64,000 bases of DNA from an uncultured Eubacteriales bacterium (GTDB lineage Bacteria; Bacillota; Clostridia; Christensenellales; Christensenellaceae): NCBI GenBank assembly GCA_948468985.1, contig CAOKKG010000001.1, positions 1 to 64,000 of the forward strand. Direction: 5' to 3'. Under the pieces are notes generated by a model. That model did not search any database, was not told the DNA's origin, and saw only the letters and a list, made by a program, of their open reading frames with translations. Positions 1-64,000 of this stretch are shown here, one piece after another (within the stretch, counting starts at the first letter, position 1; every line of letters begins with the position of its first letter). The translations under genes and the position numbers were made by a program.

Positions 1-1670
1 CCGCAGGGGATAAAGGTCGTGGTCATGATCGTCATACGGCGGTCGCGCTCATTTTCAATGGTACGAGAGGCCATGATGCCCGGGATACCGCAGCCCGTGC
101 CGATCAGCATCGGGATGAAGGATTTGCCGGACAGGCCAAATTTCCGGAAGATACGGTCAAGCACGAACGCGATGCGCGCCATATAGCCGCAGCCTTCGAG
201 GAAGGCCAGCAGCAGGAACAGCACAAGCATCTGCGGCACAAAGCCGAGCACCGCGCCGACACCGGCCACGATTCCGTCCAGGATGAGCCCGCTCAGCCAA
301 TCCGCCGCGCCCGCTTTTTCCAGGCCGCTTTCCACAAGGACCGGGATGCCCGGCACCCACACGCCATAGGTGGAGGTATCCGGCGCGCCGTACGCTTCCT
401 TGTAATCCGTGTCCAGATACTGCGCAACGGCGTTTTCCAGATCTTTCTTCTTGGTGTCTGGGACTTTCGTCACTTTGAGCGTCTCTTCGTCTTGCACTTC
501 ATAGGTGACATTCGCATCCGCCGGGGTCAGAGAAACGAGCTCCTTCAGCGCCGCTTTCGCGTTTTCTTCGCTGTAGTCTTCGCTTTCCATGTCCAGCGCT
601 TCCGCGATCTCCTCCGTGCCGTATTCGCTTGCGAAGGCATCGATGATCAGATCTGTGTCGCCGTACTTCTCGGCCGCTTCTTCATACTGCTTGGAACCGA
701 TGCCGAACAGGTGCCAACCGTCGCCGAACAGACCGTCATTTGCCCAATCCGTCGCCGCCGAACCGACGGTGACCATGGAGATATAGTATACGAGGAACAT
801 GACCACGGCAAAGATCGGAAGGCCCAGCCAACGGTTCGTGACAACCTGGTCGATCTTATCCGAAACGGACATTTTTCCGACATTTTTCTTCTTATAGCAC
901 GCTTTGATGATCGAAGCAATGTAGAGGTAACGCTCATTCGTGATGATGGATTCCGCGTCGTCGTCCATCTCCTTCTCGACCGCCTTGATGTCCTCTTCCA
1001 CATGCGCGAGCACGCTTGCGTCCAGGTGCATCTGTGAAAGCACCTTGTCGTCGCGTTCAAACAGCTTGATCGCGTACCATCTCTGCTGCTCCTCGGGCAT
1101 ATTGTGCACGACCGCTTCCTCGATGTGCGCCAACGCATGTTCGACCGGGCCGCAGAAGGTGTGCATCGGAACCGTCTTGCTGTTCTTGGCCGCGTCAATC
1201 GCCGCGTCCGCCGCTTCCATGATACCCGCACCTTTGAGCGCGGAGATCTCTACAACTTTGCACCCGAGCTGCCGGGACAATTCCTCTGTGTTGATCTTGT
1301 CGCCATTCTTGCGGACAACATCCATCATGTTGATCGCGATGACCACCGGGATGCCCAGCTCGGTCAGCTGCGTTGTCAAGTACAGGTTGCGTTCCAGATT
1401 CGTGCCGTCGATGATGTTCAAAATCGCGTCCGGGCGTTCCTGGATCAGGTAGTTTCTTGCAACGACTTCTTCCAGCGTATAGGGCGAAAGCGAGTAGATA
1501 CCCGGAAGGTCGGTGATGATCACGCCATCATGCTTTTTGAGCTTGCCTTCCTTCTTTTCCACGGTAACACCCGGCCAGTTTCCGACAAACTGGTTCGACC
1601 CCGTAAGTGCATTAAACAATGTGGTTTTACCACTGTTGGGGTTGCCTGCAAGGGCAATTCGTAAACTCAT
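1..1670 (-). CDS. feoB: Ferrous iron transporter FeoB (3' end beyond window)
   Basis: Inner-membrane Fe(II) transporter with a cytosolic GTPase domain. The GTPase motifs are clear: G1 GNPNSGKT at residues 9-16, G3 DLPG at 54-57 and G4 NMMD at 114-117. A helical insertion domain follows, then membrane segments from about residue 290 with the gate-type sequences GTGCGIPGI and GFVPQMLVLF. About 556 codons are present and the C-terminal membrane region runs off the left edge. The ATG has a GGAT-type ribosome site in a 70-bp gap after the second feoA. That gap holds its own TTAGC-N4-GCTAA site at 1695-1708, so feoB may have internal control as well as read-through from the feo promoter. The family assignment is secure. 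Confidence 0.97.
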   Translation of the reverse strand, partial: MSLRIALAGNPNSGKTTLFNALTGSNQFVGNWPGVTVEKKEGKLKKHDGVIITDLPGIYSLSPYTLEEVVARNYLIQERPDAILNIIDGTNLERNLYLTTQLTELGIPVVIAINMMDVVRKNGDKINTEELSRQLGCKVVEISALKGAGIMEAADAAIDAAKNSKTVPMHTFCGPVEHALAHIEEAVVHNMPEEQQRWYAIKLFERDDKVLSQMHLDASVLAHVEEDIKAVEKEMDDDAESIITNERYLYIASIIKACYKKKNVGKMSVSDKIDQVVTNRWLGLPIFAVVMFLVYYISMVTVGSAATDWANDGLFGDGWHLFGIGSKQYEEAAEKYGDTDLIIDAFASEYGTEEIAEALDMESEDYSEENAKAALKELVSLTPADANVTYEVQDEETLKVTKVPDTKKKDLENAVAQYLDTDYKEAYGAPDTSTYGVWVPGIPVLVESGLEKAGAADWLSGLILDGIVAGVGAVLGFVPQMLVLFLLLAFLEGCGYMARIAFVLDRIFRKFGLSGKSFIPMLIGTGCGIPGIMASRTIENERDRRMTIMTTTFIPC

Positions 1671-1694
1671 TTCAAAAATCCTCTGTTTCTTAAA

Positions 1695-1708
1695 TTAGCT
1701 CACGCTAA
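1695..1708. promoter_or_regulatory. DtxR-type operator candidate between feoA and feoB
   Basis: TTAGC-TCAC-GCTAA, an inverted repeat with 5-bp arms, 24 bp upstream of the feoB start. It matches the same half-site pattern seen twice upstream of feoA and twice upstream of the DUF3793 gene. Confidence 0.6.
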
Positions 1709-1740
1709 CCAAATTTCAAAAAATCAGGTCCCGTTGCCTG

Positions 1741-1962
1741 TTATTCCACTTCGACCATTTCCGCATCGGCCTTGCGCAGCGAAAGCTCATAGCCGCGAAC
1801 CGTCACTTCCACCGGATCGCCCAGCGGCGCGACCTTACGGACATACACCTCGACGCCCTTGGTGAGGCCCATATCCATGATCCGGCGCTTGACGGCACCT
1901 TCGCCATGAAGCTTGACGACCTTGACGGTCTGCCCGATTTTTGCTTCTCTCAGCGTTTTCAT
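1741..1962 (-). CDS. feoA: FeoA domain protein (second copy)
   Basis: A 73-residue SH3-like FeoA protein that assists FeoB at the cytoplasmic face. It shows the family pattern: an N-terminal strand with a GQTVKVVKL turn, the central RRIMDMGLTKG segment, and a closing strand YELSLRKADAEMVEV. It sits 48 bp downstream of the other feoA and 70 bp upstream of feoB. The two FeoA proteins differ: this one is basic in the RRIMDMGL stretch, whereas the upstream copy has KKHLEDLGF. Two stand-alone FeoA genes before feoB is a common arrangement in Clostridia. Confidence 0.93.
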   Translation of the reverse strand: MKTLREAKIGQTVKVVKLHGEGAVKRRIMDMGLTKGVEVYVRKVAPLGDPVEVTVRGYELSLRKADAEMVEVE

Positions 1963-2010
1963 CCTTCAAACCCTCCTGTTTTGATTGTTTCCGCAATATA
2001 TTCCAAAAAA

Positions 2011-2223
2011 TCAAACCATGATTTTTCGTGCCAATTCCCCATCGATCGCCACGCGAGATTCCTTTACCTTGACGATCACATTTCCCTGCAGCGCACTCAC
2101 TACCGTCACATTTCCGCCGACGACGAAGCCCAGATCCTCCAGGTGCTTTTTCACTTCCTGCGAACCACTAAGCTTGCGGATCGTGTATTCCTGCCCTATA
2201 TCTGCTAAAACCAACGGCATCAT
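2011..2223 (-). CDS. feoA: FeoA domain protein (first gene of the feo operon)
   Basis: A 70-residue FeoA-family protein with the motif KKHLEDLGFVVGG followed by short beta strands ending RVAIDGELARKIMV. It is first in the feoA-feoA-feoB operon and read from a strong promoter at 2312-2340. Two palindromes lie between that promoter and the gene. The start ATG is preceded by GAGGAACAG. An exact role separate from the second FeoA cannot be read from sequence. Confidence 0.9.
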   Translation of the reverse strand: MMPLVLADIGQEYTIRKLSGSQEVKKHLEDLGFVVGGNVTVVSALQGNVIVKVKESRVAIDGELARKIMV

Positions 2224-2254
2224 TTGCTGTTCCTCGCTGTTTCCGCTCCTGGAA

Positions 2255-2268
2255 TTAGCTCTCGCTAA
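2255..2268. promoter_or_regulatory. DtxR-type operator candidate, downstream site of feo
   Basis: TTAGC-TCTC-GCTAA in the feo 5' leader, 34 bp (centre to centre) downstream of the site over the transcription start. It may be a second binding site for the same regulator. Confidence 0.6.
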
Positions 2269-2286
2269 CAGAGGCGCTGAGATAAT

Positions 2287-2304
2287 GGTTAGCTTTCGCT
2301 AACC
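2287..2304. promoter_or_regulatory. DtxR-type operator candidate over the feo transcription start
   Basis: GGTTAGC-TTTC-GCTAACC, 7-bp perfect arms, directly downstream of the feo -10 box so that bound repressor would cover +1. This is the classical position for an Fe(II)-loaded DtxR/IdeR/MntR-type repressor, and a gene of that family starts 170 bp away. Confidence 0.75.
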
Positions 2305-2311
2305 TCTTTAC

Positions 2312-2340
2312 ATGATAAACGCATTTGTCCGCCTTGTCAA
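2312..2340 (-). promoter_or_regulatory. feoAAB promoter
   Basis: On the minus strand TTGACA (2340-2335), a 17-bp spacer and TATCAT (2317-2312). Near-consensus sigma-A promoter reading into the feo operon. Confidence 0.8.
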
Positions 2341-2472
2341 GAGAATTTTACGAAATCGAAAATTTTTTCCGAAAACTTTGCCTTTCCTGTCGGAGGGGTG
2401 CCCAAGCCTTGCCAAATCCCGCCGTTTTTGGTATTGTTAGGGATAAGAATCCTGCACCAAAGGAGCTTTTCC

Positions 2473-2892
2473 ATGAATATAGAACACATGAAGATCTATG
2501 AATCGGCTGAAAACTATCTGGAGACGATCTACCTGCTCTCTCGGCAGAGAAGCGATGTGCGCTCCATCGACATCGCCGCCGAGACGGGCTTTACCAAGCC
2601 GAGCGTCAGCCGTGCCATGAAAAACCTGCGGCAAAGCGGGCATATTTTGATGGACGAAAAGGGCTATATCACCCTCACCCCCAGCGGGCAAGAGGTGGCA
2701 GAGCGCATCTATGAACGGCACGAGCTGTTTTCCAAGTTGCTCCGGCAGATCGGCGTGAGCGAGCAGACGGCGCAGGCCGACGCCTGTCGCATTGAGCATG
2801 TCATCAGCGCGGAGACCTTTGACTGCATCAAGCAGTTCGCCCGACGATTACAGGCGGCACACCCGGATAAGTTCGGCGACCTCTGCGAATAA
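2473..2892 (+). CDS. DtxR/MntR-family metal-dependent transcriptional regulator
   Basis: A 139-residue metal-responsive repressor of the short DtxR type: N-terminal winged helix-turn-helix (about residues 30-52, IAAETGFTKPSVSRAMKNL) plus the dimerisation/metal domain, with no SH3 domain. Possible metal ligands are the Glu residues in SAENYLETIY, His in ERHELF (residue 83) and Glu-His in RIEHV (98-99). The ATG is chosen because AAGGAG lies 8 bases upstream. The gene is divergent from feoA, with the operator-bearing promoter between them. The context makes it the likely Fe(II) repressor of feo and, through the shared operator, of the DUF3793-flavodoxin operon near 22 kb. Whether it senses Fe or Mn cannot be decided by eye. 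Confidence 0.92.
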   Translation: MNIEHMKIYESAENYLETIYLLSRQRSDVRSIDIAAETGFTKPSVSRAMKNLRQSGHILMDEKGYITLTPSGQEVAERIYERHELFSKLLRQIGVSEQTAQADACRIEHVISAETFDCIKQFARRLQAAHPDKFGDLCE

Positions 2893-2938
2893 GGGCGGAC
2901 AGCCCGTCCCCGGTTTTTAAAAAACTTCCTTCGACAAA

Positions 2939-2980
2939 TAAAAATGGCGGCATCCCTTTGGGGAATCGCCGCCATTTTTA
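2939..2980. terminator. Bidirectional intrinsic terminator
   Basis: AAAAATGGCGGC and GCCGCCATTTTT arms around a short inner stem (ATCCC/GGGAAT). A-run and T-run on both sides, so it can serve the regulator gene and the opposing lipoprotein gene. Confidence 0.85.
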
Positions 2981-3100
2981 ATAGGAAAGGAAAAGTTTAT
3001 TATAAACTCTCAATTAGGAGAATTTACCAAAATCAAAGAGGATATCCTATCCTTTTTTTATTATACACACGAGTATGAAAATACTCTGAACCTTTGATAA

Positions 3101-4198
3101 TTATTTTAATTTTGCGTTTTCGCAGACAAGGTCGTACACACGATTCTGCAAAATCGCCTTGGTGATACTGTCCTTGCCGTAGTAATCCTCAAAGCTCGAA
3201 CCATAGGCACTCTGGAACGCCTCGTCCGAGGAATAGCCCATCGACTGCATGAGTTTCTGCTTTTCTTCCTCGTATTCCTCGTCGCTGAGTTCCATCTTTT
3301 CCGCCTCGACAATCGCGTCCACGATTAGGGAATCACCGATCTCACTCTGCGCCCATTCCAGCACGGTCTTTTGAAACTCCTCTTCCGTGATGCCGTAATT
3401 CGCCTGCAAATAGGCGTCCAGTTCCGATCCGCTGTACTGTGCGAGGTAAGTGTAGTAATTGACATACTCCTCGACATACGCCTCTACCTGATCCTCCGGG
3501 TAGGAGTTGATCGTGCAATTTTCCCGCACCGAGGCCCAGATTGCCTGCAATTGCTTGGTTTCCGCCTCTTCCTCGAATTGCTTCTTGAGGTTTTCCGCCA
3601 GCGCCTCTTCGAACGCGCCTACATTGTCATAGGAGAGCTTTTCCGAAACGAACGTATCGTTATATTCCGGCAATGCCGCGGAATAGACTTCCTCCACCGT
3701 GATCTTGAAATAGGCCGCCTTGCCGGCAAAGTCCTCCGACCAATAATCGTCCGGGAACCGGACATCGACCTTCTTGGTCTCGCCCGCTGTCATGCCGACG
3801 ATGCCCGCCTCAAAGCCGGGCACATATTCGCCGAGACCCAGGATGATCTCCTCGCTCGACGCGGACCCGCCCTGGAAGAGCTCGTCATCCATATATCCCT
3901 GATAGCTCGCGACGACCTTGTCGCCCTCCTGCGCAGCGCGGTCGACCTTGGTAAATTCCGCATAGTCATACCGCGTTTTCAGGATGTTCATGCGCAGGAT
4001 CTCATCCGTCACTTCCTCAGCCTTAATGAGTTTCGCCTCTACTCCGAGGTATTCCCCAAGCGCGACATAGTAGCTCGCTGCGCGCTCCTTTTTGGCAAAG
4101 GGCTTGAGGAGGTTCTTTTGTTCCGCACAGCCTGCCAGCAGCAGGAACATCGTAAAACAGGCCAAACAGCCCGCCAGGATTCTTTTCATATGCTTCAT
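3101..4198 (-). CDS. Trigger-factor-like peptidyl-prolyl isomerase lipoprotein
   Basis: A 365-residue exported foldase candidate. The N-terminus is a lipoprotein signal (basic MKHMKR start, hydrophobic core, lipobox LLAGC with Cys at about residue 22). Residues ~75-180 form an FKBP-type isomerase domain (GDKVVASYQGYMDD, VPGFEAGIVGMTAGETKKV, PDDY). A long acidic helical region like the trigger-factor C-terminal arms follows. This is the secreted, membrane-anchored version of trigger factor found in several Clostridia, and it probably helps proteins fold outside the membrane. The reading frame stays open upstream through the ThrE genes, but that part is the exporter genes in another frame. GGAG lies 13 bases before the chosen ATG. 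Confidence 0.85.
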   Translation of the reverse strand: MKHMKRILAGCLACFTMFLLLAGCAEQKNLLKPFAKKERAASYYVALGEYLGVEAKLIKAEEVTDEILRMNILKTRYDYAEFTKVDRAAQEGDKVVASYQGYMDDELFQGGSASSEEIILGLGEYVPGFEAGIVGMTAGETKKVDVRFPDDYWSEDFAGKAAYFKITVEEVYSAALPEYNDTFVSEKLSYDNVGAFEEALAENLKKQFEEEAETKQLQAIWASVRENCTINSYPEDQVEAYVEEYVNYYTYLAQYSGSELDAYLQANYGITEEEFQKTVLEWAQSEIGDSLIVDAIVEAEKMELSDEEYEEEKQKLMQSMGYSSDEAFQSAYGSSFEDYYGKDSITKAILQNRVYDLVCENAKLK

Positions 4199-4296
4199 AT
4201 CGCGTTTATCGCTCCTTTTTTGATACCGTTTTATTCTACTCCATCGCCCGCGGAAAAGCAATTTCCCACACGGGGTGTTTACAAAAGATATGCAAT

Positions 4297-4725
4297 TTAC
4301 CCGCGACGCCCGCCGAAGACCCGCCGCGGGATCTCGAACGCAACAAGGATACCCAGCACGACGGCGATTGCCGTTTCGATTGACTGTACGCCATATCCGA
4401 GCGCCGCATGCAGCTGCCCCGCCATGACGGAATAGACCATCCAGTATACGCCCGTGCCCGGCACCAGCGGAAAGATGCCCGTGACGAGAAAGACGGTCGC
4501 CGGACATTTGCGCCACACGGCGAACGCCCGCGCCAACAGCGCGACCAGCGCCGTCGCCCCCAGCACCGCCGCAAATCCCCCCAAACAGAGTACATCCCGC
4601 AGGAGCAGATAGGCGCTCCATCCCGCGCCGCCGCCTGCCCCGCACAGGAATACATCGCGCCCCGGTGCGCGGAACAGCACCGCAAAGGCCATCGTTCCCG
4701 CCGCCGCAGCCAGTATTTGCCACAT
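4297..4725 (-). CDS. Threonine/serine exporter, small (ThrE_2-type) subunit
   Basis: A 142-residue membrane protein with about four or five hydrophobic helices. It resembles the C-terminal half of ThrE (ThrE_2/DUF3815), including the signature FPLVPGTGVYWMVY. It forms a split exporter with the gene just upstream. Its ATG overlaps the upstream stop by one base (TGATG) and has GGAGG 9 bases before it, which implies coupled translation. The likely role is efflux of threonine/serine or related small metabolites such as dicarboxylates. The substrate is not visible in the sequence. Confidence 0.88.
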   Translation of the reverse strand: MWQILAAAAGTMAFAVLFRAPGRDVFLCGAGGGAGWSAYLLLRDVLCLGGFAAVLGATALVALLARAFAVWRKCPATVFLVTGIFPLVPGTGVYWMVYSVMAGQLHAALGYGVQSIETAIAVVLGILVAFEIPRRVFGGRRG

Positions 4726-5546
4726 CACAGCACACCTCCAAAGATCCGCTGCCCCAGCCAGAACGCCAGCCCAACGCCAATTGCAATGCATACATAGACG
4801 AGCAGCGCGTCCAATAGCCGGATCGTCCCGGAGAGGTAATCCCCGTCTGCAATATCGCGGATCCCGTTCGTGAAGGACACGCCGGGGATGAGCGGGATCA
4901 CCGCGCCCACGACCATGCGGCCCAGCGTTTCGCCAAAGCCGCACGCATAACAGGCGACACAAAAAAAGGCAGCCAATGCCGCGCCGCACAGGTTACTCAT
5001 GATCTTGGAGATCCGCCTCGCCGTCAGGCACAAAAAAGCATACAAGAGTAACCCCGCCGCCAGCGACGCAAGGCATTCCGCCCCGCGCCCGCCGAACAGA
5101 TAGCAAAAGCACGCGCTCCCGATGCCGGCGGCCAGAATCTGCTGTCCCCGCGGCCGGCCGGGCAATTGCCGGATGCGCTGCAACGCCTGCCGCGCATCGG
5201 CCGCCGTATATGCGCCTGCCTCGATCTCCCGCGAGAATTGATTGACCGCCGCGACCTTGTCCAACCGCGCCCCGCACACGGGGATGTGCAGCACCTTGGC
5301 ATAGGTCCTTTGGCACCCTTCCTGCATCCCCGTCGCAAAAATCCCATTGCTCAGCACGAAGAATTGGGCGTCCGCAATGCCAAAATGCCGGGCGATGCGT
5401 TCCATCGTTTCCTCCACGCGGGAGATCTCCGCCCCATTTTCCAGGAGGATGCGCCCCGCCTCGACCGCCAATTCCAGATCTTCCAAATTCCCGCGTTCCG
5501 CCGACGGGGATGTCTGTTGTGTGTTTTCCCGAATCTCTTCCTGCAT
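4725..5546 (-). CDS. Threonine/serine exporter, large (ThrE/DUF1212) subunit
   Basis: A 273-residue protein with a soluble N-terminal domain (LAVEAGRILLENGAEISRVEETM, residues ~25-47) followed by five membrane helices. The family signature VIPLIPGVSFTNGIRDIADGDY is split by convention between the cytoplasmic and membrane parts. It pairs with the small subunit immediately downstream. The chosen ATG (MQEEIREN) lies 5 bp after the stop of the alkyltransferase-like gene. An earlier in-frame start would run back through that gene and is rejected. Domain order and length match the split ThrE of Firmicutes. Confidence 0.9.
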   Translation of the reverse strand: MQEEIRENTQQTSPSAERGNLEDLELAVEAGRILLENGAEISRVEETMERIARHFGIADAQFFVLSNGIFATGMQEGCQRTYAKVLHIPVCGARLDKVAAVNQFSREIEAGAYTAADARQALQRIRQLPGRPRGQQILAAGIGSACFCYLFGGRGAECLASLAAGLLLYAFLCLTARRISKIMSNLCGAALAAFFCVACYACGFGETLGRMVVGAVIPLIPGVSFTNGIRDIADGDYLSGTIRLLDALLVYVCIAIGVGLAFWLGQRIFGGVL

Positions 5547-5551
5547 CTTTT

Positions 5552-5848
5552 TCAGCACTCCCACTGACAATGTTTCATATCCACATATCCATTCGGCAAA
5601 AAAGCCACGCCCTCTCGTTCCAAGAGCGCGCGCTGCTCCGTCCATCCCGGTGCGAGCCGCCCTGCGTGATTCACAACCCGGTGGCAAGGGTATTGTCCAA
5701 AAAATTCCGCAAACCGCAGCGCCCGGCCGACGAGCCGTGCATTCCGCTCCCGCCCGATGAGCCGCGCGATCTGCCCATAGGACGCGACGCGCCCCAGCGG
5801 GATCTCCTCGACCACCGACAAGATCTCATATACCACTTCTTCCTGCAT
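5552..5848 (-). CDS. MGMT-family O6-alkylguanine DNA alkyltransferase-like protein
   Basis: A 98-residue protein matching only the C-terminal DNA-binding/active-site domain of O6-methylguanine-DNA methyltransferase: VVEEIPLGRVASYGQIARLIG near residues 10-30, then the active-site motif YPCHRVV. The acceptor Cys is kept, unlike the Trp of alkyltransferase-like (ATL) proteins, so direct repair is possible. The N-terminal domain of full-length MGMT is missing, which is common in this short class. ATG chosen at the AAAGGAGGGG ribosome site; an ATG 27 bp further upstream lacks one. It is the first gene of an operon with the two ThrE subunits. Confidence 0.85.
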   Translation of the reverse strand: MQEEVVYEILSVVEEIPLGRVASYGQIARLIGRERNARLVGRALRFAEFFGQYPCHRVVNHAGRLAPGWTEQRALLEREGVAFLPNGYVDMKHCQWEC

Positions 5849-5900
5849 GCGCCCCTCCTTTGCTTGTCCGACCATCCCGCCGCCCGCTTGCCCTGCGGGC

Positions 5901-6041
5901 TCATTTTCTCATTCCCACGATAAGGTTCGGCCGATCAAAAAACTCTGCCGTCTGCTTTTCTCCCATCAGCACTTCCGCAAAATATAGCCTTTCCCGCGTA
6001 TCCTGAACGGCGTTGTCCGAAAAATCGTCTTTCCCGGCATC
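5901..6041 (-). other. In-frame coding-like continuation after the UGA of the 137-aa gene
   Basis: Directly after the UGA stop of the upstream gene, the same frame stays open for 46 codons to another TGA. The amino-acid mix looks protein-like (RERLYFAEVLMGEK, FFDRPNLIVGMRK). There is no ribosome site or good start codon inside. It may be the C-terminus of a gene split by a nonsense change, a recoded UGA, or chance. Confidence 0.3.
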
Positions 6042-6455
6042 TCAGGAAAGCATGAATACCTCTTTGGGCAGTGCTCCCGCTTCCTGATATTTTTCAAAAA
6101 TCTCCCGCAATACACGGCAGGCCATGGTATCCACGCCGCCTGCTTCCCCGCGCGTCATCCAACAATAGCTGCAATCTTCCACCGCAATCCGCCCTTCCCG
6201 GATCATGCCGCAAACATCCACCGTAACCGGGACCCTCTTTTCGACCCAGCGCTTTTTGCCGCTCGGCATCCGCCGCCAGCGCGCATGGATCTCCGGCTCC
6301 GGCAGGCAATCCCGCGGGATGGTGAGCAGGCCATCCTGCACATAATCGTGGTTTTCACACGAAGGGATGTCCCAGTTAAATCCGCCATAGGTATAGATCG
6401 CCGTTTCCGCGTCCTCCAGCACGAGCGTCGCCCGTGCCCCATACCCCATGCTCAT
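6042..6455 (-). CDS. Hypothetical protein, possibly UGA-interrupted
   Basis: A 137-residue soluble protein of no family I recognise. It begins MSMGYGARATLVLED, contains several Cys (SCENHD, DVCGM, DCSYCWM, ACRVL) and ends EVFMLS. The ATG has GGGGGAAGA 5-10 bases upstream. The frame continues for 46 more codons beyond the stop (see the separate entry), so the natural product may be about 184 residues. The region upstream (6456-6655) is visibly more AT-rich than the neighbourhood and carries a TACAAT box on the minus strand near 6525. No function can be assigned. Confidence 0.65.
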   Translation of the reverse strand: MSMGYGARATLVLEDAETAIYTYGGFNWDIPSCENHDYVQDGLLTIPRDCLPEPEIHARWRRMPSGKKRWVEKRVPVTVDVCGMIREGRIAVEDCSYCWMTRGEAGGVDTMACRVLREIFEKYQEAGALPKEVFMLS

Positions 6456-6651
6456 CTGTCTTCCCCCTTTTCCATCCGCATATGGATCGTTTTTGAACTA
6501 TTTTCCCCGCAAATACTTTTTCCCTGTTATTGTACCATAGAACCTGACCGGATAAGCAGCTTTTGGAAAAATGCATTGCCGCAAATGCAGCTTCTATACC
6601 AGAGTGAGAAAAGAAAGCTCTGATTGATGCACTATTGGGGGAGGAATAAGG

Positions 6652-6812
6652 ATGATTGATCAAACTACCGGATCGAAGGCATGAAGAAATCAAGCGTATC
6701 ATTGTCAGAATGTTCGCTGAATATGGAATATCCTGTGTACCTATTAGCGGCTTTACACTCGCACATAAGATGGGAATCAAAGTTATTCTATACTCCGCTA
6801 TCGCTCCAAGTA
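6652..6812 (+). pseudogene. ImmA/IrrE-type metallopeptidase, N-terminal fragment
   Basis: About 52 codons match the N-terminus typical of ImmA/IrrE proteins: KLPDRRHEEIKRIIVRMF, then YGISCVPISGFTLAHKMGIKVILYSA. The expected HExxH zinc motif is absent because the similarity stops near 6812. A good ribosome site (GGGGGAGGAATAAGG) precedes ATGATTGAT, but that ATG is out of frame with the conserved part, which would have to start at a TTG (6656) just after a stop. This fits a frameshifted and 3'-truncated relic. The AT-rich composition differs from the neighbours, consistent with acquired DNA; such peptidases usually belong to mobile elements. Confidence 0.6.
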
Positions 6813-6845
6813 AGTGTTGGCTTCCGAACCGAAGATTTTGCCCAC

Positions 6846-6873
6846 AAAAAAGGCGCCTGCCGGCGCTCTTTTT
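6846..6873 (-). terminator. Intrinsic terminator after the 253-aa gene
   Basis: GCGCCTGCCGGCGC hairpin flanked by A and T runs. It lies 38 bp downstream of the minus-strand gene. Confidence 0.7.
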
Positions 6874-6910
6874 GCGGAACTGCCGCCCTACTATCTTTAC
6901 AGCGCGCGGG

Positions 6911-7672
6911 TTAATACCATACCTTTTCCGCCGCCTTGCATTCCTCTTCGGTACACTTGCGGAGGATCCGCTTTGTCTTTTCCAGCGGATAGGGGACCTC
7001 GTCTGCGGCGAAGTAAGCAACGCTTTCCACCCGCACGATACTTTCGCAGTTGTCCTCTCCCGCCGGTGCAACCACGAAATCGCCCGCCTGGATGCTGTCA
7101 TCGTCCGTCAAATAGGAATAGCGCATGCTGCTGCCGGGGAAGGTAACGCCGCAATAGATATACTCTCCCCTCCGCCGCCGTACCCGTGCATACACAGAGG
7201 GCATCAGTACCTCGCTCCAATCATAGCACCACAGAGCTTCCTGCACCGCCTTTGCGAAATCCGCAAAGTCCACCGGCAATCCATTCTTGTCAAAGCTCCC
7301 CTGTAAGATGCGCGGCGAGCCCTGCGCATAATCGATCCGGATCTGATACATCTTTGCTTCCCGCGGGTCGTCGACCACATCCGCTGGGTTGCCCTCGATC
7401 TGCGAAAAGAAGTCCTCCCGATCCAGATGCGCAAACAGCTCGTCAACCTGTTCGCTCATCTCATAGCGGTGAACGCTCCTATGGCCTTCCCCGAATGTCT
7501 TGCAGAGTTCGATCGTCTTTTCCTCCCGGTCGAGAGTCAGCTGCTCGAACACCTCCACAAACCAGACCTTCTCTTCCTGGCAAACCTGGGTAATCCGATG
7601 ATACTCCACTTCGATCCGCCGCATCTTGCGGCGCCCTGCCGCGGCCGGTGCAAACAAAATGACTTTGCCCAT
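6911..7672 (-). CDS. Hypothetical protein with C-terminal small beta domain
   Basis: A 253-residue soluble protein. The N-terminal ~160 residues are mixed alpha/beta with no motif I recognise. The last ~85 residues (GEYIYCGVTFPG, YSYLTDDDSIQAGDFVVAP, VPYPLEKTKRI) resemble a small domain found repeatedly in uncharacterised clostridial proteins. It looks like a compact beta barrel with a conserved Y-x-T-D-D-D-x-I-x-x-G-D motif. The ATG is chosen at GGGGAGG 5 bases upstream; an earlier ATG has its ribosome site too close. It is last in the rlmD operon, 41 bp after the 81-aa gene. Confidence 0.75.
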   Translation of the reverse strand: MGKVILFAPAAAGRRKMRRIEVEYHRITQVCQEEKVWFVEVFEQLTLDREEKTIELCKTFGEGHRSVHRYEMSEQVDELFAHLDREDFFSQIEGNPADVVDDPREAKMYQIRIDYAQGSPRILQGSFDKNGLPVDFADFAKAVQEALWCYDWSEVLMPSVYARVRRRRGEYIYCGVTFPGSSMRYSYLTDDDSIQAGDFVVAPAGEDNCESIVRVESVAYFAADEVPYPLEKTKRILRKCTEEECKAAEKVWY

Positions 7673-7713
7673 AGTGCCTCCCCAAATGCCTTTTTCTTCT
7701 GTCATCCTCCGTC

Positions 7714-7959
7714 TTACTCTACTTTGCCGACCGCCCGGTCGATCCGGCGGAACAACCGGCGGTACTCCTCTGCCGTCCAGGCCCGCTTCGGCCGCCAAAA
7801 TTCCCGCAGCCGCCGCAGCGCGTCCGTCTCGCCGCAGAGCACGCACACCTGCGCATAGGCATATGCGTTCGCATCCTCCTCATATCCGCGCGGCATCTCC
7901 CAGAAAAGCCGAACCTGCATCCCATGTTCCACACAAAATGCCCGCGCCTGTTCCTCCAA
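7714..7959 (-). CDS. Small hypothetical protein, TTG start
   Basis: An 81-residue soluble protein, rich in Arg, Ala and Glu, with two Cys in VCVLCGE; no family recognised. The start is TTG, supported by AAGGAG 4 bases upstream, and the gene begins 8 bp after the rlmD stop. Tight spacing to rlmD and to the following gene supports real translation. Its codon use is like its neighbours. Confidence 0.6.
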   Translation of the reverse strand: MEEQARAFCVEHGMQVRLFWEMPRGYEEDANAYAYAQVCVLCGETDALRRLREFWRPKRAWTAEEYRRLFRRIDRAVGKVE

Positions 7960-7967
7960 ATTACTCC

Positions 7968-9326
7968 TTATCCGTCGATCTCTTTCCTTTCGAGCAGGCA
8001 GATGGTCTCGATATGGCTCGTCTGCGGGAAGAGATCCACCGGCTGCACCGCCTTGGGCAGGTATCCCGCCGCAGCAAATTGCTTGACATCCCGCGCGAGT
8101 GTCGCCGGGTCACAGGAGATGTAGAGGACCCTGCGCGGAGCTGCCGCACAGATCTGCCCAATCACCTCCGGCGCGCTCCCCTTGCGCGGTGGATCGAGGA
8201 TCACCGCGTCCAGCGATATCCCTCGCTGCGCGAGCTGCCGAAATCCCTCCCCCGCATCGGCGCAGAGGAATTCCACCTGCGCAATGCCGTTTCGCCGCGC
8301 GTTTCTCTTGGCGTCTGCAATCGCCTGCGGCACTACTTCGATGCCAAAGACCTCTGCACCGCGCTGCGCTGCCTGTAGGGTGATTGTCCCAACGCCACAA
8401 TAGAGGTCTGCAACCCGCTCTCCCGGCCGGATGTCCAGCAGATCCAGCGCCGTTTCATAGAGCAGCGCCGCTGCAGCCGCATTGACCTGCAAAAAGGATT
8501 GCATCGAGACCTCAAATTCCAGGCCGTTTATCGTCTCCACAATGCGCTTTTTCCCATAGATGCCGCGCACATGCGCTGCCTGATTGTCCGCGCCTCGCGC
8601 CTCGTTGATACCGACGCAGATGCCACAGAGGCGTGGTGCTGCCGCCGTCAGGCACTCTACCAGCATCTCTCGCGCCGGCAGGGTTTTGGCGTTGATCTCC
8701 ACCTCCGCCAGCAGATCGCCCCCGACCGTCCGCCGCATCGCGAAGCGCCGCACAACCCCCTTGTGCGTCCGCGGGTCATACGCACGCACGCCGCTTTGGC
8801 GCAGCCATGTGCGAAACGCGCGCAGCAGGGCATTCATCGAAGGATCTATTAGCGCGCAAGCGGCAACCGGCACGAGGCGGCCGTTCTTCTTTTCCAGATA
8901 GCCCACCGCGGCCTGTCCAGACTTTGTGCGCACCGGAAAGGACGCCTTGTTGCGGTATCTGAGCGCGGGCGGAACGCTCTGGACGGGCGAGACGGATACC
9001 TGCATCCCGCAGAGCCGCGAAAAGCAGTCCCCCACCCGCTCGCGCTTGAACTCCCGCTGCATTTCCTCCGCCGCGTGCAGCAGGTCACACCCGCCGCAGC
9101 GGCCAAAGTAGGGACAGGGCGGCGTGCGCCGCGCCGGGCTCTCCTGTAGGCGGCGTTCCACCCTTCCCTCAAAGACCGTCCGCTTCTGCGCCAGGATGCG
9201 TACCATGGCGCGCTCTCCCGGCAGCAGGCCCTCCACAAACACGACCTTCCCGTCGCACTTGCCGATCCCACGCCCATCCGTCGCGAGGTCGATGCATTCC
9301 AATTCACAACAATCGCCGATTCGCAT
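7968..9326 (-). CDS. rlmD: 23S rRNA (uracil-5-)-methyltransferase, RlmD/RumA family
   Basis: A 452-residue SAM-dependent enzyme that methylates C5 of a uridine in 23S rRNA (RlmD/RlmCD group). An N-terminal TRAM/OB domain (residues 1-60) is followed by the [4Fe-4S] motif C71-x5-C77-x2-C80. The SAM site VADLYCGVGTITL is near residue 310, and the catalytic Cys is in SCDPATLARD near residue 404. First gene of an operon with two hypothetical genes. A TATAAT box lies upstream at 9353-9348 on the minus strand. Which uridine(s) it modifies cannot be decided here; Firmicutes usually carry two paralogues. Confidence 0.93.
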   Translation of the reverse strand: MRIGDCCELECIDLATDGRGIGKCDGKVVFVEGLLPGERAMVRILAQKRTVFEGRVERRLQESPARRTPPCPYFGRCGGCDLLHAAEEMQREFKRERVGDCFSRLCGMQVSVSPVQSVPPALRYRNKASFPVRTKSGQAAVGYLEKKNGRLVPVAACALIDPSMNALLRAFRTWLRQSGVRAYDPRTHKGVVRRFAMRRTVGGDLLAEVEINAKTLPAREMLVECLTAAAPRLCGICVGINEARGADNQAAHVRGIYGKKRIVETINGLEFEVSMQSFLQVNAAAAALLYETALDLLDIRPGERVADLYCGVGTITLQAAQRGAEVFGIEVVPQAIADAKRNARRNGIAQVEFLCADAGEGFRQLAQRGISLDAVILDPPRKGSAPEVIGQICAAAPRRVLYISCDPATLARDVKQFAAAGYLPKAVQPVDLFPQTSHIETICLLERKEIDG

Positions 9327-9380
9327 ACCCTACCCCCTGTTTTTTTCATTATAGCATACTTCCCGGCAAATGTGCGCAGC

Positions 9381-9409
9381 TTGAGCATCTTCGCTGCCGA
9401 TGCTATAAT
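9381..9409 (+). promoter_or_regulatory. rmuC promoter
   Basis: TTGAGC, 17-bp spacer, TATAAT, ending 24 bp before the rmuC start. Confidence 0.75.
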
Positions 9410-9432
9410 AGGAGCATCCGGGAGGAATTTTT

Positions 9433-10653
9433 ATGCAGCTACTCACAATTCTCGGCGTCTGCATCTGCGTCTTTTTGGCGGTGTGCATGGCGCTGCTTTT
9501 CCGCCTGCTGCGCAAAAAGCAGGCCGACCCCACCCTTGCGCTCCGCGAAGAACTCCGCTTTGTGCGGCAGGAGCAGCAATCCAACCAATCCGAAATGCGC
9601 CGCGAGCTCCAGTCGCAGCTTACCGGACTAAATCGCCTTTCGCTCGAGACGATGTCCCATATCTCCGAGACGACCATGCAAAACCTAGACGGCATGCGCA
9701 CCACACTGGATCGCCGCTTAGACGGCATCCGCTGCGAAAATCAGGAGGCGCTGGAACGCATCCGGCGCTCCGTCGATGAGCAGCTCTCGACCACGCTTTC
9801 GTCCAGCCTCGATCAATCCTTCAAATCGGTCGGCATACAGCTGGAGCAGGTCTCCAAAAGCATTGGCGAGGTGCACCGCATGGCCCCCGACATCCAGGAT
9901 CTGCGCAACATCCTGTCCAATGTGAAAAACCGCGGCACCTGGGGCGAGGTGCAGCTCGGCAGCATCATCGAGGACATGTTTGCCCCATCGCAATACGAGG
10001 CGCAGTTCGCCATCACGAGCGGGCGCGAGCGGGTGGATTACGCCATCCGCCTGCCCGGGCAGGGCAACGGTGAAGTATACCTGCCCATCGATTCCAAATT
10101 CCCTATGGATCGCTATGCGGCCTATCTCTCCGCCGAAAAGCAGGGCAACCCCGCACTCGCGGATACGGCCAAAAACGCCCTTCTGCGCGCCGTGCGCGAT
10201 CAGGCCCGTGACATCGCCCGCAAATACATCGCCCCGCCCTATACGACGGACTTTGCCGTGCTCTTCCTGCCCTCGGAGGGCATGTATGCCATGCTGGCTG
10301 CCGAGGACTTTGCGTTTTCCTTACAGCAGGAACACAAGATCCTCCTGGCCGGGCCTTCGACGCTGGCTGCGCTTTTGAACAGCCTGCAAATGGGCTTTCG
10401 GACGCTGGCGATCCAGCAGAAATCAGCGGACACACTGCGGCTCCTTGGCGCTGTCAAAAAGTCAATGGAGACCTTTGAAAAGAACCTGACCGCGACGCAG
10501 AAGAGCATGACCGCCGCCCTCAACAACCTGGATCGCACCACCGCCAGCATGCGCGGCCTGCAGCATAAGCTGCGCGACCTAGAGGAAATGGACGCCCCCG
10601 AGGCGCAGACCTTGCTGGGCGACGCCTTCCCCACAAGCGAGGACGAAGCATAA
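9433..10653 (+). CDS. rmuC: DNA recombination protein RmuC
   Basis: A 406-residue protein with one N-terminal membrane anchor (LLTILGVCICVFLAVCMALL). A long coiled coil (~35-150) follows, then the RmuC nuclease-like domain with the family motifs NRGTWGEVQLGSIIEDM, LPIDSKFPMDRY and FLPSEGMYA. In E. coli RmuC limits inversions at short repeats, and the domain resembles restriction nucleases. GGGAGGA ribosome site. It is transcribed alone between a strong promoter and a strong terminator, and divergent from rlmD. Confidence 0.94.
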   Translation: MQLLTILGVCICVFLAVCMALLFRLLRKKQADPTLALREELRFVRQEQQSNQSEMRRELQSQLTGLNRLSLETMSHISETTMQNLDGMRTTLDRRLDGIRCENQEALERIRRSVDEQLSTTLSSSLDQSFKSVGIQLEQVSKSIGEVHRMAPDIQDLRNILSNVKNRGTWGEVQLGSIIEDMFAPSQYEAQFAITSGRERVDYAIRLPGQGNGEVYLPIDSKFPMDRYAAYLSAEKQGNPALADTAKNALLRAVRDQARDIARKYIAPPYTTDFAVLFLPSEGMYAMLAAEDFAFSLQQEHKILLAGPSTLAALLNSLQMGFRTLAIQQKSADTLRLLGAVKKSMETFEKNLTATQKSMTAALNNLDRTTASMRGLQHKLRDLEEMDAPEAQTLLGDAFPTSEDEA

Positions 10654-10673
10654 GCTTTCCACAATTCCACAAA

Positions 10674-10707
10674 AAACCGGCGGGATTTACACATCCCGCC
10701 GGTTTTG
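10674..10707 (+). terminator. rmuC intrinsic terminator
   Basis: AACCGGCGGGAT / ATCCCGCCGGTT perfect 12-bp arms followed by TTTT. The opposing thiM operon may share it. Confidence 0.85.
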
Positions 10708-10779
10708 TAAGCATTCCATTTTTCTTTGCAAGCGCAGCGGTTCGGCAGCAGATGTCAAGCGCCCCGCAGAGTACCTGTT

Positions 10780-11553
10780 TTACCACGCCGCCTGCCCGAG
10801 CAGGCTTGCCTCGTCAAACAGTGCCGCATGCAGGCAGCCCAACCCTGCGCCATTGCTCCGCGCCTCCGCCCGTTCGGCACAGGCCTTCCAGCTCTTCGCC
10901 GCCGCGACGGCTGCTTCGAACGGTTCCTCCACCACTGCTAGCGCCCCACACAGCACGGAGAGCATGCAACCCATGCCGGTAATCTGCCGCGCGTGGGATG
11001 TGCCGCCAGAGATGGTCTCCGAGCGCTCCCCATCTGTCACAAGATCCACTTCGCCGGTAAGCAGCACCACACACCCGAGCCGCCGCGCCAACTCCCGCGC
11101 CAGCGTCCGTTCCTGCTCCTGGATATGCAGCGGGCTGTCCACACCCCAGTTTTGTGTATCCGTCTGTAGCAGTGCCCGCACCTCTCCGGCGTTGGCCCGC
11201 ACAATCTGCGGATGCACTGCCCCAAGAAGCGCCTGCGTCTCCCGGCGGCGATAGGCACTGGCGCCCACACCCACCGGATCCAGCACAACTGGATGCCCAA
11301 GGCGATTCGCCTCCTGCCCCGCCGCCCGGCAGGCCGCAAACTTTTCATCGTTCGGCGTCCCGAGGTTCAACACCGTCGCCCGGCAGGCCGCCGTGATCTC
11401 GGCCGCTTCGGCGGGAACCTGCGCCATAATCGGCCGCGCACCCACAGCCAGCAGCAGGTTGGCGCAGTCGTTCGCCGTCACGACATTGCTCACGGCGTGC
11501 ACCATCGGGCTCGCCTGCCGCACCGCCTGCCACAATTCTTCCGCCGTCTTCAT
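10780..11553 (-). CDS. thiM: Hydroxyethylthiazole kinase
   Basis: A 257-residue ribokinase-like enzyme that phosphorylates the thiazole alcohol (HET) with ATP in thiamine salvage. Recognisable blocks are MVHAVSNVVTANDCANLLLAVGARPIM, PVVLDPVGVGAS and the ATP/anion-hole motif GGTSHARQITGMGCMLSVL, with the catalytic Cys region GMGCMLS. The start ATG overlaps the thiW stop as ATGA, so translation is coupled. It is the last gene of thiE-thiW-thiM. Confidence 0.95.
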   Translation of the reverse strand: MKTAEELWQAVRQASPMVHAVSNVVTANDCANLLLAVGARPIMAQVPAEAAEITAACRATVLNLGTPNDEKFAACRAAGQEANRLGHPVVLDPVGVGASAYRRRETQALLGAVHPQIVRANAGEVRALLQTDTQNWGVDSPLHIQEQERTLARELARRLGCVVLLTGEVDLVTDGERSETISGGTSHARQITGMGCMLSVLCGALAVVEEPFEAAVAAAKSWKACAERAEARSNGAGLGCLHAALFDEASLLGQAAW

Positions 11554-12074
11554 TGTTCCGCGTTCAGTTCCACCTGTAGGTGAGAGAGCAGCTTGGATTT
11601 GGAAAGCGCCGCCAGCAACAGCCACGCGAGCGCGCTCCCCACCGCCGTCGAGATCAAAAACGGAACGATATAGGCATAGAACGCGACATCGCCCGCGCTC
11701 TTGCCCATAAAGAGGATGGCCATCGGCCAGGCGCACAACCCGCCGAGCACGCTCGTTCCAAAGACCTCCCCGAGGCAGGCCGCACCCAGCTTTTTCCACT
11801 TGCGATAAGCCAGGCCGCCAAGCAACGCACCAATCATGCTGCCTGGGAAGGCCAGCAACGTCCCCATGCCAAGCAGGTTGCGCAGCAGGCTGGCCGCAAA
11901 TGCCACACCGAGGCCGTATCCCGGTCCCAGGATCACTGCGCACAGCACATTGACGATGTGCTGCACCGGCGCGCATTTCGACCCCAGCACCGGGAAGGAG
12001 ATCAGACTCCCCACCACTGCCAGCGCGCAAAAGACGCCGGCAAACGCCAATTTCTTCACATTGTTCCGTTTCAT
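11550..12074 (-). CDS. thiW: ThiW, hydroxyethylthiazole ECF transporter S component
   Basis: A 174-residue integral membrane protein with about five or six helices and the ThiW family pattern VVGSLISFPVLGSKCAPVQH, GPGYGLGVAF and NLLGMGTLLAFPGSMIGALL. It is the substrate-binding S component that works with a shared energy-coupling (EcfAAT) module to import the thiazole moiety, the substrate of ThiM in the next gene. AAAGGAG lies 9 bases before the ATG. The 234-bp leader between thiE and thiW is highly structured (separate entry). Confidence 0.93.
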   Translation of the reverse strand: MKRNNVKKLAFAGVFCALAVVGSLISFPVLGSKCAPVQHIVNVLCAVILGPGYGLGVAFAASLLRNLLGMGTLLAFPGSMIGALLGGLAYRKWKKLGAACLGEVFGTSVLGGLCAWPMAILFMGKSAGDVAFYAYIVPFLISTAVGSALAWLLLAALSKSKLLSHLQVELNAEQ

Positions 12075-12078
12075 TTCA

Positions 12079-12300
12079 TATTCTCCTTTGTCTTGTATCC
12101 TTGCAGAGCAGGCAGCGTTCCATCGCGTCGCCCTGTGTTTCACAGAGTCTCTAAAAAGAGCCGGTCGAGGCTTGCTGGCCTCCTCTCACGCCGGAACACG
12201 GCTTCCCTTCGCAATGGTTGGCTCGGCCCCCGGGCGCTCCCCCGTGGGCCGCTGCGGAAACTTCCGCCGCCGTCTCTCTGCCACAAAACGCAGAGAATTC
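12079..12300 (-). ncRNA. Structured leader RNA between thiE and thiW (unassigned)
   Basis: A gene-free stretch that on the minus strand folds into consecutive helices. In order: TCTCTGC/GCAGAGA, GCGGA/TCCGC, CGGCCC/GGGCCG, then a three-way element closed by GAGCC/GGCTC with inner arms GCCG/CGGC and GAGGC/GCCTC. It ends in UUUUU near 12152, followed by CTGTG/CACAG. It includes GCGAAGGGAAG, as in the 3' arm of TPP riboswitches, but CUGAGA and the rest of the TPP consensus are missing. It may be an attenuator or an unrecognised riboswitch for thiWM. Confidence 0.4.
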
Positions 12301-12308
12301 TATATATC

Positions 12309-12956
12309 TTACTTCCGCGCGACCTGGTCCGCCAGAGCGCGCATTTCCCGCGTCGCCCTGGCTTTATCCACCGCCGCGAACAGCGCCGAGATTACGGCAA
12401 CGCCGTCCACACCACACCCCGCGAGCTGCGGCAGGTTGTCCCTGCTGACCCCGCCGATCGCCACCACCGGGATGCGCACCGCCCGGCAGATTTTTTGTAA
12501 TTCCGCAAGTGCAAGCCGCCCGGCGTCCGTCTTGGTCGTGCTCCCAAACACCGCGCCGCATCCCAGATAGTCCGCCCCGGCCGCTTCCGCCGCCAGCGCC
12601 TCCTCCACAGTATGCGCACTGGTGCCGATGATCTTTCCCGGCCCAAGCAGTGTCCGCGCCTCGCGCAGGCTCATGTCCTTCTGCCCGACATGCACGCCGT
12701 CCGCCCCGGCTTCCACCGCCGCCTGCACATCGTCGTTCAGGATGAGCGGCACGCCGTTTTTCGCACAGATCGGCCGCAAACACCTGGCATAGCACACCAT
12801 TTCTTCATGCGTGCAATGCTTTTCCCGCAATTGCAGGCAGGTTACGCCGTTTTGCAGCAAAGTCTTCACCACGGTTTCCAGGCTCTCGCCTGGGCGCAGC
12901 CAACTGCGATCGGTCACGGCATATAGCCGCAACTGTTCCGGTCGTATCGCGTTCAT
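12309..12956 (-). CDS. thiE: Thiamine-phosphate synthase
   Basis: A 215-residue TIM-barrel enzyme that joins HMP pyrophosphate and HET phosphate to give thiamine phosphate. Characteristic segments are LYAVTDRSWL, CLQLREK, LILNDDVQAAVEAGADGVHVGQKDM, GTSAHTVEEA, GCGAVFGSTTK and VAIGGVSRDN. GGAGAGGGGA lies directly before the ATG. First gene of the operon and placed right after a TPP riboswitch with its own terminator (12974-13005). It joins products of thiM (HET-P) and thiD (HMP-PP). Confidence 0.95.
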   Translation of the reverse strand: MNAIRPEQLRLYAVTDRSWLRPGESLETVVKTLLQNGVTCLQLREKHCTHEEMVCYARCLRPICAKNGVPLILNDDVQAAVEAGADGVHVGQKDMSLREARTLLGPGKIIGTSAHTVEEALAAEAAGADYLGCGAVFGSTTKTDAGRLALAELQKICRAVRIPVVAIGGVSRDNLPQLAGCGVDGVAVISALFAAVDKARATREMRALADQVARK

Positions 12957-12973
12957 TCCCCTCTCCTTTTCCA

Positions 12974-13094
12974 CAAAAAATCGGCCACCCGTCCCCGGGT
13001 CGCCGCATTCCTGCATATCTTCCCTTCGTCGGTACTAACCGGACAGGTTCCTTGGGTCGAACTCTTGTTCCTCTCAGCCAGTGGCTCCCCATTT
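12974..13094 (-). promoter_or_regulatory. TPP riboswitch controlling thiE-thiW-thiM
   Basis: On the minus strand: GGGGAGCC, GGCUGAGAGG, GACCC, GAACCUG, UUAGUACCGACGAAGGGAAG, in the order of the TPP (THI) aptamer. It is followed by a terminator hairpin CGGC-GACCC/GGGT-GGCCG and AUUUUUU at 12974-13005, just before thiE. High TPP should stop transcription before thiE. Confidence 0.92.
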
Positions 13095-13106
13095 TTTTGC
13101 ATACGC

Positions 13107-13135
13107 AGTATAGCACATTCCCCGCCAAAAGGCAA
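13107..13135 (-). promoter_or_regulatory. thiE operon promoter
   Basis: TTGCCT, 17-bp spacer, TATACT on the minus strand, directly upstream of the riboswitch. Confidence 0.75.
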
Positions 13136-13140
13136 GCGCG

Positions 13141-13169
13141 TTGCATTCCCTGCCCTGGCATGCTATACT
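13141..13169 (+). promoter_or_regulatory. thiD promoter
   Basis: TTGCAT, 17-bp spacer, TATACT, starting 5 bp from the divergent thiE promoter. Confidence 0.75.
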
Positions 13170-13193
13170 GAGAAAAACAGAATGTATATGAAA

Positions 13194-13326
13194 AACGGGG
13201 AGCTTGCCCGGGCAGGCTGAGAGGGAAGTTTACTTCCGACCCACGACCTGATTTGGATAATGCCAACGGAGGGGATTTTCGTCTGCCTACATAAGGCGGC
13301 ATGCCCTACACATGTCGTTTTTTATT
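13194..13326 (+). promoter_or_regulatory. TPP riboswitch controlling thiD
   Basis: ACGGGGAGC, GGCUGAGAGGG, GACCCACGACCUGAUUUGG and AUAAUGCCAACGGAGGGGA match the TPP aptamer almost base for base (13194-13275). A CGGCAU/AUGUCG hairpin followed by UUUUUU (13297-13326) is the expression-platform terminator, 25 bp before thiD. Confidence 0.95.
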
Positions 13327-13350
13327 TCCGTTTTTCAGGAAAGGATTTTT

Positions 13351-14154
13351 ATGAAAACGGCTCTTACTATCGCCGGGAGCGATTGCAGCGGTGGTGCGGG
13401 CATCCAAGCCGACATCAAGACGATGACCGCCAACGGCGTCTATGCCATGAGCGCCATCACCGCTCTGACGGCGCAGAACACCACCGGCGTGCGCAGCATT
13501 TTGGAATCCACACCCGCCTTCCTCCGCGACCAGCTGGACGCCATTTTTGAGGATATCTTCCCCGACGCTGTCAAGATTGGCATGGTTTCTTCCGGCGAAC
13601 TTATCCGGGTGATCGCGAAAACGCTTCGCACCTATCGGCCAAAGAATATCGTGCTTGATCCGGTTATGGTCGCGACCAGCGGCGCAAAGCTCATCTCAGA
13701 CGAAGCCATCTCCGCATTGGAAACGCAGCTCCTGCCACTGGCAGACCTGCTGACGCCAAACATCCCCGAGGCCGAAGTGCTCTCCGGCTTGTCCATCCAT
13801 GCGGCACAGGACATGGAACGCGCCGCACGCAAGATCGCTAGGGAATACGGCACCGCCGTGCTCTGCAAGGGGGGGCACGCCATTAACGATGCCAACGACC
13901 TGCTCGTCCTGGAGGGAGAGGACTACTGGATCCCCGGGCAGCGCATCGATAACCCGAATACGCACGGCACCGGCTGCACGCTGTCCAGTGCCATTGCCGC
14001 CAACCTTGCGAAAGGGTACCCCATGGTGGAGGCCATCCGCCGCGCCAAGGCATACATCTCCGGCGCGCTGGCCGCCATGCTCGACCTCGGTAAGGGCTCC
14101 GGACCCCTGAACCATGCCTTTGCCATCGGCGGCGAATTCGGCGCACAGGCATAA
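13351..14154 (+). CDS. thiD: Bifunctional hydroxymethylpyrimidine kinase / HMP-phosphate kinase
   Basis: A 267-residue ribokinase-fold enzyme that phosphorylates HMP twice to HMP-PP. Motifs: N-terminal ALTIAGSDCSGGAGIQADIKT, VLDPVMVATSGAKL, TPNIPEAEVL, and the ATP-binding HGTGCTLSSAIAANLA with the catalytic GTGC. Single gene read divergently from the other thi genes with its own TPP riboswitch and a strong terminator downstream. The window has no thiC or de novo thiazole genes, so this locus represents salvage. Confidence 0.95.
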   Translation: MKTALTIAGSDCSGGAGIQADIKTMTANGVYAMSAITALTAQNTTGVRSILESTPAFLRDQLDAIFEDIFPDAVKIGMVSSGELIRVIAKTLRTYRPKNIVLDPVMVATSGAKLISDEAISALETQLLPLADLLTPNIPEAEVLSGLSIHAAQDMERAARKIAREYGTAVLCKGGHAINDANDLLVLEGEDYWIPGQRIDNPNTHGTGCTLSSAIAANLAKGYPMVEAIRRAKAYISGALAAMLDLGKGSGPLNHAFAIGGEFGAQA

Positions 14155-14162
14155 GGCAGCAC

Positions 14163-14197
14163 AAAAAAACAACCTCCCATGGGAGGTTGTTTTTTTG
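14163..14197 (+). terminator. thiD intrinsic terminator
   Basis: ACAACCTCCC/GGGAGGTTGT perfect palindrome followed by T7. Confidence 0.9.
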
Positions 14198-14215
14198 TGC
14201 GCTCGCTTTGCTAAC

Positions 14216-14695
14216 TCATTCCGCCGCTTTGGCTTCCTGTTCCTGCACATATTCCGCAAAAACGCGCGCCGCGTCCGCTACCAATTCACGGCAGGGGCGC
14301 TTCTTATACTGCTCCGTTGCGCGGATCTCCGCCGTCGCTTCGGTCACGCCTCTGTCCAAGTGCAGCAGCTCGCGGCAGATAATCGACCCGTTGATTGCCT
14401 TGAACCGATCGGCGAGTTCCCGGATCAGCGCATAATGTTCCTTCTTACGGGCGTTATCGCCGATCTCATATGCGCCGTATTTCATGCCGGCCACCATCGC
14501 CATGCCCGACACCGCGCCGCAAACCTCGCGCATTTTCCCCAGGCCGCCGCCAAAGCTCGCGCCAAACTTCATCGCTGTATCCATGTCCAGGCCGACCTCA
14601 TCCGCAAACACGGCCACGACCGCCTGCGCACAGTTATATCCTTCGTGAAACAGCTCTCCCGCCTTTTCGGCATACTCCTCCGGTGTGTACTTCAT
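14216..14695 (-). CDS. C_GCAxxG_C_C family redox protein
   Basis: A 159-residue small cytosolic protein with the signature pattern of the C_GCAxxG_C_C family: GYNCAQAV (Cys ~22), a Gly-rich GASFGGGLGKM, REVCGAVSGM (Cys ~59), then later Cys residues in SIICREL and RPCREL. These Cys probably bind a metal or form a redox centre; no enzymatic role has been proven for the family. AAAGGAGAAGAG ribosome site. Single gene with a good promoter (14739-14767). Confidence 0.85.
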   Translation of the reverse strand: MKYTPEEYAEKAGELFHEGYNCAQAVVAVFADEVGLDMDTAMKFGASFGGGLGKMREVCGAVSGMAMVAGMKYGAYEIGDNARKKEHYALIRELADRFKAINGSIICRELLHLDRGVTEATAEIRATEQYKKRPCRELVADAARVFAEYVQEQEAKAAE

Positions 14696-14738
14696 TTCTC
14701 TTCTCCTTTATGCAGCCTTTTACAAAAGCCTTTTGTTC

Positions 14739-14767
14739 AGTATAGCACATTCCCGCTTTTTCCGCAA
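14739..14767 (-). promoter_or_regulatory. Promoter of the C_GCAxxG_C_C gene
   Basis: TTGCGG, 17-bp spacer, TATACT on the minus strand. It overlaps the left end of the dehydrogenase terminator. Confidence 0.6.
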
Positions 14768-14797
14768 AAAAAGAGAAGGCAATTGCCTTCTCTTTTT
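14767..14797 (-). terminator. Terminator of the E2-E1 dehydrogenase operon
   Basis: AAAAAGAGAAGGC/GCCTTCTCTTTTT, a perfect palindrome centred on AATT. Confidence 0.9.
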
Positions 14798-14818
14798 GGT
14801 ATATTGCTTCGAAATGCA

Positions 14819-17290
14819 TCAGACACCCAGTCTCGCTTTGCGCAGCTGTTCTGCCTTTCTGAACTTCGGGTTGCCCTCTCTGCCTTCGAGCGGGAGGAGC
14901 TTTTCGTTGATGGCATCAAGAATGTCGTCAACCTGCGGGAAGAAGTATTCGTCATACTCCGACGCCGGCGTGACCCAGTTCTGTGCACCCAGCACATAGG
15001 GAGCGGCATCCAGGTAGTCAAAGCTCAACTGAGAAATGTTGGACGCCATGTCGTTTAAGATGCTGCCTCTGGTGCAGGCTTCGCTGACGAGCAGGATGCG
15101 GCCGGTCTTCTCCACCGACTTGCAGACGGGCTCATAGTTGAACGGTACCACGCTTCTCGCGTCGATAACTTCCGCGGAAACGCCATACTTTTCTTCCAAA
15201 ATCTTCGCGGCATCCAGCGCCTTGTACAGGGACGGCCCGATCGTGAGGATCGTGACATCTTCGCCTGCCTTGCGCAGCGCCGGTTCGCCAAACGGAACTT
15301 CATAATAGCCTTCCGGCACGCCCTCTTCATGGAACATTTCGGGCTTGTCATAGAAGTTCTGGCTCTCAAAGAACACGACCGGATCCGTTCCGGACAGAGC
15401 CGCGTTCATCATGCCCTTGGCGTCATACGGCGTTACCGGGTAAACGACCTTAAGGCCCGGGATATGCGCGCACAGTGCCGTCCACTCCTGCGAGTGCTGC
15501 GCACCATACTTGCAGCCGACCGCAACGCGCAGAACCACCGGCATCTTCAGGATGCCGCCGGACATTGCCTGCCACTTCGCCATCTGGTTGAAGATCTCAT
15601 CGCCGCAGCGGCCGATAAAGTCGCCGTACATGAGCTCTACAACCGCTCTGCCGCCGCACACGCCATAGCCGACTGCGGAACCGACGATCGCCGCTTCGGA
15701 AATCGGGGAGTTGAACAGTCTGTGGCGCGGCACAGAATCGACCATGTTGCGGGAAACAGCGAACGCACCACCCCAGTACGCAACATCTTCGCCGTACATG
15801 ACGAGCGAACGGTCGACATAGAACTTATCGAAAATCGCCTCAAAGATACCGTCGCGGATGCCGTAGCACTTGATCTTCGGCACTTCCTTGCCGTTCTTCA
15901 TATAGAAACGCTCTCTGGTCTTGAGCTGCTTCACTCTGGGGTTGTCTTCCTTCGCCGTCAGCATGTCATCCACAGGCGCGTCGCTCATGGATTCGATGTG
16001 CTGGTTGGAGAACATCAGATCCTCTACGAAATGCGGGTTCTTTTCCATGTCCGCATAGGGCGTGAGAGTCTTGTCGGAAGCAACCTTGAACACGGCCAGG
16101 TTTCTCTCGATGACCTTGGCTTCGAGATCCTTGATCTCCTTTTCCGTGCAGACGCCAGCTTCGATCAGCTTCGCCGCATAGTGCGGAATCGCGTCCTGAT
16201 CTTTCCAGGCCTGGATCTCTTCTTCGGTTCTGTAGGCGTTGACATCGGACGGGGAGTGACCGCCGAAACGATAGGTCACGACATCCAGCATGACCGGGCC
16301 GTCTTCCAGCGCCTGCGGGATCTTTCTCTCATACGCGTCGATCACGGCCAACACATTGAAGCCGTCAACGCGCTCTACATGCAGCTGCGTGGGGGAAACG
16401 CCTGCCGCGAAACGGGCGATCATGTCATACGCCATCGTCTCGCCTCTGGTCTGGCCGCCCATGCCGTAGTGGTTGGTTGCAAAGTTAAAGATGATCGGGA
16501 GACCGCCCTTGTTGTAGCCCTCTTCCCAGAGGTACTTATACTGGTCCATCGCAGAGAAGTTGATACCTTCCCACACAGGGCCGCAGCCGAGCGAACCGTC
16601 ACCCAAGTTTGCGATTGCGACACCCGGCTTCTGGTTGACCTTCTTATACAGTGCAGCACCGGCCGCTACGCAGGCGGAACCGCCGACGATTGCGTTATTC
16701 GGGTAAATACCAAACGGCTGGAAGAACGCGTGCATGGAACCACCCAAACCGCGCAGGAAGCCTGCCTCACGGGCAAAGATTTCCGCCATTGCGCTGTACA
16801 GGAAGAACTTTCTTGCCAGGTCCTTCGTGTCGGTGTATTCGATGTGTTCCTTGACGAACTGATAGATGTGGCCGCCCAGGAAGTTTTCCATGATCTTGAC
16901 AAGTTCTTCGTCCGAGAGCTTGTGGATCGCGGAAAAGCCCTTTGCGATGATCTCGTTGTGGCTTCTGTGGCTGCCGAAGGTGAAGTCGTTGATGGTCAGG
17001 TGATATGCTTCACCGACTGCGACCGCTTCCTGACCGGTGGACAAGTGCGCCGGCCCCTTGTAGCTGCAGGGGATACCGGAATATTCGCTCTTGGTCTTGA
17101 TGTCGTTGAGCATCAATTCGAAAGTACGGATGGAGAACATGTCCTCATAAATCCGGAGGAAGTCTTCCTTCGTGTACTTTGCCTTTTCCTCTTCGATCGT
17201 CTTGTTGTACTGGTTGACCGGGATATCTGTGAATTTGATATATCCGGGCGCCCGCATCTCATTGGGATCTACAAAAATAGATTTTGGCAT
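14819..17290 (-). CDS. 2-oxoacid dehydrogenase E1 component, fused alpha and beta subunits
   Basis: An 823-residue thiamine-diphosphate enzyme in which the E1 alpha part (about 1-440) and the E1 beta part (about 470-823) are one chain. The alpha part holds [26 protein letters not shown] and the TPP motif [16 protein letters not shown] near residue 227. The beta part holds [34 protein letters not shown] and GAQHSQEW. It decarboxylates a 2-oxoacid (pyruvate or acetoin-type substrate) and passes the acyl group to E2, encoded just upstream (39-bp gap). Most bacteria encode E1 alpha and beta separately. The substrate is not visible; the beta part and the E2/E3 partners are of pyruvate/acetoin type. 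Confidence 0.9.
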
Positions 17291-17329
17291 GATATTACCT
17301 CTCTAAAGAATTTAGTGATCTTCCAAACT

Positions 17330-18931
17330 TTATTTCATCTGCATCATGTCGAAGTTTTCCAGATAAGCGACGAGCGCCTTTAAGAACTTCGCACCGTCCG
17401 CACCATCCATCGCGCCGTGGTCGAGTGTCAGCGACAGACCCATTGCCGGGTATGTGCTGCCGTCCTTGCGGAGCTTATAGGAGATGGTGTCGACGCCCAA
17501 GATGCCCGTCTGCGGCGGGTTGATGACCGGCGTGAAGCTTTCGATGCCGAACGAACCCAGGTTGCTAACCGTAAAGGTCGCCTGCCGCGCGTTATCCGCA
17601 GGCAGCTTGCCGTCCTTCGTGATTGCGATGAGGGACTTCAACTCCTTGGAGAGCTTGAGCAACGACATATCCGAAGCACCAATCACTGCCGGCACGAGCA
17701 ACCCGCGCGGGGTGTCGACCGCCACGCCAATGTTCGCCTTTTCAAATACGCGCAGTGTGTCGCCGTTTAAGTGTGCATTGAGCATCGGGAAATCCAGGAT
17801 AACCTTAGCCACGGCGTGCACCAGCATGTCGTTCAGGGTGATGCCTGCGAATTCCTCGTTGTTCTTGAACTTCTTGCGCAGGTCCATGATGACCGTCGCG
17901 TCAAAGCTCGTATTGAGCGTGAGCTGCGGGATCCCCTGCAGGGAAGCCGTCATGCTCTTCTTGATGTACTTCCGGACGCTATTGAGCGGCTTATCCTCAT
18001 AGCCGACCGATGCCGCTGCGGGCGCTTCCGCCGCTGCCGGTGCAGCCTTTTCGACCGCTGCGGGCGCAGCTGCCTTCTTGGGCGCCGTCGCCGCATATGC
18101 TTCTACATCTCTGCCGATAATTCTGCCCTCAGGGCCGGTCGGCGTGATGGTGGAGAAATCGTCCACTCCGAGGCGTTTTGCAAAGGTCTTGGCTCTCGGG
18201 GAGACCGGCGCATTCGCGGACGCCGCACCCGTCGCCGCCGCGGGCTTTGCCGCCTTGGCTGCCGCCGGAGCCGTTGCCGCTGCTGCCGCAGGCGCTTCCG
18301 CCGCCGCAGGCGCCGCGCCGGGGCGCACATACTTGGTGCCGGGCTTGCCGATTGCACAAACCGGCTCCAGACAGGGAACTACATCGCCGTCTTCAAAGAA
18401 AGTAGCCAGCAGTTCGCCTTCGAATTCCGATTCCTGGTCGATGGAGGTCTTGTCCGTTTCATAGGAGAACAACACATCGCCCTTCGCGACCATATCGCCC
18501 ACATGCTTATGCCACTCGGTCAGGATGCAATCCTCAACCGTGATGCCGATCTTCGGCATGATGACGATGTCGACATCCGGGTTGGCTTCTGCCGCCGGTG
18601 CCGCCACAGGAGCCGCTTCTGCCGGAGCTTCCGCCGCCGGTGCCTGTACAGGCGCCGCTTCCGCCGCTGCCGGAGCACCCTCGACCTTTTCACCGGGTTC
18701 GCCGATCGCACAAACCGGTTCCAGACAGGGAACTACATCGCCCTCTTCATAGAAGGTGGCCAGCAAGGTGCCTTCAAATTCGGACTCCTGGTCGATGGAA
18801 GTCTTGTCCGTCTCATACGAGAACAGGATATCTCCCTTGGCGACTGTATCCCCGACCTTTTTGTGCCAGGTCGTCAGGATGCAATCTTCGACTGTTATAC
18901 CGATCTTAGGCATGATAACAGTATTTGCCAT
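17330..18931 (-). CDS. Dihydrolipoamide acyltransferase (E2) with two lipoyl domains
   Basis: A 533-residue E2 core. Two near-identical lipoyl domains (about 1-75 and 115-190) each carry the lipoylation motif ETDKTSID (Lys43 in the first). Ala/Pro-rich hinges separate them. A subunit-binding domain follows (VSPRAKTFAKRLGVDDFSTI, ~240-280), then the catalytic acyltransferase domain to the C-terminus, ending with the active-site DHGAMDG. Usual E2 proteins have DHRxxDG; Arg is replaced by Gly here. GGAGG lies 5 bases before the ATG. First gene of the E2-E1 operon, divergent from lpd. It transfers acyl groups to CoA. Confidence 0.92.
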   Translation of the reverse strand: MANTVIMPKIGITVEDCILTTWHKKVGDTVAKGDILFSYETDKTSIDQESEFEGTLLATFYEEGDVVPCLEPVCAIGEPGEKVEGAPAAAEAAPVQAPAAEAPAEAAPVAAPAAEANPDVDIVIMPKIGITVEDCILTEWHKHVGDMVAKGDVLFSYETDKTSIDQESEFEGELLATFFEDGDVVPCLEPVCAIGKPGTKYVRPGAAPAAAEAPAAAAATAPAAAKAAKPAAATGAASANAPVSPRAKTFAKRLGVDDFSTITPTGPEGRIIGRDVEAYAATAPKKAAAPAAVEKAAPAAAEAPAAASVGYEDKPLNSVRKYIKKSMTASLQGIPQLTLNTSFDATVIMDLRKKFKNNEEFAGITLNDMLVHAVAKVILDFPMLNAHLNGDTLRVFEKANIGVAVDTPRGLLVPAVIGASDMSLLKLSKELKSLIAITKDGKLPADNARQATFTVSNLGSFGIESFTPVINPPQTGILGVDTISYKLRKDGSTYPAMGLSLTLDHGAMDGADGAKFLKALVAYLENFDMMQMK

Positions 18932-18980
18932 AATACCTCCAAAATGATTAAGAAGTTTCCTTCTTATTGGTTTCCTTCCC

Positions 18981-18998
18981 GGGTAGGCAAACCTACCC
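18981..18998. promoter_or_regulatory. Perfect inverted repeat in the E2-E1 leader
   Basis: GGGTAGG-CAAA-CCTACCC, 7-bp perfect arms, just downstream of the E2 promoter. It could be a repressor operator or an RNA hairpin; there is no T-run, so it is not a terminator. Confidence 0.55.
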
Positions 18999-19015
18999 AT
19001 ACACTTTCAATATAG

Positions 19016-19044
19016 ATTCTAGCGCTTGAACGCGCAATTGTCAA
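19016..19044 (-). promoter_or_regulatory. Promoter of the E2-E1 operon
   Basis: TTGACA, 17-bp spacer, TAGAAT on the minus strand. Confidence 0.8.
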
Positions 19045-19115
19045 TGCGCCAATGCATTCCTTTCGGGAATCCATCCCATTTTCCCCGTTCCCGACCGCGT
19101 TTTCCGAAGCGGATA

Positions 19116-19144
19116 TTGACAAACGCCGAAAATTCTCCTAACAT
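19116..19144 (+). promoter_or_regulatory. Promoter of the dihydrolipoamide dehydrogenase gene
   Basis: TTGACA, 17-bp spacer, TAACAT, with an 80-bp leader before the ATG. Confidence 0.75.
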
Positions 19145-19224
19145 TATGGTGTAGCGTTATGCAAGCCAGGCTCATATTGGCCTGAATATATCTACGATTA
19201 TTTATCGGCATAAGGAGTTTCATC

Positions 19225-20628
19225 ATGGAAAATCGTTATGATGTTGCCGTGCTGGGCGCCGGCCCCGGCGGATACGAGACCGCCATTCGCTGCGCACAGT
19301 ATGGCCTGAAGACGGCACTGATCGAAAAGGACAAGCTGGGCGGCACCTGCTTAAACCGCGGCTGCATCCCCACGAAGGCTCTGCTGCACGGTGCGGAAGT
19401 GTATCAGCAGGCAAAGGAAGCCTCGAAGTTCGGCGTGAATGTGGGCGCAGTTTCCTATGATTACGCCAAGATTGCGGCGCACAAGGATAAAGTCGTAAGC
19501 AAGCTGGTCGGCGGGATCGGCGCGATGGAAAAGGCGCACGACGTCGATGTCATGAACGGCTTCGGCAAGCTGGTCGACAAGAACACCATCGATGTCGAGG
19601 GCAAGACGGTTGTCGCCGACAAGATCATCCTCGCGATGGGCTCCACGCCTTCCCGCCCGCCGATCCCCGGCCTGGACGGCAAGAATGTCGTAACGAGCGA
19701 CGATGTCCTCGCGATGACTGAACTCCCCGAGAGCTTCGTCATCATCGGCGGCGGCGTCATCGGTATGGAATTCGCCACGCTGTTCGCGACGCTCGGCAAG
19801 AAGGTCACCGTTGTGGAAATGATGCCGTTCGTCATCCCTGGCATCGAGGAAGAAATCCGTTCCGCACTCGTCCGCAACCTCAAGAAGAGTGGCGTCAATA
19901 TCATTACGAGCGCGAAGGTCACCTCCATCGAAGGCGGCGACACCGTCAAAGTCAACTATGAGCTGGACGGCGCAGCCAAGGTCGCGGAAGGCGGCTGCTG
20001 CATCGTCAGCGTCGGCAGATCGCCCATGACGGCGAACTGCGGCCTGGAAGAAGTCGGCATCAAGTTCGCGGAAAGAAACGGCCGCCCGACCCGGTATATC
20101 CAGATCGACGACTGCTGTGAGACGAATGTCAAGAACATCTACGCCATCGGCGACATCACCCCGAAGATTCAGCTGGCCCATGTTGCTTCCGCACAGGGTA
20201 TGGTCGCGGCGGCGAACTGCGCCGGTAAGACGGCTACCATGTCCTATGATGTCGTCCCGGCCTGCCTGTACACCTCTCCGGAGATTGCCTATGTCGGTCT
20301 TACCGAAGCCAAGGCCAAGGAAGCGGGTTATGAAGTCGTGACCGGTTCCTTCAATGTGGCCGCGAACGGCCGTGCGATGGTCATGGGCGAAAACAACGGC
20401 GTTGTCAAGCTCATCACGCAGAAGACGACCGGCAAGTTGCTGGGCGCACAGATTTATGCGCCGAGAGCGACGGACATGATTGGCGAAATCGCCGTTGTCA
20501 TGAAGAGGGGCGGCACCTTTGAGGATATTTCCGAGACGATCCACCCGCATCCGACCGTCTGCGAGACGCTGATGGAAGCGGCGCACGATGTGGAAGGTCT
20601 GTCCTGCAACGCGATGCCCAAGAAATAA
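19225..20628 (+). CDS. lpdA: Dihydrolipoamide dehydrogenase (E3)
   Basis: A 467-residue FAD/NAD flavoprotein. FAD site GAGPGGYETA (11-20), redox disulfide GGTCLNRGC (Cys42, Cys47), NAD site IIGGGVIGMEFA, second FAD motif NIYAIGDITPK, and the C-terminal catalytic HPHPTVCE. No lipoyl domain is fused to it. It reoxidises dihydrolipoyl E2 and makes NADH, acting with the divergently transcribed E2 and fused E1. AAGGAG ribosome site 9 bases before the ATG. Confidence 0.96.
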   Translation: MENRYDVAVLGAGPGGYETAIRCAQYGLKTALIEKDKLGGTCLNRGCIPTKALLHGAEVYQQAKEASKFGVNVGAVSYDYAKIAAHKDKVVSKLVGGIGAMEKAHDVDVMNGFGKLVDKNTIDVEGKTVVADKIILAMGSTPSRPPIPGLDGKNVVTSDDVLAMTELPESFVIIGGGVIGMEFATLFATLGKKVTVVEMMPFVIPGIEEEIRSALVRNLKKSGVNIITSAKVTSIEGGDTVKVNYELDGAAKVAEGGCCIVSVGRSPMTANCGLEEVGIKFAERNGRPTRYIQIDDCCETNVKNIYAIGDITPKIQLAHVASAQGMVAAANCAGKTATMSYDVVPACLYTSPEIAYVGLTEAKAKEAGYEVVTGSFNVAANGRAMVMGENNGVVKLITQKTTGKLLGAQIYAPRATDMIGEIAVVMKRGGTFEDISETIHPHPTVCETLMEAAHDVEGLSCNAMPKK

Positions 20629-20640
20629 GCTCTGTAATTG

Positions 20641-20671
20641 AAAAGAGACTGCCCAAGGCAGTCTCTTTTTT
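20641..20671 (+). terminator. lpdA terminator
   Basis: AAAAGAGACTGCC/GGCAGTCTCTTTT palindrome with a T-run; may also serve the opposing GNAT gene. Confidence 0.88.
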
Positions 20672-20684
20672 ATGCGTTTGCATA

Positions 20685-21239
20685 TTACCGAATGTAGTCG
20701 AGCCGCCGCTCCATCACGAGAGCATCTGTGTAGCCCTGCGGCAACTTATAACCCTGTTCCCGCACCAGGCGGGTAGAAAAGCCACGCTGCCGGTACAGCG
20801 CCGCCGCGGCCGCATTGTCCCGCCGCAGTTCCAACTCGATCTGCTCATACTCCCATTTCGCCGCGCAATGCATGAGCTGCTGCACGAGCATCGTCCCGAT
20901 ACCGATCCGCCGGTGCCCGGGCAGGACGCTCACAGCGACTTGCCCGCGGTGCCGTTTGTGCGCATAGGGGGAAGCCGGGTACAGCACGCCGAAACCGACG
21001 ATCTGCCGGTGCATCCAGGCCAGGAGCAGGATCCGGCGCTCCTCCTCCGCAAATTGTTGCAGGATCCGGCGCGTTTGGTAGACATCCGGCACCTCCCCAA
21101 CCAGCAACTCCTGTGGTTCATCTTCCTGTACGGCCTGCCGAAAATACAGCGCCAGCTTGCGGGAATCCTCTGCCTCTCCACTGCGCATGTAGCACGATTT
21201 CCCATTGTTCAAAATCAGTTTCCGGTCGTGTAAAATCAT
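20685..21239 (-). CDS. GNAT family N-acetyltransferase
   Basis: A 184-residue acetyltransferase. The acetyl-CoA binding motif A is VSVLPGHRRIGIGTMLVQQL, followed by NAAAAALYRQRGF (motif B). N-terminal ~60 residues are variable; the substrate is unknown. ATG chosen with GGGAGTGGGAG upstream; a GTG 9 bp earlier is possible. A promoter-like TGCTATACT (extended -10) lies about 200 bp upstream at 21442-21447, leaving a long leader with a coding-like frame (separate entry). Confidence 0.85.
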   Translation of the reverse strand: MILHDRKLILNNGKSCYMRSGEAEDSRKLALYFRQAVQEDEPQELLVGEVPDVYQTRRILQQFAEEERRILLLAWMHRQIVGFGVLYPASPYAHKRHRGQVAVSVLPGHRRIGIGTMLVQQLMHCAAKWEYEQIELELRRDNAAAAALYRQRGFSTRLVREQGYKLPQGYTDALVMERRLDYIR

Positions 21240-21263
21240 CGCTCCCACTCCCTCCCCTCTTCC

Positions 21264-21428
21264 CTATTGCATAGATCGCAACATCGCAAAGGTTTCCATC
21301 CCAGGGAAACAATGGACGACATCGATCGTGCCGATCAGCCTTCCGCTCAATCGTCCCTCAATCCCCCAGCGGCAGCAGTCCTCCCGCGCATAGTCCTCTT
21401 CTCACATTTGAAGGAAGATCCGCGTCAC
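21264..21428 (-). other. Coding-like short frame with an in-frame UGA upstream of the GNAT gene
   Basis: Within the 320-bp gap 21240-21560. AAGGAGG (21434-21428) and an extended -10 box sit just upstream. A GTG-initiated frame would give seven codons, ATG, then UGA, then 45 codons of protein-like sequence (EEDYAREDCCRWGIEG, TIDVVHCFPGMETFAM) ending in TAG 25 bp before the GNAT ATG. GTG overlaps the ribosome site, so initiation is doubtful. A decayed gene, a recoded ORF and chance all remain possible. Nothing else is seen in this gap apart from the flavodoxin terminator. Confidence 0.25.
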
Positions 21429-21513
21429 CTCCTTCAGGCTAAGTATAGCATACCTCCTGCAAAAAAAATACCCGGTTTTCCGCTTTCTGCCGCAGAAAAT
21501 CTGCTTTTCTCTA

Positions 21514-21549
21514 CAAAAAAACGACCGGAAGAATCCTCCCAGCCGTTTT
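21514..21549 (-). terminator. Terminator after flavodoxin
   Basis: Minus strand: AACGGCTGG, loop, CCGGTCGTT, then T7, 12 bp past the flavodoxin stop. Confidence 0.7.
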
Positions 21550-21560
21550 CTGTATATAAT

Positions 21561-21986
21561 TTATTCCGCGAGGGACTTTCCAAGCTCCATGCAAGCGATC
21601 TCCGCCTCCGCATCTGGCGCTTCATTACAGATTGCGAATTCGCAGGCCAGCACCGCGCCGTCCGCCAGGCACTGTTCTTCCCAATTGCGCATCCATTCGC
21701 CGTCGCCCCAGCCATAGGAGCCGAATAGGGCGATTTTCTTGCCCGCCAACTTTGCTTCGCATTCGCGGAACATCGGCTCGAATTCGCTTTCCTCCAGCTG
21801 CTCTGCACCCATCGAGGGGCAACCAAAGGCGATTGCATCAAAATGATCCATCTGATCCGCGGAGAATTCCGTCGCCGTGAAAACGCTGACTTCTGCGCCG
21901 GCGTCCTTCGCGCCCACCGCCACCTTTTCGGCCATCTGTTCGGTGTTGCCTGTGCCGCTCCAATATACTACAGCTACCTTACTCAT
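21561..21986 (-). CDS. Flavodoxin
   Basis: A 141-residue FMN-binding electron carrier. The phosphate loop is WSGTGNTEQMA (9-19), the 50s loop GCPSMGAEQLEE and the 90s loop GSYGWGDGEWM. Flavodoxins replace ferredoxin when iron is scarce. It lies 37 bp downstream of the DUF3793 gene in the same direction, under a promoter with two sites matching those of feo, so iron control is likely. GAGG ribosome site. Confidence 0.95.
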   Translation of the reverse strand: MSKVAVVYWSGTGNTEQMAEKVAVGAKDAGAEVSVFTATEFSADQMDHFDAIAFGCPSMGAEQLEESEFEPMFRECEAKLAGKKIALFGSYGWGDGEWMRNWEEQCLADGAVLACEFAICNEAPDAEAEIACMELGKSLAE

Positions 21987-22023
21987 ACTAGAAACCTCAT
22001 TTCTTATCCATTTATATTGTTTT

Positions 22024-22569
22024 TCAGGCCGCTACGGTGAGCTGCCCGACATTCATTCCTTTTTCCCACAAACGCAGATACAGATCCGTGCATTTGCGGA
22101 ATTTGTCAAACATCTTCTGCGCGACCCCCGCGTCACCATAGACTTTCCAATAGCCAGCACAGCGGCAATTCCGTCCCTTATGGCGGATGAATCCGCGCAC
22201 ATCCTCCAGCGGATAGCCAAGAAAGATGCCGATCTCATGCGGAAAGCCACCTTCCTCGCGCATCCGCGCCGCCAGATGTTCGAGCCTTTCCTCCAACGAC
22301 GCCGCCGGGTATCCCTGCCCCGTCAAAAAGGCATCTACCTCCGGCCGCATGAGGTACGCTTCGAGCTGCGACGGCCGGTATAGGTAGAGCAGTGCGCCAT
22401 CCGCCATTTCCTGCAAAACACGAAGGCGAAGCCCTTTGGGGAGGAGCTCTTCCTCCAAAACTCGCGCCTTTGCCCGCAATTCCGCGCCGTTTCCGAAACA
22501 GCGGAACAGGTTCGCCGGCTTTAGGGAGGCAAGGGTCGGCGCACAGTGCCGTATCAGATACTTTTCCAA
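22024..22569 (-). CDS. DUF3793 family protein, TTG start
   Basis: A 181-residue soluble protein of the uncharacterised DUF3793 family. N-terminal HCAPTLASLKPANLF, central YLYRPSQLEAYL, and the segment GFPHEIGIFLGYPLEDVRGFI..GYWKVYGD typical of the family. Start is TTG with GGAGGAG 7 bases upstream, and no better ATG exists nearby. It heads an operon with flavodoxin. The family often sits with flavodoxins and metal-uptake genes, suggesting a role in metal or haem homeostasis, but no biochemical role is known to me. Confidence 0.85.
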   Translation of the reverse strand: MEKYLIRHCAPTLASLKPANLFRCFGNGAELRAKARVLEEELLPKGLRLRVLQEMADGALLYLYRPSQLEAYLMRPEVDAFLTGQGYPAASLEERLEHLAARMREEGGFPHEIGIFLGYPLEDVRGFIRHKGRNCRCAGYWKVYGDAGVAQKMFDKFRKCTDLYLRLWEKGMNVGQLTVAA

Positions 22570-22584
22570 GTTTGTTCTCCTCCA

Positions 22585-22616
22585 CTCCCGTGGTTAGCAA
22601 TGGCTAATCACGGGAG
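22585..22616. promoter_or_regulatory. Extended palindrome with DtxR-type core, DUF3793 leader
   Basis: Core TTAGC-AATG-GCTAA (22594-22607) inside a longer inverted repeat with outer arms CTCCCGTG/CACGGGAG. It could act as an operator on DNA and a hairpin in RNA, 15 bp upstream of the TTG start and just before its ribosome site. Confidence 0.6.
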
Positions 22617-22651
22617 CGAGACTTTCTATTTTTTGTAGAGAAGAAAACATA

Positions 22652-22671
22652 TAGTTAGCTGTTGCTAACTA
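22652..22671. promoter_or_regulatory. DtxR-type operator candidate over the DUF3793 transcription start
   Basis: TAGTTAGC-TGTT-GCTAACTA, 8-bp perfect arms, starting 5 bp downstream of the -10 box. The geometry matches the feo promoter. Confidence 0.72.
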
Positions 22672-22676
22672 AGAAA

Positions 22677-22705
22677 ATCATATCGCACTCCTCTCCTTCT
22701 GTCAA
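22677..22705 (-). promoter_or_regulatory. DUF3793-flavodoxin promoter
   Basis: TTGACA, 17-bp spacer, TATGAT on the minus strand. Confidence 0.78.
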
Positions 22706-23018
22706 TACTATTTTCGCAGATCTTGCAATTCTTTTGTGCAATTTTCCACCCAGCAAAGGTCGACCTCCCCCGGGATTTTATCGCAACCTTCGTGGGATGC
22801 GCTCTGCTAAATGGGAAATGTCCTGTTGCTTTTTCCTGCCTCTCTCTTTCCTACTGTCCTGCAAAGCTATATGCCCTTTCCCACCTCCGCATCCTCCCTT
22901 TTGCCCGCGCTCTCTGCGCAATATCTTTTGGTTTCCGCCACTGCCCAGCGTTTTCTCGAGGTTCTCGCTCCACCCACGGCCACTTGCATAACCGTACATC
23001 TTTCCGCTTTCCCGCGCA
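22706..23018. other. Intergenic stretch with no recognisable gene
   Basis: About 310 bp, pyrimidine-rich on the plus strand. Open frames here lack ribosome sites and look like composition artefacts. No RNA motif was recognised. Confidence 0.5.
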
Positions 23019-23052
23019 CAAAAAACGCAGCCCGCATGGGGCTGCGTTTTCG
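23019..23052 (-). terminator. gpmI operon terminator
   Basis: AAAACGCAGCCC / GGGGCTGCGTTTT hairpin with runs on both sides, 10 bp past the gpmI stop. Confidence 0.88.
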
Positions 23053-23062
23053 TTTATATTGC

Positions 23063-24598
23063 TTATTTGCAGAGCAAAGATTTGCCGGTCATTTCCTTCG
23101 GCTGCTCCAGCCCCATCAGGTCCAAGAGCGTCGGCGCCAGATCAGCCAAAATCCCGCCCTCGCGGAGCTTCGCCGTCTTATAGCGCTCGCTCACCAGGAT
23201 GCAGGGCACGATATTCGTCGTGTGTGCTGTGAACGGAGAACCCGTCTTGGGATCGATCATCAATTCCGCATTGCCATGGTCTGCTGTGATGATGACTTCG
23301 CCGCCTACCTCGCGGATAGCGTCCACCACCGTGCCGACGCAGGTGTCTACTGCCTCCACCGCCTTGACGGCCGCTTCGAGCACACCCGTATGCCCGACCA
23401 TGTCCGGGTTCGCAAAGTTCAGGATCATCAGGTCATACTTGCCCGAACGAATGCGCTCCGCTGCCTTTTCCGCCACTTCATAGGCGCTCATTTCCGGCTG
23501 CAGGTCATAGGTCGCCACCTTGGGCGAGGGGATAAGCACGCGGTCTTCCCCTTCGTTCGGGGCCTCTACGCCGCCATTGAAAAAGAAGGTGACATGCGCG
23601 TATTTTTCCGTCTCCGCGATGCGGAACTGCTTGAGCCCCTGCCGCGAGACATATTCGCCCAGCGTGTTTTTCAATGTCTGCGGCCTAAACGCCACATGTA
23701 CATGCGAAAAAGTCGCATCATACTGCGTCATCGTCACATAGTACAGCGGGAAATAGGTGCGCGCAAAGCCGTCGAAATCCGGCTCAGTCAACGCCCGTGT
23801 GATCTCCCGCGCGCGGTCCGGGCGGAAGTTGAAGAAGATCACTGAGTCGCCGCTCTGGATCTTGCCCACCGGCTGTCCGTCCTCCATCACCACGGTCGGG
23901 AGGATGAACTCATCCGTCACACCCTTGGCATAGGACTGCTCTACAGCCTCCACCGGGCAGGTGCAGGTCTCGCCCATACCGTCGACCATCGCGGCATACG
24001 CCTTGCCGACGCGTTCCCAGCGGTTGTCGCGGTCCATCGCATAATACCGGCCGCTCACCGTCGCCACCTTGCCTACGCCGACTTCCTTCAAATAGGCGCA
24101 GATGTCCTCCATATAGTGTTTGCCGCTGTCCGGCGGAACATCCCGGCCATCCATAAAGCAATGGAGGTATACCTTTTCCAGGCCGTTTTGCGCGGCCAGG
24201 CGGACGAGCGCTTTTAAGTGGTTCATATGGCTATGCACGCCGCCCTCCGAAAGCAGGCCCATCAAATGCAGCGCGCCGCCATTCTTTTTCACATTGTCGA
24301 CCGCGCCGCAGAACGCCTCGTTCGTAAAGAAGTCGCCGTCCTCGATCGACTTTGTGATGCGCGTCAATTCCTGATACACGATACGCCCCGCGCCGATGTT
24401 TAAGTGCCCAACCTCGGAATTGCCCATCTGCCCATCCGGCAGGCCGACCGACATACCGGACGCTCCGATATAGGTCATTGGGTATTCCTTTTCCAACGCA
24501 TCGATATGGGGCGTCTTGGCCAGCTTGACTGCGTTACCCATCTGTTCCTTCCGCTCACCGAACCCGTCTAGGATCATGAGCGCCGTAAATTTCTTCAT
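23063..24598 (-). CDS. gpmI: 2,3-bisphosphoglycerate-independent phosphoglycerate mutase
   Basis: A 511-residue Mn-dependent enzyme that interconverts 3- and 2-phosphoglycerate. MILDGFG near the start and the phospho-serine region GQMGNSEVGHLNIGAGRIVYQ (Ser ~62) are clear. So are FFNFRPDRARE and the C-terminal metal motifs NFANPDMVGHTG and ITADHGNAE. ATG chosen at GGAAGGAG 6 bases upstream; an earlier in-frame ATG lacks a site. Last gene of pgk-tpiA-gpmI, 19 bp after tpiA. Confidence 0.97.
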   Translation of the reverse strand: MKKFTALMILDGFGERKEQMGNAVKLAKTPHIDALEKEYPMTYIGASGMSVGLPDGQMGNSEVGHLNIGAGRIVYQELTRITKSIEDGDFFTNEAFCGAVDNVKKNGGALHLMGLLSEGGVHSHMNHLKALVRLAAQNGLEKVYLHCFMDGRDVPPDSGKHYMEDICAYLKEVGVGKVATVSGRYYAMDRDNRWERVGKAYAAMVDGMGETCTCPVEAVEQSYAKGVTDEFILPTVVMEDGQPVGKIQSGDSVIFFNFRPDRAREITRALTEPDFDGFARTYFPLYYVTMTQYDATFSHVHVAFRPQTLKNTLGEYVSRQGLKQFRIAETEKYAHVTFFFNGGVEAPNEGEDRVLIPSPKVATYDLQPEMSAYEVAEKAAERIRSGKYDLMILNFANPDMVGHTGVLEAAVKAVEAVDTCVGTVVDAIREVGGEVIITADHGNAELMIDPKTGSPFTAHTTNIVPCILVSERYKTAKLREGGILADLAPTLLDLMGLEQPKEMTGKSLLCK

Positions 24599-24617
24599 AG
24601 CCTCTCCTTCCGTCAAA

Positions 24618-25364
24618 TCAATATTTCACGACTTTGGAGAAATCCTCTGCTTTCAGGCTTGCGCCGCCGATCAAACCGCCATCGATCTCGCTCTGTGCCA
24701 TGAGCTCCGAAGCGTTCTTCGGGTTCATGCTCCCACCGTACTGGATACGCACCTTGGAAGCGACTTCCTCGCCATAGACCTGTGCGATCGCTTTGCGAAT
24801 CGCGCCGATCGTCTCGTTCGCTTCCGCCGCGGTCGCCGTCTTGCCTGTGCCGATTGCCCAGATCGGTTCATACGCGATTACGACCTTGTCCACTTCCTCC
24901 GCCGGGATCCCCTGCAGCGCCAACTTGGTCTGCATGCCGACGAGTTCGTTGGTCACGCCCTTTTCGCGCTCTTCCAGGCTCTCGCCGACACAGATGATGG
25001 GCTTCAAGCCCGCCGCCAGCGCGGCCTTCGCGCGCTTGTTGACCGTGCAGTCCGTTTCACCAAAATACTGCCGGCGCTCGCTGTGACCGATGATGACATA
25101 TTCCACGCCCATGGCGAGCAGCATATCCGCCGAAATCTCGCCGGTATACGCACCGTGCTTTTCAAAGTGCACATTCTGCGCACCCAGCTTGATGTTGGAG
25201 CCGGCCGCTTCCTTGCGGACGGCGTCCAGGCATACGAACGGCGGGCAAACCACCACTTCCGCCTCGGCATCCGCCACCAACGGCACGAGTTCGCGTACCA
25301 GCTCTGCCGCCTCTTCGGGCGTTTTATTCATTTTCCAGTTTCCTGCGATGATCGGTTTTCTCAT
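24618..25364 (-). CDS. tpiA: Triosephosphate isomerase
   Basis: A 248-residue TIM barrel. Catalytic residues are visible in AGNWKMNK (Lys ~12), [15 protein letters not shown] (His ~95) and [14 protein letters not shown] (Glu ~167), with the phosphate loop [11 protein letters not shown] and [14 protein letters not shown] lies 6 bases before the ATG. The gene is 27 bp from pgk. Converts DHAP to glyceraldehyde 3-phosphate. Confidence 0.97.
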
Positions 25365-25391
25365 GATATCCTCCAAAATCCTGTGTGTTGT

Positions 25392-26579
25392 TTATTCCTT
25401 GTCGTCCAGCGCCGCGATGCCCGGGAGCACCTTGCCCTCGAGGAATTCCAGCGATGCGCCGCCGCCCGTGGAGATGTGGCTCATCTTGTCGCCATAGCCC
25501 AGGCTCTTGACCGCCGCCGCCGAATCGCCGCCGCCGATGATTGTCGTCGCATCCTTGACATTGGCCATCGCCTCGGCGACCGCCTTGGTGCCGCCCGCAA
25601 AGGAGCTCATTTCCGCCACGCCCATCGGCCCGTTCCAAATGATGGTCTTAGCCTTGCCGATCTCCTCGGCAAAAATCATGCGCGTCGACGCGCCGATGTC
25701 CAGCGCCATATAGCCGTCCGGGATATTCTCGACCGGGACCATGACCGTCTTGGCGTCGTTGTCGAACTTGTCTGCCGCAACCACATCGCTCGGCAAGAGG
25801 ATCTTCACGCCCAGCGTGTTCGCCTTTTTCAAAAGCTCCTTCGCCGTTTCGATGCTGTCCTGATCGACGAGGGAGTTCTTCATGTCGATGCCCTCGGCCG
25901 CAAGGAAGGTGTTGGCCATGCCGCCGCCGATGATCAGGCTATCCACCTTGTTGAACAGGTTTTCGATGACGCCGATCTTGTCCGCGATCTTCGCGCCGCC
26001 CAGAATCGCCACAAACGGACGAACCGGGTTTTCCACCGCGTTGCCCAGAAACTGCAATTCCTTTTCAATGAGGAAGCCTGCGACTGCTGGCAGGTAGTCC
26101 GCTACCGCCGCCGTAGAGGCATGTGCACGGTGCACTGCGCCAAAGGCGTCGTCCACATAGATGTCGCCATAGCTGGCCAGCTTCTTGGCAAACTCGGGGT
26201 CGTTCTTCGTCTCTTCCTTATGGAAGCGCAGGTTTTCCAGCAAGACGACCTCGCCGTTCTTCATGTTTGCGACCGCTTCGTCCGCGCTCTTGCCGACGAC
26301 ATCCGTCGCGAAGGTCACTTTATTGGGGAGCAGCCCCTGCAGGCGGCGCGCCACCGGCGCGAGCGAGAATTCCGGCTTGAATTCCCCCTTCGGGCGACCG
26401 AGGTGAGAGCAAAGGACAACCTTTGCGTTCTGGCCGAGCAGATACTGGATGGTCGGGAGCGCGGCCTGGATGCGCGTCTCGTCCGTGATTTCCCCATTCT
26501 TCAGCGGGACATTAAAGTCTACCCGCACAAGGACTCGTTTGCCTGCGACATCGATGTCACGGATCGTTTTTTTATTCAT
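25392..26579 (-). CDS. pgk: Phosphoglycerate kinase
   Basis: A 395-residue two-domain kinase that makes ATP from 1,3-bisphosphoglycerate. Motifs: [63 protein letters not shown] and the C-terminal GGGDSAAAV with [23 protein letters not shown] ribosome site 9 bases before the ATG. First gene of the glycolytic operon. gap and eno are not in the window. Confidence 0.98.
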
Positions 26580-26660
26580 ACTTTTATACTCCTTTTGTAT
26601 AAAATTAAGATGCCTTATTGTCGGCGAATGTTGTGGAAAACATCTCATTTTCCAGCTTCT

Positions 26661-26689
26661 ATTTTAATGAGAAAGGCTTTCTGCGTCAA
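26661..26689 (-). promoter_or_regulatory. pgk-tpiA-gpmI promoter
   Basis: TTGACG, 17-bp spacer, TAAAAT on the minus strand, about 80 bp before pgk. Confidence 0.7.
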
Positions 26690-26706
26690 CAGAATTTTCG
26701 ATTCTT

Positions 26707-27171
26707 CTATCGAAGCGAGGGATAATCCATCTGCCGGAGCGCCTCATATACAGCGATTGCCACCGAATTCGACAGGTTGAGCGACCGCAAGCTGTCCCGC
26801 ATGGGGATGCGCACCGCACGCTCCGGGTTGCCGTAGACAAGCCTCTCGGGGAGCCCTGCGCTTTCCCGGCCAAAGATCAGGTAGTCACCGTCGGCATAGG
26901 CGATGTCCGAATGCCACCGCGCCGCCTTGGTCGAAAAGTACCAAAACCGCCCCTTGCCTTCGTTCTTTGCGAAAAAGTCGTCCAGATTGGGATATACCGT
27001 GAGGTCCAATTTATCCCAGTAGTCCAGCCCGGCACGCCGCAGATGCCGTTCGTCGATGGAAAAACCGAGCGGTTCCACCAGGTGCAGCCGCGCACCAACC
27101 ACCGCGCAGGTGCGCGAGATGTTGCCCGTATTTCCCGGGATCTCCGGCTCTACCAGCACAATGTTCAGCAT
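26707..27171 (-). CDS. trmL: tRNA (cytidine/uridine(34)-2'-O)-methyltransferase TrmL
   Basis: A 154-residue SPOUT (trefoil-knot) enzyme that 2'-O-methylates the wobble base of tRNA-Leu isoacceptors. Motif 1 is IVLVEPEIPGNTGNISRTC, motif 2 YLIFGRESAGLPE and motif 3 IPMRDSLRSLNLSNSVAIAVYE. Length is standard for TrmL. Stand-alone gene between two operons. Confidence 0.95.
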   Translation of the reverse strand: MLNIVLVEPEIPGNTGNISRTCAVVGARLHLVEPLGFSIDERHLRRAGLDYWDKLDLTVYPNLDDFFAKNEGKGRFWYFSTKAARWHSDIAYADGDYLIFGRESAGLPERLVYGNPERAVRIPMRDSLRSLNLSNSVAIAVYEALRQMDYPSLR

Positions 27172-27192
27172 ATGTATTTCCCTTTCTTCATG

Positions 27193-27221
27193 AAAAAGGA
27201 GCGCTGCAAGGCAGCGGCTCC
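27193..27221 (-). terminator. Terminator after the lrp-aminotransferase operon
   Basis: Minus strand GGAGC-C-GCTGC-CTT-GCAGC-GCTCC then TTTTT. Confidence 0.8.
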
Positions 27222-27230
27222 GATTGTTTC

Positions 27231-28397
27231 TTATAGAGAGGCGACAAAGGTGCGGATCCGCCGCATCGCTTCCTCCAGGTTTTCCATGGAGGTCGCATAG
27301 GAACAGCGGATAAACCCTTCGCCGCTCGCCCCGAACGCCGTCCCCGGCACGCAGGCGACATGCTGCTCCATAATGAGCCGGCGGCAGAATTCCTCAGAGG
27401 AAAGCCCCGTTTTCGTAATGTTCGGGAAAGCATAGAACGCGCCGCGCGGTTCAAAGCAGGAAAAACCCATGTCGCGGAAGCTCTGCACGACGAACACCCG
27501 GCGGCGGTTATAGTTGCGCACCATTTCCCGCACCTGATAGTAATTCTTGTGCATTTCCGTGCGCAGCGCCTCTTCGCCCGCCTTCTGGCTCATGATCGGC
27601 GCGCACAGCATGGTGTATTGGTGGATCTTGAGCATCGCGTCGATGACCGGCTTGGGCCCCGCCGCATAGCCGAGCCGCCACCCCGTCATGGCAAACGCCT
27701 TGGAAAACCCGTTAATGAGCAGCGTACGGTCCTCAAAGCCTTCGGCAAAGGAGACATGGTCCCGCCCATAGGTCAACTCGGCATAGATCTCGTCCGCGAT
27801 GACGAACAGGTCGTGCTTGAGCGCGACGCTTTGGATCGCCACGATGTCCTCCGCCGACAGCACCGCACCCGTCGGGTTGTTGGGGTAGGGGATGACGAGA
27901 AGTTTCGTCTTGGGTGTGATCGCCCGTTCGATGTTTTCCGGCCGGATGACGAAGTCGTCCTGTTCCTCGGTCACGATCGGCACGCTCACGCCATGCGCAA
28001 AGCGCACGCCCGGTTCATAGGACACATAGGACGGCGCCGGGATGAGCACCTCGTCGCCCGGATTTAGGAGCGCGCGGAACGCGAGGTCCAACGCCTCGCT
28101 CGCGCCCACCGTGACGAGCATCTGTTCCGGTTTATAGTGCACACGGAAGCGCTCCGCCAGGTACTGCTCAATCAGCGCACGAAGTTCCGGCATGCCGCTG
28201 TTGGAGGTATAGTGTGTCTCGCCGCGTTCGATGGAATCGATCGCCGCTTGGCACACATTCCAAGGCGTCACGAAATCCGGTTCGCCCACGCTCATCGAGA
28301 TGACATTTTTCATGTCGCTTGCGATGTCGAAAAATTTGCGAATTCCGGACGGCGGCACCTCGCTCACCGACTGGGCAATCAACTGTTCCGTATTCAC
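27231..28397 (-). CDS. Class I/II pyridoxal-phosphate aminotransferase, GTG start
   Basis: A 388-residue fold-type I aminotransferase. Motifs: MSVGEPDFVTP near residue 36, YPNNPTGAVL, and the PLP lysine in GFSKAFAMTGWRLGY near residue 235. The C-terminal arginine region is FIRCSYATS. GTG start overlaps the stop of the upstream Lrp-type gene (GTGA), so the two are coupled. Substrate likely an aromatic or aliphatic amino acid with pyruvate or 2-oxoglutarate; not decidable here. The Lrp partner suggests control by an amino acid. Confidence 0.9.
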   Translation of the reverse strand: MNTEQLIAQSVSEVPPSGIRKFFDIASDMKNVISMSVGEPDFVTPWNVCQAAIDSIERGETHYTSNSGMPELRALIEQYLAERFRVHYKPEQMLVTVGASEALDLAFRALLNPGDEVLIPAPSYVSYEPGVRFAHGVSVPIVTEEQDDFVIRPENIERAITPKTKLLVIPYPNNPTGAVLSAEDIVAIQSVALKHDLFVIADEIYAELTYGRDHVSFAEGFEDRTLLINGFSKAFAMTGWRLGYAAGPKPVIDAMLKIHQYTMLCAPIMSQKAGEEALRTEMHKNYYQVREMVRNYNRRRVFVVQSFRDMGFSCFEPRGAFYAFPNITKTGLSSEEFCRRLIMEQHVACVPGTAFGASGEGFIRCSYATSMENLEEAMRRIRTFVASL

Positions 28398-28885
28398 GGC
28401 GTCACCACCAATCTGCCCGGCATGGCTTCCTTTTCAAAAATAACGCCGTTTTCCTTATATTTGCGCATGATAAACAGAGTCTCCGTGCTGCGCACGCCTT
28501 CCAGGACTGCCAGCTTTTCCCAGACGAATTTGGAAATTTCCTTCATCGTGCCCGCCTCTACGCGGATGGAAAAGTCATACCGGCCCGACATCAAGTACAG
28601 CGCCTTTACCTCGGAAAAGCGGTAAATCCGGCGCGCGATGTCCTCATAGCCAAAGTCCAGCTTGGGCTCGACCTTGATCTCGATCATCGCCTCGGCGGGA
28701 GCCTCCTCGCCCATGGCTTCGGAATTCAGGATCGCGCTGTACTTCATAATGATCCCCTGTTCCTTCAGTTCGGCGATGGCGGCGGCTACTTCGTCCTCCC
28801 CAATGCCTAGCATGGCCGCAATCGTCTGCTCGTTGGTCGTCGCATCGTCCCGGAGAATATCCAGTATCTCCCGCTTGCTGTTCAT
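28394..28885 (-). CDS. Lrp/AsnC family transcriptional regulator
   Basis: A 163-residue feast/famine regulator: N-terminal winged HTH (about 1-50; TTNEQTIAAMLGIGEDEVAAAI) and a RAM ligand-binding domain (about 65-145; AEAMIEIKVEP, YLMSGRYDFSIRVEAGTM). GGAGG lies 8 bases upstream of the ATG. It is translationally coupled to the aminotransferase, its most likely target; it may also act on its own promoter. Confidence 0.92.
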   Translation of the reverse strand: MNSKREILDILRDDATTNEQTIAAMLGIGEDEVAAAIAELKEQGIIMKYSAILNSEAMGEEAPAEAMIEIKVEPKLDFGYEDIARRIYRFSEVKALYLMSGRYDFSIRVEAGTMKEISKFVWEKLAVLEGVRSTETLFIMRKYKENGVIFEKEAMPGRLVVTP

Positions 28886-28920
28886 CAGCTTTCCTCCTAT
28901 AAATAAATTTTGATTTGTAT

Positions 28921-28949
28921 AGTATATACCATTCCCTTGGGAAACGCAA
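28921..28949 (-). promoter_or_regulatory. lrp-type operon promoter
   Basis: TTGCGT, 17-bp spacer, TATACT on the minus strand, 36 bp upstream of the ATG. Confidence 0.7.
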
Positions 28950-28951
28950 AT

Positions 28952-28990
28952 AGGGGCGGCACAGAACCGGGTCCGCACCGCCCCTTTTTT
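28952..28990. terminator. Hairpin after the citrate-synthase-like gene
   Basis: GGGGCGG ... CCGCCCC arms with an inner GGACCCGG region. The T6 run is on the plus strand; on the minus strand (the gene's direction) the tail is only UAUUUGCGUUU, so termination may be weaker. Confidence 0.55.
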
Positions 28991-28994
28991 CACG

Positions 28995-30389
28995 TCAATT
29001 TTGCGCCGTAAGCTGCGCAAAGAACGCCTCGTCCGCCGCCTTCAGCATACCCTCCAGCTCTGCGTCCGAAAACATCGTGTTGCGCCCGTCGGCGTAGCTG
29101 GCGTCCATGATCTGCCGCATTTTTTCCACGACCTCGCTGCGCTTGTCAACACATTGTTCCGGCGGAAGGTTGAAATGCGTGTTGATCCAATAGGCAATGC
29201 TCGCCGCCCCGGAATGTTCGCCCAGCATGACGCCGACCGGCCGGTTCAAAATCTTCTTGGTATCAAAGATGTTATAGATTTCCTCATCCTTCAAAATGCC
29301 GTCCGCATGGATCCCCGCGCGGGTGGAATTGAAGTCCTTGCCGACAAACGGCGTCTTGGGGTCGATGCGGTAACCGAGCTCCTTCTCAAAGTATTCCGCG
29401 ATCTCAGTAATGACCTCCAGCCGCATGCCGCCGTCGTTGCCGATGAGCTGCGCATATTCCATGGCCATCGCCTCCAGCGGGCAGTTGCCCGTCCGCTCGC
29501 CGATGCCGAGCAGTGTGCAATTGACGCCGGACGCGCCATATAGCCAAGCCGTCGCCGCGTTGACGACCACCTTGTGGAAATCGTTGTGCCCGTGCCATTC
29601 CAATAGCTGCGATGGCACGCCCGCATAAAAGCGCAGGCCGTAGACGATCCCGGCCACGCTCCGCGGCAGCGCCGCGCCCGGATAGGGCACACCGTAGCCC
29701 ATCGTGTCGCACATGCGGATCTTGATCGGCACGCCCGTCTCCTGCATGATGTTCATCAATTCCGTGACAAAGGGGACGACAAAGCCGTAGAAGTCCGCCC
29801 GGGTGATATCCTCCAGGTGGCAGCGCGGCCGGATGCCGTAGGAGATCGCATCCTTGACGATGCCCAGGTATTTGTCCATCGCCTGCTGCCGCGTAAGGCC
29901 CATCTTGTTAAAGATGTGGTAATCCGAGCAGGAGACCAGGATTCCCGTTTCCTGGATGCCAATGCGCTTGACCAGTTCGAAATCGTTCTTGCTCGCGCGG
30001 ATCCAGGTCGTGATCTCCGGGAAGTCATAATCCATCTCCATGCACTTTTCGAGCGCCTTGCGATCCTTTTCGGTATACACGAAAAATTCACTCTGCCGGA
30101 TGATGCCGTGCTTGCCGCCCAAGCGGTGCATGAGCTTATACAGGTGCAGAATCTGCTCCGGCGTAAAGGGCTCCATCGCCTGCTGGCCATCACGGAAGGT
30201 CGTGTCCGTAATCCAGATATGGTCGGGGAAGTGCATCGGCACCAGGCGGTGGTTAAACCGCGTTTTTGGCACCTGATCGTACGGGAAGCTGTCGCGGAAG
30301 AGCACCGGCTCTGCCACATCCTGCAAATTATAGTAGTAATCGTGCTCCTGCAGCAGGTTGGTCCTGCGATACTGTTTTTCTACATTCAT
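28995..30389 (-). CDS. 2-isopropylmalate/homocitrate synthase family enzyme (candidate Re-citrate synthase)
   Basis: A 464-residue HMGL-like TIM barrel that condenses acetyl-CoA with a 2-oxoacid. Motifs: ITDTTFRDGQQ (residues 60-70), SCSDYHIF, the metal-binding EWHGHNDFHKVVVNA, and GIGERTGNCPLEAM. It lacks the C-terminal LeuA regulatory domain. The N-terminal extension before the barrel (about 55 residues) matches a clostridial subgroup that, as I recall, includes the Re-citrate synthase of Clostridium kluyveri. There are no leuB/C/D genes nearby; instead it lies 9 bp downstream of an aspartate aminotransferase. That would fit oxaloacetate use, but the substrate is inference. Confidence 0.75.
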   Translation of the reverse strand: MNVEKQYRRTNLLQEHDYYYNLQDVAEPVLFRDSFPYDQVPKTRFNHRLVPMHFPDHIWITDTTFRDGQQAMEPFTPEQILHLYKLMHRLGGKHGIIRQSEFFVYTEKDRKALEKCMEMDYDFPEITTWIRASKNDFELVKRIGIQETGILVSCSDYHIFNKMGLTRQQAMDKYLGIVKDAISYGIRPRCHLEDITRADFYGFVVPFVTELMNIMQETGVPIKIRMCDTMGYGVPYPGAALPRSVAGIVYGLRFYAGVPSQLLEWHGHNDFHKVVVNAATAWLYGASGVNCTLLGIGERTGNCPLEAMAMEYAQLIGNDGGMRLEVITEIAEYFEKELGYRIDPKTPFVGKDFNSTRAGIHADGILKDEEIYNIFDTKKILNRPVGVMLGEHSGAASIAYWINTHFNLPPEQCVDKRSEVVEKMRQIMDASYADGRNTMFSDAELEGMLKAADEAFFAQLTAQN

Positions 30390-30398
30390 GTCGTATCC

Positions 30399-31589
30399 TC
30401 AATTCAATTCTTCAAAAAATTCCTTCATCCGCGCAAGGCCGCGGCGGATGTTGTCTTCCGAGGTCGCATAGGAAAGGCGGACATACCCTTCCGCGCCGAA
30501 TGCGATGCCTGGCACGGCTGCGACCAGCTTCTCCTTGAGCAGCAACTCGCAGAACTGCACGGAGTTTTCGATTTTCACACCGTGATAGGACTTGCCGATC
30601 GCGCTTTTAATATTGGGCAGCACATAGAACGCACCCTCCGGCATACGGCAATGCACGCCCCGGATATCGGACAGCAGCGTGTGGATGAGCTTTGCGCGCT
30701 CCGCGAACACGCCGACCATGTGCTCCATATCCGCCTTGGGACCAGTGAGTGCCGCCAACGCCGCGTACTGCGACACCGAGCTGGGGTTGGAGGAGCTGTG
30801 GCTCTGATAGCTCGTCATGACCTTGGCGAGCGCCGGGTCGGAAAGCGTATAGCCCATGCGCCACCCCGTCATGGCGAACGCCTTGCTCATGCCGTTGATA
30901 ATGACTGTCCGCGCCTTGGCGTCCTCCGAAATCTGTGCAATCGAGATCATCTCGCCCGCATAGCAGAGCACATCGTAAATCTCGTCCGAAACGATGACGA
31001 GGTCGTGCTGCCTTGCCAGCTCGGCAATGGCCGCAAGCGTGTCACGCGAATAGACATTGCCGCAGGGGTTGGAGGGATTGTTGACGACGATTGCCCGCGT
31101 ATGCGGCGTGACCGCCTGGGCAATCGCCTCCATGCGCGGCTGGAAGTCATCCTCCTCCCGCGCCTCGACGATAACCGGCTTGCCGGAAGCCATCTTGACA
31201 AGCTCCGGATAGGTCACCCAGTAGGGGGCGATGATGATCACCTCGTCGCCGGGGTCCAAAATCGCCTGAAAGGTGTTATACAGCGACTGCTTGGCGCCGT
31301 TGGACACGACGACTCCCGCCGCGCCATACTCTAGGCCGTACACTTCCTTGTACCGGTCGGAGATCGCCTGCCGAAGCTCCATGATGCCCGGCACGGGCGT
31401 ATACTTCGTGCACCCGCGGTCGATCGCCGCCTTGGCGGCTTCTTTGATATACTGCGGCGTGTCGAAATCCGGTTCCCCCACGCCAAAGCTGATGACATCC
31501 TTGCCTTGTGCCTTCATTTCCTTGGCCAGCGTGTCAATCCCGAGTGTCAGGGATGGAGAAATGCCGGTTGCCTTTTTCGAAAATTTCAT
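30399..31589 (-). CDS. Pyridoxal-phosphate aminotransferase (aspartate aminotransferase type)
   Basis: A 396-residue class I aminotransferase of the thermophilic AspAT (Igamma) type: SFGVGEPDFDTP, KYTPVPGIMELRQAI, NNPSNPCGNVYSR, the PLP lysine in NGMSKAFAMTGWRMGY, and the substrate-binding RLSYATSEDN. ATG chosen at GGAGGGT; an open frame upstream lacks a ribosome site. It precedes the citrate-synthase-like gene by 9 bp. Aspartate/oxaloacetate and glutamate/2-oxoglutarate are the usual substrates. Confidence 0.92.
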   Translation of the reverse strand: MKFSKKATGISPSLTLGIDTLAKEMKAQGKDVISFGVGEPDFDTPQYIKEAAKAAIDRGCTKYTPVPGIMELRQAISDRYKEVYGLEYGAAGVVVSNGAKQSLYNTFQAILDPGDEVIIIAPYWVTYPELVKMASGKPVIVEAREEDDFQPRMEAIAQAVTPHTRAIVVNNPSNPCGNVYSRDTLAAIAELARQHDLVIVSDEIYDVLCYAGEMISIAQISEDAKARTVIINGMSKAFAMTGWRMGYTLSDPALAKVMTSYQSHSSSNPSSVSQYAALAALTGPKADMEHMVGVFAERAKLIHTLLSDIRGVHCRMPEGAFYVLPNIKSAIGKSYHGVKIENSVQFCELLLKEKLVAAVPGIAFGAEGYVRLSYATSEDNIRRGLARMKEFFEELN

Positions 31590-31634
31590 ATATAGAACCC
31601 TCCAAGCGTTTATTATCGTCCGAATGTATTCCCT

Positions 31635-31663
31635 ATCATAATACATCCCCTCTGCTTTTGCAA
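31635..31663 (-). promoter_or_regulatory. Aminotransferase/citrate-synthase-like operon promoter
   Basis: TTGCAA, 17-bp spacer, TATGAT on the minus strand. Confidence 0.72.
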
Positions 31664-31801
31664 GCTCTTTTTGCAACTTTTCCATCAAAAATATGCAAAA
31701 AATTCGTTTGTCAGGCAACTCTATTTGTGCTTTTGCAGGCAATCCGCAAAACATCGCCGTCAAATTATGCATCCATCCATATATTTCCATTCCATAGCTG
31801 T

Positions 31802-31836
31802 AAAAAAAGATCCGGGGGATTCCCCTCCGAATCTTT
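31802..31836 (-). terminator. alaS-mscL operon terminator
   Basis: Minus strand AAAGATTCGG-GGGG/CCCC-CCGGATCTTT followed by T-run, 18 bp past mscL. Confidence 0.82.
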
Positions 31837-31853
31837 CATTTGCGTTTTGTTTC

Positions 31854-32381
31854 TTATTCCTCTGCCGCGTCCTCTTCCGGTAATTCCAGCACGGAAGTGC
31901 AGTGCGGGCAACGAGTCGCGTCCTCCGCCACTTCGCAACGGCAATAGGGGCAGAGCCGCTTTTCCTTGGGTTCTTCCTTGGGCTCATCCTTTTTAGCGCG
32001 TTCCCGGATCCCCGCCACCAGCTTGGTCACCGAAAAGATCACGAGCGCTACGAGCAGGAAGTTCAAAATTGCCGCCAAAAACGCGCCGTATTTGAGCATT
32101 GCCGGCGTCTTGCCCGCATCAATCGCCGCCTGGATGGCCTCGTCACTGGCCAGCTTGATGGTCAGCGTCGAAAAGTCCAGCCCGCCGGTGAGCAGGCCTA
32201 AGAGCGGCATGAAGATGTCGTTCACGAGCGAATTGACCACGCTCGTGAACGCGCTGCCGACGATCACGCCCACCGCCATATCGAGGACATTGCCCCGCGC
32301 GATGAACTTTTTGAATTCCCCGAACAGGCCCTTCACCTTTTCGCCATCCGCCTGCAAACGGTTGTGAAACTTCTTTTTCAT
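31854..32381 (-). CDS. mscL: Large-conductance mechanosensitive channel MscL with C-terminal zinc ribbon
   Basis: A 175-residue protein. Residues 15-130 are MscL: EFKKFIARGNVLDMAVGVIVGSAF (amphipathic N-helix and TM1), VNDIFMPLLG, and TM2 FLLVALVIFSVTKLV. After the usual end, a linker and a four-cysteine ribbon C144-P-Y-C147 ... C158-P-H-C161 follow. MscL releases solutes on hypo-osmotic shock; the ribbon would sit in the cytoplasm. It begins 6 bp after the alaS stop. The tail continues in one clean frame and looks genuine. Confidence 0.95.
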   Translation of the reverse strand: MKKKFHNRLQADGEKVKGLFGEFKKFIARGNVLDMAVGVIVGSAFTSVVNSLVNDIFMPLLGLLTGGLDFSTLTIKLASDEAIQAAIDAGKTPAMLKYGAFLAAILNFLLVALVIFSVTKLVAGIRERAKKDEPKEEPKEKRLCPYCRCEVAEDATRCPHCTSVLELPEEDAAEE

Positions 32382-32387
32382 ATCCGT

Positions 32388-34184
32388 TTATTCCTGCACA
32401 AGCACAGCACGGATGCGGCGGACACCCGCCGAAGAGCTCTGCTCCTTTTGGATCTTGAACTTGCCAAGCTCCCCGGTGCGCGCTGCATGCGGCCCGCCGC
32501 AGATCTCCTTGCTCCACCCTTCGATGTTGTACACCTTGACCACATCGCCGTATTTGGATCCGAATACACCCGTCGCGTTTTCGCGGCGCGCCTCTTCGAT
32601 CGTCATCTCCTTACATTCTACAGGGACATCCGCCGCGATTGCCGCGTTGACGAAGTCCTCCACCGCCTGCTTTTCCTCCGCCGTAAGCGGGCGCGGGAAG
32701 TTGAAGTCAAAGCGCAGGCGCTCTGCCGTGATGTTGCTGCCCTTCTGCATGATGGTGTCGTCGCCCAACACCTTTTTGAGCCCGGCGAGCAGCAGGTGTG
32801 TCGCCGTGTGCAGGCGCGAGGTCGCCACGCTCGAATCCGCAAGGCCGCCCTTAAAACGCTGCTCCGCGCCGGCGTGCGATTTCTCCTGATGCTTGCGGAA
32901 GGCTTCCTCATAGCCCGCTTCATCCACGGTAAAGCCCTTTTCCGCCGCCAATTCCTTTGTAAATTCAATCGGGAATCCGAACGTATCGTACAGCCGGAAG
33001 GCGCTCTTGCCAGGGATTTCCTTGGTCTTTAAATAGGTCACAAGCTTGTCAAATTCCTTCATGCCCTGGTTAATCGTATGCGAGAAGCGCTCTTCTTCCT
33101 GCGCGATCTCAGTCAGGATCTTTTCGCGGTTGGCCTCCAGCTCCGGATAGATTTCGCCGTATTGGCGGATTACCTGTTCCGCAATCTTGGGGAGCCCACC
33201 CTGTGGGATACCAAGTTTCATGGCGAAGCGGATCGCGCGGCGCAGCAGGCGGCGCAGGACATAGCCCTGATCCACATTAGAGGGCGTCACGCCCTTTTCG
33301 TCACCGATGATAAAGGTCGCGCAGCGCACATGGTCCGCCACGATGCGGAACGCCTTCTTGGTCTCTTCGTCGTCGGTATAGTGCTTGCCGGAAAGCTCGC
33401 TGATTTTAGCAAGGATATCCGTGAACACATCGGTGTCGTATACGGATTCCTTGCCCTGCAGGATACAGATCGTCCGGTCGAGGCCCATGCCCGTGTCGAC
33501 ATTCTTATGCGCAAGCGGCTCGAATTCGCCCTTTTCGTTCTTATTATACTGCATAAAGACATCATTCCAGATCTCCAGGTACTTGCCGCAGGAGCAGGAC
33601 GGGTCGCAGTGGTCGCTGCACGCCGGTTTGCCGGTATCGATAAACATTTCGGTGTCCGGGCCGCACGGACCGGTGATCCCCGCCGGGCCCCACCAGTTGT
33701 GTTCCTTGCCGAGGAAGAAGATGTGGCTCTCCTCCACGCCCATGTCGCGCCAATACTGATAGGATTCCGTGTCGCGCGGCGCGTTTTCGTCGCCCGCAAA
33801 GCAGGTGAAATAGAGCTTGTCCTTCGGAATCCCGAGCCACTTTTCATCCGTCAGGAATTCAAAACTCCATGCGATTGCTTCCTTTTTGAAATAGTCGCCG
33901 AGCGACCAGTTGCCGAGCATTTCAAAGAAAGTGCAGTGCGAAGAATCGCCCACCTCGTCAATGTCGCCCGTGCGCACGCATTTTTGCACATCCGTCAGGC
34001 GCGTCCCCGCCGGGTGCTTTTCCCCAAGCAGATACGGCACCAGCGGGTGCATGCCCGCCGTCGTAAAGAGCACCGTCGGGTCATTCTCCGGGATCAGAGA
34101 CGCCGAAGGGATCACTGTATGTCCTTTGGATTTGAAAAAATCCAGATATAATTTTCGAAGCTGCCCACTCGTCAATTCTTTCAC
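32388..34184 (-). CDS. alaS: Alanyl-tRNA synthetase, compact form without C-Ala domain, GTG start
   Basis: A 598-residue class II synthetase. Catalytic core: FFKSKGHTVIPSASLIP, TTAGMHPLVPYLLG, EMLGNWSLGDYFK, GPCGPDTEMF and GMGLDRTICILQG. Editing domain with both zinc motifs HTATH (459-463) and CGGPH (562-566). The C-terminal DHHA1/C-Ala domain of standard ~870-residue AlaS is absent. The extra Cys-rich segment CSDHCDPSCSCGKYLEIWND is typical of the compact group. GTG start with GGAGAA 8 bases upstream. Strong promoter overlapping that of radC. If this is the only AlaS it is essential; a full-length copy elsewhere cannot be excluded. Confidence 0.9.
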   Translation of the reverse strand: MKELTSGQLRKLYLDFFKSKGHTVIPSASLIPENDPTVLFTTAGMHPLVPYLLGEKHPAGTRLTDVQKCVRTGDIDEVGDSSHCTFFEMLGNWSLGDYFKKEAIAWSFEFLTDEKWLGIPKDKLYFTCFAGDENAPRDTESYQYWRDMGVEESHIFFLGKEHNWWGPAGITGPCGPDTEMFIDTGKPACSDHCDPSCSCGKYLEIWNDVFMQYNKNEKGEFEPLAHKNVDTGMGLDRTICILQGKESVYDTDVFTDILAKISELSGKHYTDDEETKKAFRIVADHVRCATFIIGDEKGVTPSNVDQGYVLRRLLRRAIRFAMKLGIPQGGLPKIAEQVIRQYGEIYPELEANREKILTEIAQEEERFSHTINQGMKEFDKLVTYLKTKEIPGKSAFRLYDTFGFPIEFTKELAAEKGFTVDEAGYEEAFRKHQEKSHAGAEQRFKGGLADSSVATSRLHTATHLLLAGLKKVLGDDTIMQKGSNITAERLRFDFNFPRPLTAEEKQAVEDFVNAAIAADVPVECKEMTIEEARRENATGVFGSKYGDVVKVYNIEGWSKEICGGPHAARTGELGKFKIQKEQSSSAGVRRIRAVLVQE

Positions 34185-34251
34185 TGGTGTATTCTCCTAT
34201 AAACTGTGTTATGATATGGCATACCCTGTACCGCGCCGCGATACAAAATAA

Positions 34252-34281
34252 ATTATATTCTTCCGGCGCGCCTATTGTCAA
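34252..34281 (-). promoter_or_regulatory. alaS-mscL promoter
   Basis: TTGACA, 18-bp spacer, TATAAT on the minus strand; overlaps the -35 box of the divergent radC promoter. No T-box leader is seen. Confidence 0.8.
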
Positions 34282-34303
34282 TTGCAAAGCTGTTTTTTAT
34301 ACT
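34275..34303 (+). promoter_or_regulatory. radC promoter
   Basis: TTGTCA, 17-bp spacer, TATACT. The two opposing -35 boxes share bases, so polymerase binding should be mutually exclusive. Confidence 0.75.
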
Positions 34304-34342
34304 AGTAGCAGAAAGAATTCGCACAGGAAGGAGGGCTTCTGC

Positions 34343-35122
34343 ATGGACGAATCCAAATCCAATGTACACGCCGGACATCGGCAGCGGCTGCGCCGCCGGT
34401 TTGCGGAAAATGGATTGGAGAACTTTGCCGACCATGAAGTGTTGGAACTCATCCTGTCCTATGCGATCGCCCGCAAGGACACGAACCCGCTCGCACACCG
34501 ATTGCTCGACGCGTTCGGTTCGCTGGGCGCCGTGTTGCAGGCCGACCCGGAAGACCTTCGCAAAATTCCCGGCCTTGGCGAGGTGTCTGTCTCGCTCCTC
34601 TCGCTCTTTGCCCCGGTGGCGCGCCGTCTGCTCGCCGAGCAGAACGAGGAACCGCGCCTGCCCACGAGCGCCTCGGCGGCCAAGTACATCGCTTCGCTGC
34701 TGTTCGGCCGCAAGACGGAATGCCTCTACCTCATCTGCCTCGACGCGTCCTACCGCGTGCTGTACAAATGCATCGTCATGGAAGGCTCCATCGACTTCGT
34801 CCCCGTGTCCACGCGGGAGATCGTCTCCATCGCGTTGCGCCACAACGCCACGCGCCTCATCCTCGCACACAACCACCCGAGCGGCAGCCCACTGCCCAGT
34901 CGGCAGGATATCCTCGTCACGCAAAAGCTCGTGCATGCGCTGGCGCAGATCGACATCCAGCTGAGCGATCATATCATCATCGCCGGGCGCGAGTATTACA
35001 GCTTTGCGGACAAGCACTCGCATGTCAACCCCATGCTTTCGCGCGAGACGAACGGCGCGGCTGACAACTACCTTGGCGTCGTCTATCTGCCCGAGGAAGA
35101 CCCTGCCGCACACACGGAATAA
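34343..35122 (+). CDS. radC: RadC/MPN-JAMM domain protein
   Basis: A 259-residue protein of the RadC family: N-terminal helix-hairpin-helix region (LRKIPGLGEVSVSLL, ~72-90) and a C-terminal MPN domain with the JAMM zinc motif HNHPSGSPLPSRQD. Once linked to DNA repair, its real role is unsettled; family members act with recombination or competence systems. AAGGAGG ribosome site. Monocistronic. Confidence 0.93.
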   Translation: MDESKSNVHAGHRQRLRRRFAENGLENFADHEVLELILSYAIARKDTNPLAHRLLDAFGSLGAVLQADPEDLRKIPGLGEVSVSLLSLFAPVARRLLAEQNEEPRLPTSASAAKYIASLLFGRKTECLYLICLDASYRVLYKCIVMEGSIDFVPVSTREIVSIALRHNATRLILAHNHPSGSPLPSRQDILVTQKLVHALAQIDIQLSDHIIIAGREYYSFADKHSHVNPMLSRETNGAADNYLGVVYLPEEDPAAHTE

Positions 35123-35140
35123 AAAAATTATACAAAAATC

Positions 35141-35169
35141 TTACAATTTCACCGCCCGCATGCTATAAT
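35141..35169 (+). promoter_or_regulatory. Promoter of the HAD hydrolase gene
   Basis: TTACAA, 17-bp spacer, TATAAT. Confidence 0.75.
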
Positions 35170-35205
35170 AAGTCGAATTTTCAAGAGGAGCAACCCAAGC
35201 GGAAG

Positions 35206-35973
35206 ATGAAATTGTTTTTCTTCGATTACGACGGGACGCTGTATCGTCCCCGCAGCAGCGGCATCACGCCCCGCGTGCAGGATGCGCTGCACGCCCTGCA
35301 AAAGGCAGGGCATAAAATCATCCTGTGTACCGGCCGTTGCTATGGCAACCTCCCGCAGGAGACGGTCGACCTGTGCTTTGACGGCTATGCGACGGCCTGC
35401 GGCGCGGCGACCATCTTGGATGGCAAGATGGCGTGGGACCGCCGGATGGATCACGCGCTGCTGCTCGAGATACTCCGGCTGTGCGAACGGCTGGAATTGG
35501 ACGGCGCGGCCGAGGGCGAAAAGCGCGTCCTCTTCTATCGCCGGCCCACGCACGACCCGACCGTACCCGAGATCCATTCCTACCGGGAATACCTCGACCA
35601 ATTTGGCGACATGCCGGTCAATAAATTGACGCTCTTCCGCGTCCCCATGCCCGAGGAACTCGCGCACTTCTTTTTGGATCACAACCTTTCCATCATTAAC
35701 AACGGCGATGTGTATTATGAGATCATCCAAAAGGGCCTGCACAAGGGACGCGCAATCCAGGATGTCGCGGACTATTTCGGCATCCCGGTTTCGGACACTT
35801 ACTGCTTTGGCGACAGCATGAACGATGCGGACATGCTCCGCGCCGCGGGGCACAGCCTGGTCGTCGCAAATGCGCCTGCGGACATCCAGGCGTTCGGCAG
35901 CGAGGTCATCCCCTCGGTCTATGATGACGGCGTCGCGCAGTGGATCGAGCGCTTTCTCGCCCAGGCACAATGA
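35206..35973 (+). CDS. HAD superfamily hydrolase, Cof type
   Basis: A 255-residue phosphatase with HAD motif I FDYDGTLY (nucleophile Asp7, Asp9), motif II ILCTGRCY, motif III Lys in GLHKGRAI, and motif IV FGDSMNDADML. A C2B cap (about residues 85-185) places it with Cof-like sugar-phosphate or nucleotide phosphatases. Substrate unknown. Ribosome site GAGGAG about 17 bases upstream, with GCGGAAG nearer the ATG. Confidence 0.92.
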   Translation: MKLFFFDYDGTLYRPRSSGITPRVQDALHALQKAGHKIILCTGRCYGNLPQETVDLCFDGYATACGAATILDGKMAWDRRMDHALLLEILRLCERLELDGAAEGEKRVLFYRRPTHDPTVPEIHSYREYLDQFGDMPVNKLTLFRVPMPEELAHFFLDHNLSIINNGDVYYEIIQKGLHKGRAIQDVADYFGIPVSDTYCFGDSMNDADMLRAAGHSLVVANAPADIQAFGSEVIPSVYDDGVAQWIERFLAQAQ

Positions 35974-35979
35974 ATTTCG

Positions 35980-36004
35980 AAAAGCACCCACGGGTGCTTT
36001 TTTA
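35980..36004 (+). terminator. HAD hydrolase terminator
   Basis: AAAAGCACCC-A-CGGGTGCTTTTTT hairpin. Confidence 0.8.
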
Positions 36005-36140
36005 TTTCCATATTTTTTCATAAAACATAGATTTTACCAGAGTATCCGCGCGATTTTCGGGAAAAGTATAGATAACGCAGCCAAACGACGGCGCGCCGCA
36101 GCGCTTTTTGCCTGCATTCTAGTTAACGGAGGTGTATACG

Positions 36141-36338
36141 ATGGCAAAATCTTCTGGCAAATCCGGCAGAGTCGTGATCCCCGAGGCGAAGGAGTATCTC
36201 AACAACATGAAGTATGAGATCGCCAAGGAACAGGGCGTCGACCTGAAGGAAGGCTACAACGGTGACCTCACCGCCAAGCAGAATGGCACGGTCGGCGGAT
36301 ATATGGTCAAGAAAATGATCGAAGAGTACCAGAAATAA
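36141..36338 (+). CDS. Small acid-soluble spore protein, alpha/beta type (first copy)
   Basis: A 65-residue DNA-binding spore protein. Conserved segments: KYEIAKEQGVDL (with the GPR-type cleavage region around EIA|KE) and GYNGDLTAKQNGTVGGYMVKKMIEE. These proteins saturate spore DNA and protect it from UV and heat, then serve as an amino-acid store on germination. GGAGG lies 8 bases before the ATG. A second copy follows 38 bp later. Such genes are normally read by forespore sigma-G; I could not identify a convincing sigma-G promoter by eye. Confidence 0.95.
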   Translation: MAKSSGKSGRVVIPEAKEYLNNMKYEIAKEQGVDLKEGYNGDLTAKQNGTVGGYMVKKMIEEYQK

Positions 36339-36376
36339 CCCCACAACAAAAATTTGCAGGAAAGGAGAACCGAGGT

Positions 36377-36592
36377 ATGAATTCCAGCAAGAACAGCAAC
36401 AAGCTCACCGTCGATACGGCAGCGGCCAAGCAGAAAATGGACAACATGAAGTATGAAATCGCAAACGAGATCGGCGTCGACCTCAAGAAGGGCTACAACG
36501 GCGATCTGACTTCGAAGGAAGCCGGCTATGTCGGCGGCTATATGGTCAAGAAGATGATCGAAGAAGTCGAAAAGAACATGGCAAACAAGTAA
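36377..36592 (+). CDS. Small acid-soluble spore protein, alpha/beta type (second copy)
   Basis: A 71-residue paralogue of the preceding gene with the same core (KYEIANEIGVDLKKGYNGDL, then SKEAGYVGGYMVKKMIEE) but a longer, Asn/Lys-rich N-terminus. GGAAAGGAG ribosome site. The tandem pair is probably co-transcribed and ends at a strong hairpin. Together they are the clearest sign that the organism sporulates. Confidence 0.95.
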   Translation: MNSSKNSNKLTVDTAAAKQKMDNMKYEIANEIGVDLKKGYNGDLTSKEAGYVGGYMVKKMIEEVEKNMANK

Positions 36593-36606
36593 CCTTTGTT
36601 TGCGCG

Positions 36607-36637
36607 AAAAAGCGGAGGGAAAACCTCCGCTTTTTTC
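36607..36637 (+). terminator. Spore protein operon terminator
   Basis: AAAAAGCGGAGG-GAAAA-CCTCCGCTTTTTT. Confidence 0.88.
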
Positions 36638-36679
36638 TTTGTACATCAGGCCGGCCTGGCATTTCTTCCAAAATATACA

Positions 36680-36708
36680 TTGTCTTTCCCGCCCGTTTAT
36701 GTTAAGAT
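36680..36708 (+). promoter_or_regulatory. Aldo/keto reductase promoter
   Basis: TTGTCT, 17-bp spacer, TAAGAT. Confidence 0.6.
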
Positions 36709-36765
36709 AAATTTGAGTTCTTTGGAATTCGAAGAGGAAGAATGAAAAATTTTAGGAGGGATTTT

Positions 36766-37647
36766 ATGATTCGTTCAATCAATGATGTGACTCGGCTGAA
36801 CAACGGCATTCTGATGCCTTGGTTCGGTCTGGGCGTTTGGAAAGCCGAAGGGCAGGAAGTCGTCGACGCCGTCAAGTGGGCCGTGCAGGCCGGATACCGG
36901 CACATCGACACCGCCGCCGTATACGGAAACGAAAAGGAAGTCGGCATCGGCCTCAAGGAATGCGGCGTGGACCGCAAGGACCTGTTCATCACTTCCAAGG
37001 TCGCCAACATGGGTTATAAGGCGGCGCTCGACTCGATGGATCAGACGCTTTTGGATTTGCAGACCGATTATGTCGACCTGTTCCTCATCCACTGGCCGCA
37101 CCCGGAGATGGGCGACACCTACCTCGAGATGTGGACGGCGATGGAGCGCATTTATAAGGAAGGCAAGGCGCGCGCGATCGGCGTAGCCAACTTCTATGAA
37201 GAATACCTGCAGCGCATCATGAATGAGTGCACCGTGAAGCCGGCCGTCAACCAGTTTGAGTGCCACCCCTATTACCAGATGCCGGAGCTCCAGAAATTCT
37301 GCCGCGAAAACGACATTCAGTACGAGGCATATTCCCCGCTGGCCGGCGGCGCTGTCTTTGGCGACGAACGCTTTGCCCCCATCGCCGCAAAATACGGCAA
37401 GGACATCGCGCAGATCATCCTGCGCTGGGAATTGCAGAAGGGCATCGTTGTCATCCCCAAATCCGTCAAGCAGAAGCGTGTCCTGTCCAACATGGATGTG
37501 TTCGATTTCGAGCTTGAGGAAGAGGATATGCAGAAGATCGACGCGATGGATGTCAACACCAAAGTCACCTGTGCAAGACCGGATCAGCTTTGGGCAGACT
37601 TCCTCGCGGAAAAGAAAGCCCGCATGGACGCAGGCGCACGGTTCTAA
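36766..37647 (+). CDS. Aldo/keto reductase
   Basis: A 293-residue NADPH-dependent (alpha/beta)8 reductase. The catalytic tetrad is visible: Asp in HIDTAAVYGNE, Tyr in the same motif, Lys in FITSKVAN and His in LIHWPHPE. The cofactor-binding C-terminal part contains VVIPKSVKQKRVLSN. Substrate range of such enzymes is broad (2,5-diketogluconate/methylglyoxal-type carbonyls). ATG chosen at TAGGAGG 8 bases upstream. Single gene. Confidence 0.93.
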   Translation: MIRSINDVTRLNNGILMPWFGLGVWKAEGQEVVDAVKWAVQAGYRHIDTAAVYGNEKEVGIGLKECGVDRKDLFITSKVANMGYKAALDSMDQTLLDLQTDYVDLFLIHWPHPEMGDTYLEMWTAMERIYKEGKARAIGVANFYEEYLQRIMNECTVKPAVNQFECHPYYQMPELQKFCRENDIQYEAYSPLAGGAVFGDERFAPIAAKYGKDIAQIILRWELQKGIVVIPKSVKQKRVLSNMDVFDFELEEEDMQKIDAMDVNTKVTCARPDQLWADFLAEKKARMDAGARF

Positions 37648-37660
37648 GCGTTCACACACG

Positions 37661-37689
37661 AAAAAGCAGCCTTCGGGCTGCTTTTTTTG
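37661..37689 (+). terminator. Aldo/keto reductase terminator
   Basis: AAAAAGCAGCC-TTCG-GGCTGCTTTTTTT. Confidence 0.9.
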
Positions 37690-37690
37690 A

Positions 37691-37719
37691 TTGGCGCAGA
37701 TTTTGCTTTGTGGTACTAT
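37691..37719 (+). promoter_or_regulatory. Aldose epimerase promoter
   Basis: TTGGCG, 17-bp spacer, TACTAT. Confidence 0.5.
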
Positions 37720-37753
37720 GAAATAGAAGGTTTGATCCCGAAAGGAGAAATGT

Positions 37754-38638
37754 ATGAACTATACCATTTCCCAATACGGCGCCTCGCTTCGCGCAAGCAC
37801 CCTCGGCGCAGAGCTTTGTTCCTATATCGACGCCACCGGGCAGGAGCGGATCTGGCCGGGACAGGCGGACATCTGGCCGGGGCATGCGCCTGTGCTCTTC
37901 CCCCTCGTCGGCGCGCCCAAGAACGGCGAAGTCCGCTTCGCGGGAAAGGCATATCCCGTCCGCAAGCATGGCTTTTTGGCGAGCCGGGAATTCACCCTGG
38001 TGGAGCAGGGCGCGAACTTTCTACATTTCGCGGCAGAGGCGGACGAGGAAACGCGCGCGGCCTATCCCTATGCCTTTGCGGTGCACATCCTGCACTTTCT
38101 GCGGCCGGACGGCTTTACGACCGAATTTCGCGTGCAAAACTGCGACATCCGCCCCATGCCCTACTGCATCGGCGGGCACCCGGGGTTCTGCTGCCCCATG
38201 GAGCCGGACGCGGTGTTCGAGGACTACCTGCTCCGCTTTGAAAAACCGGAGACCGGCGAGATCGTCGTCTGCCCGGACGGGGAATTGATCCACGGGCATG
38301 AATTCCTCCCCGCACTGGCCGGCGGGCAAGAACTTCCCCTCTCACACACCTATTTCGACGAAAAGGATGCGCTCATCTTCCCGGCGCTGGCTTCCCGGCA
38401 GGTCGACCTGATTCACCGCGAGAGCCGCCGCGGCATCCGTTTCCAATTTGCGGACTTCGATGTGCTGGGTGTGTGGACCAAGCCGGGCGTGCGCGCCGAC
38501 TACCTCTGCCTGGAGCCCTGGGTCGGCCTCAACGCCTATGCGGATGAGACCGGCAATTTCGAGGATAAGCCCTTCGTACGCACGGTGCAGCCCGGGGAGA
38601 CGCACACCCTGCGCTATTCCACCACTCTGCTTTCATGA
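37754..38638 (+). CDS. Aldose 1-epimerase family protein (LacX-like)
   Basis: A 294-residue beta-sandwich protein of the galactose mutarotase superfamily, YeaD/LacX branch. Recognisable: WPGHAPVLFPLVGAPKNGEV, KHGFLASREF (Arg and His of the sugar site), MPYCIGGHPGF (catalytic His) and the C-terminal YLCLEPWVGLNAYAD (catalytic Glu). It interconverts alpha and beta sugar anomers; the exact sugar is unknown. AAAGGAGAAATGT ribosome site. Confidence 0.9.
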   Translation: MNYTISQYGASLRASTLGAELCSYIDATGQERIWPGQADIWPGHAPVLFPLVGAPKNGEVRFAGKAYPVRKHGFLASREFTLVEQGANFLHFAAEADEETRAAYPYAFAVHILHFLRPDGFTTEFRVQNCDIRPMPYCIGGHPGFCCPMEPDAVFEDYLLRFEKPETGEIVVCPDGELIHGHEFLPALAGGQELPLSHTYFDEKDALIFPALASRQVDLIHRESRRGIRFQFADFDVLGVWTKPGVRADYLCLEPWVGLNAYADETGNFEDKPFVRTVQPGETHTLRYSTTLLS

Positions 38639-38910
38639 GCGCCGCTCCTGAAGTCGCCTATGGCGCGTCGCCCGCCGAAAAGCGGCAGGCCGCAGACCGC
38701 CTCCGCGCGCTGCCCGCGTGGTTCGGGATTGATTCCGCCCGGGAAGCCTATACCGCCCGGTGTGTGGATCTACCCGTGCTGCTCGCCCGGCGAGACGGGA
38801 AGGTCGTGGGCTTCCTCGCCTTGGCGGAGACTTCCCCCGCCGCCTGCGAGGTCTATGTGATGGGCGCCCCGCCGGCAGATTTTTCCCCCGCAAGATTGCC
38901 CGCGGTATAG
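38635..38910 (+). pseudogene. Truncated GNAT acetyltransferase
   Basis: The frame opens with ATG overlapping the epimerase stop (ATGA) and gives the N-terminal half of a GNAT protein: AEKRQAADRLRALPAWFG, DLPVLLARRDGKVVGFLAL and CEVYVMG. Where the acetyl-CoA motif A should follow, the sequence switches to unrelated residues and stops. The conserved second half is not found in any frame before the terminator at 38968. Best read as a 3'-truncated remnant. Confidence 0.6.
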
Positions 38911-38967
38911 AGGCGACCTACCCTTTGCGCCCGCAAAAAAAGCCCGGCGCAAACCCATTTCTGCATC

Positions 38968-39003
38968 AAAAAACCGGAGCCGTATCCCTCGGCCCCGGTT
39001 TTG
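38968..39003. terminator. Bidirectional terminator
   Basis: AAAACCGG-A-GCCG / CGGC-C-CCGGTTTT hairpin between converging genes. Confidence 0.8.
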
Positions 39004-39018
39004 TATTTCCTGGAAAAC

Positions 39019-40182
39019 TCAATCCTCGTGCAGCGCCGCATAGGTCTTACGCGCCACGCCCAATTCCTCGTTCGCCGGAATGACGAACACGCGGATACGG
39101 CTATCCTCGCCGCTCACCTCGCAGATCTGTCCCGGCTGCGCAGCCCCGGGCGGCGTCGCCCCAAGGTAGGCAAAATGCGCAAGAACCTTGTCCCGCACCA
39201 GGTCGCTGTGTTCGCCCGTCCCGCCCGTAAAGGCGATGGCGTCTAATCCGTTCATGAGCGCCGCGTACCCGCCGATATACCGCGCGATTTCCCGGCAATA
39301 GATCTCGATGGCCAACGCCGCGCGGGCGTGCCCCTCCGCCGCCGCCTTTTGCAGATCGCGCAGGTCGCCGCTCAGCCCCGAGATGCCCTTGAGGCCGCTT
39401 TCTTTTTCCAGCGCCGTCTTGAGCTGTTCCGGTGTATATCCGTTTTGCAGCATGTGGAACAGGATGAACGGATCAATGTCGCCGCAGCGGTTGCTTTGCG
39501 GCACGCCTGTTTGCAGGGAGAGCCCAAAGCTGGTCTCCCGGCTCCGCCCGTTGACGATCGCCGCGAGGGAGCTGCTCCCGCCCAGATGGCAGGAAACCGC
39601 CCGGTAGTGCGTCCCAAGCCGCTCGGTCAGCACATCCGCCACATAGGAATGCGATGCGCCGTGATAGCCATAGCGCCGCACGCCGTATTCCTCCTGCCAG
39701 GCATAGGGGACGGCATAGGTGTATGCCGCGGGCGACAGCGTTTCGTGAAACGACGTCTCAAATGCACCGACAAGCGGCACGCCCGGCAGCAGCGAGCGGA
39801 ACACGCCGATGACCTCTAAATAGCAGCGGTTGTGCACCGGCGCAACCGAGAGGTAGTCCCGCATGCCCTGTAACACTGCCTCGTCGATGCGGTGCACCCC
39901 GGTGTGCCCGCGGGAAAGGACGGATTTGAACCCGACGGCTTCCACTGCGCGAAGCTCCTCCTCGCCCAGGCAGGCAAAGAACTTTTGCAGCCCCGCTGCA
40001 TAGTTTTCGAGAATCACACCGCTCTCCCGGCATTCCCGTCGTGCGTCGCGATAGGAAAAATCCCCGCCCGCCGCATCGCCGATGCGGTCCATCCGGCATT
40101 CGGCCAACACCCGTTCCGCGGGCATGTCGTATAGTTTTAGTTTGAGCGATGTGCTCCCTGCGTTGCAGACCAGCAAATGCAT
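39019..40182 (-). CDS. Acetate kinase-like protein (divergent)
   Basis: A 387-residue ASKHA-fold kinase. N-terminal LVCNAGSTSLKLKLYDM, central YGYHGASHSYVADVL, CHLGGSSSLAAIVNGRS, the catalytic arginine region SNRCGDIDPFI and C-terminal FTGGTGEHS are acetate-kinase landmarks. Several positions differ from classical AckA (HLGGSSS for HLGNGAS; SNRCGD for GTRSGD), so another short-chain acyl substrate is possible. No phosphotransacetylase gene is adjacent; a PduL-type one is at 61.8 kb. AAAGGAG ribosome site. It follows lepB by 29 bp in the same direction. Confidence 0.8.
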   Translation of the reverse strand: MHLLVCNAGSTSLKLKLYDMPAERVLAECRMDRIGDAAGGDFSYRDARRECRESGVILENYAAGLQKFFACLGEEELRAVEAVGFKSVLSRGHTGVHRIDEAVLQGMRDYLSVAPVHNRCYLEVIGVFRSLLPGVPLVGAFETSFHETLSPAAYTYAVPYAWQEEYGVRRYGYHGASHSYVADVLTERLGTHYRAVSCHLGGSSSLAAIVNGRSRETSFGLSLQTGVPQSNRCGDIDPFILFHMLQNGYTPEQLKTALEKESGLKGISGLSGDLRDLQKAAAEGHARAALAIEIYCREIARYIGGYAALMNGLDAIAFTGGTGEHSDLVRDKVLAHFAYLGATPPGAAQPGQICEVSGEDSRIRVFVIPANEELGVARKTYAALHED

Positions 40183-40211
40183 CTTTGTCTCCTTTCTGTT
40201 CCCCGCCGAAC

Positions 40212-40757
40212 TCAGCCGCCAGCATAGAGCGAGTGGATGTCCCCGAGCGGCCACAGCACGAATTGCGCCTTGCCGATAAACGCGTCCTTGGCGATCGGCC
40301 CGATGCTGCGGCTGTCCATGGAATCGTTGCGGTTATCACCCATGACATAGTAATACCCTTCTGGGACGATGACCTCCTCCGTGTCCCAGCGCATCGTATC
40401 CTCCAGGGTATAGGATTCCTCCTGCCGCTCGCCGTTGACATACAGCGCGCCGCCCTGCACCGCGATCCGGTCGCCGGCGACGCCCACCACGCGCTTGACG
40501 AACGCGCCCTTGCGGTTCGGATAGTGCACGATCACAATATCGCCACGCTGGATATTGCCCGTATGCAGGGAGATTTTCTCCACAAACAGCGTCTGCCCAT
40601 CATAGAGCGTCGGTTTCATGGAATTCCCGTCAACCCGCACCAGCTCGAATACAAACATCCGAATGCAGATCGCGGCGATGAGCGCAGCTGCAAAGCAGGC
40701 GATCACGCTCATCGTTTCCTTCATCACACGGATTTTCTTTGCGTTGCCCTCATTCAT
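40212..40757 (-). CDS. lepB: Signal peptidase I
   Basis: A 181-residue type I signal peptidase with a single N-terminal membrane anchor (VIACFAAALIAAICIRMFVF). The catalytic serine is in DGNSMKPTL (Ser46) and the lysine in FVKRVVGVAGD (Lys88). Box E is YYVMGDNRNDSMDSRSIG. It cleaves signal peptides of exported proteins. The ATG overlaps the end of the DUF951 gene by 8 bp, indicating coupling. Confidence 0.95.
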   Translation of the reverse strand: MNEGNAKKIRVMKETMSVIACFAAALIAAICIRMFVFELVRVDGNSMKPTLYDGQTLFVEKISLHTGNIQRGDIVIVHYPNRKGAFVKRVVGVAGDRIAVQGGALYVNGERQEESYTLEDTMRWDTEEVIVPEGYYYVMGDNRNDSMDSRSIGPIAKDAFIGKAQFVLWPLGDIHSLYAGG

Positions 40758-40935
40758 GCTCGATCACCCGCTTCACCCGTTTTTTCAGTTCCTCATAGGG
40801 CAACATGACGATCCGCCCGCAGCCGGCGCACTGGATCTTATAATCCGCGCCCGCGCGGATCACCTTCCATTCCTTGCTCCCGCAAGGGTGCTGCTTTTTG
40901 GTTTCAACCCATGTCCCCACCGGATATGCCTGCAT
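40750..40935 (-). CDS. DUF951 family small protein
   Basis: A 61-residue protein of the DUF951 family, with HPCGSKEWKVIRAGADYKIQCAGCGRIVMLP showing three conserved Cys and a His likely to bind zinc. Function unknown; in Firmicutes it is often next to ychF or small housekeeping genes. Here it heads an operon with lepB and the acetate-kinase-like gene. GGGGGCGGG ribosome site. Confidence 0.88.
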   Translation of the reverse strand: MQAYPVGTWVETKKQHPCGSKEWKVIRAGADYKIQCAGCGRIVMLPYEELKKRVKRVIEHE

Positions 40936-40957
40936 AGTCCCGCCCCCTTTTTTATTG

Positions 40958-40985
40958 ATTATACACCAGATTCCCCTCCCTGCAA
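40958..40985 (-). promoter_or_regulatory. DUF951-lepB operon promoter
   Basis: TTGCAG, 16-bp spacer, TATAAT on the minus strand. Confidence 0.65.
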
Positions 40986-41001
40986 ACAGGGCGGCGGTGG
41001 G

Positions 41002-41030
41002 TTGCTTTTCCATCACAAAAAGTTTATAAT
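41002..41030 (+). promoter_or_regulatory. corA promoter
   Basis: TTGCTT, 17-bp spacer, TATAAT, leaving a transcribed leader of about 150 nt before corA. Confidence 0.7.
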
Positions 41031-41062
41031 TTTTATGGATGCTCCCCGGGAGCAAAGTTTGT

Positions 41063-41152
41063 ATGGATGAGGTAGAAGATTTGGATACAGACCCTTTGTG
41101 TAAAGCAAACGATTCTCTTTTGGCAAATTTGACAACGCAAAGCGGACTGTGA
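41063..41152 (+). CDS. Putative acidic leader peptide upstream of corA
   Basis: A 29-codon ORF with an ATG, GGGAGC about 10 bases upstream, and an uninterrupted frame to TGA. The product begins MDEVEDLDTDPL, seven of its first eleven residues being Asp or Glu, followed by KANDSLLANLTTQSGL. Its ribosome site lies in a GCTCC/GGAGC hairpin (41041-41053). Its stop codon lies 8 bases before another hairpin that covers the corA start region. Short acidic/proline peptides ahead of Mg transporters (MgtL type) are known to sense low Mg2+ by ribosome destabilisation. That role here is inference from composition and position. Confidence 0.5.
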   Translation: MDEVEDLDTDPLCKANDSLLANLTTQSGL

Positions 41153-41160
41153 CAAGACCG

Positions 41161-41179
41161 CCCGCTTTGAGAAAGCGGG
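41161..41179 (+). promoter_or_regulatory. Hairpin covering the corA ribosome site
   Basis: CCCGCTTT-GAG-AAAGCGGG, 8-bp perfect stem. Its 3' arm contains the only purine-rich ribosome-site candidate (AAAGCGGG), 6 bases before the corA TTG. There is no T-run, so translational rather than transcriptional control is suggested. Confidence 0.55.
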
Positions 41180-41185
41180 TGTAGC

Positions 41186-42121
41186 TTGATCAAAATTCTT
41201 TCGACAACAACGGGAACCATGCGGGGACTTTCCAAGATTGAGCCGGGTGCGTGGATCCATCTGGGCGACCCTTCGGGGACGGAGATCGACGCGGTATCGG
41301 CCGAGCTCGGCATCGATGCGGAGCTTTTGCGGGCGCCGCTCGACGAAGAGGAATCCGCCCGCATCGACTATGAGGACGGTGTCAACACGATCATCGTGGA
41401 CATCCCACACATCGTCCCCACAAACGATGGCTTTTCATATGAAACAATCCCGCTCGGCGTATTTTTGACGCCGGAAAACATCATCACCGTCTGCCTGGAA
41501 GAGACCGCCTTGGCAGAGGATTTCTGGAGCAACCGTGTCCGCGACTTTGACACGGCGAAAAAGACGCGCTTTTTATTGCAATTGCTCTACCGCAACGCGA
41601 CCAAGTACCTGCGGTACCTGCGCATGATCGACAAGGCGTCCGATCGGCTGGAAAACAGGCTGCACAAATCCATGCGCAACCGGGAGCTCATCCAGATGCT
41701 GCGCCTCAGCAAATCACTCGTCTATTTTTCCACCTCCCTCAAGGCCAATGAGGTGATTCTGGAAAAAATCATGCGCAGCCATAATATACTAAAATACGAA
41801 GAAGATTCCGATCTTCTGGAAGATGTCATCATCGAGAACAAACAGGCCATCGAAATGGCTGGCATCTATATGGAGATCCTCTCCGGGACGATGGACGCGT
41901 TTGCCTCCCTCGTTTCCAACAACCTGAATATCGTCACGAAATTCCTCGCCTCAATGACTATCGTCATGGCGATTCCCTCCATCTTTTCCGGGTTTTGGGG
42001 CATGAATTTCGCCTCCATGCCGTTCCTCAACAATCCCTGGGGGTTCTACATCGTCCTCGGGATCTCGCTTGTAGCAACGGCGGTGGTGACCGCGATCTTC
42101 TGGAAGAAAAAAATGTTCTGA
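41186..42121 (+). CDS. corA: CorA-family magnesium/divalent cation transporter, TTG start
   Basis: A 311-residue transporter: long cytosolic N-terminal domain (GAWIHLGDPSGTEI, LDEEESARIDYEDG), a long helix, and two C-terminal membrane segments. The signature GMN is at residues 272-274 (FWGMNF), followed by WGFYIVLG and a basic tail. TTG start chosen because the family N-terminus (IKILSTT) begins there; an ATG 33 bp later would cut it off. It imports Mg2+ (or Co2+/Ni2+) down the membrane potential. The leader peptide and hairpin upstream suggest translational control. No M-box riboswitch is seen. Confidence 0.92.
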   Translation: MIKILSTTTGTMRGLSKIEPGAWIHLGDPSGTEIDAVSAELGIDAELLRAPLDEEESARIDYEDGVNTIIVDIPHIVPTNDGFSYETIPLGVFLTPENIITVCLEETALAEDFWSNRVRDFDTAKKTRFLLQLLYRNATKYLRYLRMIDKASDRLENRLHKSMRNRELIQMLRLSKSLVYFSTSLKANEVILEKIMRSHNILKYEEDSDLLEDVIIENKQAIEMAGIYMEILSGTMDAFASLVSNNLNIVTKFLASMTIVMAIPSIFSGFWGMNFASMPFLNNPWGFYIVLGISLVATAVVTAIFWKKKMF

Positions 42122-42187
42122 GCTCTCAGCGTTCGGAACGACCTTCGGGCCCCGCGGCCCAATTTGTAAAGGAGTACCCCTACCCCG

Positions 42188-43483
42188 ATGGAAGAAAAAT
42201 TTGTCATTCACGGCGGAAAACCCCTGCGCGGCGAAGTCTGCGTCGGCGGTGCCAAAAACGCAGCCGTTGCCATTCTCCCGGCGACGCTCCTGGCTTCCGA
42301 TGTCTTTACCATTGAAAATGTCCCGCACATTGACGATGTCATCATTTTATTAAACATTCTAAACCGCCTCGGCGCGAAGATTCAATTCCGGGATCGCACG
42401 ACCGTCGTGATTGACACGCGCCCTGTTTCGCACGGCGATGTCCGCATCAGCTTGGCGCGGCGGCTGCGCGCTTCCTACTATTTTGTGGGCGCGCTGCTCG
42501 GCCGCTTCAAGGACACCGGCGTATACCTCCCCGGCGGCTGCGACATTGGGAGCCGCCCGATCGACCTGCACATCAAGGGCCTGACCGCGCTCGGCGCGGA
42601 GGTCGACACCGACTATGGTGTGTTTCATGCCAAGGCTGACCGCCTGACCGGATGTGAGATCTATTTCGACCAGGTGTCCGTGGGCGCGACCATCAACATC
42701 ATGCTCTCGGCTGTGCTCGCCGAAGGGAACACCACGCTCATCAATGCGGCCAAGGAACCGCATGTCGTCGATGTTGCCAACTTCCTAAACCAGATGGGCG
42801 CGCGCATCCGCGGCGTCGGGACGGACACCATCCGCATCCGTGGCGTCGAGCGGCTGCACGGATGCAATTACAGCATCATCCCTGATCAGATTGAGGCGGG
42901 CACGCTCATGATCGCCGCCGCAGCCACCAAGGGCGATGTGCTTGTCAAAAACATCGTCCCCATGCACATGGACGCGCTCACCGCCAAGATGCTTGAGATG
43001 GGCGCGGAGATTGAGGAATTGGACGACGCCATCCGCGTGCGCGCGCCGAAGCGCCTGTACGCCGCCAACATCAAAACCTATCCCTACCCCGGCTTCCCGA
43101 CCGATTTGCAGCAGCCGGCAACCGTCCTTTTGAGTACGGCCGAGGGCACAAGCGTCATCGTGGAAAACATCTTCGAAGCACGGTTCAAACATATCGACGA
43201 GATCCGCCGGATGGGCGCACAGGTGACGATCGACGACCGCATCGCCGTCGTGCGCGGGGTAGAGCGCCTAACAGGCGCGCAGGTCAAGGCCAGTGACCTC
43301 CGGGCGGGTGCGGCGCTCATCATCGCCGGGCTCATGGCCGAGGGCACGACCGAGATCTATAACATCAAATATGTCGATCGTGGCTATGACCATATCGAGG
43401 ATAAGCTCATCGCGCTCGGGGCAGAAATTTCCCGTGTCCCTGTGGAGGACGAACCGATCGAACTGGATTTGGATTTCCAATAA
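42188..43483 (+). CDS. murA: UDP-N-acetylglucosamine 1-carboxyvinyltransferase
   Basis: A 431-residue enzyme of the first committed step of peptidoglycan synthesis, adding enolpyruvate from PEP to UDP-GlcNAc. Substrate-binding GGAKNAA (Lys23, Asn24), catalytic cysteine in PGGCDIGSRP (Cys118; the fosfomycin target is present), and DYGVFHAKAD and YPGFPTDLQQP are clear. AAAGGAG ribosome site. Firmicutes often have two MurA paralogues; which one this is cannot be told. Confidence 0.95.
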   Translation: MEEKFVIHGGKPLRGEVCVGGAKNAAVAILPATLLASDVFTIENVPHIDDVIILLNILNRLGAKIQFRDRTTVVIDTRPVSHGDVRISLARRLRASYYFVGALLGRFKDTGVYLPGGCDIGSRPIDLHIKGLTALGAEVDTDYGVFHAKADRLTGCEIYFDQVSVGATINIMLSAVLAEGNTTLINAAKEPHVVDVANFLNQMGARIRGVGTDTIRIRGVERLHGCNYSIIPDQIEAGTLMIAAAATKGDVLVKNIVPMHMDALTAKMLEMGAEIEELDDAIRVRAPKRLYAANIKTYPYPGFPTDLQQPATVLLSTAEGTSVIVENIFEARFKHIDEIRRMGAQVTIDDRIAVVRGVERLTGAQVKASDLRAGAALIIAGLMAEGTTEIYNIKYVDRGYDHIEDKLIALGAEISRVPVEDEPIELDLDFQ

Positions 43484-43505
43484 TCTTTATTTTGAGGTAT
43501 ACATC

Positions 43506-44066
43506 ATGCATTCCTACTATACACTGCAAGTGGCCGGGCTGGAGCGCGATCTGCTCGTCTGCCCGCTCAATGAATCCTTGAGTATCGCCGCCTTCATCCT
43601 GTTTGGCGATGTAGAGCTCACAACCTGCTGCGCGGCAGAGCTTCTAAAGATCGCCCCGGAACATGACATCCTCATCACGGCGGAGTCCAAGGGCATCCCC
43701 CTCGCGCACGAAATGGCGCGGCAGAGCGGCGTCAACGAATATGTCGTGGCGCGCAAGGGCCTTAAGGTCTATATGCCCAACCCCATCTCGGTTGAGGTAC
43801 AGTCCATTACGACCAAGAATGTGCAGACGCTCTACCTCGGCGACCGCGAGACGAAGCTGCTGGCCGGCCGCCGTGTGCTCATCGTGGACGATGTCATCAG
43901 CACCGGCGAATCCCTAAAGGCGCTGGAAGCTCTCGTGGAAAAGGCGGGCGGACAGATCGTGGGCCGCATGGCTGTCCTGGCCGAAGGCGATGCCGCAAAG
44001 CGCACGGATATTCAATTCCTTGCCCCGCTGCCCATGTTGGACGGAGAGGGCAATCCGCTCGCATAA
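43506..44066 (+). CDS. Phosphoribosyltransferase family protein (adenine PRTase-like)
   Basis: A 186-residue type I PRTase. PRPP motif VLIVDDVISTGES (about 123-135), flexible-loop region RKGLKVYMPNP, and an N-terminal AESKGIPLAHEMARQ as in adenine/xanthine PRTases and the PurR-like group. It salvages a purine base with PRPP, or acts as a purine sensor. It starts 22 bp after murA and is probably co-transcribed. GAGG ribosome site. Confidence 0.85.
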   Translation: MHSYYTLQVAGLERDLLVCPLNESLSIAAFILFGDVELTTCCAAELLKIAPEHDILITAESKGIPLAHEMARQSGVNEYVVARKGLKVYMPNPISVEVQSITTKNVQTLYLGDRETKLLAGRRVLIVDDVISTGESLKALEALVEKAGGQIVGRMAVLAEGDAAKRTDIQFLAPLPMLDGEGNPLA

Positions 44067-44091
44067 GGCGCGGACAAGCCGGTTTTCGCAC

Positions 44092-44132
44092 AAAAAAGCA
44101 CGGAACCAAACGAAGGTTCCGTGCTTTTTTTG
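44092..44132. terminator. Bidirectional terminator
   Basis: AAAAAAGCACGGAACC / GGTTCCGTGCTTTTTT hairpin between converging operons. Confidence 0.9.
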
Positions 44133-44137
44133 TGTGT

Positions 44138-44938
44138 TTAGGAGGCGTACAGCCTGCCCACGAGCCAGTTGCACAGCCGCGCCGGCAGCAGCTTTGCGAG
44201 GCAGGTGAACACCCGGTATTTCCCGCCGATGGTATACAGCGGCCGCGGGTGCTTGCGCGCCACGGCCCGGCAGATGCATTTTGCCACATAGTCCGGGCTC
44301 ATGCCGCCCTGTTCGTCCCGTTCCATGCCCTCGACGGAGCGTTCCAACACGCCGGCATAGGGGGAGCCCGGCTTGGCCGCCCCCTTTTCGCGCGCTGCAG
44401 TGAAGCCCGTCCGCACATCGCCCGGCATGACAGCCAGCACACGGATGCCGAAGGACCGCACCTCGTTGGCAAGCGCGAGGCTCAGGGAATTGACCGCCGC
44501 CTTGCTCGCCGAGTAGAACGCCTGAAAGGGGATGGGGATCGTCCCCGCCACTGAGCTCACCGCCGTGATGCAGCCGCCGCCCTGCGCACGCATATAGGGG
44601 ATGACCGCCCGCGCGCAGTGAAAGAACCCGAAGAAGTTGACATCCATCTGCCGCTTGGCGTCCGCGGGGAGCGTGTCCTCCACCGGACCGGAGATGCCAA
44701 AGCCCGCGTTGCTCACCAACAGGTCGATCCGCCCCTCCGCCGCATAGACCTGCGCAACGAGCCTCTCTACCGCCTGCGCATCGCAGACATCCGCCGCCAG
44801 GCCATGCATCCAGGCTTCCTCCCGCGGATGCCGGGAGAGCCCATAGACGCGGTATCCCGCCGCCGCCAGGCGCTTGGCGGTGGCATAGCCGATTCCACCG
44901 GAAGCGCCCGTCACGATGGCAACCCTTTGCTCAGGCAT
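44138..44938 (-). CDS. Short-chain dehydrogenase/reductase (candidate 3-keto-acyl-amine reductase)
   Basis: A 266-residue SDR. Cofactor site TGASGGIG (10-17), NAG (77-79), catalytic Ser 128/129 and the Y142-SAS-K146 pair. The C-terminal region (SVEGMERDEQGGMSPDYVAKCICRAV, LLPARLCNWLVGRLY) includes a hydrophobic tail often seen in lipid-acting SDRs. Its ATG lies inside the end of the upstream alpha-oxoamine synthase gene (8-bp overlap). The partner would make a 2-amino-3-ketone, which this enzyme could reduce to the amino alcohol. That step is inference. Confidence 0.82.
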   Translation of the reverse strand: MPEQRVAIVTGASGGIGYATAKRLAAAGYRVYGLSRHPREEAWMHGLAADVCDAQAVERLVAQVYAAEGRIDLLVSNAGFGISGPVEDTLPADAKRQMDVNFFGFFHCARAVIPYMRAQGGGCITAVSSVAGTIPIPFQAFYSASKAAVNSLSLALANEVRSFGIRVLAVMPGDVRTGFTAAREKGAAKPGSPYAGVLERSVEGMERDEQGGMSPDYVAKCICRAVARKHPRPLYTIGGKYRVFTCLAKLLPARLCNWLVGRLYAS

Positions 44939-46127
44939 TCTCCGCAAGCACCCTTTCCAGAATGTCCAGCGCCTCATCCAGCAGCGCCGTAGTGTGCGTC
45001 GCCATATAGCTGGTACGCAGCAGGCATTCATGTTCCGGTGTCGCCGGAGGCAGCACATTGTTGACATATACCCCTTCGTCGTACAACCGCTTGGCCGTGT
45101 GGAAGGTCTCCATCGGTTCATAGGTATAGATCGGGATGATGGGGGTCGCACAGGGCGTGGGCAGCGGCGTCTGGCTTTCCCGGATGGAAATGCCCCGCTT
45201 GGTTAGGCCATCGCGCATATAGGTCGACAGGTCGGCCAGCCGCGTGACAAGCTCCGGCGCCTCCTTCAGCACATGCAGCGCCTCGAGCGCACTTGCACAG
45301 TTTGCCGGCGGGATGGACGCGCTGAAGATGAACGGCCGGGAGGTATGGCGCACATAATCCGCCACCCGTTTACTTGTGGCCATATACCCACCGAGGCTGG
45401 CCAGCGACTTGCTGAAGGTGCCCATGATGATGTCCACCTCATCCGTCAATCCAAAATAATCCGCCGTCCCACGACCGCCGTTGCCCAACACGCCGAGACC
45501 ATGCGCATCGTCCACCATGACTTTCGCACCGTACTGCTTTGCAAGCCGGACAATCTCCGGCAGGTTCGCGATATCGCCGCCCATGCTGAACACGCCGTCT
45601 GTCACGATGAGGATACCCGCCGTGTCCGGCACCTTTTGAAGCTGTCGTTCCAGATCCTGCATATCGTTGTGACGATACCGCAGCATCTTGCCATAGGACA
45701 GCCGGCACCCGTCATAGATGCTCGCATGGTTTTCCCGGTCGCAGATCACATAGTCGTTCCGCCCGACGACGGCGCTGATGATGCCGAGATTGGACTGGAA
45801 TCCAGTCGAAAAGGTCACGGCCGCCTCCATCCCGACGAATTCCGCAAGCTCTTCCTCCAGCTGCACATGCATATCCAGCGTCCCGTTCAAAAACCGCGAA
45901 CCCGAGCACCCCGTGCCGTATTTTTCCAGCGCCTTGATGCCCGCCTCGATCACGCGTTCGTTGGTCGTGAGACCCAGGTAGTTGTTGGAGCCGAGCATGA
46001 TGCGCCGCTTGCCCTCCATGATGACCTCCGGCCCCTGCCGCGATTGCAATTCGTGGAAGTAGGGGTAGATGTTCGCTTCCCGCACCTGTTCCAAAAGCGG
46101 GATGTCCATTTTTGCAAAAAGATCCAT
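44931..46127 (-). CDS. Alpha-oxoamine synthase, serine palmitoyltransferase-like
   Basis: A 398-residue PLP enzyme of the KBL/BioF/SPT family that condenses an amino acid with an acyl-CoA. His134 (ENHAS) stacks on PLP; Asp207-x-His209 and Lys240 (GTFSKSLASLGG) form the PLP site. Blocks such as YGTGCSGSRFLNGTLDMH, GVFSMGGDIANLPEIVRL and DAHGLGVLGNGGRGT match, from memory, bacterial serine palmitoyltransferases of Bacteroides closely. Glycine C-acetyltransferase and 8-amino-7-oxononanoate synthase remain possible. There is no threonine dehydrogenase or biotin gene nearby; instead an overlapping SDR follows. AGGAGG ribosome site 7 bases upstream. Confidence 0.82.
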   Translation of the reverse strand: MDLFAKMDIPLLEQVREANIYPYFHELQSRQGPEVIMEGKRRIMLGSNNYLGLTTNERVIEAGIKALEKYGTGCSGSRFLNGTLDMHVQLEEELAEFVGMEAAVTFSTGFQSNLGIISAVVGRNDYVICDRENHASIYDGCRLSYGKMLRYRHNDMQDLERQLQKVPDTAGILIVTDGVFSMGGDIANLPEIVRLAKQYGAKVMVDDAHGLGVLGNGGRGTADYFGLTDEVDIIMGTFSKSLASLGGYMATSKRVADYVRHTSRPFIFSASIPPANCASALEALHVLKEAPELVTRLADLSTYMRDGLTKRGISIRESQTPLPTPCATPIIPIYTYEPMETFHTAKRLYDEGVYVNNVLPPATPEHECLLRTSYMATHTTALLDEALDILERVLAENA

Positions 46128-46193
46128 TAATAATTCCTCCTGACAAAAAACGATAAAATAGAAAAAATACCTTTGCCGCTTTGCGACCCTTTC

Positions 46194-46222
46194 ATTTTAC
46201 CAGATTTCCTCCGCCCGCTCAA
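46194..46222 (-). promoter_or_regulatory. Alpha-oxoamine synthase operon promoter
   Basis: TTGAGC, 17-bp spacer, TAAAAT on the minus strand. Confidence 0.6.
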
Positions 46223-46267
46223 TCGCGGAAACCCCGCCCGTGTAAAACTTTCAAGAATTTTCGGAAC

Positions 46268-46298
46268 AAAAAAGGAAAGGCAGCCTGCCTTTCCTTTT
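46268..46298 (-). terminator. Terminator after the lipoprotein gene
   Basis: AAAAGGAAAGGCAG/CTGCCTTTCCTTTT palindrome, bidirectional. Confidence 0.88.
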
Positions 46299-46311
46299 GT
46301 TGCCGGCCTTG

Positions 46312-47217
46312 TTATGCCTCCACTTCGCGCCGCAGCGTCACCACCGTCACTTCGGACGGATAGGAGGTCGCCCAGTTCATGTCATAGGGTACCTCCGTCA
46401 AGGTGATCGTGTCCGCTTCCGCGTCATATTCCATCGAGATCATGGAATACGCGCCCTTGAGCGGCGTAAAGAGGAAGTCCTTGTATTCCTCGTTCTTGAT
46501 CAGGATCATCGGGTCCAATTCCCCCATCGTATCCGTCACATGATAAAACCCGGTCACTTTCTGCTTGTTGACGGACTTCATGCCTATGCTGTTCTTGCGG
46601 TATCCCTCGCCCTCCAAAACGGAATAGCTCGCCTGCACGGAAATGTTCGCATTGGCGACCCAATCGCAGTCGGAATATTCGGATTCGCCGATCGAATATG
46701 GCGCGGCGATCGTGCAGGTAACCGTGCCGCTCAGCATCTGATCCTCATAGTATTCCGAATAGTCCGGGCTGCCGCTCACCGACGCCGTCCATGTCCCGCT
46801 CGCCCGGGAAAGCATCGTGATCGCCAATTGGTACTTCTCGCTCTGCGCAAAGCCGGGCTCCAGTTCCAAAAAGGCACTCTCCGCCACGGAAAAATCCCCT
46901 CGTTGGAAGCTCTCCACCGCGCGCACATAGGCGAGGTTCTGCCTCGCGTGCGCAAGGACGGCCGCCGCATTCTTATACTTCCCCGCCCGCTCCAGAAGCT
47001 CGATCGCCGCTTCCAGCGTGTCAGCGTCCATGGTATAGACCTCGTCCTCGACCGCCGCCTTTGCCGGGATGGTCTCGCCCTCCTCAGTCTCGACCTCGAT
47101 AAGCCCCAACAGCTGCATCGCCTCAGTATACGGCTTGCGCCCGGCGCACCCACAAAGCGAGCACAGCAGCAGGAGCATCACGCACAGCGCGCAGATCTTC
47201 CGTTCAATTTTTCGCAT
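46312..47217 (-). CDS. Hypothetical lipoprotein
   Basis: A 301-residue exported lipoprotein: basic MRKIERK, hydrophobic core, lipobox SLCGC (Cys ~24). Residues ~60-115 look like a TPR-type helical repeat pair (LLERAGKYKNAAAVLAHAR, AESAFLELEPGFAQSEKY). The remainder is a beta-rich domain with no recognised family. It overlaps the end of the upstream two-helix membrane protein by 14 bp, so the two are made together. The regulator site at 47631-47652 controls the pair. Confidence 0.7.
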   Translation of the reverse strand: MRKIERKICALCVMLLLLCSLCGCAGRKPYTEAMQLLGLIEVETEEGETIPAKAAVEDEVYTMDADTLEAAIELLERAGKYKNAAAVLAHARQNLAYVRAVESFQRGDFSVAESAFLELEPGFAQSEKYQLAITMLSRASGTWTASVSGSPDYSEYYEDQMLSGTVTCTIAAPYSIGESEYSDCDWVANANISVQASYSVLEGEGYRKNSIGMKSVNKQKVTGFYHVTDTMGELDPMILIKNEEYKDFLFTPLKGAYSMISMEYDAEADTITLTEVPYDMNWATSYPSEVTVVTLRREVEA

Positions 47218-47578
47218 CGGCTGCCTGCGCTTTCTGCGGCGCTGCCGCTGCCTTTTCCGATGCCTGCGGGACAATCACCTTCTTTTTCGGGGGAAGGGCG
47301 GTGAGCCCCGCGCCGTTCCCGCAGATCGTCAAAAGTCCCGTCGCCAGCAGCAGATACCCGATGCCCATGCGCACCAGCTCCGCCAGCCGCCGCACATTGT
47401 TGGCCGTGCCGGCTGCCGCCCGGTATACCTCCGTATAGAAATCCGCGCCGAACGCGATGCTACTGTCCCGCGTCGCCCCGACATTTTGCCCAAACATCGC
47501 AATCCCAAAAATCACGACAACCACGCCCACGAGCATCCCCGCGAGCCGCCACGCATTCTTCCGAAACCAAGTACCCAT
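47204..47578 (-). CDS. Small membrane protein with two predicted helices
   Basis: A 124-residue protein: helix 1 LAGMLVGVVVVIFGIAMFG (about 13-31), an external loop, helix 2 MGIGYLLLATGLLTICG (about 70-87), and a charged Ala/Lys/Gln-rich cytosolic tail. No family recognised. GAGGAGTAGAG ribosome site. First of a two-gene operon with the lipoprotein; its promoter contains a 22-bp perfect palindrome. A joint envelope role is likely but unproven. Confidence 0.7.
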   Translation of the reverse strand: MGTWFRKNAWRLAGMLVGVVVVIFGIAMFGQNVGATRDSSIAFGADFYTEVYRAAAGTANNVRRLAELVRMGIGYLLLATGLLTICGNGAGLTALPPKKKVIVPQASEKAAAAPQKAQAADAKN

Positions 47579-47628
47579 TTTTCTCTACTCCTCTCAAAAA
47601 GTTCCACGAAATTTGTCGCGTTATCTCT

Positions 47629-47657
47629 AGTTTAGTAAATATATTTACTAAAGTCAA
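47629..47657 (-). promoter_or_regulatory. Promoter containing a 22-bp perfect palindrome
   Basis: TTGACT, 17-bp spacer, TAAACT on the minus strand. The perfect palindrome TTTAGTAAATAT/ATATTTACTAAA (47631-47652) fills the spacer and touches both boxes, an arrangement expected for a repressor operator. The divergent XRE regulator starts about 60 bp away. Confidence 0.72.
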
Positions 47658-47713
47658 GGAGCATCCGGCCGCCTCCATTAGAATGAAGGAAATTTGTCAT
47701 GCAGGGGGCGTCT

Positions 47714-47971
47714 ATGAAAACCTATTTTAACCGGCTTCGCGATCTTCGAGAGGACAACGACCTGACACAGACGCAGGTGGCCAGCCTGCTCGGCACCTCG
47801 CAGACCATGTATGCCCGCTATGAACGCGGCGCCAATGAATTGCCGCTTCGGCACCTGCGAGCCCTTTGCCTGTTTTACAACATCTCCGCCGACTTCCTCT
47901 TAGGCATCGTCCCCGACCCCGGCCGTCCCATTGGCAAATGTGCATCCAAAAAGGACTCCGCCCAGGGGTGA
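47714..47971 (+). CDS. XRE-family transcriptional regulator
   Basis: An 85-residue regulator that is essentially one HTH_3 domain: FNRLRDLREDNDLTQTQVAS, then TSQTMYARYERGANELPLRH and FYNISADFLLGI, with a short basic tail. An ATG 15 bp upstream also has a ribosome site (GAAGGA), so five more residues are possible. It lies divergent from the membrane protein/lipoprotein operon with the palindromic operator between them, and is the likely repressor of that operon. Confidence 0.85.
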   Translation: MKTYFNRLRDLREDNDLTQTQVASLLGTSQTMYARYERGANELPLRHLRALCLFYNISADFLLGIVPDPGRPIGKCASKKDSAQG

Positions 47972-47986
47972 AGTCCTTTTCGTTCC

Positions 47987-48931
47987 TTATTGTTTTTCCC
48001 GGAGCATCTGCTCGCGCCAGGCATAAATCGCGGCGATGTCCGCCGGGGTCGTCCGGCAGCACCCGCCCAGGATGCGTGCGCCCGCCGCGTACCACTTCGG
48101 CGCCCAGTCCGCATAGCATGGCGCGGTCTCCCGCCCGTGCCAGACCCTTTCCGCCGGGTCGTATTGCTCGCCGCTGTTGCCATAGACGACGACGGGCTTG
48201 TCCGAGGCGCGGCGGATCTCCCGGATCAGCCCCTCGATGTATTCCGGCGCAGTGCAGTTGACGCCGATCGCCTCCACCCGATCCTGCCCGTCCAAAAATT
48301 CCGCGCAGGCGGCGATGGGCGTGCCCTCGGAAATATGCGCCGCGTCCCGGCAGCTGAAGCTCATCCAGCAGGGCAGGGTGCAATCCTCCAACGCCCGCAG
48401 GATCGCCTTCGCCTCGACAAGCGATGGGATGGTCTCGCAGGCAAACAGATCCGCCCCCGCCTCCTCCAAAAGGTGCAGGCGCTCCGCATGAAAGGCGGCA
48501 AGTTCCTCCTCCGAGATGCCGTAATCGCCGCGGTATTCCGACCCGTCGGCCAGATATGCACCATAGGGGCCGACGGACGCCGCTGCGATCGGCCGCGGCC
48601 GTCCGGCTGCCTTGCCCTCTGCCCGCCAATATGCCTCTCCTGCCTCCCGCAGCAGCCGTACCGAGTTGCGAATCCATTCCCGTGCCTGCGCCACGGAATA
48701 GCCGCGTGCCAAAAAGCCCGGCACGCTCGCCTGATAGCTCGCCGAAATGCCGATGTCCGCCCCCGCGCGGTAATAGTCCTCGTGGACCTGACGGATCTTT
48801 TCCGGTTCCTCCATCAACATCTTCGCCGACCAGAGGCTGTCCTGCAAATTGCACCCCCGGCGTTCCAATTCCGTCGCCAACGCGCCGTCCAGTATCAACA
48901 CACCCTGCTCTGCCAACCGTTCCCGCAGCAT
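47987..48931 (-). CDS. mmuM: Homocysteine S-methyltransferase
   Basis: A 314-residue zinc-dependent methyltransferase, using S-methylmethionine or SAM to convert homocysteine into methionine. N-terminal LILDGALATELERRGCNL, GADIGISASYQAS, GVNCTAPEYI (first zinc Cys) and C-terminal ARILGGCCRTTPADI (two zinc Cys). ATG chosen at AAAGGAGGACGGC. Links to the SAH nucleosidase and cysK at 53-55 kb through sulfur amino-acid metabolism. Confidence 0.93.
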   Translation of the reverse strand: MLRERLAEQGVLILDGALATELERRGCNLQDSLWSAKMLMEEPEKIRQVHEDYYRAGADIGISASYQASVPGFLARGYSVAQAREWIRNSVRLLREAGEAYWRAEGKAAGRPRPIAAASVGPYGAYLADGSEYRGDYGISEEELAAFHAERLHLLEEAGADLFACETIPSLVEAKAILRALEDCTLPCWMSFSCRDAAHISEGTPIAACAEFLDGQDRVEAIGVNCTAPEYIEGLIREIRRASDKPVVVYGNSGEQYDPAERVWHGRETAPCYADWAPKWYAAGARILGGCCRTTPADIAAIYAWREQMLREKQ

Positions 48932-48993
48932 GCCGTCCTCCTTTTGCACCATACATTCCGGGAAGCGCCGGCGGCGTTTCCCCGTTTTTCCAT

Positions 48994-49027
48994 AAAAAAA
49001 TGGAGCAAAGCATGCTTTGCTCCATTT
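48994..49027 (-). terminator. Terminator after tRNA-Gln
   Basis: AAATGGAGCAAAGC/GCTTTGCTCCATTT perfect palindrome, 2 bp beyond the tRNA 3' end and just upstream of the methyltransferase gene. Confidence 0.8.
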
Positions 49028-49029
49028 GG

Positions 49030-49103
49030 TGGCAGCCGAACTAGGATTCGAACCTAGAAAATACGAGTCAGAGTCGTAGGTGTTACCGTTACACTATTCG
49101 GCT
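49030..49103 (-). tRNA. tRNA-Gln (anticodon CUG)
   Basis: 74 nt on the minus strand. Acceptor AGCCGAA pairs with TTCGGCT, then discriminator G and encoded CCA. Anticodon stem TACGA/TCGTA with loop CTCTGAC gives CUG (Gln, codon CAG). T-loop GGTTCGAATCC is present. Confidence 0.95.
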
Positions 49104-49114
49104 ATCCGTGTCCC

Positions 49115-49292
49115 AAAAAAGGATCCCCAGGCGTGTCGTCTGCTCCATTTTGTAACCCGCCTCCCGGCAGGTGGGTAATCTGCTTAGACCTTTGTGCTTC
49201 CCATCCGCAATGGGCGTGCATTCCCAATCTATCAAGACACGAAAACCCTTTTACAAAGCGTGGGTCTAAAATCAGAGCATAACCAGCACCCC
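49115..49292 (-). ncRNA. ssrS: 6S-like RNA candidate
   Basis: A gene-free 180-nt stretch between two tRNAs that folds on the minus strand as one long irregular hairpin. TGCTC/GAGCA and TTAGACC/GGTCTAA stems flank an open bubble with a small ACCCACC/GGCGGGT-type hairpin on its 3' side. The apical element is CCCATTGCGGATGGG, like the loop of Firmicutes 6S RNA. It ends in GGGGATCC and UUUUUU. 6S RNA binds sigma-A polymerase in stationary phase. Confidence 0.55.
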
Positions 49293-49297
49293 AGGTT

Positions 49298-49374
<77 letters not shown>

Positions 49375-49387
49375 GTGTGCTATATTT

Positions 49388-49415
49388 ATTATACTCATCT
49401 CCCACGAAATTGCAA
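49388..49415 (-). promoter_or_regulatory. tRNA-Val/6S-like/tRNA-Gln promoter
   Basis: TTGCAA, 16-bp spacer, TATAAT on the minus strand, 13 bp from the tRNA 5' end. Confidence 0.75.
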
Positions 49416-49468
49416 GTTTTTTTACAAAAAACTTTGAAAAATCTTTCCCTCCGTCGCAGTCGCCCGGC

Positions 49469-49498
49469 TTGCCACATTTTTTGCCTTCATGCTATAAT
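49469..49498 (+). promoter_or_regulatory. DUF4364 gene promoter
   Basis: TTGCCA, 18-bp spacer, TATAAT. Confidence 0.65.
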
Positions 49499-49522
49499 AA
49501 AGAAAAGAAAGGGGGTGCTTGG

Positions 49523-50065
49523 ATGGAGACCAATCAGGGAAAGATCGCCGTGCGCAAGGTCGCGCTGCTCTATGCGCTTCGGCAGGCGGCATTTCCTTTG
49601 GACGAGGAAGCGCTGGCGGAGCTTTGCGCGTCACTGCACCTCATGGAATATTTCGACCTCAAAAGTAACCTGCACGACCTGTTACAGACCCAGTGGGTCG
49701 TCCCCCGGCAGCAGCGCAACGGCCTGTTCTATGCGCTGAGCCCCACGGGCGCCGACGCGCTCTCCCTGTTCGAGGATAACCTGCTGCGCAGTCTGCGCGC
49801 CGCGATCGACGGGTATCTCACGGAACATGCGCAGGAACTGCGCCTCCGCACCTGCACGCACGCGGAATCCATCCGCCTTAGCGAGCATCATTACCGCGTC
49901 ACATTGCAGATTATGGAAGACGACCTCGCGATTTTCGAATTGACCTTCTTTGCCGATTCCGCGCAGGAGGCCGACAAGTACCTCGTCGCGTGGAAGACGC
50001 GCGCCCTTTCCGTCTATGCATCGGCGTTTGACGCGCTGCTCTCCAAGAAAAATCCGGGAATCTAA
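49523..50065 (+). CDS. DUF4364 family protein
   Basis: A 180-residue protein of the DUF4364 family. The N-terminal ~75 residues look like a winged helix (VALLYALRQAAFPLDEEALA, LHDLLQTQWVVPRQQRNGLFYALSPTG) and the C-terminal part is a beta-rich domain (YRVTLQIMEDDLAIFELTFF). Probably a regulator, but no target is known to me. AAAGGGGG ribosome site. Confidence 0.82.
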   Translation: METNQGKIAVRKVALLYALRQAAFPLDEEALAELCASLHLMEYFDLKSNLHDLLQTQWVVPRQQRNGLFYALSPTGADALSLFEDNLLRSLRAAIDGYLTEHAQELRLRTCTHAESIRLSEHHYRVTLQIMEDDLAIFELTFFADSAQEADKYLVAWKTRALSVYASAFDALLSKKNPGI

Positions 50066-50092
50066 AAAAAAGAGGCAAATGCCTCTTTTTTT
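50064..50092. terminator. Bidirectional terminator
   Basis: AAAAAAAGAGGCA / TGCCTCTTTTTTT. Confidence 0.85.
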
Positions 50093-50564
50093 AATCCTCC
50101 CAATATACCTTTTCCATCACAACATCCTGATAGGGACGGTCGTTGTAGTCGGTCATGCTGTTTGCGATCTCATCGACCACATCCATGCCTTCCACCACGC
50201 GGCCGAACGCCGCGTATTGCCCGTCCAAATAGGGCGCATCCGCATGCATGATGAAGAATTGCGACCCAGCCGAATCCGGATCCATCGCCCGCGCCATCGA
50301 AACGACCCCGCGGACATGCTTTAGGGGATTATCCACGCCGTTCGCCGCGAATTCGCCCTTGATGCTATACCCCGGGCCGCCCATGCCTGTTCCTTCGGGG
50401 CAGCCGCCCTGGATCATAAAGTCCGCGATCACCCGGTGAAAGATTAGGCCGTTGTAAAAGCCCTTTTCCACGAGATCCCGGAAGTTTTTGGCCGTGATCG
50501 GCGCCGCCTGTTCGTCCAATTCGATCTTGATCTTTCCAAGATCCTTTACTTCGATAACAACCAT
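50091..50564 (-). CDS. Cyclophilin-type peptidyl-prolyl cis-trans isomerase
   Basis: A 157-residue cytosolic cyclophilin: NFRDLVEKGFYNGLIFHRVIADFMIQGG (catalytic Arg), GVVSMARAMDPDSAGSQFFIM and LDGQYAAFGRVVEGMDVV. No signal peptide. Catalyses proline isomerisation during folding. GAGAGGAA ribosome site. It follows the methyltransferase gene in the same direction by 34 bp. Confidence 0.95.
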   Translation of the reverse strand: MVVIEVKDLGKIKIELDEQAAPITAKNFRDLVEKGFYNGLIFHRVIADFMIQGGCPEGTGMGGPGYSIKGEFAANGVDNPLKHVRGVVSMARAMDPDSAGSQFFIMHADAPYLDGQYAAFGRVVEGMDVVDEIANSMTDYNDRPYQDVVMEKVYWED

Positions 50565-50598
50565 CTTGTGTTCCTCTCTTTATTATAAAATATGCCAA

Positions 50599-52722
50599 TC
50601 AGTAATTAAGGATCAGCATTTTTTCCCCTTCCTGTGCCTCCTGCCGGAAAATGCGGTGGCGGCTGGCCTCCTGTTCCAACCATCGGGCAAGGACTTTGTT
50701 TTGCGTCCCGCCGTAGGAAAGCGCCGTCGAAAGCGCATAGCGCACGCCATAGGCGTCCAGTTGATCCAAAAAGCGCATGAGCGCCCGCTCCTCCCGCTCT
50801 GTCCAGACGGATTGCCGGTTGTAATAGGCTGCCGCGCCGAGATAGGGCGGATCGAGGTAGAGAAAGTCCTCCCCCGGTGAGAGCGACGCAATGTCGATGC
50901 GCCGGAAATCCATCGCCAAGAAGGTGGCATCCACCTCCTGCAAACGGCGGAGAAACGCACGGAGCTTGCCCTGCATGCTGGCGTTCCAATCGCGCTTGCC
51001 CACAGGCAGGTTGAATTCACCCATCCGGTTAAAGCGCGGCATGTTGTTAAACCCATAGACGATGAGCACATACAGCATGGCGTAATAGTGCGTATCCCGC
51101 CGTTCTGCCGCGTTGAATGCCGTCCGGAGTCGGGCATAGGCTTCTTTGTTCACATTGGCCAGCCCTGCCTCCGCCGCCACGCCATAGAATTCATATCCCT
51201 TTTCCCACGACCGCGATAGGGCGAATTCTGAAATGACCCGTTCCACCTCGCCCAGAAAGCCGTCGCCCGCCGCCCGCATCACCGTGAACAGCGCCGTGAC
51301 TGCCTCGTCCTGGTCGACGAACACGGTCTGCCGCGCCGGCACATTTACGCCGACGCTGCACCCGCCGGAAAACACATCCCACATGCGCCGGATGTCTGCT
51401 GGAAAATAGGGCAGCAGCGAAGAAAGCTCCCGGTACTTTCCGCCCGTGAAATTGATGGGTGAGTCCACCCATTCCCGGGGCGGCGTCCCGCATTGGCACA
51501 CCAAAAGGCCGCCCTTTTTGTTGGTGCTCTCCCGCGGATTTTCTTCTTTCTTTTTAAATTCATAGGAAAGCAGGAGCTGCTGCTCTGCCGGGGTCTTGGG
51601 AGGGAGTGGAGGGAACACGATGTGCACCTCCCCACGCTTGCGCAGACAAGCAAGCATCTCCTCCGCCGACAATTTGAGCGACGACCGCGCGCCGCGGCCC
51701 TCCTGCTTTTCGGGCAGCGCCGCGAGGATGCATTTTGCCTTGCACCCTTCCACGAGCGCGGCGAACACCTGCGCCGCCCCCTTTTTGCAATACAGGCTCT
51801 TGCCCTGCGCCCGAGCGACCTTTTTTGTCTTGCCGCGGAGCTCCGGCTTGGCCCACTGCGCGATGTTTTCCGGCAGATGGTAAATATCCCCGTATTGCCG
51901 GGAATCCACCGGTGGATCGAGATAGGCCACATCGCTATAGGTATAGGCCACGAGCATGTTCGCGTCCGTTTGAAACACGCGGTTTTCCGGATCGTTTTCG
52001 TTGGAGACGGCCGGGAGGCGCATTTCCAACGGCGCCCACTTGACGGGTGGCGCCTTAAAGGTGTCATAGTGTGCATAGATGTTGGCCGCGCCATCCATCG
52101 CCTGCAAAAGCGAAGCGAGCAGGATGGCCCGTTCCCGTGCGTTCATTTCCCCCGCCGCGTATTTTTGTTCGATATCTTCGCGGACAAACCCGATCTTGCG
52201 CGCCGCCGCCGGGCCGAAATAGGTCCCGCCGAACTGCTCGGACACATAGTTTTCTCCAGCTGGGACCGCGCGGTTGTATTCTCCAATCCAGCGCGAGAGC
52301 TTGGGCATATCCGCCCATTCCGGCCCGTACCAGGCCAGCAGGAAGAGATAGGAGGAATACAAAAGGTCATTCACCAACAGCGTCTTGTCCGAAAACGCCT
52401 CGGCCGACCCGCCCGTCCCCGCAAAATAGTCCGCAAAGCTCTCAAACCCCGGGCAAAAGGCGTCCGCTGTTTCGCGGATAAAAGCACTGTACTTGGCCTT
52501 GCCGCCCAGGTATCGCTTTTCCTGCTGATCGAAAGCCAATGCGCCCTGTGTGCTCCGACGCGCCAGGGCGCAGACGATCTCCGTCGCCTCCTGCTCACTC
52601 CATAGATAGCGCCCGCCCTGCTTGCGCGGGGAAGCGACCTCACCGCTGTTCACCAGGCTATACAATGCTTTTTTGGAAATACCCAAACTTTTCAACAATG
52701 TGCTCGTTCCGATATAGCCCAT
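50599..52722 (-). CDS. Two-domain DNA adenine methyltransferase with N-terminal HTH (FokI-type arrangement)
   Basis: A 707-residue protein. Residues ~1-55 form a MerR/excisionase-like HTH (TSTLLKSLGISKKALYSLVN). A first methyltransferase domain has motif X YLGGKAKY (71-78), motif I FADYFAGTGG (96-105) and motif IV DPPVDSRQY (269-277). A second has INFTGGKYRELSS, motif I WDVFSGGCSVGV near 450 and motif IV DPPYLGAA (624-631). Both are of the Dam/M.FokI N6-adenine class. The first motif IV has Val where Tyr is normal, so that half may be altered or inactive. No restriction endonuclease gene lies nearby, so this is an orphan methylase. Ribosome site AGGAAGG. Confidence 0.88.
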   Translation of the reverse strand: MGYIGTSTLLKSLGISKKALYSLVNSGEVASPRKQGGRYLWSEQEATEIVCALARRSTQGALAFDQQEKRYLGGKAKYSAFIRETADAFCPGFESFADYFAGTGGSAEAFSDKTLLVNDLLYSSYLFLLAWYGPEWADMPKLSRWIGEYNRAVPAGENYVSEQFGGTYFGPAAARKIGFVREDIEQKYAAGEMNARERAILLASLLQAMDGAANIYAHYDTFKAPPVKWAPLEMRLPAVSNENDPENRVFQTDANMLVAYTYSDVAYLDPPVDSRQYGDIYHLPENIAQWAKPELRGKTKKVARAQGKSLYCKKGAAQVFAALVEGCKAKCILAALPEKQEGRGARSSLKLSAEEMLACLRKRGEVHIVFPPLPPKTPAEQQLLLSYEFKKKEENPRESTNKKGGLLVCQCGTPPREWVDSPINFTGGKYRELSSLLPYFPADIRRMWDVFSGGCSVGVNVPARQTVFVDQDEAVTALFTVMRAAGDGFLGEVERVISEFALSRSWEKGYEFYGVAAEAGLANVNKEAYARLRTAFNAAERRDTHYYAMLYVLIVYGFNNMPRFNRMGEFNLPVGKRDWNASMQGKLRAFLRRLQEVDATFLAMDFRRIDIASLSPGEDFLYLDPPYLGAAAYYNRQSVWTEREERALMRFLDQLDAYGVRYALSTALSYGGTQNKVLARWLEQEASRHRIFRQEAQEGEKMLILNY

Positions 52723-52821
52723 GAATGCCTTCCTCTTCCCTGTGGCGACAAAACGCCATTCTTCCTTTTATTTTACCATCCCGGGCTGCTTCTTACAATG
52801 TGCACCCGCCACTTTCCGCAC

Positions 52822-52850
52822 AAAAAAGAGGGGGAGCCCCCCTCTTCTTT
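52822..52850 (-). terminator. Terminator after the nucleosidase fusion gene
   Basis: AAAAAAGAGGGGG-AG-CCCCCCTCTTCTTT hairpin; A/T runs on both sides. Confidence 0.8.
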
Positions 52851-52868
52851 GCGGCTTTATGCGGCGCG

Positions 52869-54146
52869 TTACAGCAGCGTCTCGTCATAGATCGCGCGCG
52901 ACCCGCCCACGAACTTCGCCCGCACCCGGGCGCAGATCAGGTTCGCTTCGCCGATTTTGTTCACGCGCAGACGCACTGGCACAGCCACCTCTGCGAGGTG
53001 CATGCCGACCATCGTCCCGCCGATGTCCATACCCGCCCGAGCGCGCACCTTTTCCACCATGACCGGGGAGGTGAACCGCTCATAGGCCGTCGTTGCGAAC
53101 GATCCGCCCGCCTTGGGCTGCGGGATGACATTGACCCGATCATACCCATATCGCTTGGCTGCTTCCTTTTCCAGCACCAGACTCCGATTCAAATGCTCGC
53201 AGCACTGCGCCGCTAGGTAAATCCCCCGCGATTGGAGCACCGGGTACAGCCCGTCAAAGATTGCCTCAGCCAGCTTTTTGTTGGAATAGGAGCCAATCTT
53301 GTGCCCGGCCGCCTCGCTCGTCGAGCAGCCAACGACCAAAATATCGCCCTCCTCTAGTCGCGCCGTGTCCACCAGCTCCTCCGCCGCCTGCCGCGCCTGC
53401 TGTGTGATCGCCACAAAGACGGTCTCGGCCTCTCCGTCCTCTGCGCGGCAATTTGCCAGCATGCGCACCAGGATGCGCGCAGAGGTGTCCGCCGCAAGCT
53501 GCTCAAAATTCTCCACAGACTCCTGCGACCCCTCGTCGGCGAGGTCGGAAATGCAGCGCAGGATCACAGCCGCAATGCCGTTTTCCTCCGCCACCTGCGC
53601 GATTGCGCCGCCCTCCATTTCCGCGGCATAAGCGCCATAGCGCTCGCGAAGTTGCCGCTTCACCTCGCGCTGATTGACGAATTGATCGCCCGTCGCAATG
53701 CACCCGACATGCACCTTATCCGCGGAGAGCTCTTGCTCTGCCGCGCGCCGCAGGTGCTCCGCCAGCTCCGCATCCGCCGCGAACAGGGTGGGTTTTCCCC
53801 TGTCCGGCCCCACGATATGCCCACGGACATAGCCCACGGGCGTCAAGTCGAAATCGTGCTGCACGGCTGCGCTACCGATCACGACATCGCCTACATGCAG
53901 CCCGGCGGCGATGCCGCCCGCGATGCCGGTGTTCACCAAATGATCCACACCAAACAGATCGATAAGCATCTGCGCGCACATGGCGGCGTTGACCTTGCCC
54001 ATGCCGGACTTAGTCACGATGACCGGCTGCTCCTCGATATATCCGCGATAAAACACCTTATTGCCCCGGCGGATCTCCTGCTCCTGCTGCATCTGTGTGC
54101 GCAGCAGGGAAATCTCGCTATCCATTGCACCAATGATTCCCCACAT
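52869..54146 (-). CDS. 5'-methylthioadenosine/S-adenosylhomocysteine nucleosidase fused to a UPF0340 (TIGR01440/YwlG) domain
   Basis: A 425-residue fusion. Residues 1-230 are MTA/SAH nucleosidase: IIGAMDSEI (Glu11), NTGIAGGIA, ATGDQFV, AAEMEGGAIAQV (Glu176-x-Glu178) and CISDLADE (Asp201). A ~10-residue linker leads to a UPF0340/YwlG-like domain (about 241-425) with DILVVGCSTSEAAGHKIGS, QCCEHLNRSLVLE and GGSFATTAYER. The first domain hydrolyses MTA and SAH to free adenine. The second has no proven function. The frame is continuous through the junction. ATG overlaps nothing but follows the cysK stop by 1 bp (TGATATG), so the two are coupled. Confidence 0.92.
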   Translation of the reverse strand: MWGIIGAMDSEISLLRTQMQQEQEIRRGNKVFYRGYIEEQPVIVTKSGMGKVNAAMCAQMLIDLFGVDHLVNTGIAGGIAAGLHVGDVVIGSAAVQHDFDLTPVGYVRGHIVGPDRGKPTLFAADAELAEHLRRAAEQELSADKVHVGCIATGDQFVNQREVKRQLRERYGAYAAEMEGGAIAQVAEENGIAAVILRCISDLADEGSQESVENFEQLAADTSARILVRMLANCRAEDGEAETVFVAITQQARQAAEELVDTARLEEGDILVVGCSTSEAAGHKIGSYSNKKLAEAIFDGLYPVLQSRGIYLAAQCCEHLNRSLVLEKEAAKRYGYDRVNVIPQPKAGGSFATTAYERFTSPVMVEKVRARAGMDIGGTMVGMHLAEVAVPVRLRVNKIGEANLICARVRAKFVGGSRAIYDETLL

Positions 54147-54147
54147 A

Positions 54148-55089
54148 TCAGTTTTCTCCTTCCTGAAATAGCTTTGTCGACAGATACCGTTCGCCTGAGT
54201 CTACGAATACCACGACGATGCGCTTGCCCGCGTTTTCCGGGCGCTTTGCCAGTTGCATCGCCGCATGCGCCGCCGCGCCGGAGGAGATCCCCACAAACAC
54301 GCCCTCCGTCCGCGCCAGCTCGCGCGCCGCCACATAAGCATCCTCCTCCTCGACCGGCAGAACCTCGTCCAGCACCGTCCGGTCAAGCACCTTGGGCACA
54401 AACCCCGCGCCGATCCCCTGCAACGTATGCGGCCCGGCGGGCTTTCCCGAAAGGACGGCTGAATCCGCCGGTTCCACCGCAACCACCCGAATCCCGGGAT
54501 TCTGTTCCTTCAAAAATTTGCCCGTGCCGGTGATTGTACCGCCTGTGCCCACACCGGCCACCAAAAAATCCACACGGTGCCCCGCGTCCTCCCAGATCTC
54601 CGGGCCGGTCGCGGCGAAATGCGCCGCCGGGTTAGCAGGATTCTCAAATTGTCCGGGGACAAAGCTGCCCGCGATCTGCCCGTGCAGCTCCTCCGCCTTT
54701 TTAATCGCGCCCGCCATGCCCTGCGAGCCCGGTGTCAGGACGATCTGCGCCCCATAGGCTTGCAGGAGCAGGATGCGTTCCCGGCTCATCGTGTCCGGCA
54801 TAGTGAAGATGCAGGAATACCCCCGAGCCGCCGCGACAAACGCCAGTCCGATGCCCGTATTGCCGCTCGTCGGCTCGATGATCGTGGCGCCCGGCTTGAG
54901 CGCCCCCGTCCGCTCGGCCTCCTCCACCATACGCATGGCCACGCGGTCCTTGGCACTGCCCGCCGGGTTACGGTTTTCCAGCTTTGCCACGATCTCCGCG
55001 CGGGCGCCGTGCACCCGTTCCCATTTCCGAAGCCGCAAAAGCGGCGTATGTCCAATCAGCTCATAGGCATGTTCGTAAATATGTTCCAT
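54148..55089 (-). CDS. cysK: Cysteine synthase (O-acetylserine sulfhydrylase)
   Basis: A 313-residue PLP enzyme forming cysteine from O-acetylserine and sulfide. PLP lysine in NPAGSAKDR (Lys47), phosphate and substrate loops [13 protein letters not shown] and [14 protein letters not shown], and C-terminal [15 protein letters not shown] ribosome site. Operon partner of the nucleosidase fusion. Some residues ([22 protein letters not shown]) are slightly unlike classical CysK, but the active-site set is complete. Confidence 0.94.
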
Positions 55090-55141
55090 CGGCGTGTTGC
55101 CTCCTCTGTTTCCTCTATGGTAGTGAAAAGCCCCGCATTTG

Positions 55142-55984
55142 TCAATTCTCCGCCGCCGCTTCCGGCCGTTTTTCCACCTGAATGGCGATCTCGTTCACAT
55201 ACATGCCGTGTTCCTCACCAGTCAGCGTGTTAAAGAGGCTCTTTTCATAGGCGTCTCCGCAGATGCGGTAGCCCTTCGCCTCGATCCATGCGGCCATATT
55301 GGCATAGGTCGGGCTGAGCGTGCCGTAGGTCCCCCGGTGGTACAGCACCGCATAGACACCGGCCGGGCGCAAAAAGTAGAGTGGATCCTCCTGCGCCGCA
55401 TCCGTGTCTGCCGCCACGGCATATCCGTAGATATGCTCAAAGTCCCCCGCCTGCAGGCGTTCCTGAGGTAGGATGCAGTACACCTCCCGTGAAAAGCCCT
55501 CGCCCTGCGCGCGCGACCGCCGGGAAAGCTGCAAAAACCCCATATATTCCCGTTTGCTCTGCTCCCGGCACTGCACCCGCAATAGCGCCTGTGCTGGCAG
55601 CCAGCACAGGCAGATGGACCCGCCCCCCTCCGCCATCGCCTGCGATAGCTGCCGGCGCTCCCGGGCGACCCGCTCCTGCATGCGCTGCAAGCGGGCGGCC
55701 TCTGCCTGCAGCCGCTCTTGCTGTTCGCCCAGCACCTGCAAATACGCCTCCGGCGTGCGAACTTGCAGGTAGTCGCGGATTTCCTGGATCGACATGCCCA
55801 GCTCACGGAAGGTCAGGATGAGCCGAAGCTCCGCCGCCTGCTGCAAAGAATAGTACCGGTAGCGATTGCTCATACGCCCCTTGGGGCAGAGCAGGCCGAC
55901 CTTGTCGTAATACAACACCGTCTGCTTGGTTACGCCCACCAGCTCGGCCAGTTCTCCACTTGTCAAATGAAATACACGCTCCAT
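55142..55984 (-). CDS. MerR-family regulator with GyrI-like effector domain
   Basis: A 280-residue regulator: MerR winged HTH (about 1-70; [26 protein letters not shown]), a coiled-coil dimerisation helix (about 75-120) and a C-terminal GyrI-like/AraC-effector-type drug-binding domain. This is the BmrR-like plan for multidrug sensing. AAGGGGGACGG ribosome site. Divergent from the MATE efflux gene, whose promoter has the 19-bp spacer MerR proteins act on. Confidence 0.92.
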
Positions 55985-55994
55985 ACCGTCCCCC

Positions 55995-56025
55995 TTGACT
56001 CTATCCTTACTATATCCTTTATGAT
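55995..56025 (+). promoter_or_regulatory. MATE promoter with 19-bp spacer and MerR-type dyad
   Basis: TTGACT, 19-bp spacer, TATGAT. The over-long spacer and a CTATC...GATAG dyad (56001-56027) across it are the classic architecture for activation by MerR-family DNA distortion. Confidence 0.8.
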
Positions 56026-56065
56026 AGGTATTGCCGCTTTTGGAAACTTTGAAACGGAGAATGTC

Positions 56066-57448
56066 ATGAAATCTCAATCGAATTCGCGCCGCAGCCTCTT
56101 CGGCATCATCCTGCGCCTTGCCTGGCCCACCATCGTGGAACAGGCACTGCAAACCATCGTCATCTACATCAACACCGCCATGATTGGTGAACTGGGCAAA
56201 AACGCGTCCGCCGCCGTCGGGCTCACGGCCACCGTGTGCTGGCTCATCAACAGCCCGGCCTTTGCCATCGGTATTGGAGCGACCGCGTGCATTTCGCGCG
56301 CCATCGGCGAAGAAAACGCCGCCGAGGTTCGCACCTATGCCGCGCAGGCCGTCAAGGCGTCCCTAGTGCTCGGCCTTATTATGACGGCGCTCACGCTTGG
56401 CATCAGCCCCTTCCTCCCCGCGTGGCTCGGGGCAGAACCGGTCATCCAACATGACGCGTCCGTGTATTTTGCGCTCATCTGCGCACCTTACCTGCTCAAC
56501 GCTATGAACATCATCTTCGGCGCCGTGCTGCGCGGCGCGGGCGACACGCGCACCGCGATGCGGGTCAACCTGATCATCAATCTAGTGCACATCCTGTTCA
56601 ACTTCCTGTTCATCTATGAAACGCGCACCGTAACCCTGTTTGGCCTTTCCTTTTCGATGTTCGGGCTGGGGTGGGGAATCGCCGGGGCGGGTATCTCCAC
56701 CGCCATCTGCTATGTGCTCGGTGGACTGTGGATGATCTGTGCGTTGCGCAAGCATGAAATTTTTGCGTTCCAATGGAAAAATCTGCGCGAAAAGCACGCA
56801 CCCGCCCTGCGTGCCATCTTGGGCATCGCCACGCCCATCGCCCTAAGCCGCCTTGCGACCTGCCTTGGGCAGGTGGTGTTCACGCGACTTGTGACCTCGC
56901 TTGGCACGACGGTATTCGCCGCGCATTCCATCGCGCTCACCGCCGAAGAGGCATTCTATATCCCCGGCTACGGCATGCAGTCGGCGGCCACCACGCTCAC
57001 CGGCAACGCCATCGGCGCGCGGGACGCCAAGCGGCTGCACGAGACCTCCCGCATGCTCATCTGGCTGTCCTTCGGCTTTATGAGCATGACGGGTGGGTTG
57101 CTGTTCCTGCTCTCACGGCAGATGATGCAACTCTTCACGCCAGATGCCGATGTCATCGCGCTCGGCGCGTCCGCGTTGCGCATCGTCGCGCTGTCCGAGC
57201 CAGTGTTCGGCATTTCCATCATCCTGGAAGGCATCTTCAACGGCGCGGGCGACACGCGCCTCCCCTTCCTGTACAGCCTCATCGGCATGTGGGGAATCCG
57301 CATCCTCGGGACCTTCCTGTGCGTGCATGTATTCCACCTGGGGCTGAACGCCGTGTGGCTGTGCATGGTTGGCGACAATGTCTGCCGCGGCATCCTGCTC
57401 GCCCTGCGATTCCGAAAAAGGGGGCTTTCACACACCATCCCTGCATAA
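56066..57448 (+). CDS. MATE family multidrug efflux transporter
   Basis: A 460-residue membrane protein with about 12 helices in two homologous halves. MATE landmarks: LAWPTIVEQALQTIVIYINTAMIGELG, the repeated VLRGAGDTRTAMRVNL and IFNGAGDTRLPFLYSL, and the second-half IALSRLATCLGQVVFTRLV. Exports cationic drugs by H+ or Na+ antiport. GGAGAATGTC ribosome site; earlier in-frame codons overlap the promoter and are rejected. Its MerR partner probably senses the drug. Confidence 0.94.
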   Translation: MKSQSNSRRSLFGIILRLAWPTIVEQALQTIVIYINTAMIGELGKNASAAVGLTATVCWLINSPAFAIGIGATACISRAIGEENAAEVRTYAAQAVKASLVLGLIMTALTLGISPFLPAWLGAEPVIQHDASVYFALICAPYLLNAMNIIFGAVLRGAGDTRTAMRVNLIINLVHILFNFLFIYETRTVTLFGLSFSMFGLGWGIAGAGISTAICYVLGGLWMICALRKHEIFAFQWKNLREKHAPALRAILGIATPIALSRLATCLGQVVFTRLVTSLGTTVFAAHSIALTAEEAFYIPGYGMQSAATTLTGNAIGARDAKRLHETSRMLIWLSFGFMSMTGGLLFLLSRQMMQLFTPDADVIALGASALRIVALSEPVFGISIILEGIFNGAGDTRLPFLYSLIGMWGIRILGTFLCVHVFHLGLNAVWLCMVGDNVCRGILLALRFRKRGLSHTIPA

Positions 57449-57475
57449 AAAGGCAGCCAAATGGCTGCCTTTTTT
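57447..57475. terminator. Bidirectional terminator
   Basis: AAAAAGGCAGCC-AAAT-GGCTGCCTTTTTT. Confidence 0.88.
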
Positions 57476-58230
57476 CAAGCTCTATTTTTTTGAGGGCGGA
57501 TCGACATCTCCACCCATGCCGGGAGGAACCCGCACGTGACCGCATTTCGGGCTGAGGGCACATTGGCCCAGGTGGTGCAATAGAACGGCACCTTGCCACG
57601 GCGCAGAATCTCCTGTGCCAAGTGGCTGGTCAGCGCCGCGGCGACTCCCCGCCGTCGATAGGCGGGGAGCACATCCACGCCAATCTGCCACATCTGCGGT
57701 GCGTCAGCCGAACATCCGACCAGCCCTACCAGCCTGTCGCCGTCATAGGCACCCACGCCCAGCACATCCAGTGCCCGCCGCTCCGCGCAGAGCGCATTAC
57801 TCCACGCCGGGCGGTACAGCTCCGCAAAATCCGCCGGATATAGCACCCGCAATTCGTATGCGCACGGTTGCAAGGACAGGCGCTCCAGCCTGGGCAGGTA
57901 GTATTCCGATAGAAACGCCACCTCCTGCCCGGCCGCCGCCAGACACTCATTTAGGCGGTACAGATCCGGCGTGCCTAAGGCGCAATACCATTCCCTGCCC
58001 CGCAGATATTCCGCTACCGCCATGCACAGCTTCTCATGGACGGCGGCGACAATGCCACTCCCATAGGACAGCAGGATCCCGCTCGTTGATTCCTTATAAT
58101 ATTTCTTGGCCTCCGGCCCCAATCGCCAGGGGAAGACCCGGTTTTCCTCCGCAAGGAAGTCCGCCGCGCTGCACCCGAGGTCACGCGCGGACTGTTCCAT
58201 CGCGATCCGCAAAATTTCCTGATTCGTCAT
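57475..58230 (-). CDS. GNAT family N-acetyltransferase
   Basis: A 251-residue protein. The acetyl-CoA motif A is QIGVDVLPAYRRRGVAAALTSHLA in the C-terminal third. The N-terminal part (EYYLPRLERLSL, LYPADFAELYRP) is typical of a clostridial GNAT subgroup of unknown substrate. GAGAGGAAACC ribosome site. Single gene; its last bases overlap the T-run of the terminator. Confidence 0.82.
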   Translation of the reverse strand: MTNQEILRIAMEQSARDLGCSAADFLAEENRVFPWRLGPEAKKYYKESTSGILLSYGSGIVAAVHEKLCMAVAEYLRGREWYCALGTPDLYRLNECLAAAGQEVAFLSEYYLPRLERLSLQPCAYELRVLYPADFAELYRPAWSNALCAERRALDVLGVGAYDGDRLVGLVGCSADAPQMWQIGVDVLPAYRRRGVAAALTSHLAQEILRRGKVPFYCTTWANVPSARNAVTCGFLPAWVEMSIRPQKNRA

Positions 58231-58400
58231 GGTTTCCTCTCGTCAGACGGAATATTCCGGCGCGGCGGTCGCGCGAGTGCCTCCGTCCATTCCTGCACCG
58301 AATGCGCGCCCACAAGGCGTTTGCCCCCACTCCTCTAAAAACCGATCCATCTTTCCCATTGTTTCCTCCCTGCAATCCTTTTTTCTTTCCAATCCATCCA

Positions 58401-58430
58401 TTGCCCAAAGCCGCGGCAGGATGCTATAAT
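58401..58430 (+). promoter_or_regulatory. pepT promoter
   Basis: TTGCCC, 18-bp spacer, TATAAT. Confidence 0.65.
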
Positions 58431-58495
58431 CTTACTATAAGCATAGCACAGTTTGCCGGTTTTTAAAACAGGCGGCGTACATTTCGGAGGTATTT

Positions 58496-59713
58496 ATGGA
58501 CGCATTGCAGCGATTCTTACGGTATGTCTCTTTTGAAACCACTTCGTCGGAGGAATCCTCCACCGTGCCCAGCACGCCGGGGCAGAAGGCCCTGGGCGCC
58601 GCGCTCGTGGAGGAAATGCGGGCCATGGGCATTGCCGACGCGCATATGGATTCCTTTGGCTATGTATACGGGAGCATCCCCGCGACAGACCCCGCCGCGC
58701 CGCGCATCGGGCTCATCGCGCATATGGACACCTCGCCGGACATCACCGCCAAGCATGTCCGCCCCCGCATCGTTTCCAACTATGACGGCGGCGACATCGT
58801 GCTCAACGCGGAACAGGACATCCGCCTTTCCCCGGCGGAATTCCCCTCGCTGTCCGCCTGCGTGGGGCAAGACCTGGTCGTGACCGACGGCACCACCCTG
58901 CTCGGAGCGGACGACAAAGCCGGCGTAGCCGCGATCCTCACCGCAGCGGAACGCATCCTCGCAAGCGACAAGCCGCACGGCGCGGTCAAGATCGCCTTCA
59001 CACCGGATGAGGAGATTGGCCGCGGCGCGGACCACTTCGATATCCCCGGCTTTGACGCTGACTACGCCTATACCGTGGACGGCGGCGCGCTCGGCGGGCT
59101 GGAATATGAAAACTTCAACGCCGCGCAGGCGGATGTCACCGTATACGGCAAGAACATCCACCCCGGTTCGGCCAAGGGCAAGATGAAAAACGCCATTCTC
59201 ATCGGCATGGAATTCAACGCTATGCTGCCCGTATTCGAGATCCCGGCGTTCACCGAAGGCTACGAGGGCTTTGCGCATCTGATGCAGTTCGACGGCAGTG
59301 TGGAACTCACGCGCCTGCACTACATCCTGCGCGATCACGACGCGGACAAGCTCGAGACGCGCAAGGCGCGGTTCCTCGCCAACATGGCGTTCCTGAACGA
59401 AAAATACGGTGCGGGCACGGTCAAGGTATCCATCGTGGACAATTACCGCAACATGAAGGAAATGCTCCTCCCGCACATGCATGTCGTGGAGGAGGCCAAG
59501 CAGGCGATGATCCAAGCGGGCGTGACCCCGCATGTCGAACCGATCCGCGGCGGCACGGACGGTGCGCGCCTGTCCTATGAAGGATTACCCTGCCCCAACC
59601 TGTTCACCGGCGGCGAAAACTTCCACGGACGGTACGAATACCTGTCCGTCTATGCGCTCAACAAATGCGTCGAGGTACTCTGCAACCTGATCGGCAACGC
59701 AGCTATGCAATAA
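58496..59713 (+). CDS. pepT: Peptidase T (tripeptide aminopeptidase)
   Basis: A 405-residue M20 zinc aminopeptidase that removes N-terminal residues from tripeptides. Metal ligands are recognisable in LIAHMDTSPD, LGADDKAGVAAI, FTPDEEIGRGADHFD, YTVDGGALGG and GGTDGARLSYEGLP. The dimerisation-domain motif GKNIHPGSAKGKM is present. GGAGG lies 5-6 bases before the ATG. Followed by a methyltransferase gene after 25 bp. Confidence 0.96.
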   Translation: MDALQRFLRYVSFETTSSEESSTVPSTPGQKALGAALVEEMRAMGIADAHMDSFGYVYGSIPATDPAAPRIGLIAHMDTSPDITAKHVRPRIVSNYDGGDIVLNAEQDIRLSPAEFPSLSACVGQDLVVTDGTTLLGADDKAGVAAILTAAERILASDKPHGAVKIAFTPDEEIGRGADHFDIPGFDADYAYTVDGGALGGLEYENFNAAQADVTVYGKNIHPGSAKGKMKNAILIGMEFNAMLPVFEIPAFTEGYEGFAHLMQFDGSVELTRLHYILRDHDADKLETRKARFLANMAFLNEKYGAGTVKVSIVDNYRNMKEMLLPHMHVVEEAKQAMIQAGVTPHVEPIRGGTDGARLSYEGLPCPNLFTGGENFHGRYEYLSVYALNKCVEVLCNLIGNAAMQ

Positions 59714-59738
59714 TAACCGAAAAGGAAACCTTTATTAT

Positions 59739-60488
59739 ATGTCTGAACCAAAAAATTCCTACGGCCGCCTGTGCACGGAGATGTACGAGATCCTGCACGC
59801 GCAGGCGCCGCAGGAGGAACTCGATTTCTATCTCTCCTATGCCCGTCCGGGCGACGCCATTTTGGAAGCACTCTGCGGGAGCGGCCGGTTCTTCCTTCCC
59901 TTTTTCGAACGGGGGTTCGACATCCAAGGAATGGACGCCTCGCCGGACATGCTCGCAAAGCTCCGGAAAAAATGCCCAAACGCCCCCGCCGTGTGCGCGG
60001 ACATCGCCGCCTATACGCCGGATCGGGCCTACGATTACATCTTCATCTCCTCCGGCTCGGTTTCGCTCTTCACGGACCTCGCCCTCTGTCGGCGCATTTT
60101 GGCGCAGCTGAAAAGCTGGCTCGCGCCCGGCGGAAAGCTCGTGTTCGCCGTCGAAACCGTGGCCGACCGATGCCCGGACGACACCGATTACCGGGAAGCC
60201 GTCGCCGTTCCCATGCAGGGTGGCCATCGGATCGTGCTCCGCACCAAGAATCATTACGACCCCGCGACGCAGACGCAATACTCCCCCGGGTTCTATGAGC
60301 TCTATGCAGGGGATGACTTGCTGGAACGGGAATTCATGGATTTCCAAACGCACCTCTACCGTTTCGGCGAGATGGAGGCGATCCTTGCCGGGCTGGACTT
60401 TGCCGCCGTGTGCACCTATGCCTCGTTCGACAAGCATCCTGCTGTGGACGATTCCAGCGAAATGTTCCTGTTCGAATGCAGCCTCTAA
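59739..60488 (+). CDS. Class I SAM-dependent methyltransferase
   Basis: A 249-residue Rossmann-fold methyltransferase. Motif I ILEALCGSGRFFLPFF (about 39-54), acidic loop GMDASPDMLAKL, motif II VCADIAAYTPDRAYDYIFIS and APGGKLVFAVE. A small-molecule or lipid substrate is typical of this subgroup; none can be named. Ribosome site AAAGGAAACC is rather distant. Probably co-transcribed with pepT. Confidence 0.85.
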   Translation: MSEPKNSYGRLCTEMYEILHAQAPQEELDFYLSYARPGDAILEALCGSGRFFLPFFERGFDIQGMDASPDMLAKLRKKCPNAPAVCADIAAYTPDRAYDYIFISSGSVSLFTDLALCRRILAQLKSWLAPGGKLVFAVETVADRCPDDTDYREAVAVPMQGGHRIVLRTKNHYDPATQTQYSPGFYELYAGDDLLEREFMDFQTHLYRFGEMEAILAGLDFAAVCTYASFDKHPAVDDSSEMFLFECSL

Positions 60489-60502
60489 GGCGCTTCCCCA
60501 TC

Positions 60503-60533
60503 AAAAAAAGACATCCCGCAGGATGTCTTTTTT
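60503..60533. terminator. Bidirectional terminator
   Basis: AAAAAAAGACATCC-CGCA-GGATGTCTTTTTT. Confidence 0.9.
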
Positions 60534-61704
60534 ATGTCTTTCTTTCGTTGCGCTTCGGCGGCTCGGTCACGAGCGGCGTCGGTCGGAGAATGCGGCAATG
60601 CGCCGGATTGACATCCTCTCCATGATAGAACCAGGCGAGCGCCTGCGGGAGCATGTATTTTAAGAAGGTCAGGCTATGCCCCATCTCGTTGATCATCAAG
60701 CGGAAGTCATAACCGCGGTAGTTGAGCGCGCTCGCTACATCGCTGTCGGCCAGAATCCAGTCGCCGAAGATGATGTCGGCATCGTATTTGCCGACGCACA
60801 TGCAGGTGCGCAGCGCCTTTTTCTCATCCGTCGTCCGGATGATCGACGGCCAAATGTTGCCGCCGCGGATGTTGCCAAAACTGGGGCTACCCGCGATGAC
60901 ATTGCCAAACAGGTGGTTGTCGTACCACGCCACTGCAAACGAGGCGATGCCGCTCGAGCTCAACCCGACGACGCTGTGCCCTGCGGGGTCCGCGGTAATC
61001 TGGTATCCCGCGAGCGCCTTCGGCAGAAATTCCTCTGCCAAAAAGCGGGAAAACCAATCGCTCACCGTGTCGTATTCCATGCTGCGGTTGGTAATGCCCT
61101 TGCCCGTGCCATAGACCGGCTCGCCCGGACCGGGGTATCCCGGCGTCAAAAACACCGCGACCGTGAGCGGGATCTTGCCGTCCGCGATCAAATTGTCCAA
61201 TAGGTCGGTCACATTGTCCCGATCTGCGGGCAGGGAAAGCTCTCCGTCCGCCGGAACCGCGTCCAACAAATCGCTCATGGTGACGCGCTTGCCGTCCTTC
61301 GGGCGGATGGGCTCCGTACAGGCCTCGCGCATGTACATCTGCCCATCCAAAAACAGGATGAGGTCGGCTGGCGTCGAACCGTCGTACTGCGCCGGGGTAT
61401 ACACCCAATATTTGTGCTTGACACCCGGATAAAACAGGCAGTCCTCCATCGTGTGCCCGACGATGCGCCCGTGCGGGACATCCTCTCTGCGGCGATAGTC
61501 CGCGGGCAGCGGGTACAGGTCCTTGTTCCACTCTGCCCGGCCCATAGCCATCTCGTCCCGTTCATGCCACCCCGTAATCGGATAGTCCAACATGCAGTGG
61601 AACGCCTCATAGCTGCTCTTGGGGAGCGTTACCGTGACATATTCCTCTTCCGGTTTGTCCGTCCGAGCACAAAGCTGCCAGACCTCGTCTTTCTTTTCTC
61701 CCAT
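60532..61704 (-). CDS. Alpha/beta-hydrolase, esterase D/Fes-like
   Basis: A 390-residue cytosolic hydrolase of the putative esterase (Esterase D) family. ADLILFLDGQMYM forms the oxyanion-side strand, GHSVVGLSSSGIASFAVAW carries the nucleophile Ser in GLSSSG, and the C-terminal INEMGHSL supplies the likely catalytic His. No signal peptide. The N-terminal ~100 residues resemble the CBM48-like cap of enterochelin-esterase-type proteins. Substrate unknown (siderophore, feruloyl or acyl ester). ATG chosen with AAGAGG just upstream. Confidence 0.8.
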   Translation of the reverse strand: MGEKKDEVWQLCARTDKPEEEYVTVTLPKSSYEAFHCMLDYPITGWHERDEMAMGRAEWNKDLYPLPADYRRREDVPHGRIVGHTMEDCLFYPGVKHKYWVYTPAQYDGSTPADLILFLDGQMYMREACTEPIRPKDGKRVTMSDLLDAVPADGELSLPADRDNVTDLLDNLIADGKIPLTVAVFLTPGYPGPGEPVYGTGKGITNRSMEYDTVSDWFSRFLAEEFLPKALAGYQITADPAGHSVVGLSSSGIASFAVAWYDNHLFGNVIAGSPSFGNIRGGNIWPSIIRTTDEKKALRTCMCVGKYDADIIFGDWILADSDVASALNYRGYDFRLMINEMGHSLTFLKYMLPQALAWFYHGEDVNPAHCRILRPTPLVTEPPKRNERKT

Positions 61705-61731
61705 CCTCTTCTTAACCCTTTCTTTTCTTAT

Positions 61732-61767
61732 AAAAAAAGAGCAGAACACCATGTTCTGCCCTTTTCC
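61732..61767 (-). terminator. pduL terminator
   Basis: GGGCAGAACA-TGG-TGTTCTGCTC hairpin followed on the minus strand by T7. Confidence 0.88.
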
Positions 61768-61770
61768 TTG

Positions 61771-62349
61771 TCAGAATACGATCTCGCCCTGGCAGCCGCT
61801 TCTACCGATCAGCGCCGCATTTGCCTCGTCGGTGTCCACATGCATCGCCAATGCATAGGACGGGCTGACGCGGACGACCACATCGTCAAAGATGAGCGGA
61901 CGCGCCGTGTCCACGCGAACCTTGACAATCTGCTTATCCTGCACGCCCAGGCGTTCCGCATCGGCCGGAGTCATGTGGATGTGCCGCTTCGCGACAATCA
62001 GTCCCTTATCCAGCTTGAGCTCGCCCGCCGGCCCCTTGAGGGTGATGGGCGCGCTGCCTTCGAGGTCGCCGCTTTCCCGCACCGGGCCGATCGCGCCCAG
62101 CGTGAAGCAGTCGGTCATGGAAACCTCGACCTGGCTTTCCTTGCGCTCCGGCCCCAGGATGACAACATTGGAGATCGTGCGCTTCGGACCTACGATGTCG
62201 ACCCGTTCTTCACATACGAACTGTCCCGGCTGCGAAAGATCCCGGACATATGTCAATTTCTTGCCTTCGCCAAACAGCACAGCGACATCTTCCTTGGAAA
62301 GATGCACATGGCGTGCGGAGACTTCTACCAAAAATGATTTCTCGGACAT
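61771..62349 (-). CDS. pduL: PduL-type phosphate acyltransferase
   Basis: A 192-residue PduL phosphotransacylase converting acyl-CoA and phosphate to acyl phosphate. Zinc-binding motifs EVSARHVHLS (about residue 13) and AKRHIHMTPADAE, plus SQPGQFVCEERVD, are characteristic. It lacks the N-terminal encapsulation helix of microcompartment PduL, and no shell genes are present, so it is likely a cytosolic phosphotransacetylase. Would pair with an acetate kinase, such as the divergent one at 39 kb. AAAGGAGG ribosome site. Confidence 0.92.
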   Translation of the reverse strand: MSEKSFLVEVSARHVHLSKEDVAVLFGEGKKLTYVRDLSQPGQFVCEERVDIVGPKRTISNVVILGPERKESQVEVSMTDCFTLGAIGPVRESGDLEGSAPITLKGPAGELKLDKGLIVAKRHIHMTPADAERLGVQDKQIVKVRVDTARPLIFDDVVVRVSPSYALAMHVDTDEANAALIGRSGCQGEIVF

Positions 62350-62377
62350 ATCATTTTCCTCCTTTGTTTCTACCCTT

Positions 62378-62406
62378 ATTCTACTATACGCGTTCCCGAT
62401 TATCAA
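62378..62406 (-). promoter_or_regulatory. pduL promoter
   Basis: TTGATA, 17-bp spacer, TAGAAT on the minus strand, overlapping the end of folA. Confidence 0.6.
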
Positions 62407-62915
62407 TACGAACTTTCGCCCGCACGGCCTGCCGCCGCGCGTTCATAGACAAGGAAGCGGTACTCTACGCCGTTTTCGGAAAAAAGCTCGCTCTCTTTGC
62501 GGCATTCCCACCCACCGAGCTTATCCAGGTCTGGAAAATAGGTATCCGCTGCAAAGGTCTTGTAAATCCGGGTCAGATAGATCTTTTGCGCATAGGGGAG
62601 CAGCAGGCGGTATATCTCTCCGCCGCCGATGCAAAAGACCTCGCCCTCCGCCTTGTCCACAAGGCGTGCCTGCAATTCCTCCACCGTATGCACGACCGCT
62701 GCACCCTCCGCCGCATAGTCTGCGCGGGAAAGCACGATGTTTTCGCGGTTTTTGAGCGCACCGCCGGGCAGACTCTCAAAAGTCTTGCGCCCCATCACGA
62801 CCGTCTTGCCGCGCGTCGTCCGCCGGAAAAATTTCATGTCGCCCGGCAGATGCACCAACAACCCGCCCTGGTTACCGATCGCCCACTGTTCGTCCGCCGC
62901 CAAAATAAAGTTCAT
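62403..62915 (-). CDS. folA: Dihydrofolate reductase
   Basis: A 170-residue NADPH enzyme regenerating tetrahydrofolate. AADEQWAIGNQGGLLVHLPGDMKFFRRTT (with catalytic Asp), VVMGRKTFESLPG, IVLSR and FCIGGGEIYRLLLP are standard. AAGGAGG ribosome site. Starts 11 bp after thyA, which produces dihydrofolate, so substrate and product link the pair. Target of trimethoprim. Confidence 0.96.
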   Translation of the reverse strand: MNFILAADEQWAIGNQGGLLVHLPGDMKFFRRTTRGKTVVMGRKTFESLPGGALKNRENIVLSRADYAAEGAAVVHTVEELQARLVDKAEGEVFCIGGGEIYRLLLPYAQKIYLTRIYKTFAADTYFPDLDKLGGWECRKESELFSENGVEYRFLVYERAAAGRAGESSY

Positions 62916-62926
62916 CCGCGCCTCCT

Positions 62927-63763
62927 TCAGATCGCCACCGGGATCTTGCCAATCCCCTTGAGGCTCTCATACCCTTCCAGGTAGACATTATCCGTCGTGA
63001 AGGCATAGAAATCCGTCACACCGTCCGCGATCACAAGCCTTGGCGCGGGCAGACAGTCCGCCTCACGTTCCAGCAGCTTTTCCACGATTGGGACATGCCG
63101 ATCATAGATATGCGCGTCGGCCACGACATGCACGAGCTCACCCGCCTCCAGCCCGCTCGCCCGTGCGAACATATGCACCAGCGCCGCATATTGGCACACA
63201 TTCCACCCGTTCGCCGTCAACATGTCCTGCGAGCGCTGGTTCAAGATGCAGTTGAGCGTGCGCCCCGTGACATTGAAGGTCAAGCTGTATGCGCAGGGGT
63301 AGAGCTGCATCTCGCTCAGATCCGCGTGATTATACAGGTTGGTCAGGATACGCCGGCTCTGCGGATTGTGCTTCAGGTCGTATAGCACGCGGTCGACCTG
63401 GTCGAACATGCCCTCGGGATAGCGGTGCTTGACGCCCAATTGATACCCATAGGCCTTGCCGATCGTCCCGTTTTCGTCCGCCCACTGGTCCCAGATGTGG
63501 CTGTGCAGATCGGCAATACGGTTGGATTTCTTCTGCCAAATCCAGAAAATCTCGTCCAGCGCCGCCTTGAAATTGATCTTGCGCACAGTCAGGATAGGGA
63601 ATTCCTCACGCAGGTCGTAGCGATTGACGAGCCCGAAGCGCTTCACCGTGTGCGCCGGCGTGCCGTCTGCCCAATGCGGCCGTACAGGCAAGTCCGTGTC
63701 CCAGGTTCCGTTCTGCAAAATATCTCGGCAGTTCTGTAAAAATATCGTATCCGCGCGGCTCAT
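62927..63763 (-). CDS. thyA: Thymidylate synthase
   Basis: A 278-residue enzyme methylating dUMP with 5,10-methylene-THF. Catalytic Cys157 in LYPCAYSLTFNV, phosphate arginines in QSRRILTNLYN and LNQRSQDMLTANGWN, and the C-terminal GIGKIPVAI. The active-site sequence is PCAYS rather than the more usual PCH-x-Q, a variant of one ThyA branch (I recall it from Bacillus- and Clostridium-type enzymes). AGGAGGCG ribosome site 4 bases before the ATG; an earlier ATG is out-competed. Operon with folA. Confidence 0.95.
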   Translation of the reverse strand: MSRADTIFLQNCRDILQNGTWDTDLPVRPHWADGTPAHTVKRFGLVNRYDLREEFPILTVRKINFKAALDEIFWIWQKKSNRIADLHSHIWDQWADENGTIGKAYGYQLGVKHRYPEGMFDQVDRVLYDLKHNPQSRRILTNLYNHADLSEMQLYPCAYSLTFNVTGRTLNCILNQRSQDMLTANGWNVCQYAALVHMFARASGLEAGELVHVVADAHIYDRHVPIVEKLLEREADCLPAPRLVIADGVTDFYAFTTDNVYLEGYESLKGIGKIPVAI

Positions 63764-63807
63764 AGACGCCTCCTGTTGTTTCAAAATTTGATAAAACGCG
63801 CCTTATT

Positions 63808-63836
63808 ATTATAGCGCCGTTATTCTTTCGTAACAA
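63808..63836 (-). promoter_or_regulatory. thyA-folA promoter
   Basis: TTGTTA, 17-bp spacer, TATAAT on the minus strand. A second TTGACA lies further upstream near 63900. The remaining bases to 64000 show no gene. Confidence 0.7.
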
Positions 63837-64000
63837 GGTTTTTATATCTGCAAGGCGATTGCACCTTTTTTGCTCTCTTTTTGAAAACCCGGCTTTTTGT
63901 TTTGTCAACCCTTTCCCGTTTCTATTTCTCTATCCTATCGCTTTGCCTCTGGCCCCATTTTGCCCCGGAAAGCGCCTGCTGCTTGCAATTCCTCCATCCG

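Follow-up and report, generated by a model that had tools for sequence, protein, structure and literature searches.

The window, by which we mean the whole stretch of 64,000 nt that was analysed, belongs to a small genome (1.47 Mb in 91 contigs), and the named relatives closest to it in our search were members of Christensenella. It carries a gene for a CorA-like Mg2+ transporter (Table 1), whose product reaches 121 with the TIGR00383 model, i.e. below the cut-off of 200.75, and whose best relatives are the corA genes of Christensenella and other Clostridia. The TTG start given to corA in the preliminary description of this DNA holds, with the PF01544 gene beginning at 41186. Two records labelled Methanosarcina (L052 and L083) contain a corA that is 51–53% identical to that of the window and is without a leader, and these records reflect either misbinning or transfer. 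The probable promoter of corA was absent from the list of a generic promoter scan, because its first hexamer fits the consensus at just three of six positions. Provided that transcription begins directly after this promoter, the corA leader is approximately 150 nt long, in agreement with the length proposed earlier.

Table 1. Elements of the corA leader and other annotated features of the window
Feature	Position	Strand	Remarks
TPP riboswitch	13186-13291	+	
Small DUF951 protein (PF06107)	40762-40935	-	Divergent from corA
Probable corA promoter, TTGCTT-N17-TATAAT	41002-41030	+	Read by eye; same position in siblings L002 and L003
Short stem-loop, TGCTCCCCGGGAGCA	41040-41054		Where the transcript presumably begins; similar short stems in L002 and L003; possibly a 5'-end stabiliser
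Leader ORF ribosome site, GAGGT	41069-41073	+	7 nt 5' of TTG 41081
Leader ORF, 23 codons, MDTDPLCKANDSLLANLTTQSGL	41081-41152	+	TTG start; MgtL-like M-D-x-D-P start
Region 1 (MDTDP codons)	41086-41101	+	Pairs with region 2; MFE pair probability 1.0 without a ribosome
Motif proline codon, CCU	41093-41095		
Region 2 (last leader codons)	41135-41151	+	Pairs with region 1, or with region 3 by CAAAGCGG (41138-41145)
Region 3, CGCCCGCTTTG	41159-41169	+	Arm common to anti-sequestor 2:3 and sequestor 3:4
Region 4, AAAGCGGGTG	41172-41181	+	Sequestor 3' arm; holds the corA ribosome site GGGTG (41177-41181)
corA, CorA-like Mg2+ transporter	41186-42121	+	TTG start; PF01544, 177 bits against a cut-off of 27
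6S RNA with a tRNA gene on either side (two tRNA genes)	49033-49374	-	

A short leader ORF that includes the residues DTDPL precedes corA and ends with TGA at 41150-41152. The preliminary description had read this ORF as 29 codons from ATG 41063 (MDEVEDLDTDPL), with its ribosome site inside a hairpin. Although that ATG is in frame, the extension lacks conservation, and we dropped it because relatives retain the later start only, L002 having an in-frame TAA at this place; the conserved ORF is the shorter one of Table 1, and the leaders of L002, L003 and L004 begin with TTG, TTG and GTG, respectively, each with GAGGT 7–8 nt upstream. The additional acidic residues of the longer form (MDEVED) proved to be an artefact, namely the purine-rich ribosome site GAUGAGGUAGAAGAU translated as codons, and the conserved ORF has as its ribosome site the GAGGT within this stretch, not a site in the hairpin at 41041-41053. 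The stop codon does lie 8 nt ahead of a perfect 8-bp hairpin (from 41161), as had been noted. The MDxDP motif and the start are kept in L002–L005 and across Clostridia, whereas past residue 6 the peptide is without conservation.

In order to describe this conservation, corA loci were collected from the species genome collection and from searches of the genus, family and order, oriented by tblastn, and freed of near-duplicates, which resulted in 181 loci. We scored as a leader any ORF of 8–60 aa that begins with M[DE]x0-2P, has a ribosome site and lies at most 260 nt upstream of corA. Such an ORF was present at 106 of the 181 non-redundant Clostridia corA loci, compared with 2.7 in dinucleotide shuffles, 3 of 178 in a control region further upstream and 2 of 181 on the reverse strand, so that the comparison with relatives, which had been suggested as a check, came out in favor of a conserved ORF. 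With a relaxed motif the count rose to 123 of 181, against 7.7 in shuffles, and a leader of this relaxed type was missing at 58 of the 181 loci (about one-third). The most common peptide starts were MDADP (31), MDPDE (9), MDTDP (6) and MDGDP (5). Start codons vary among leaders (GTG 28, ATG 23, TTG 5), Asp is encoded by both GAC and GAT, and Pro by all four of its codons, and it follows from this variation that the constraint acts on the peptide. Among the 123 relaxed-motif leaders, 87 have D or G as residue 4 and 85 have P as residue 5. Acidic residues are depleted in leader peptides beyond residue 5 (Asp 2.2%, Glu 2.5%), where the most frequent residue is Arg. Many leaders read M[DE]xGP and thus carry a single acidic residue, and this, like the third of loci that have no leader, counts against the attenuator model set out below. 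What is kept at the amino-acid level is an acidic/proline N-terminus, M-[DE]-x-[D/G]-P, and this is a hallmark of leaders of the MgtL/MgtQ/CorL type, as is a Mg2+ transporter gene preceded by a short ORF that has a ribosome site of its own. The earlier suggestion of an acidic/proline leader of the MgtL kind is therefore strongly supported by conservation, with the qualification that the signature is this N-terminal pattern and not a general acidic run.

The signature is also largely specific for corA. Run over 248 genomes of the order, the blind pattern GAGG-N3-10-RTG-GAY-GCN-GAY-CCN gave 26 matches, against 2 for the reversed pattern, and these comprised 22 corA leaders, 3 N-termini of CNNM proteins and 1 unrelated match. 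In the whole genome of the window, GAGG + N3-10 + DTG-GAY-NNN-GAY-CC occurs once, at the corA leader. A loose motif pattern applied to 398 genomes of the phylum was too unspecific and was set aside.

The RNA of the leader contains alternative helices that involve the corA ribosome site. In the window, the sequestor 3:4 (41159-41168 with 41172-41181) comprises the perfect 8-bp hairpin (41161-41168/41172-41179, GAG loop), and its 3' arm, read from the sequence, holds the sole ribosome-site-like stretch for corA, AAAGCGGG followed by TG, as the preliminary description had stated. Without a ribosome, 3:4 has a pair probability of 1.0 and the corA ribosome site is unpaired with a probability of 0.01; a further helix, 41153-41156:41185-41188, additionally pairs the TTG start of corA. 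A hairpin that hides this ribosome site is thus present as originally described, yet it is only one half of a mutually exclusive pair, the other half being the anti-sequestor 2:3 (41138-41145 with 41162-41169), and the pair stands out against dinucleotide shuffles (p=0.01). The duplex of regions 1 and 2 in the window is likewise stronger than in shuffles (z=-3.7, p=0.01); over all loci this pairing is weak (mean z=-0.58), and we therefore make no claim of its generality.

Exclusive helices were then evaluated across loci by comparing each leader with its shuffles for two helices that share a middle arm, a test that was designed after looks at the data. The result was p<=0.05 in 59 of 127 leaders, where 5% are expected, with a combined p of 5e-36, all of these p-values ignoring the relatedness of the loci. 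Mutually exclusive leader structures, another hallmark of the MgtL/MgtQ/CorL type, are thus found as an enrichment over loci and, with p=0.01, in the window itself. The position of arm 1 relative to the leader stop is non-random, its start falling at -16 to +11 in 42 of the 59 significant leaders vs 40% in shuffles (p=2e-6). With regard to the output, 13 of the 59 significant loci have an intrinsic terminator and 26 a ribosome-site sequestor. The last hairpin is, with its U run, an intrinsic terminator in families f25, f19 and f15, where the equivalent of 2:3 is an antiterminator; in Sedimentibacter, family f3, Lachnospiraceae and the window, it sequesters the ribosome site of corA. Control had been proposed to be translational, and we limit this term to the window type because the corresponding hairpin of relatives is often an intrinsic transcription terminator. 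Covariation, drawn from arms read individually, is seen in f25, where TAAGCCATA:TATGGCTTA in L160 is compensatory to TAAGCCTAT:ATAGGCTTA in L174, and where L251 has a further compensatory pair, CGAACCATA:TATGGTTCG.

Three leader-peptide systems of enterobacteria resemble this arrangement. MgtL, which precedes mgtA in Salmonella and E. coli, has the N-terminal EPDP motif Glu2-Pro3-Asp4-Pro5 (PMC11282234), and its translation is impaired at acidic and Pro residues in low Mg2+ (PMC11282234, PMC11552253); m1G37-dependent CC[C/U] Pro codons belong to the mgtL Mg2+ response (PMC6335274). The start M-E-P-D-P conforms to M-[DE]-x-[DG]-P, and in both systems the gene of a Mg2+ importer follows a short leader ORF, with two exclusive RNA structures and CC[C/U] Pro codons (PMC11282234, PMC11552253, PMC6335274). 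MgtL differs in that it belongs to gammaproteobacteria and acts on a P-type ATPase gene by Rho-dependent termination, whereas here the gene is corA, the outputs are intrinsic terminators or ribosome-site sequestors, and the hosts are Clostridia. MgtQ is an 8-aa ORF before mgtB of Salmonella in which Asp2 and Glu5 destabilise ribosomes, and mgtB, a Mg2+ transporter gene, is controlled at translation by a stem-loop in which its ribosome site is hidden (PMC8092293); mechanistically, MgtQ is the nearest known system to the window type. Unlike the leader described here, MgtQ sits between the genes of an operon, before mgtB, and its translation is reported to promote mgtB; the emphasis there is on Asp2 and Glu5 rather than on an Asp-Pro signature (PMC8092293). 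CorL, in the corA 5' region of E. coli and Salmonella, shares a UUG-start short ORF and two exclusive structures, and translation of corL stands in an inverse relation to corA, with a response to Mg2+ (PMC11552253). In contrast to our leaders, CorL is noted to have fewer acidic and Pro residues, is Rho-dependent and has been described in gammaproteobacteria. A 'corA motif' RNA has been reported from gammaproteobacteria only (PMC6429828).

Taken together, we consider it probable that the conserved ORF and the exclusive helices form an MgtL-like cis-acting leader-peptide attenuator, which tunes corA to the state of translation and, most likely, of cytoplasmic Mg2+. By analogy with the enterobacterial systems, Mg2+ would be the signal, drop-off or pausing at the motif would be the sensing step, and control in the window would be ON in low Mg2+. 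A ribosome starting at TTG 41081 would immediately have to translate Met-Asp-Thr-Asp-Pro, presumably a slow, ribosome-destabilising start (Asp at positions 2 and 4, Pro at position 5, a CCU codon). With enough Mg2+, the ribosome should pass the motif, reach the stop codon and occupy region 2, whereupon 3:4 would form and both the ribosome site and the start of corA would be hidden (OFF). In low Mg2+, the ribosome would pause or drop off at the motif, and starting ribosomes would keep region 1 covered, so that region 2 would be available for pairing with region 3; region 4 would be released and corA could be translated (ON). In other families, where region 4 corresponds to the second half of an intrinsic terminator, the same logic would apply at the level of transcription: a stop-bound ribosome would cover arm 1, no antiterminator would form and transcription would end, while failure at MDxDP would leave arm 1 free and allow corA to be transcribed. 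The window type could thus be seen as MgtL logic carried over to an output at translation, as in MgtQ/mgtB.

The principal alternative, which we regard as unlikely, is a coupling of opposite sign, in which the corA hairpin would be opened by the ribosome that finishes the leader, since the footprint of a ribosome on the stop codon extends into region 3, and corA would be expressed in proportion to leader translation; MDxDP would then be a constant brake, or would lower corA when translation is impaired. This reading gains from the folding of the window, in which the sequestor 3:4 is favored in most states. With region 1 masked, 3:4 still outcompetes 2:3 at equilibrium and the ribosome site is unpaired with a probability of 0.01; 2:3 is favored only with RNA polymerase at ~41168-41175, and the corA ribosome site is most exposed (0.41) with a ribosome on the leader stop, i.e. 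with 41131-41163 masked; the stop lies 8 nt before the hairpin. For the window, arm 2 begins at +9 relative to the stop, several leaders of Christensenella and of f22 have it 3–7 nt past the stop, and some leaders extend close to or into corA (L008/L091). Averaged over 100 loci, the accessibility of the corA ribosome site showed no difference between a ribosome at stop+9 and drop-off (p=0.91), in a crude comparison whose mask often covered arm 2. The preference for 3:4, the exposure by a stop-bound ribosome and this negative average count against the attenuator model and are the reasons why we keep the opposite sign as a rival. Against it, 36 of the 59 significant leaders have arm 1 beneath a stop-bound ribosome and arm 2 starting past that ribosome. 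Moreover, in the terminator families (L160, L174, L266, L251, L123) the antiterminator arm overlaps or adjoins the leader stop, and this geometry suggests that full translation of the leader means OFF, the direction adopted in the attenuator model above.

A second alternative, to which we assign a small probability, concerns the signal rather than the wiring: the leader would sense not Mg2+ but the condition of translation in general, be it through proline charging, m1G37 of tRNA-Pro, EF-P, an ABC-F factor or a ribosome-targeting drug. The common Pro at residue 5 and its codon usage speak in its favor, CCU being used at the motif in 68 of 106 leaders (64%) vs 165 of the 731 Pro codons (23%) of the same corA genes, a bias for which RNA pairing with region 2 gives no explanation. 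MgtL itself responds to EttA (PMC11282234) and TrmD (PMC8643618). On the other hand, a single Pro codon is little for an attenuator that responds to an amino acid, and the codon run for a regulated amino acid that marks trp/his-type attenuators is absent here, the leaders having one Pro and 1–2 Asp codons at the start and a variable remainder. The gene downstream is nearly always corA, which indicates an output in Mg2+, and Mg2+ and these factors may share one step.

A separate metal-binding riboswitch, with the ORF as a by-product, is very improbable. M-box RNAs (ykoK, RF00380) do control Mg2+ transport genes in Bacillota, as our leaders would, and one is present in the genome of the window (92.6 bits, G000:C5:6760-6913, L312), where it is the only one and precedes a gene for an MgtA-type ATPase (TIGR01524, magnesium-translocating P-type). 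The M-box, however, binds the metal directly and has no leader peptide; Rfam gave no match at corA, the RF00380 covariance model in particular having none at the corA leader (41 kb), and the peptide is conserved across families with synonymous codons while the RNA arms are wholly different in sequence. With an M-box elsewhere in the genome, two kinds of Mg2+ control may coexist in this organism. That a purine-rich leader should contain the ORF and the hairpin by chance is hardly credible: the total folding energy of the leader is indeed ordinary (z=-0.88), but chance is refuted by the conservation tests on both the peptide and the exclusive helices.

The three CNNM matches of the blind pattern come from one genus (L196, L197 and L198; genomes G076, G218 and G095), in which a CNNM/CBS-domain protein (PF01595) itself begins with MDADPSSIP, preceded by GAGGTGG, so that its start is built as in corA leaders. 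We take this protein to be CorC/MpfA-like, of the Mg2+ efflux kind. As a speculative extension of the attenuator model, rather doubtful in our own estimate, MDxDP with a CCU proline could be a portable ribosome-based Mg2+ sensor in Clostridia, placed before corA, where drop-off would switch expression ON, and, in one genus, at the CNNM N-terminus, where drop-off would switch it OFF, which would give opposite control of import and export through a single translational signal; this sensor would have evolved independently of enterobacterial MgtL.

Leader peptides of the MgtL logic are already known in enterobacteria for mgtA (MgtL), mgtB (MgtQ) and corA (CorL). In the open-access literature, of which our coverage was partial, we found no account of a clostridial corA preceded by such a leader; what appears to be new is an MgtL-like leader at this place, the likeness being one of working logic. 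If our reading is true, MgtL-type sensing, known from enterobacteria, would control corA over much of Clostridia, i.e. in Christensenellales, Lachnospiraceae, Sedimentibacter, Ruminiclostridium and others, and the peptide signature would persist while the output would be a terminator in some families and a ribosome-site sequestor in others. The more than 100 natural variants of one pentapeptide signature, together with their synonymous-codon data, could help to separate the rival explanations of MgtL sensing, namely acidic destabilisation, Asp/Gly-Pro bond formation, and CCU decoding by m1G37 tRNA-Pro. Finally, corA is often regarded as constitutive, and in Clostridia it would, if the model is true, be a regulated gene.
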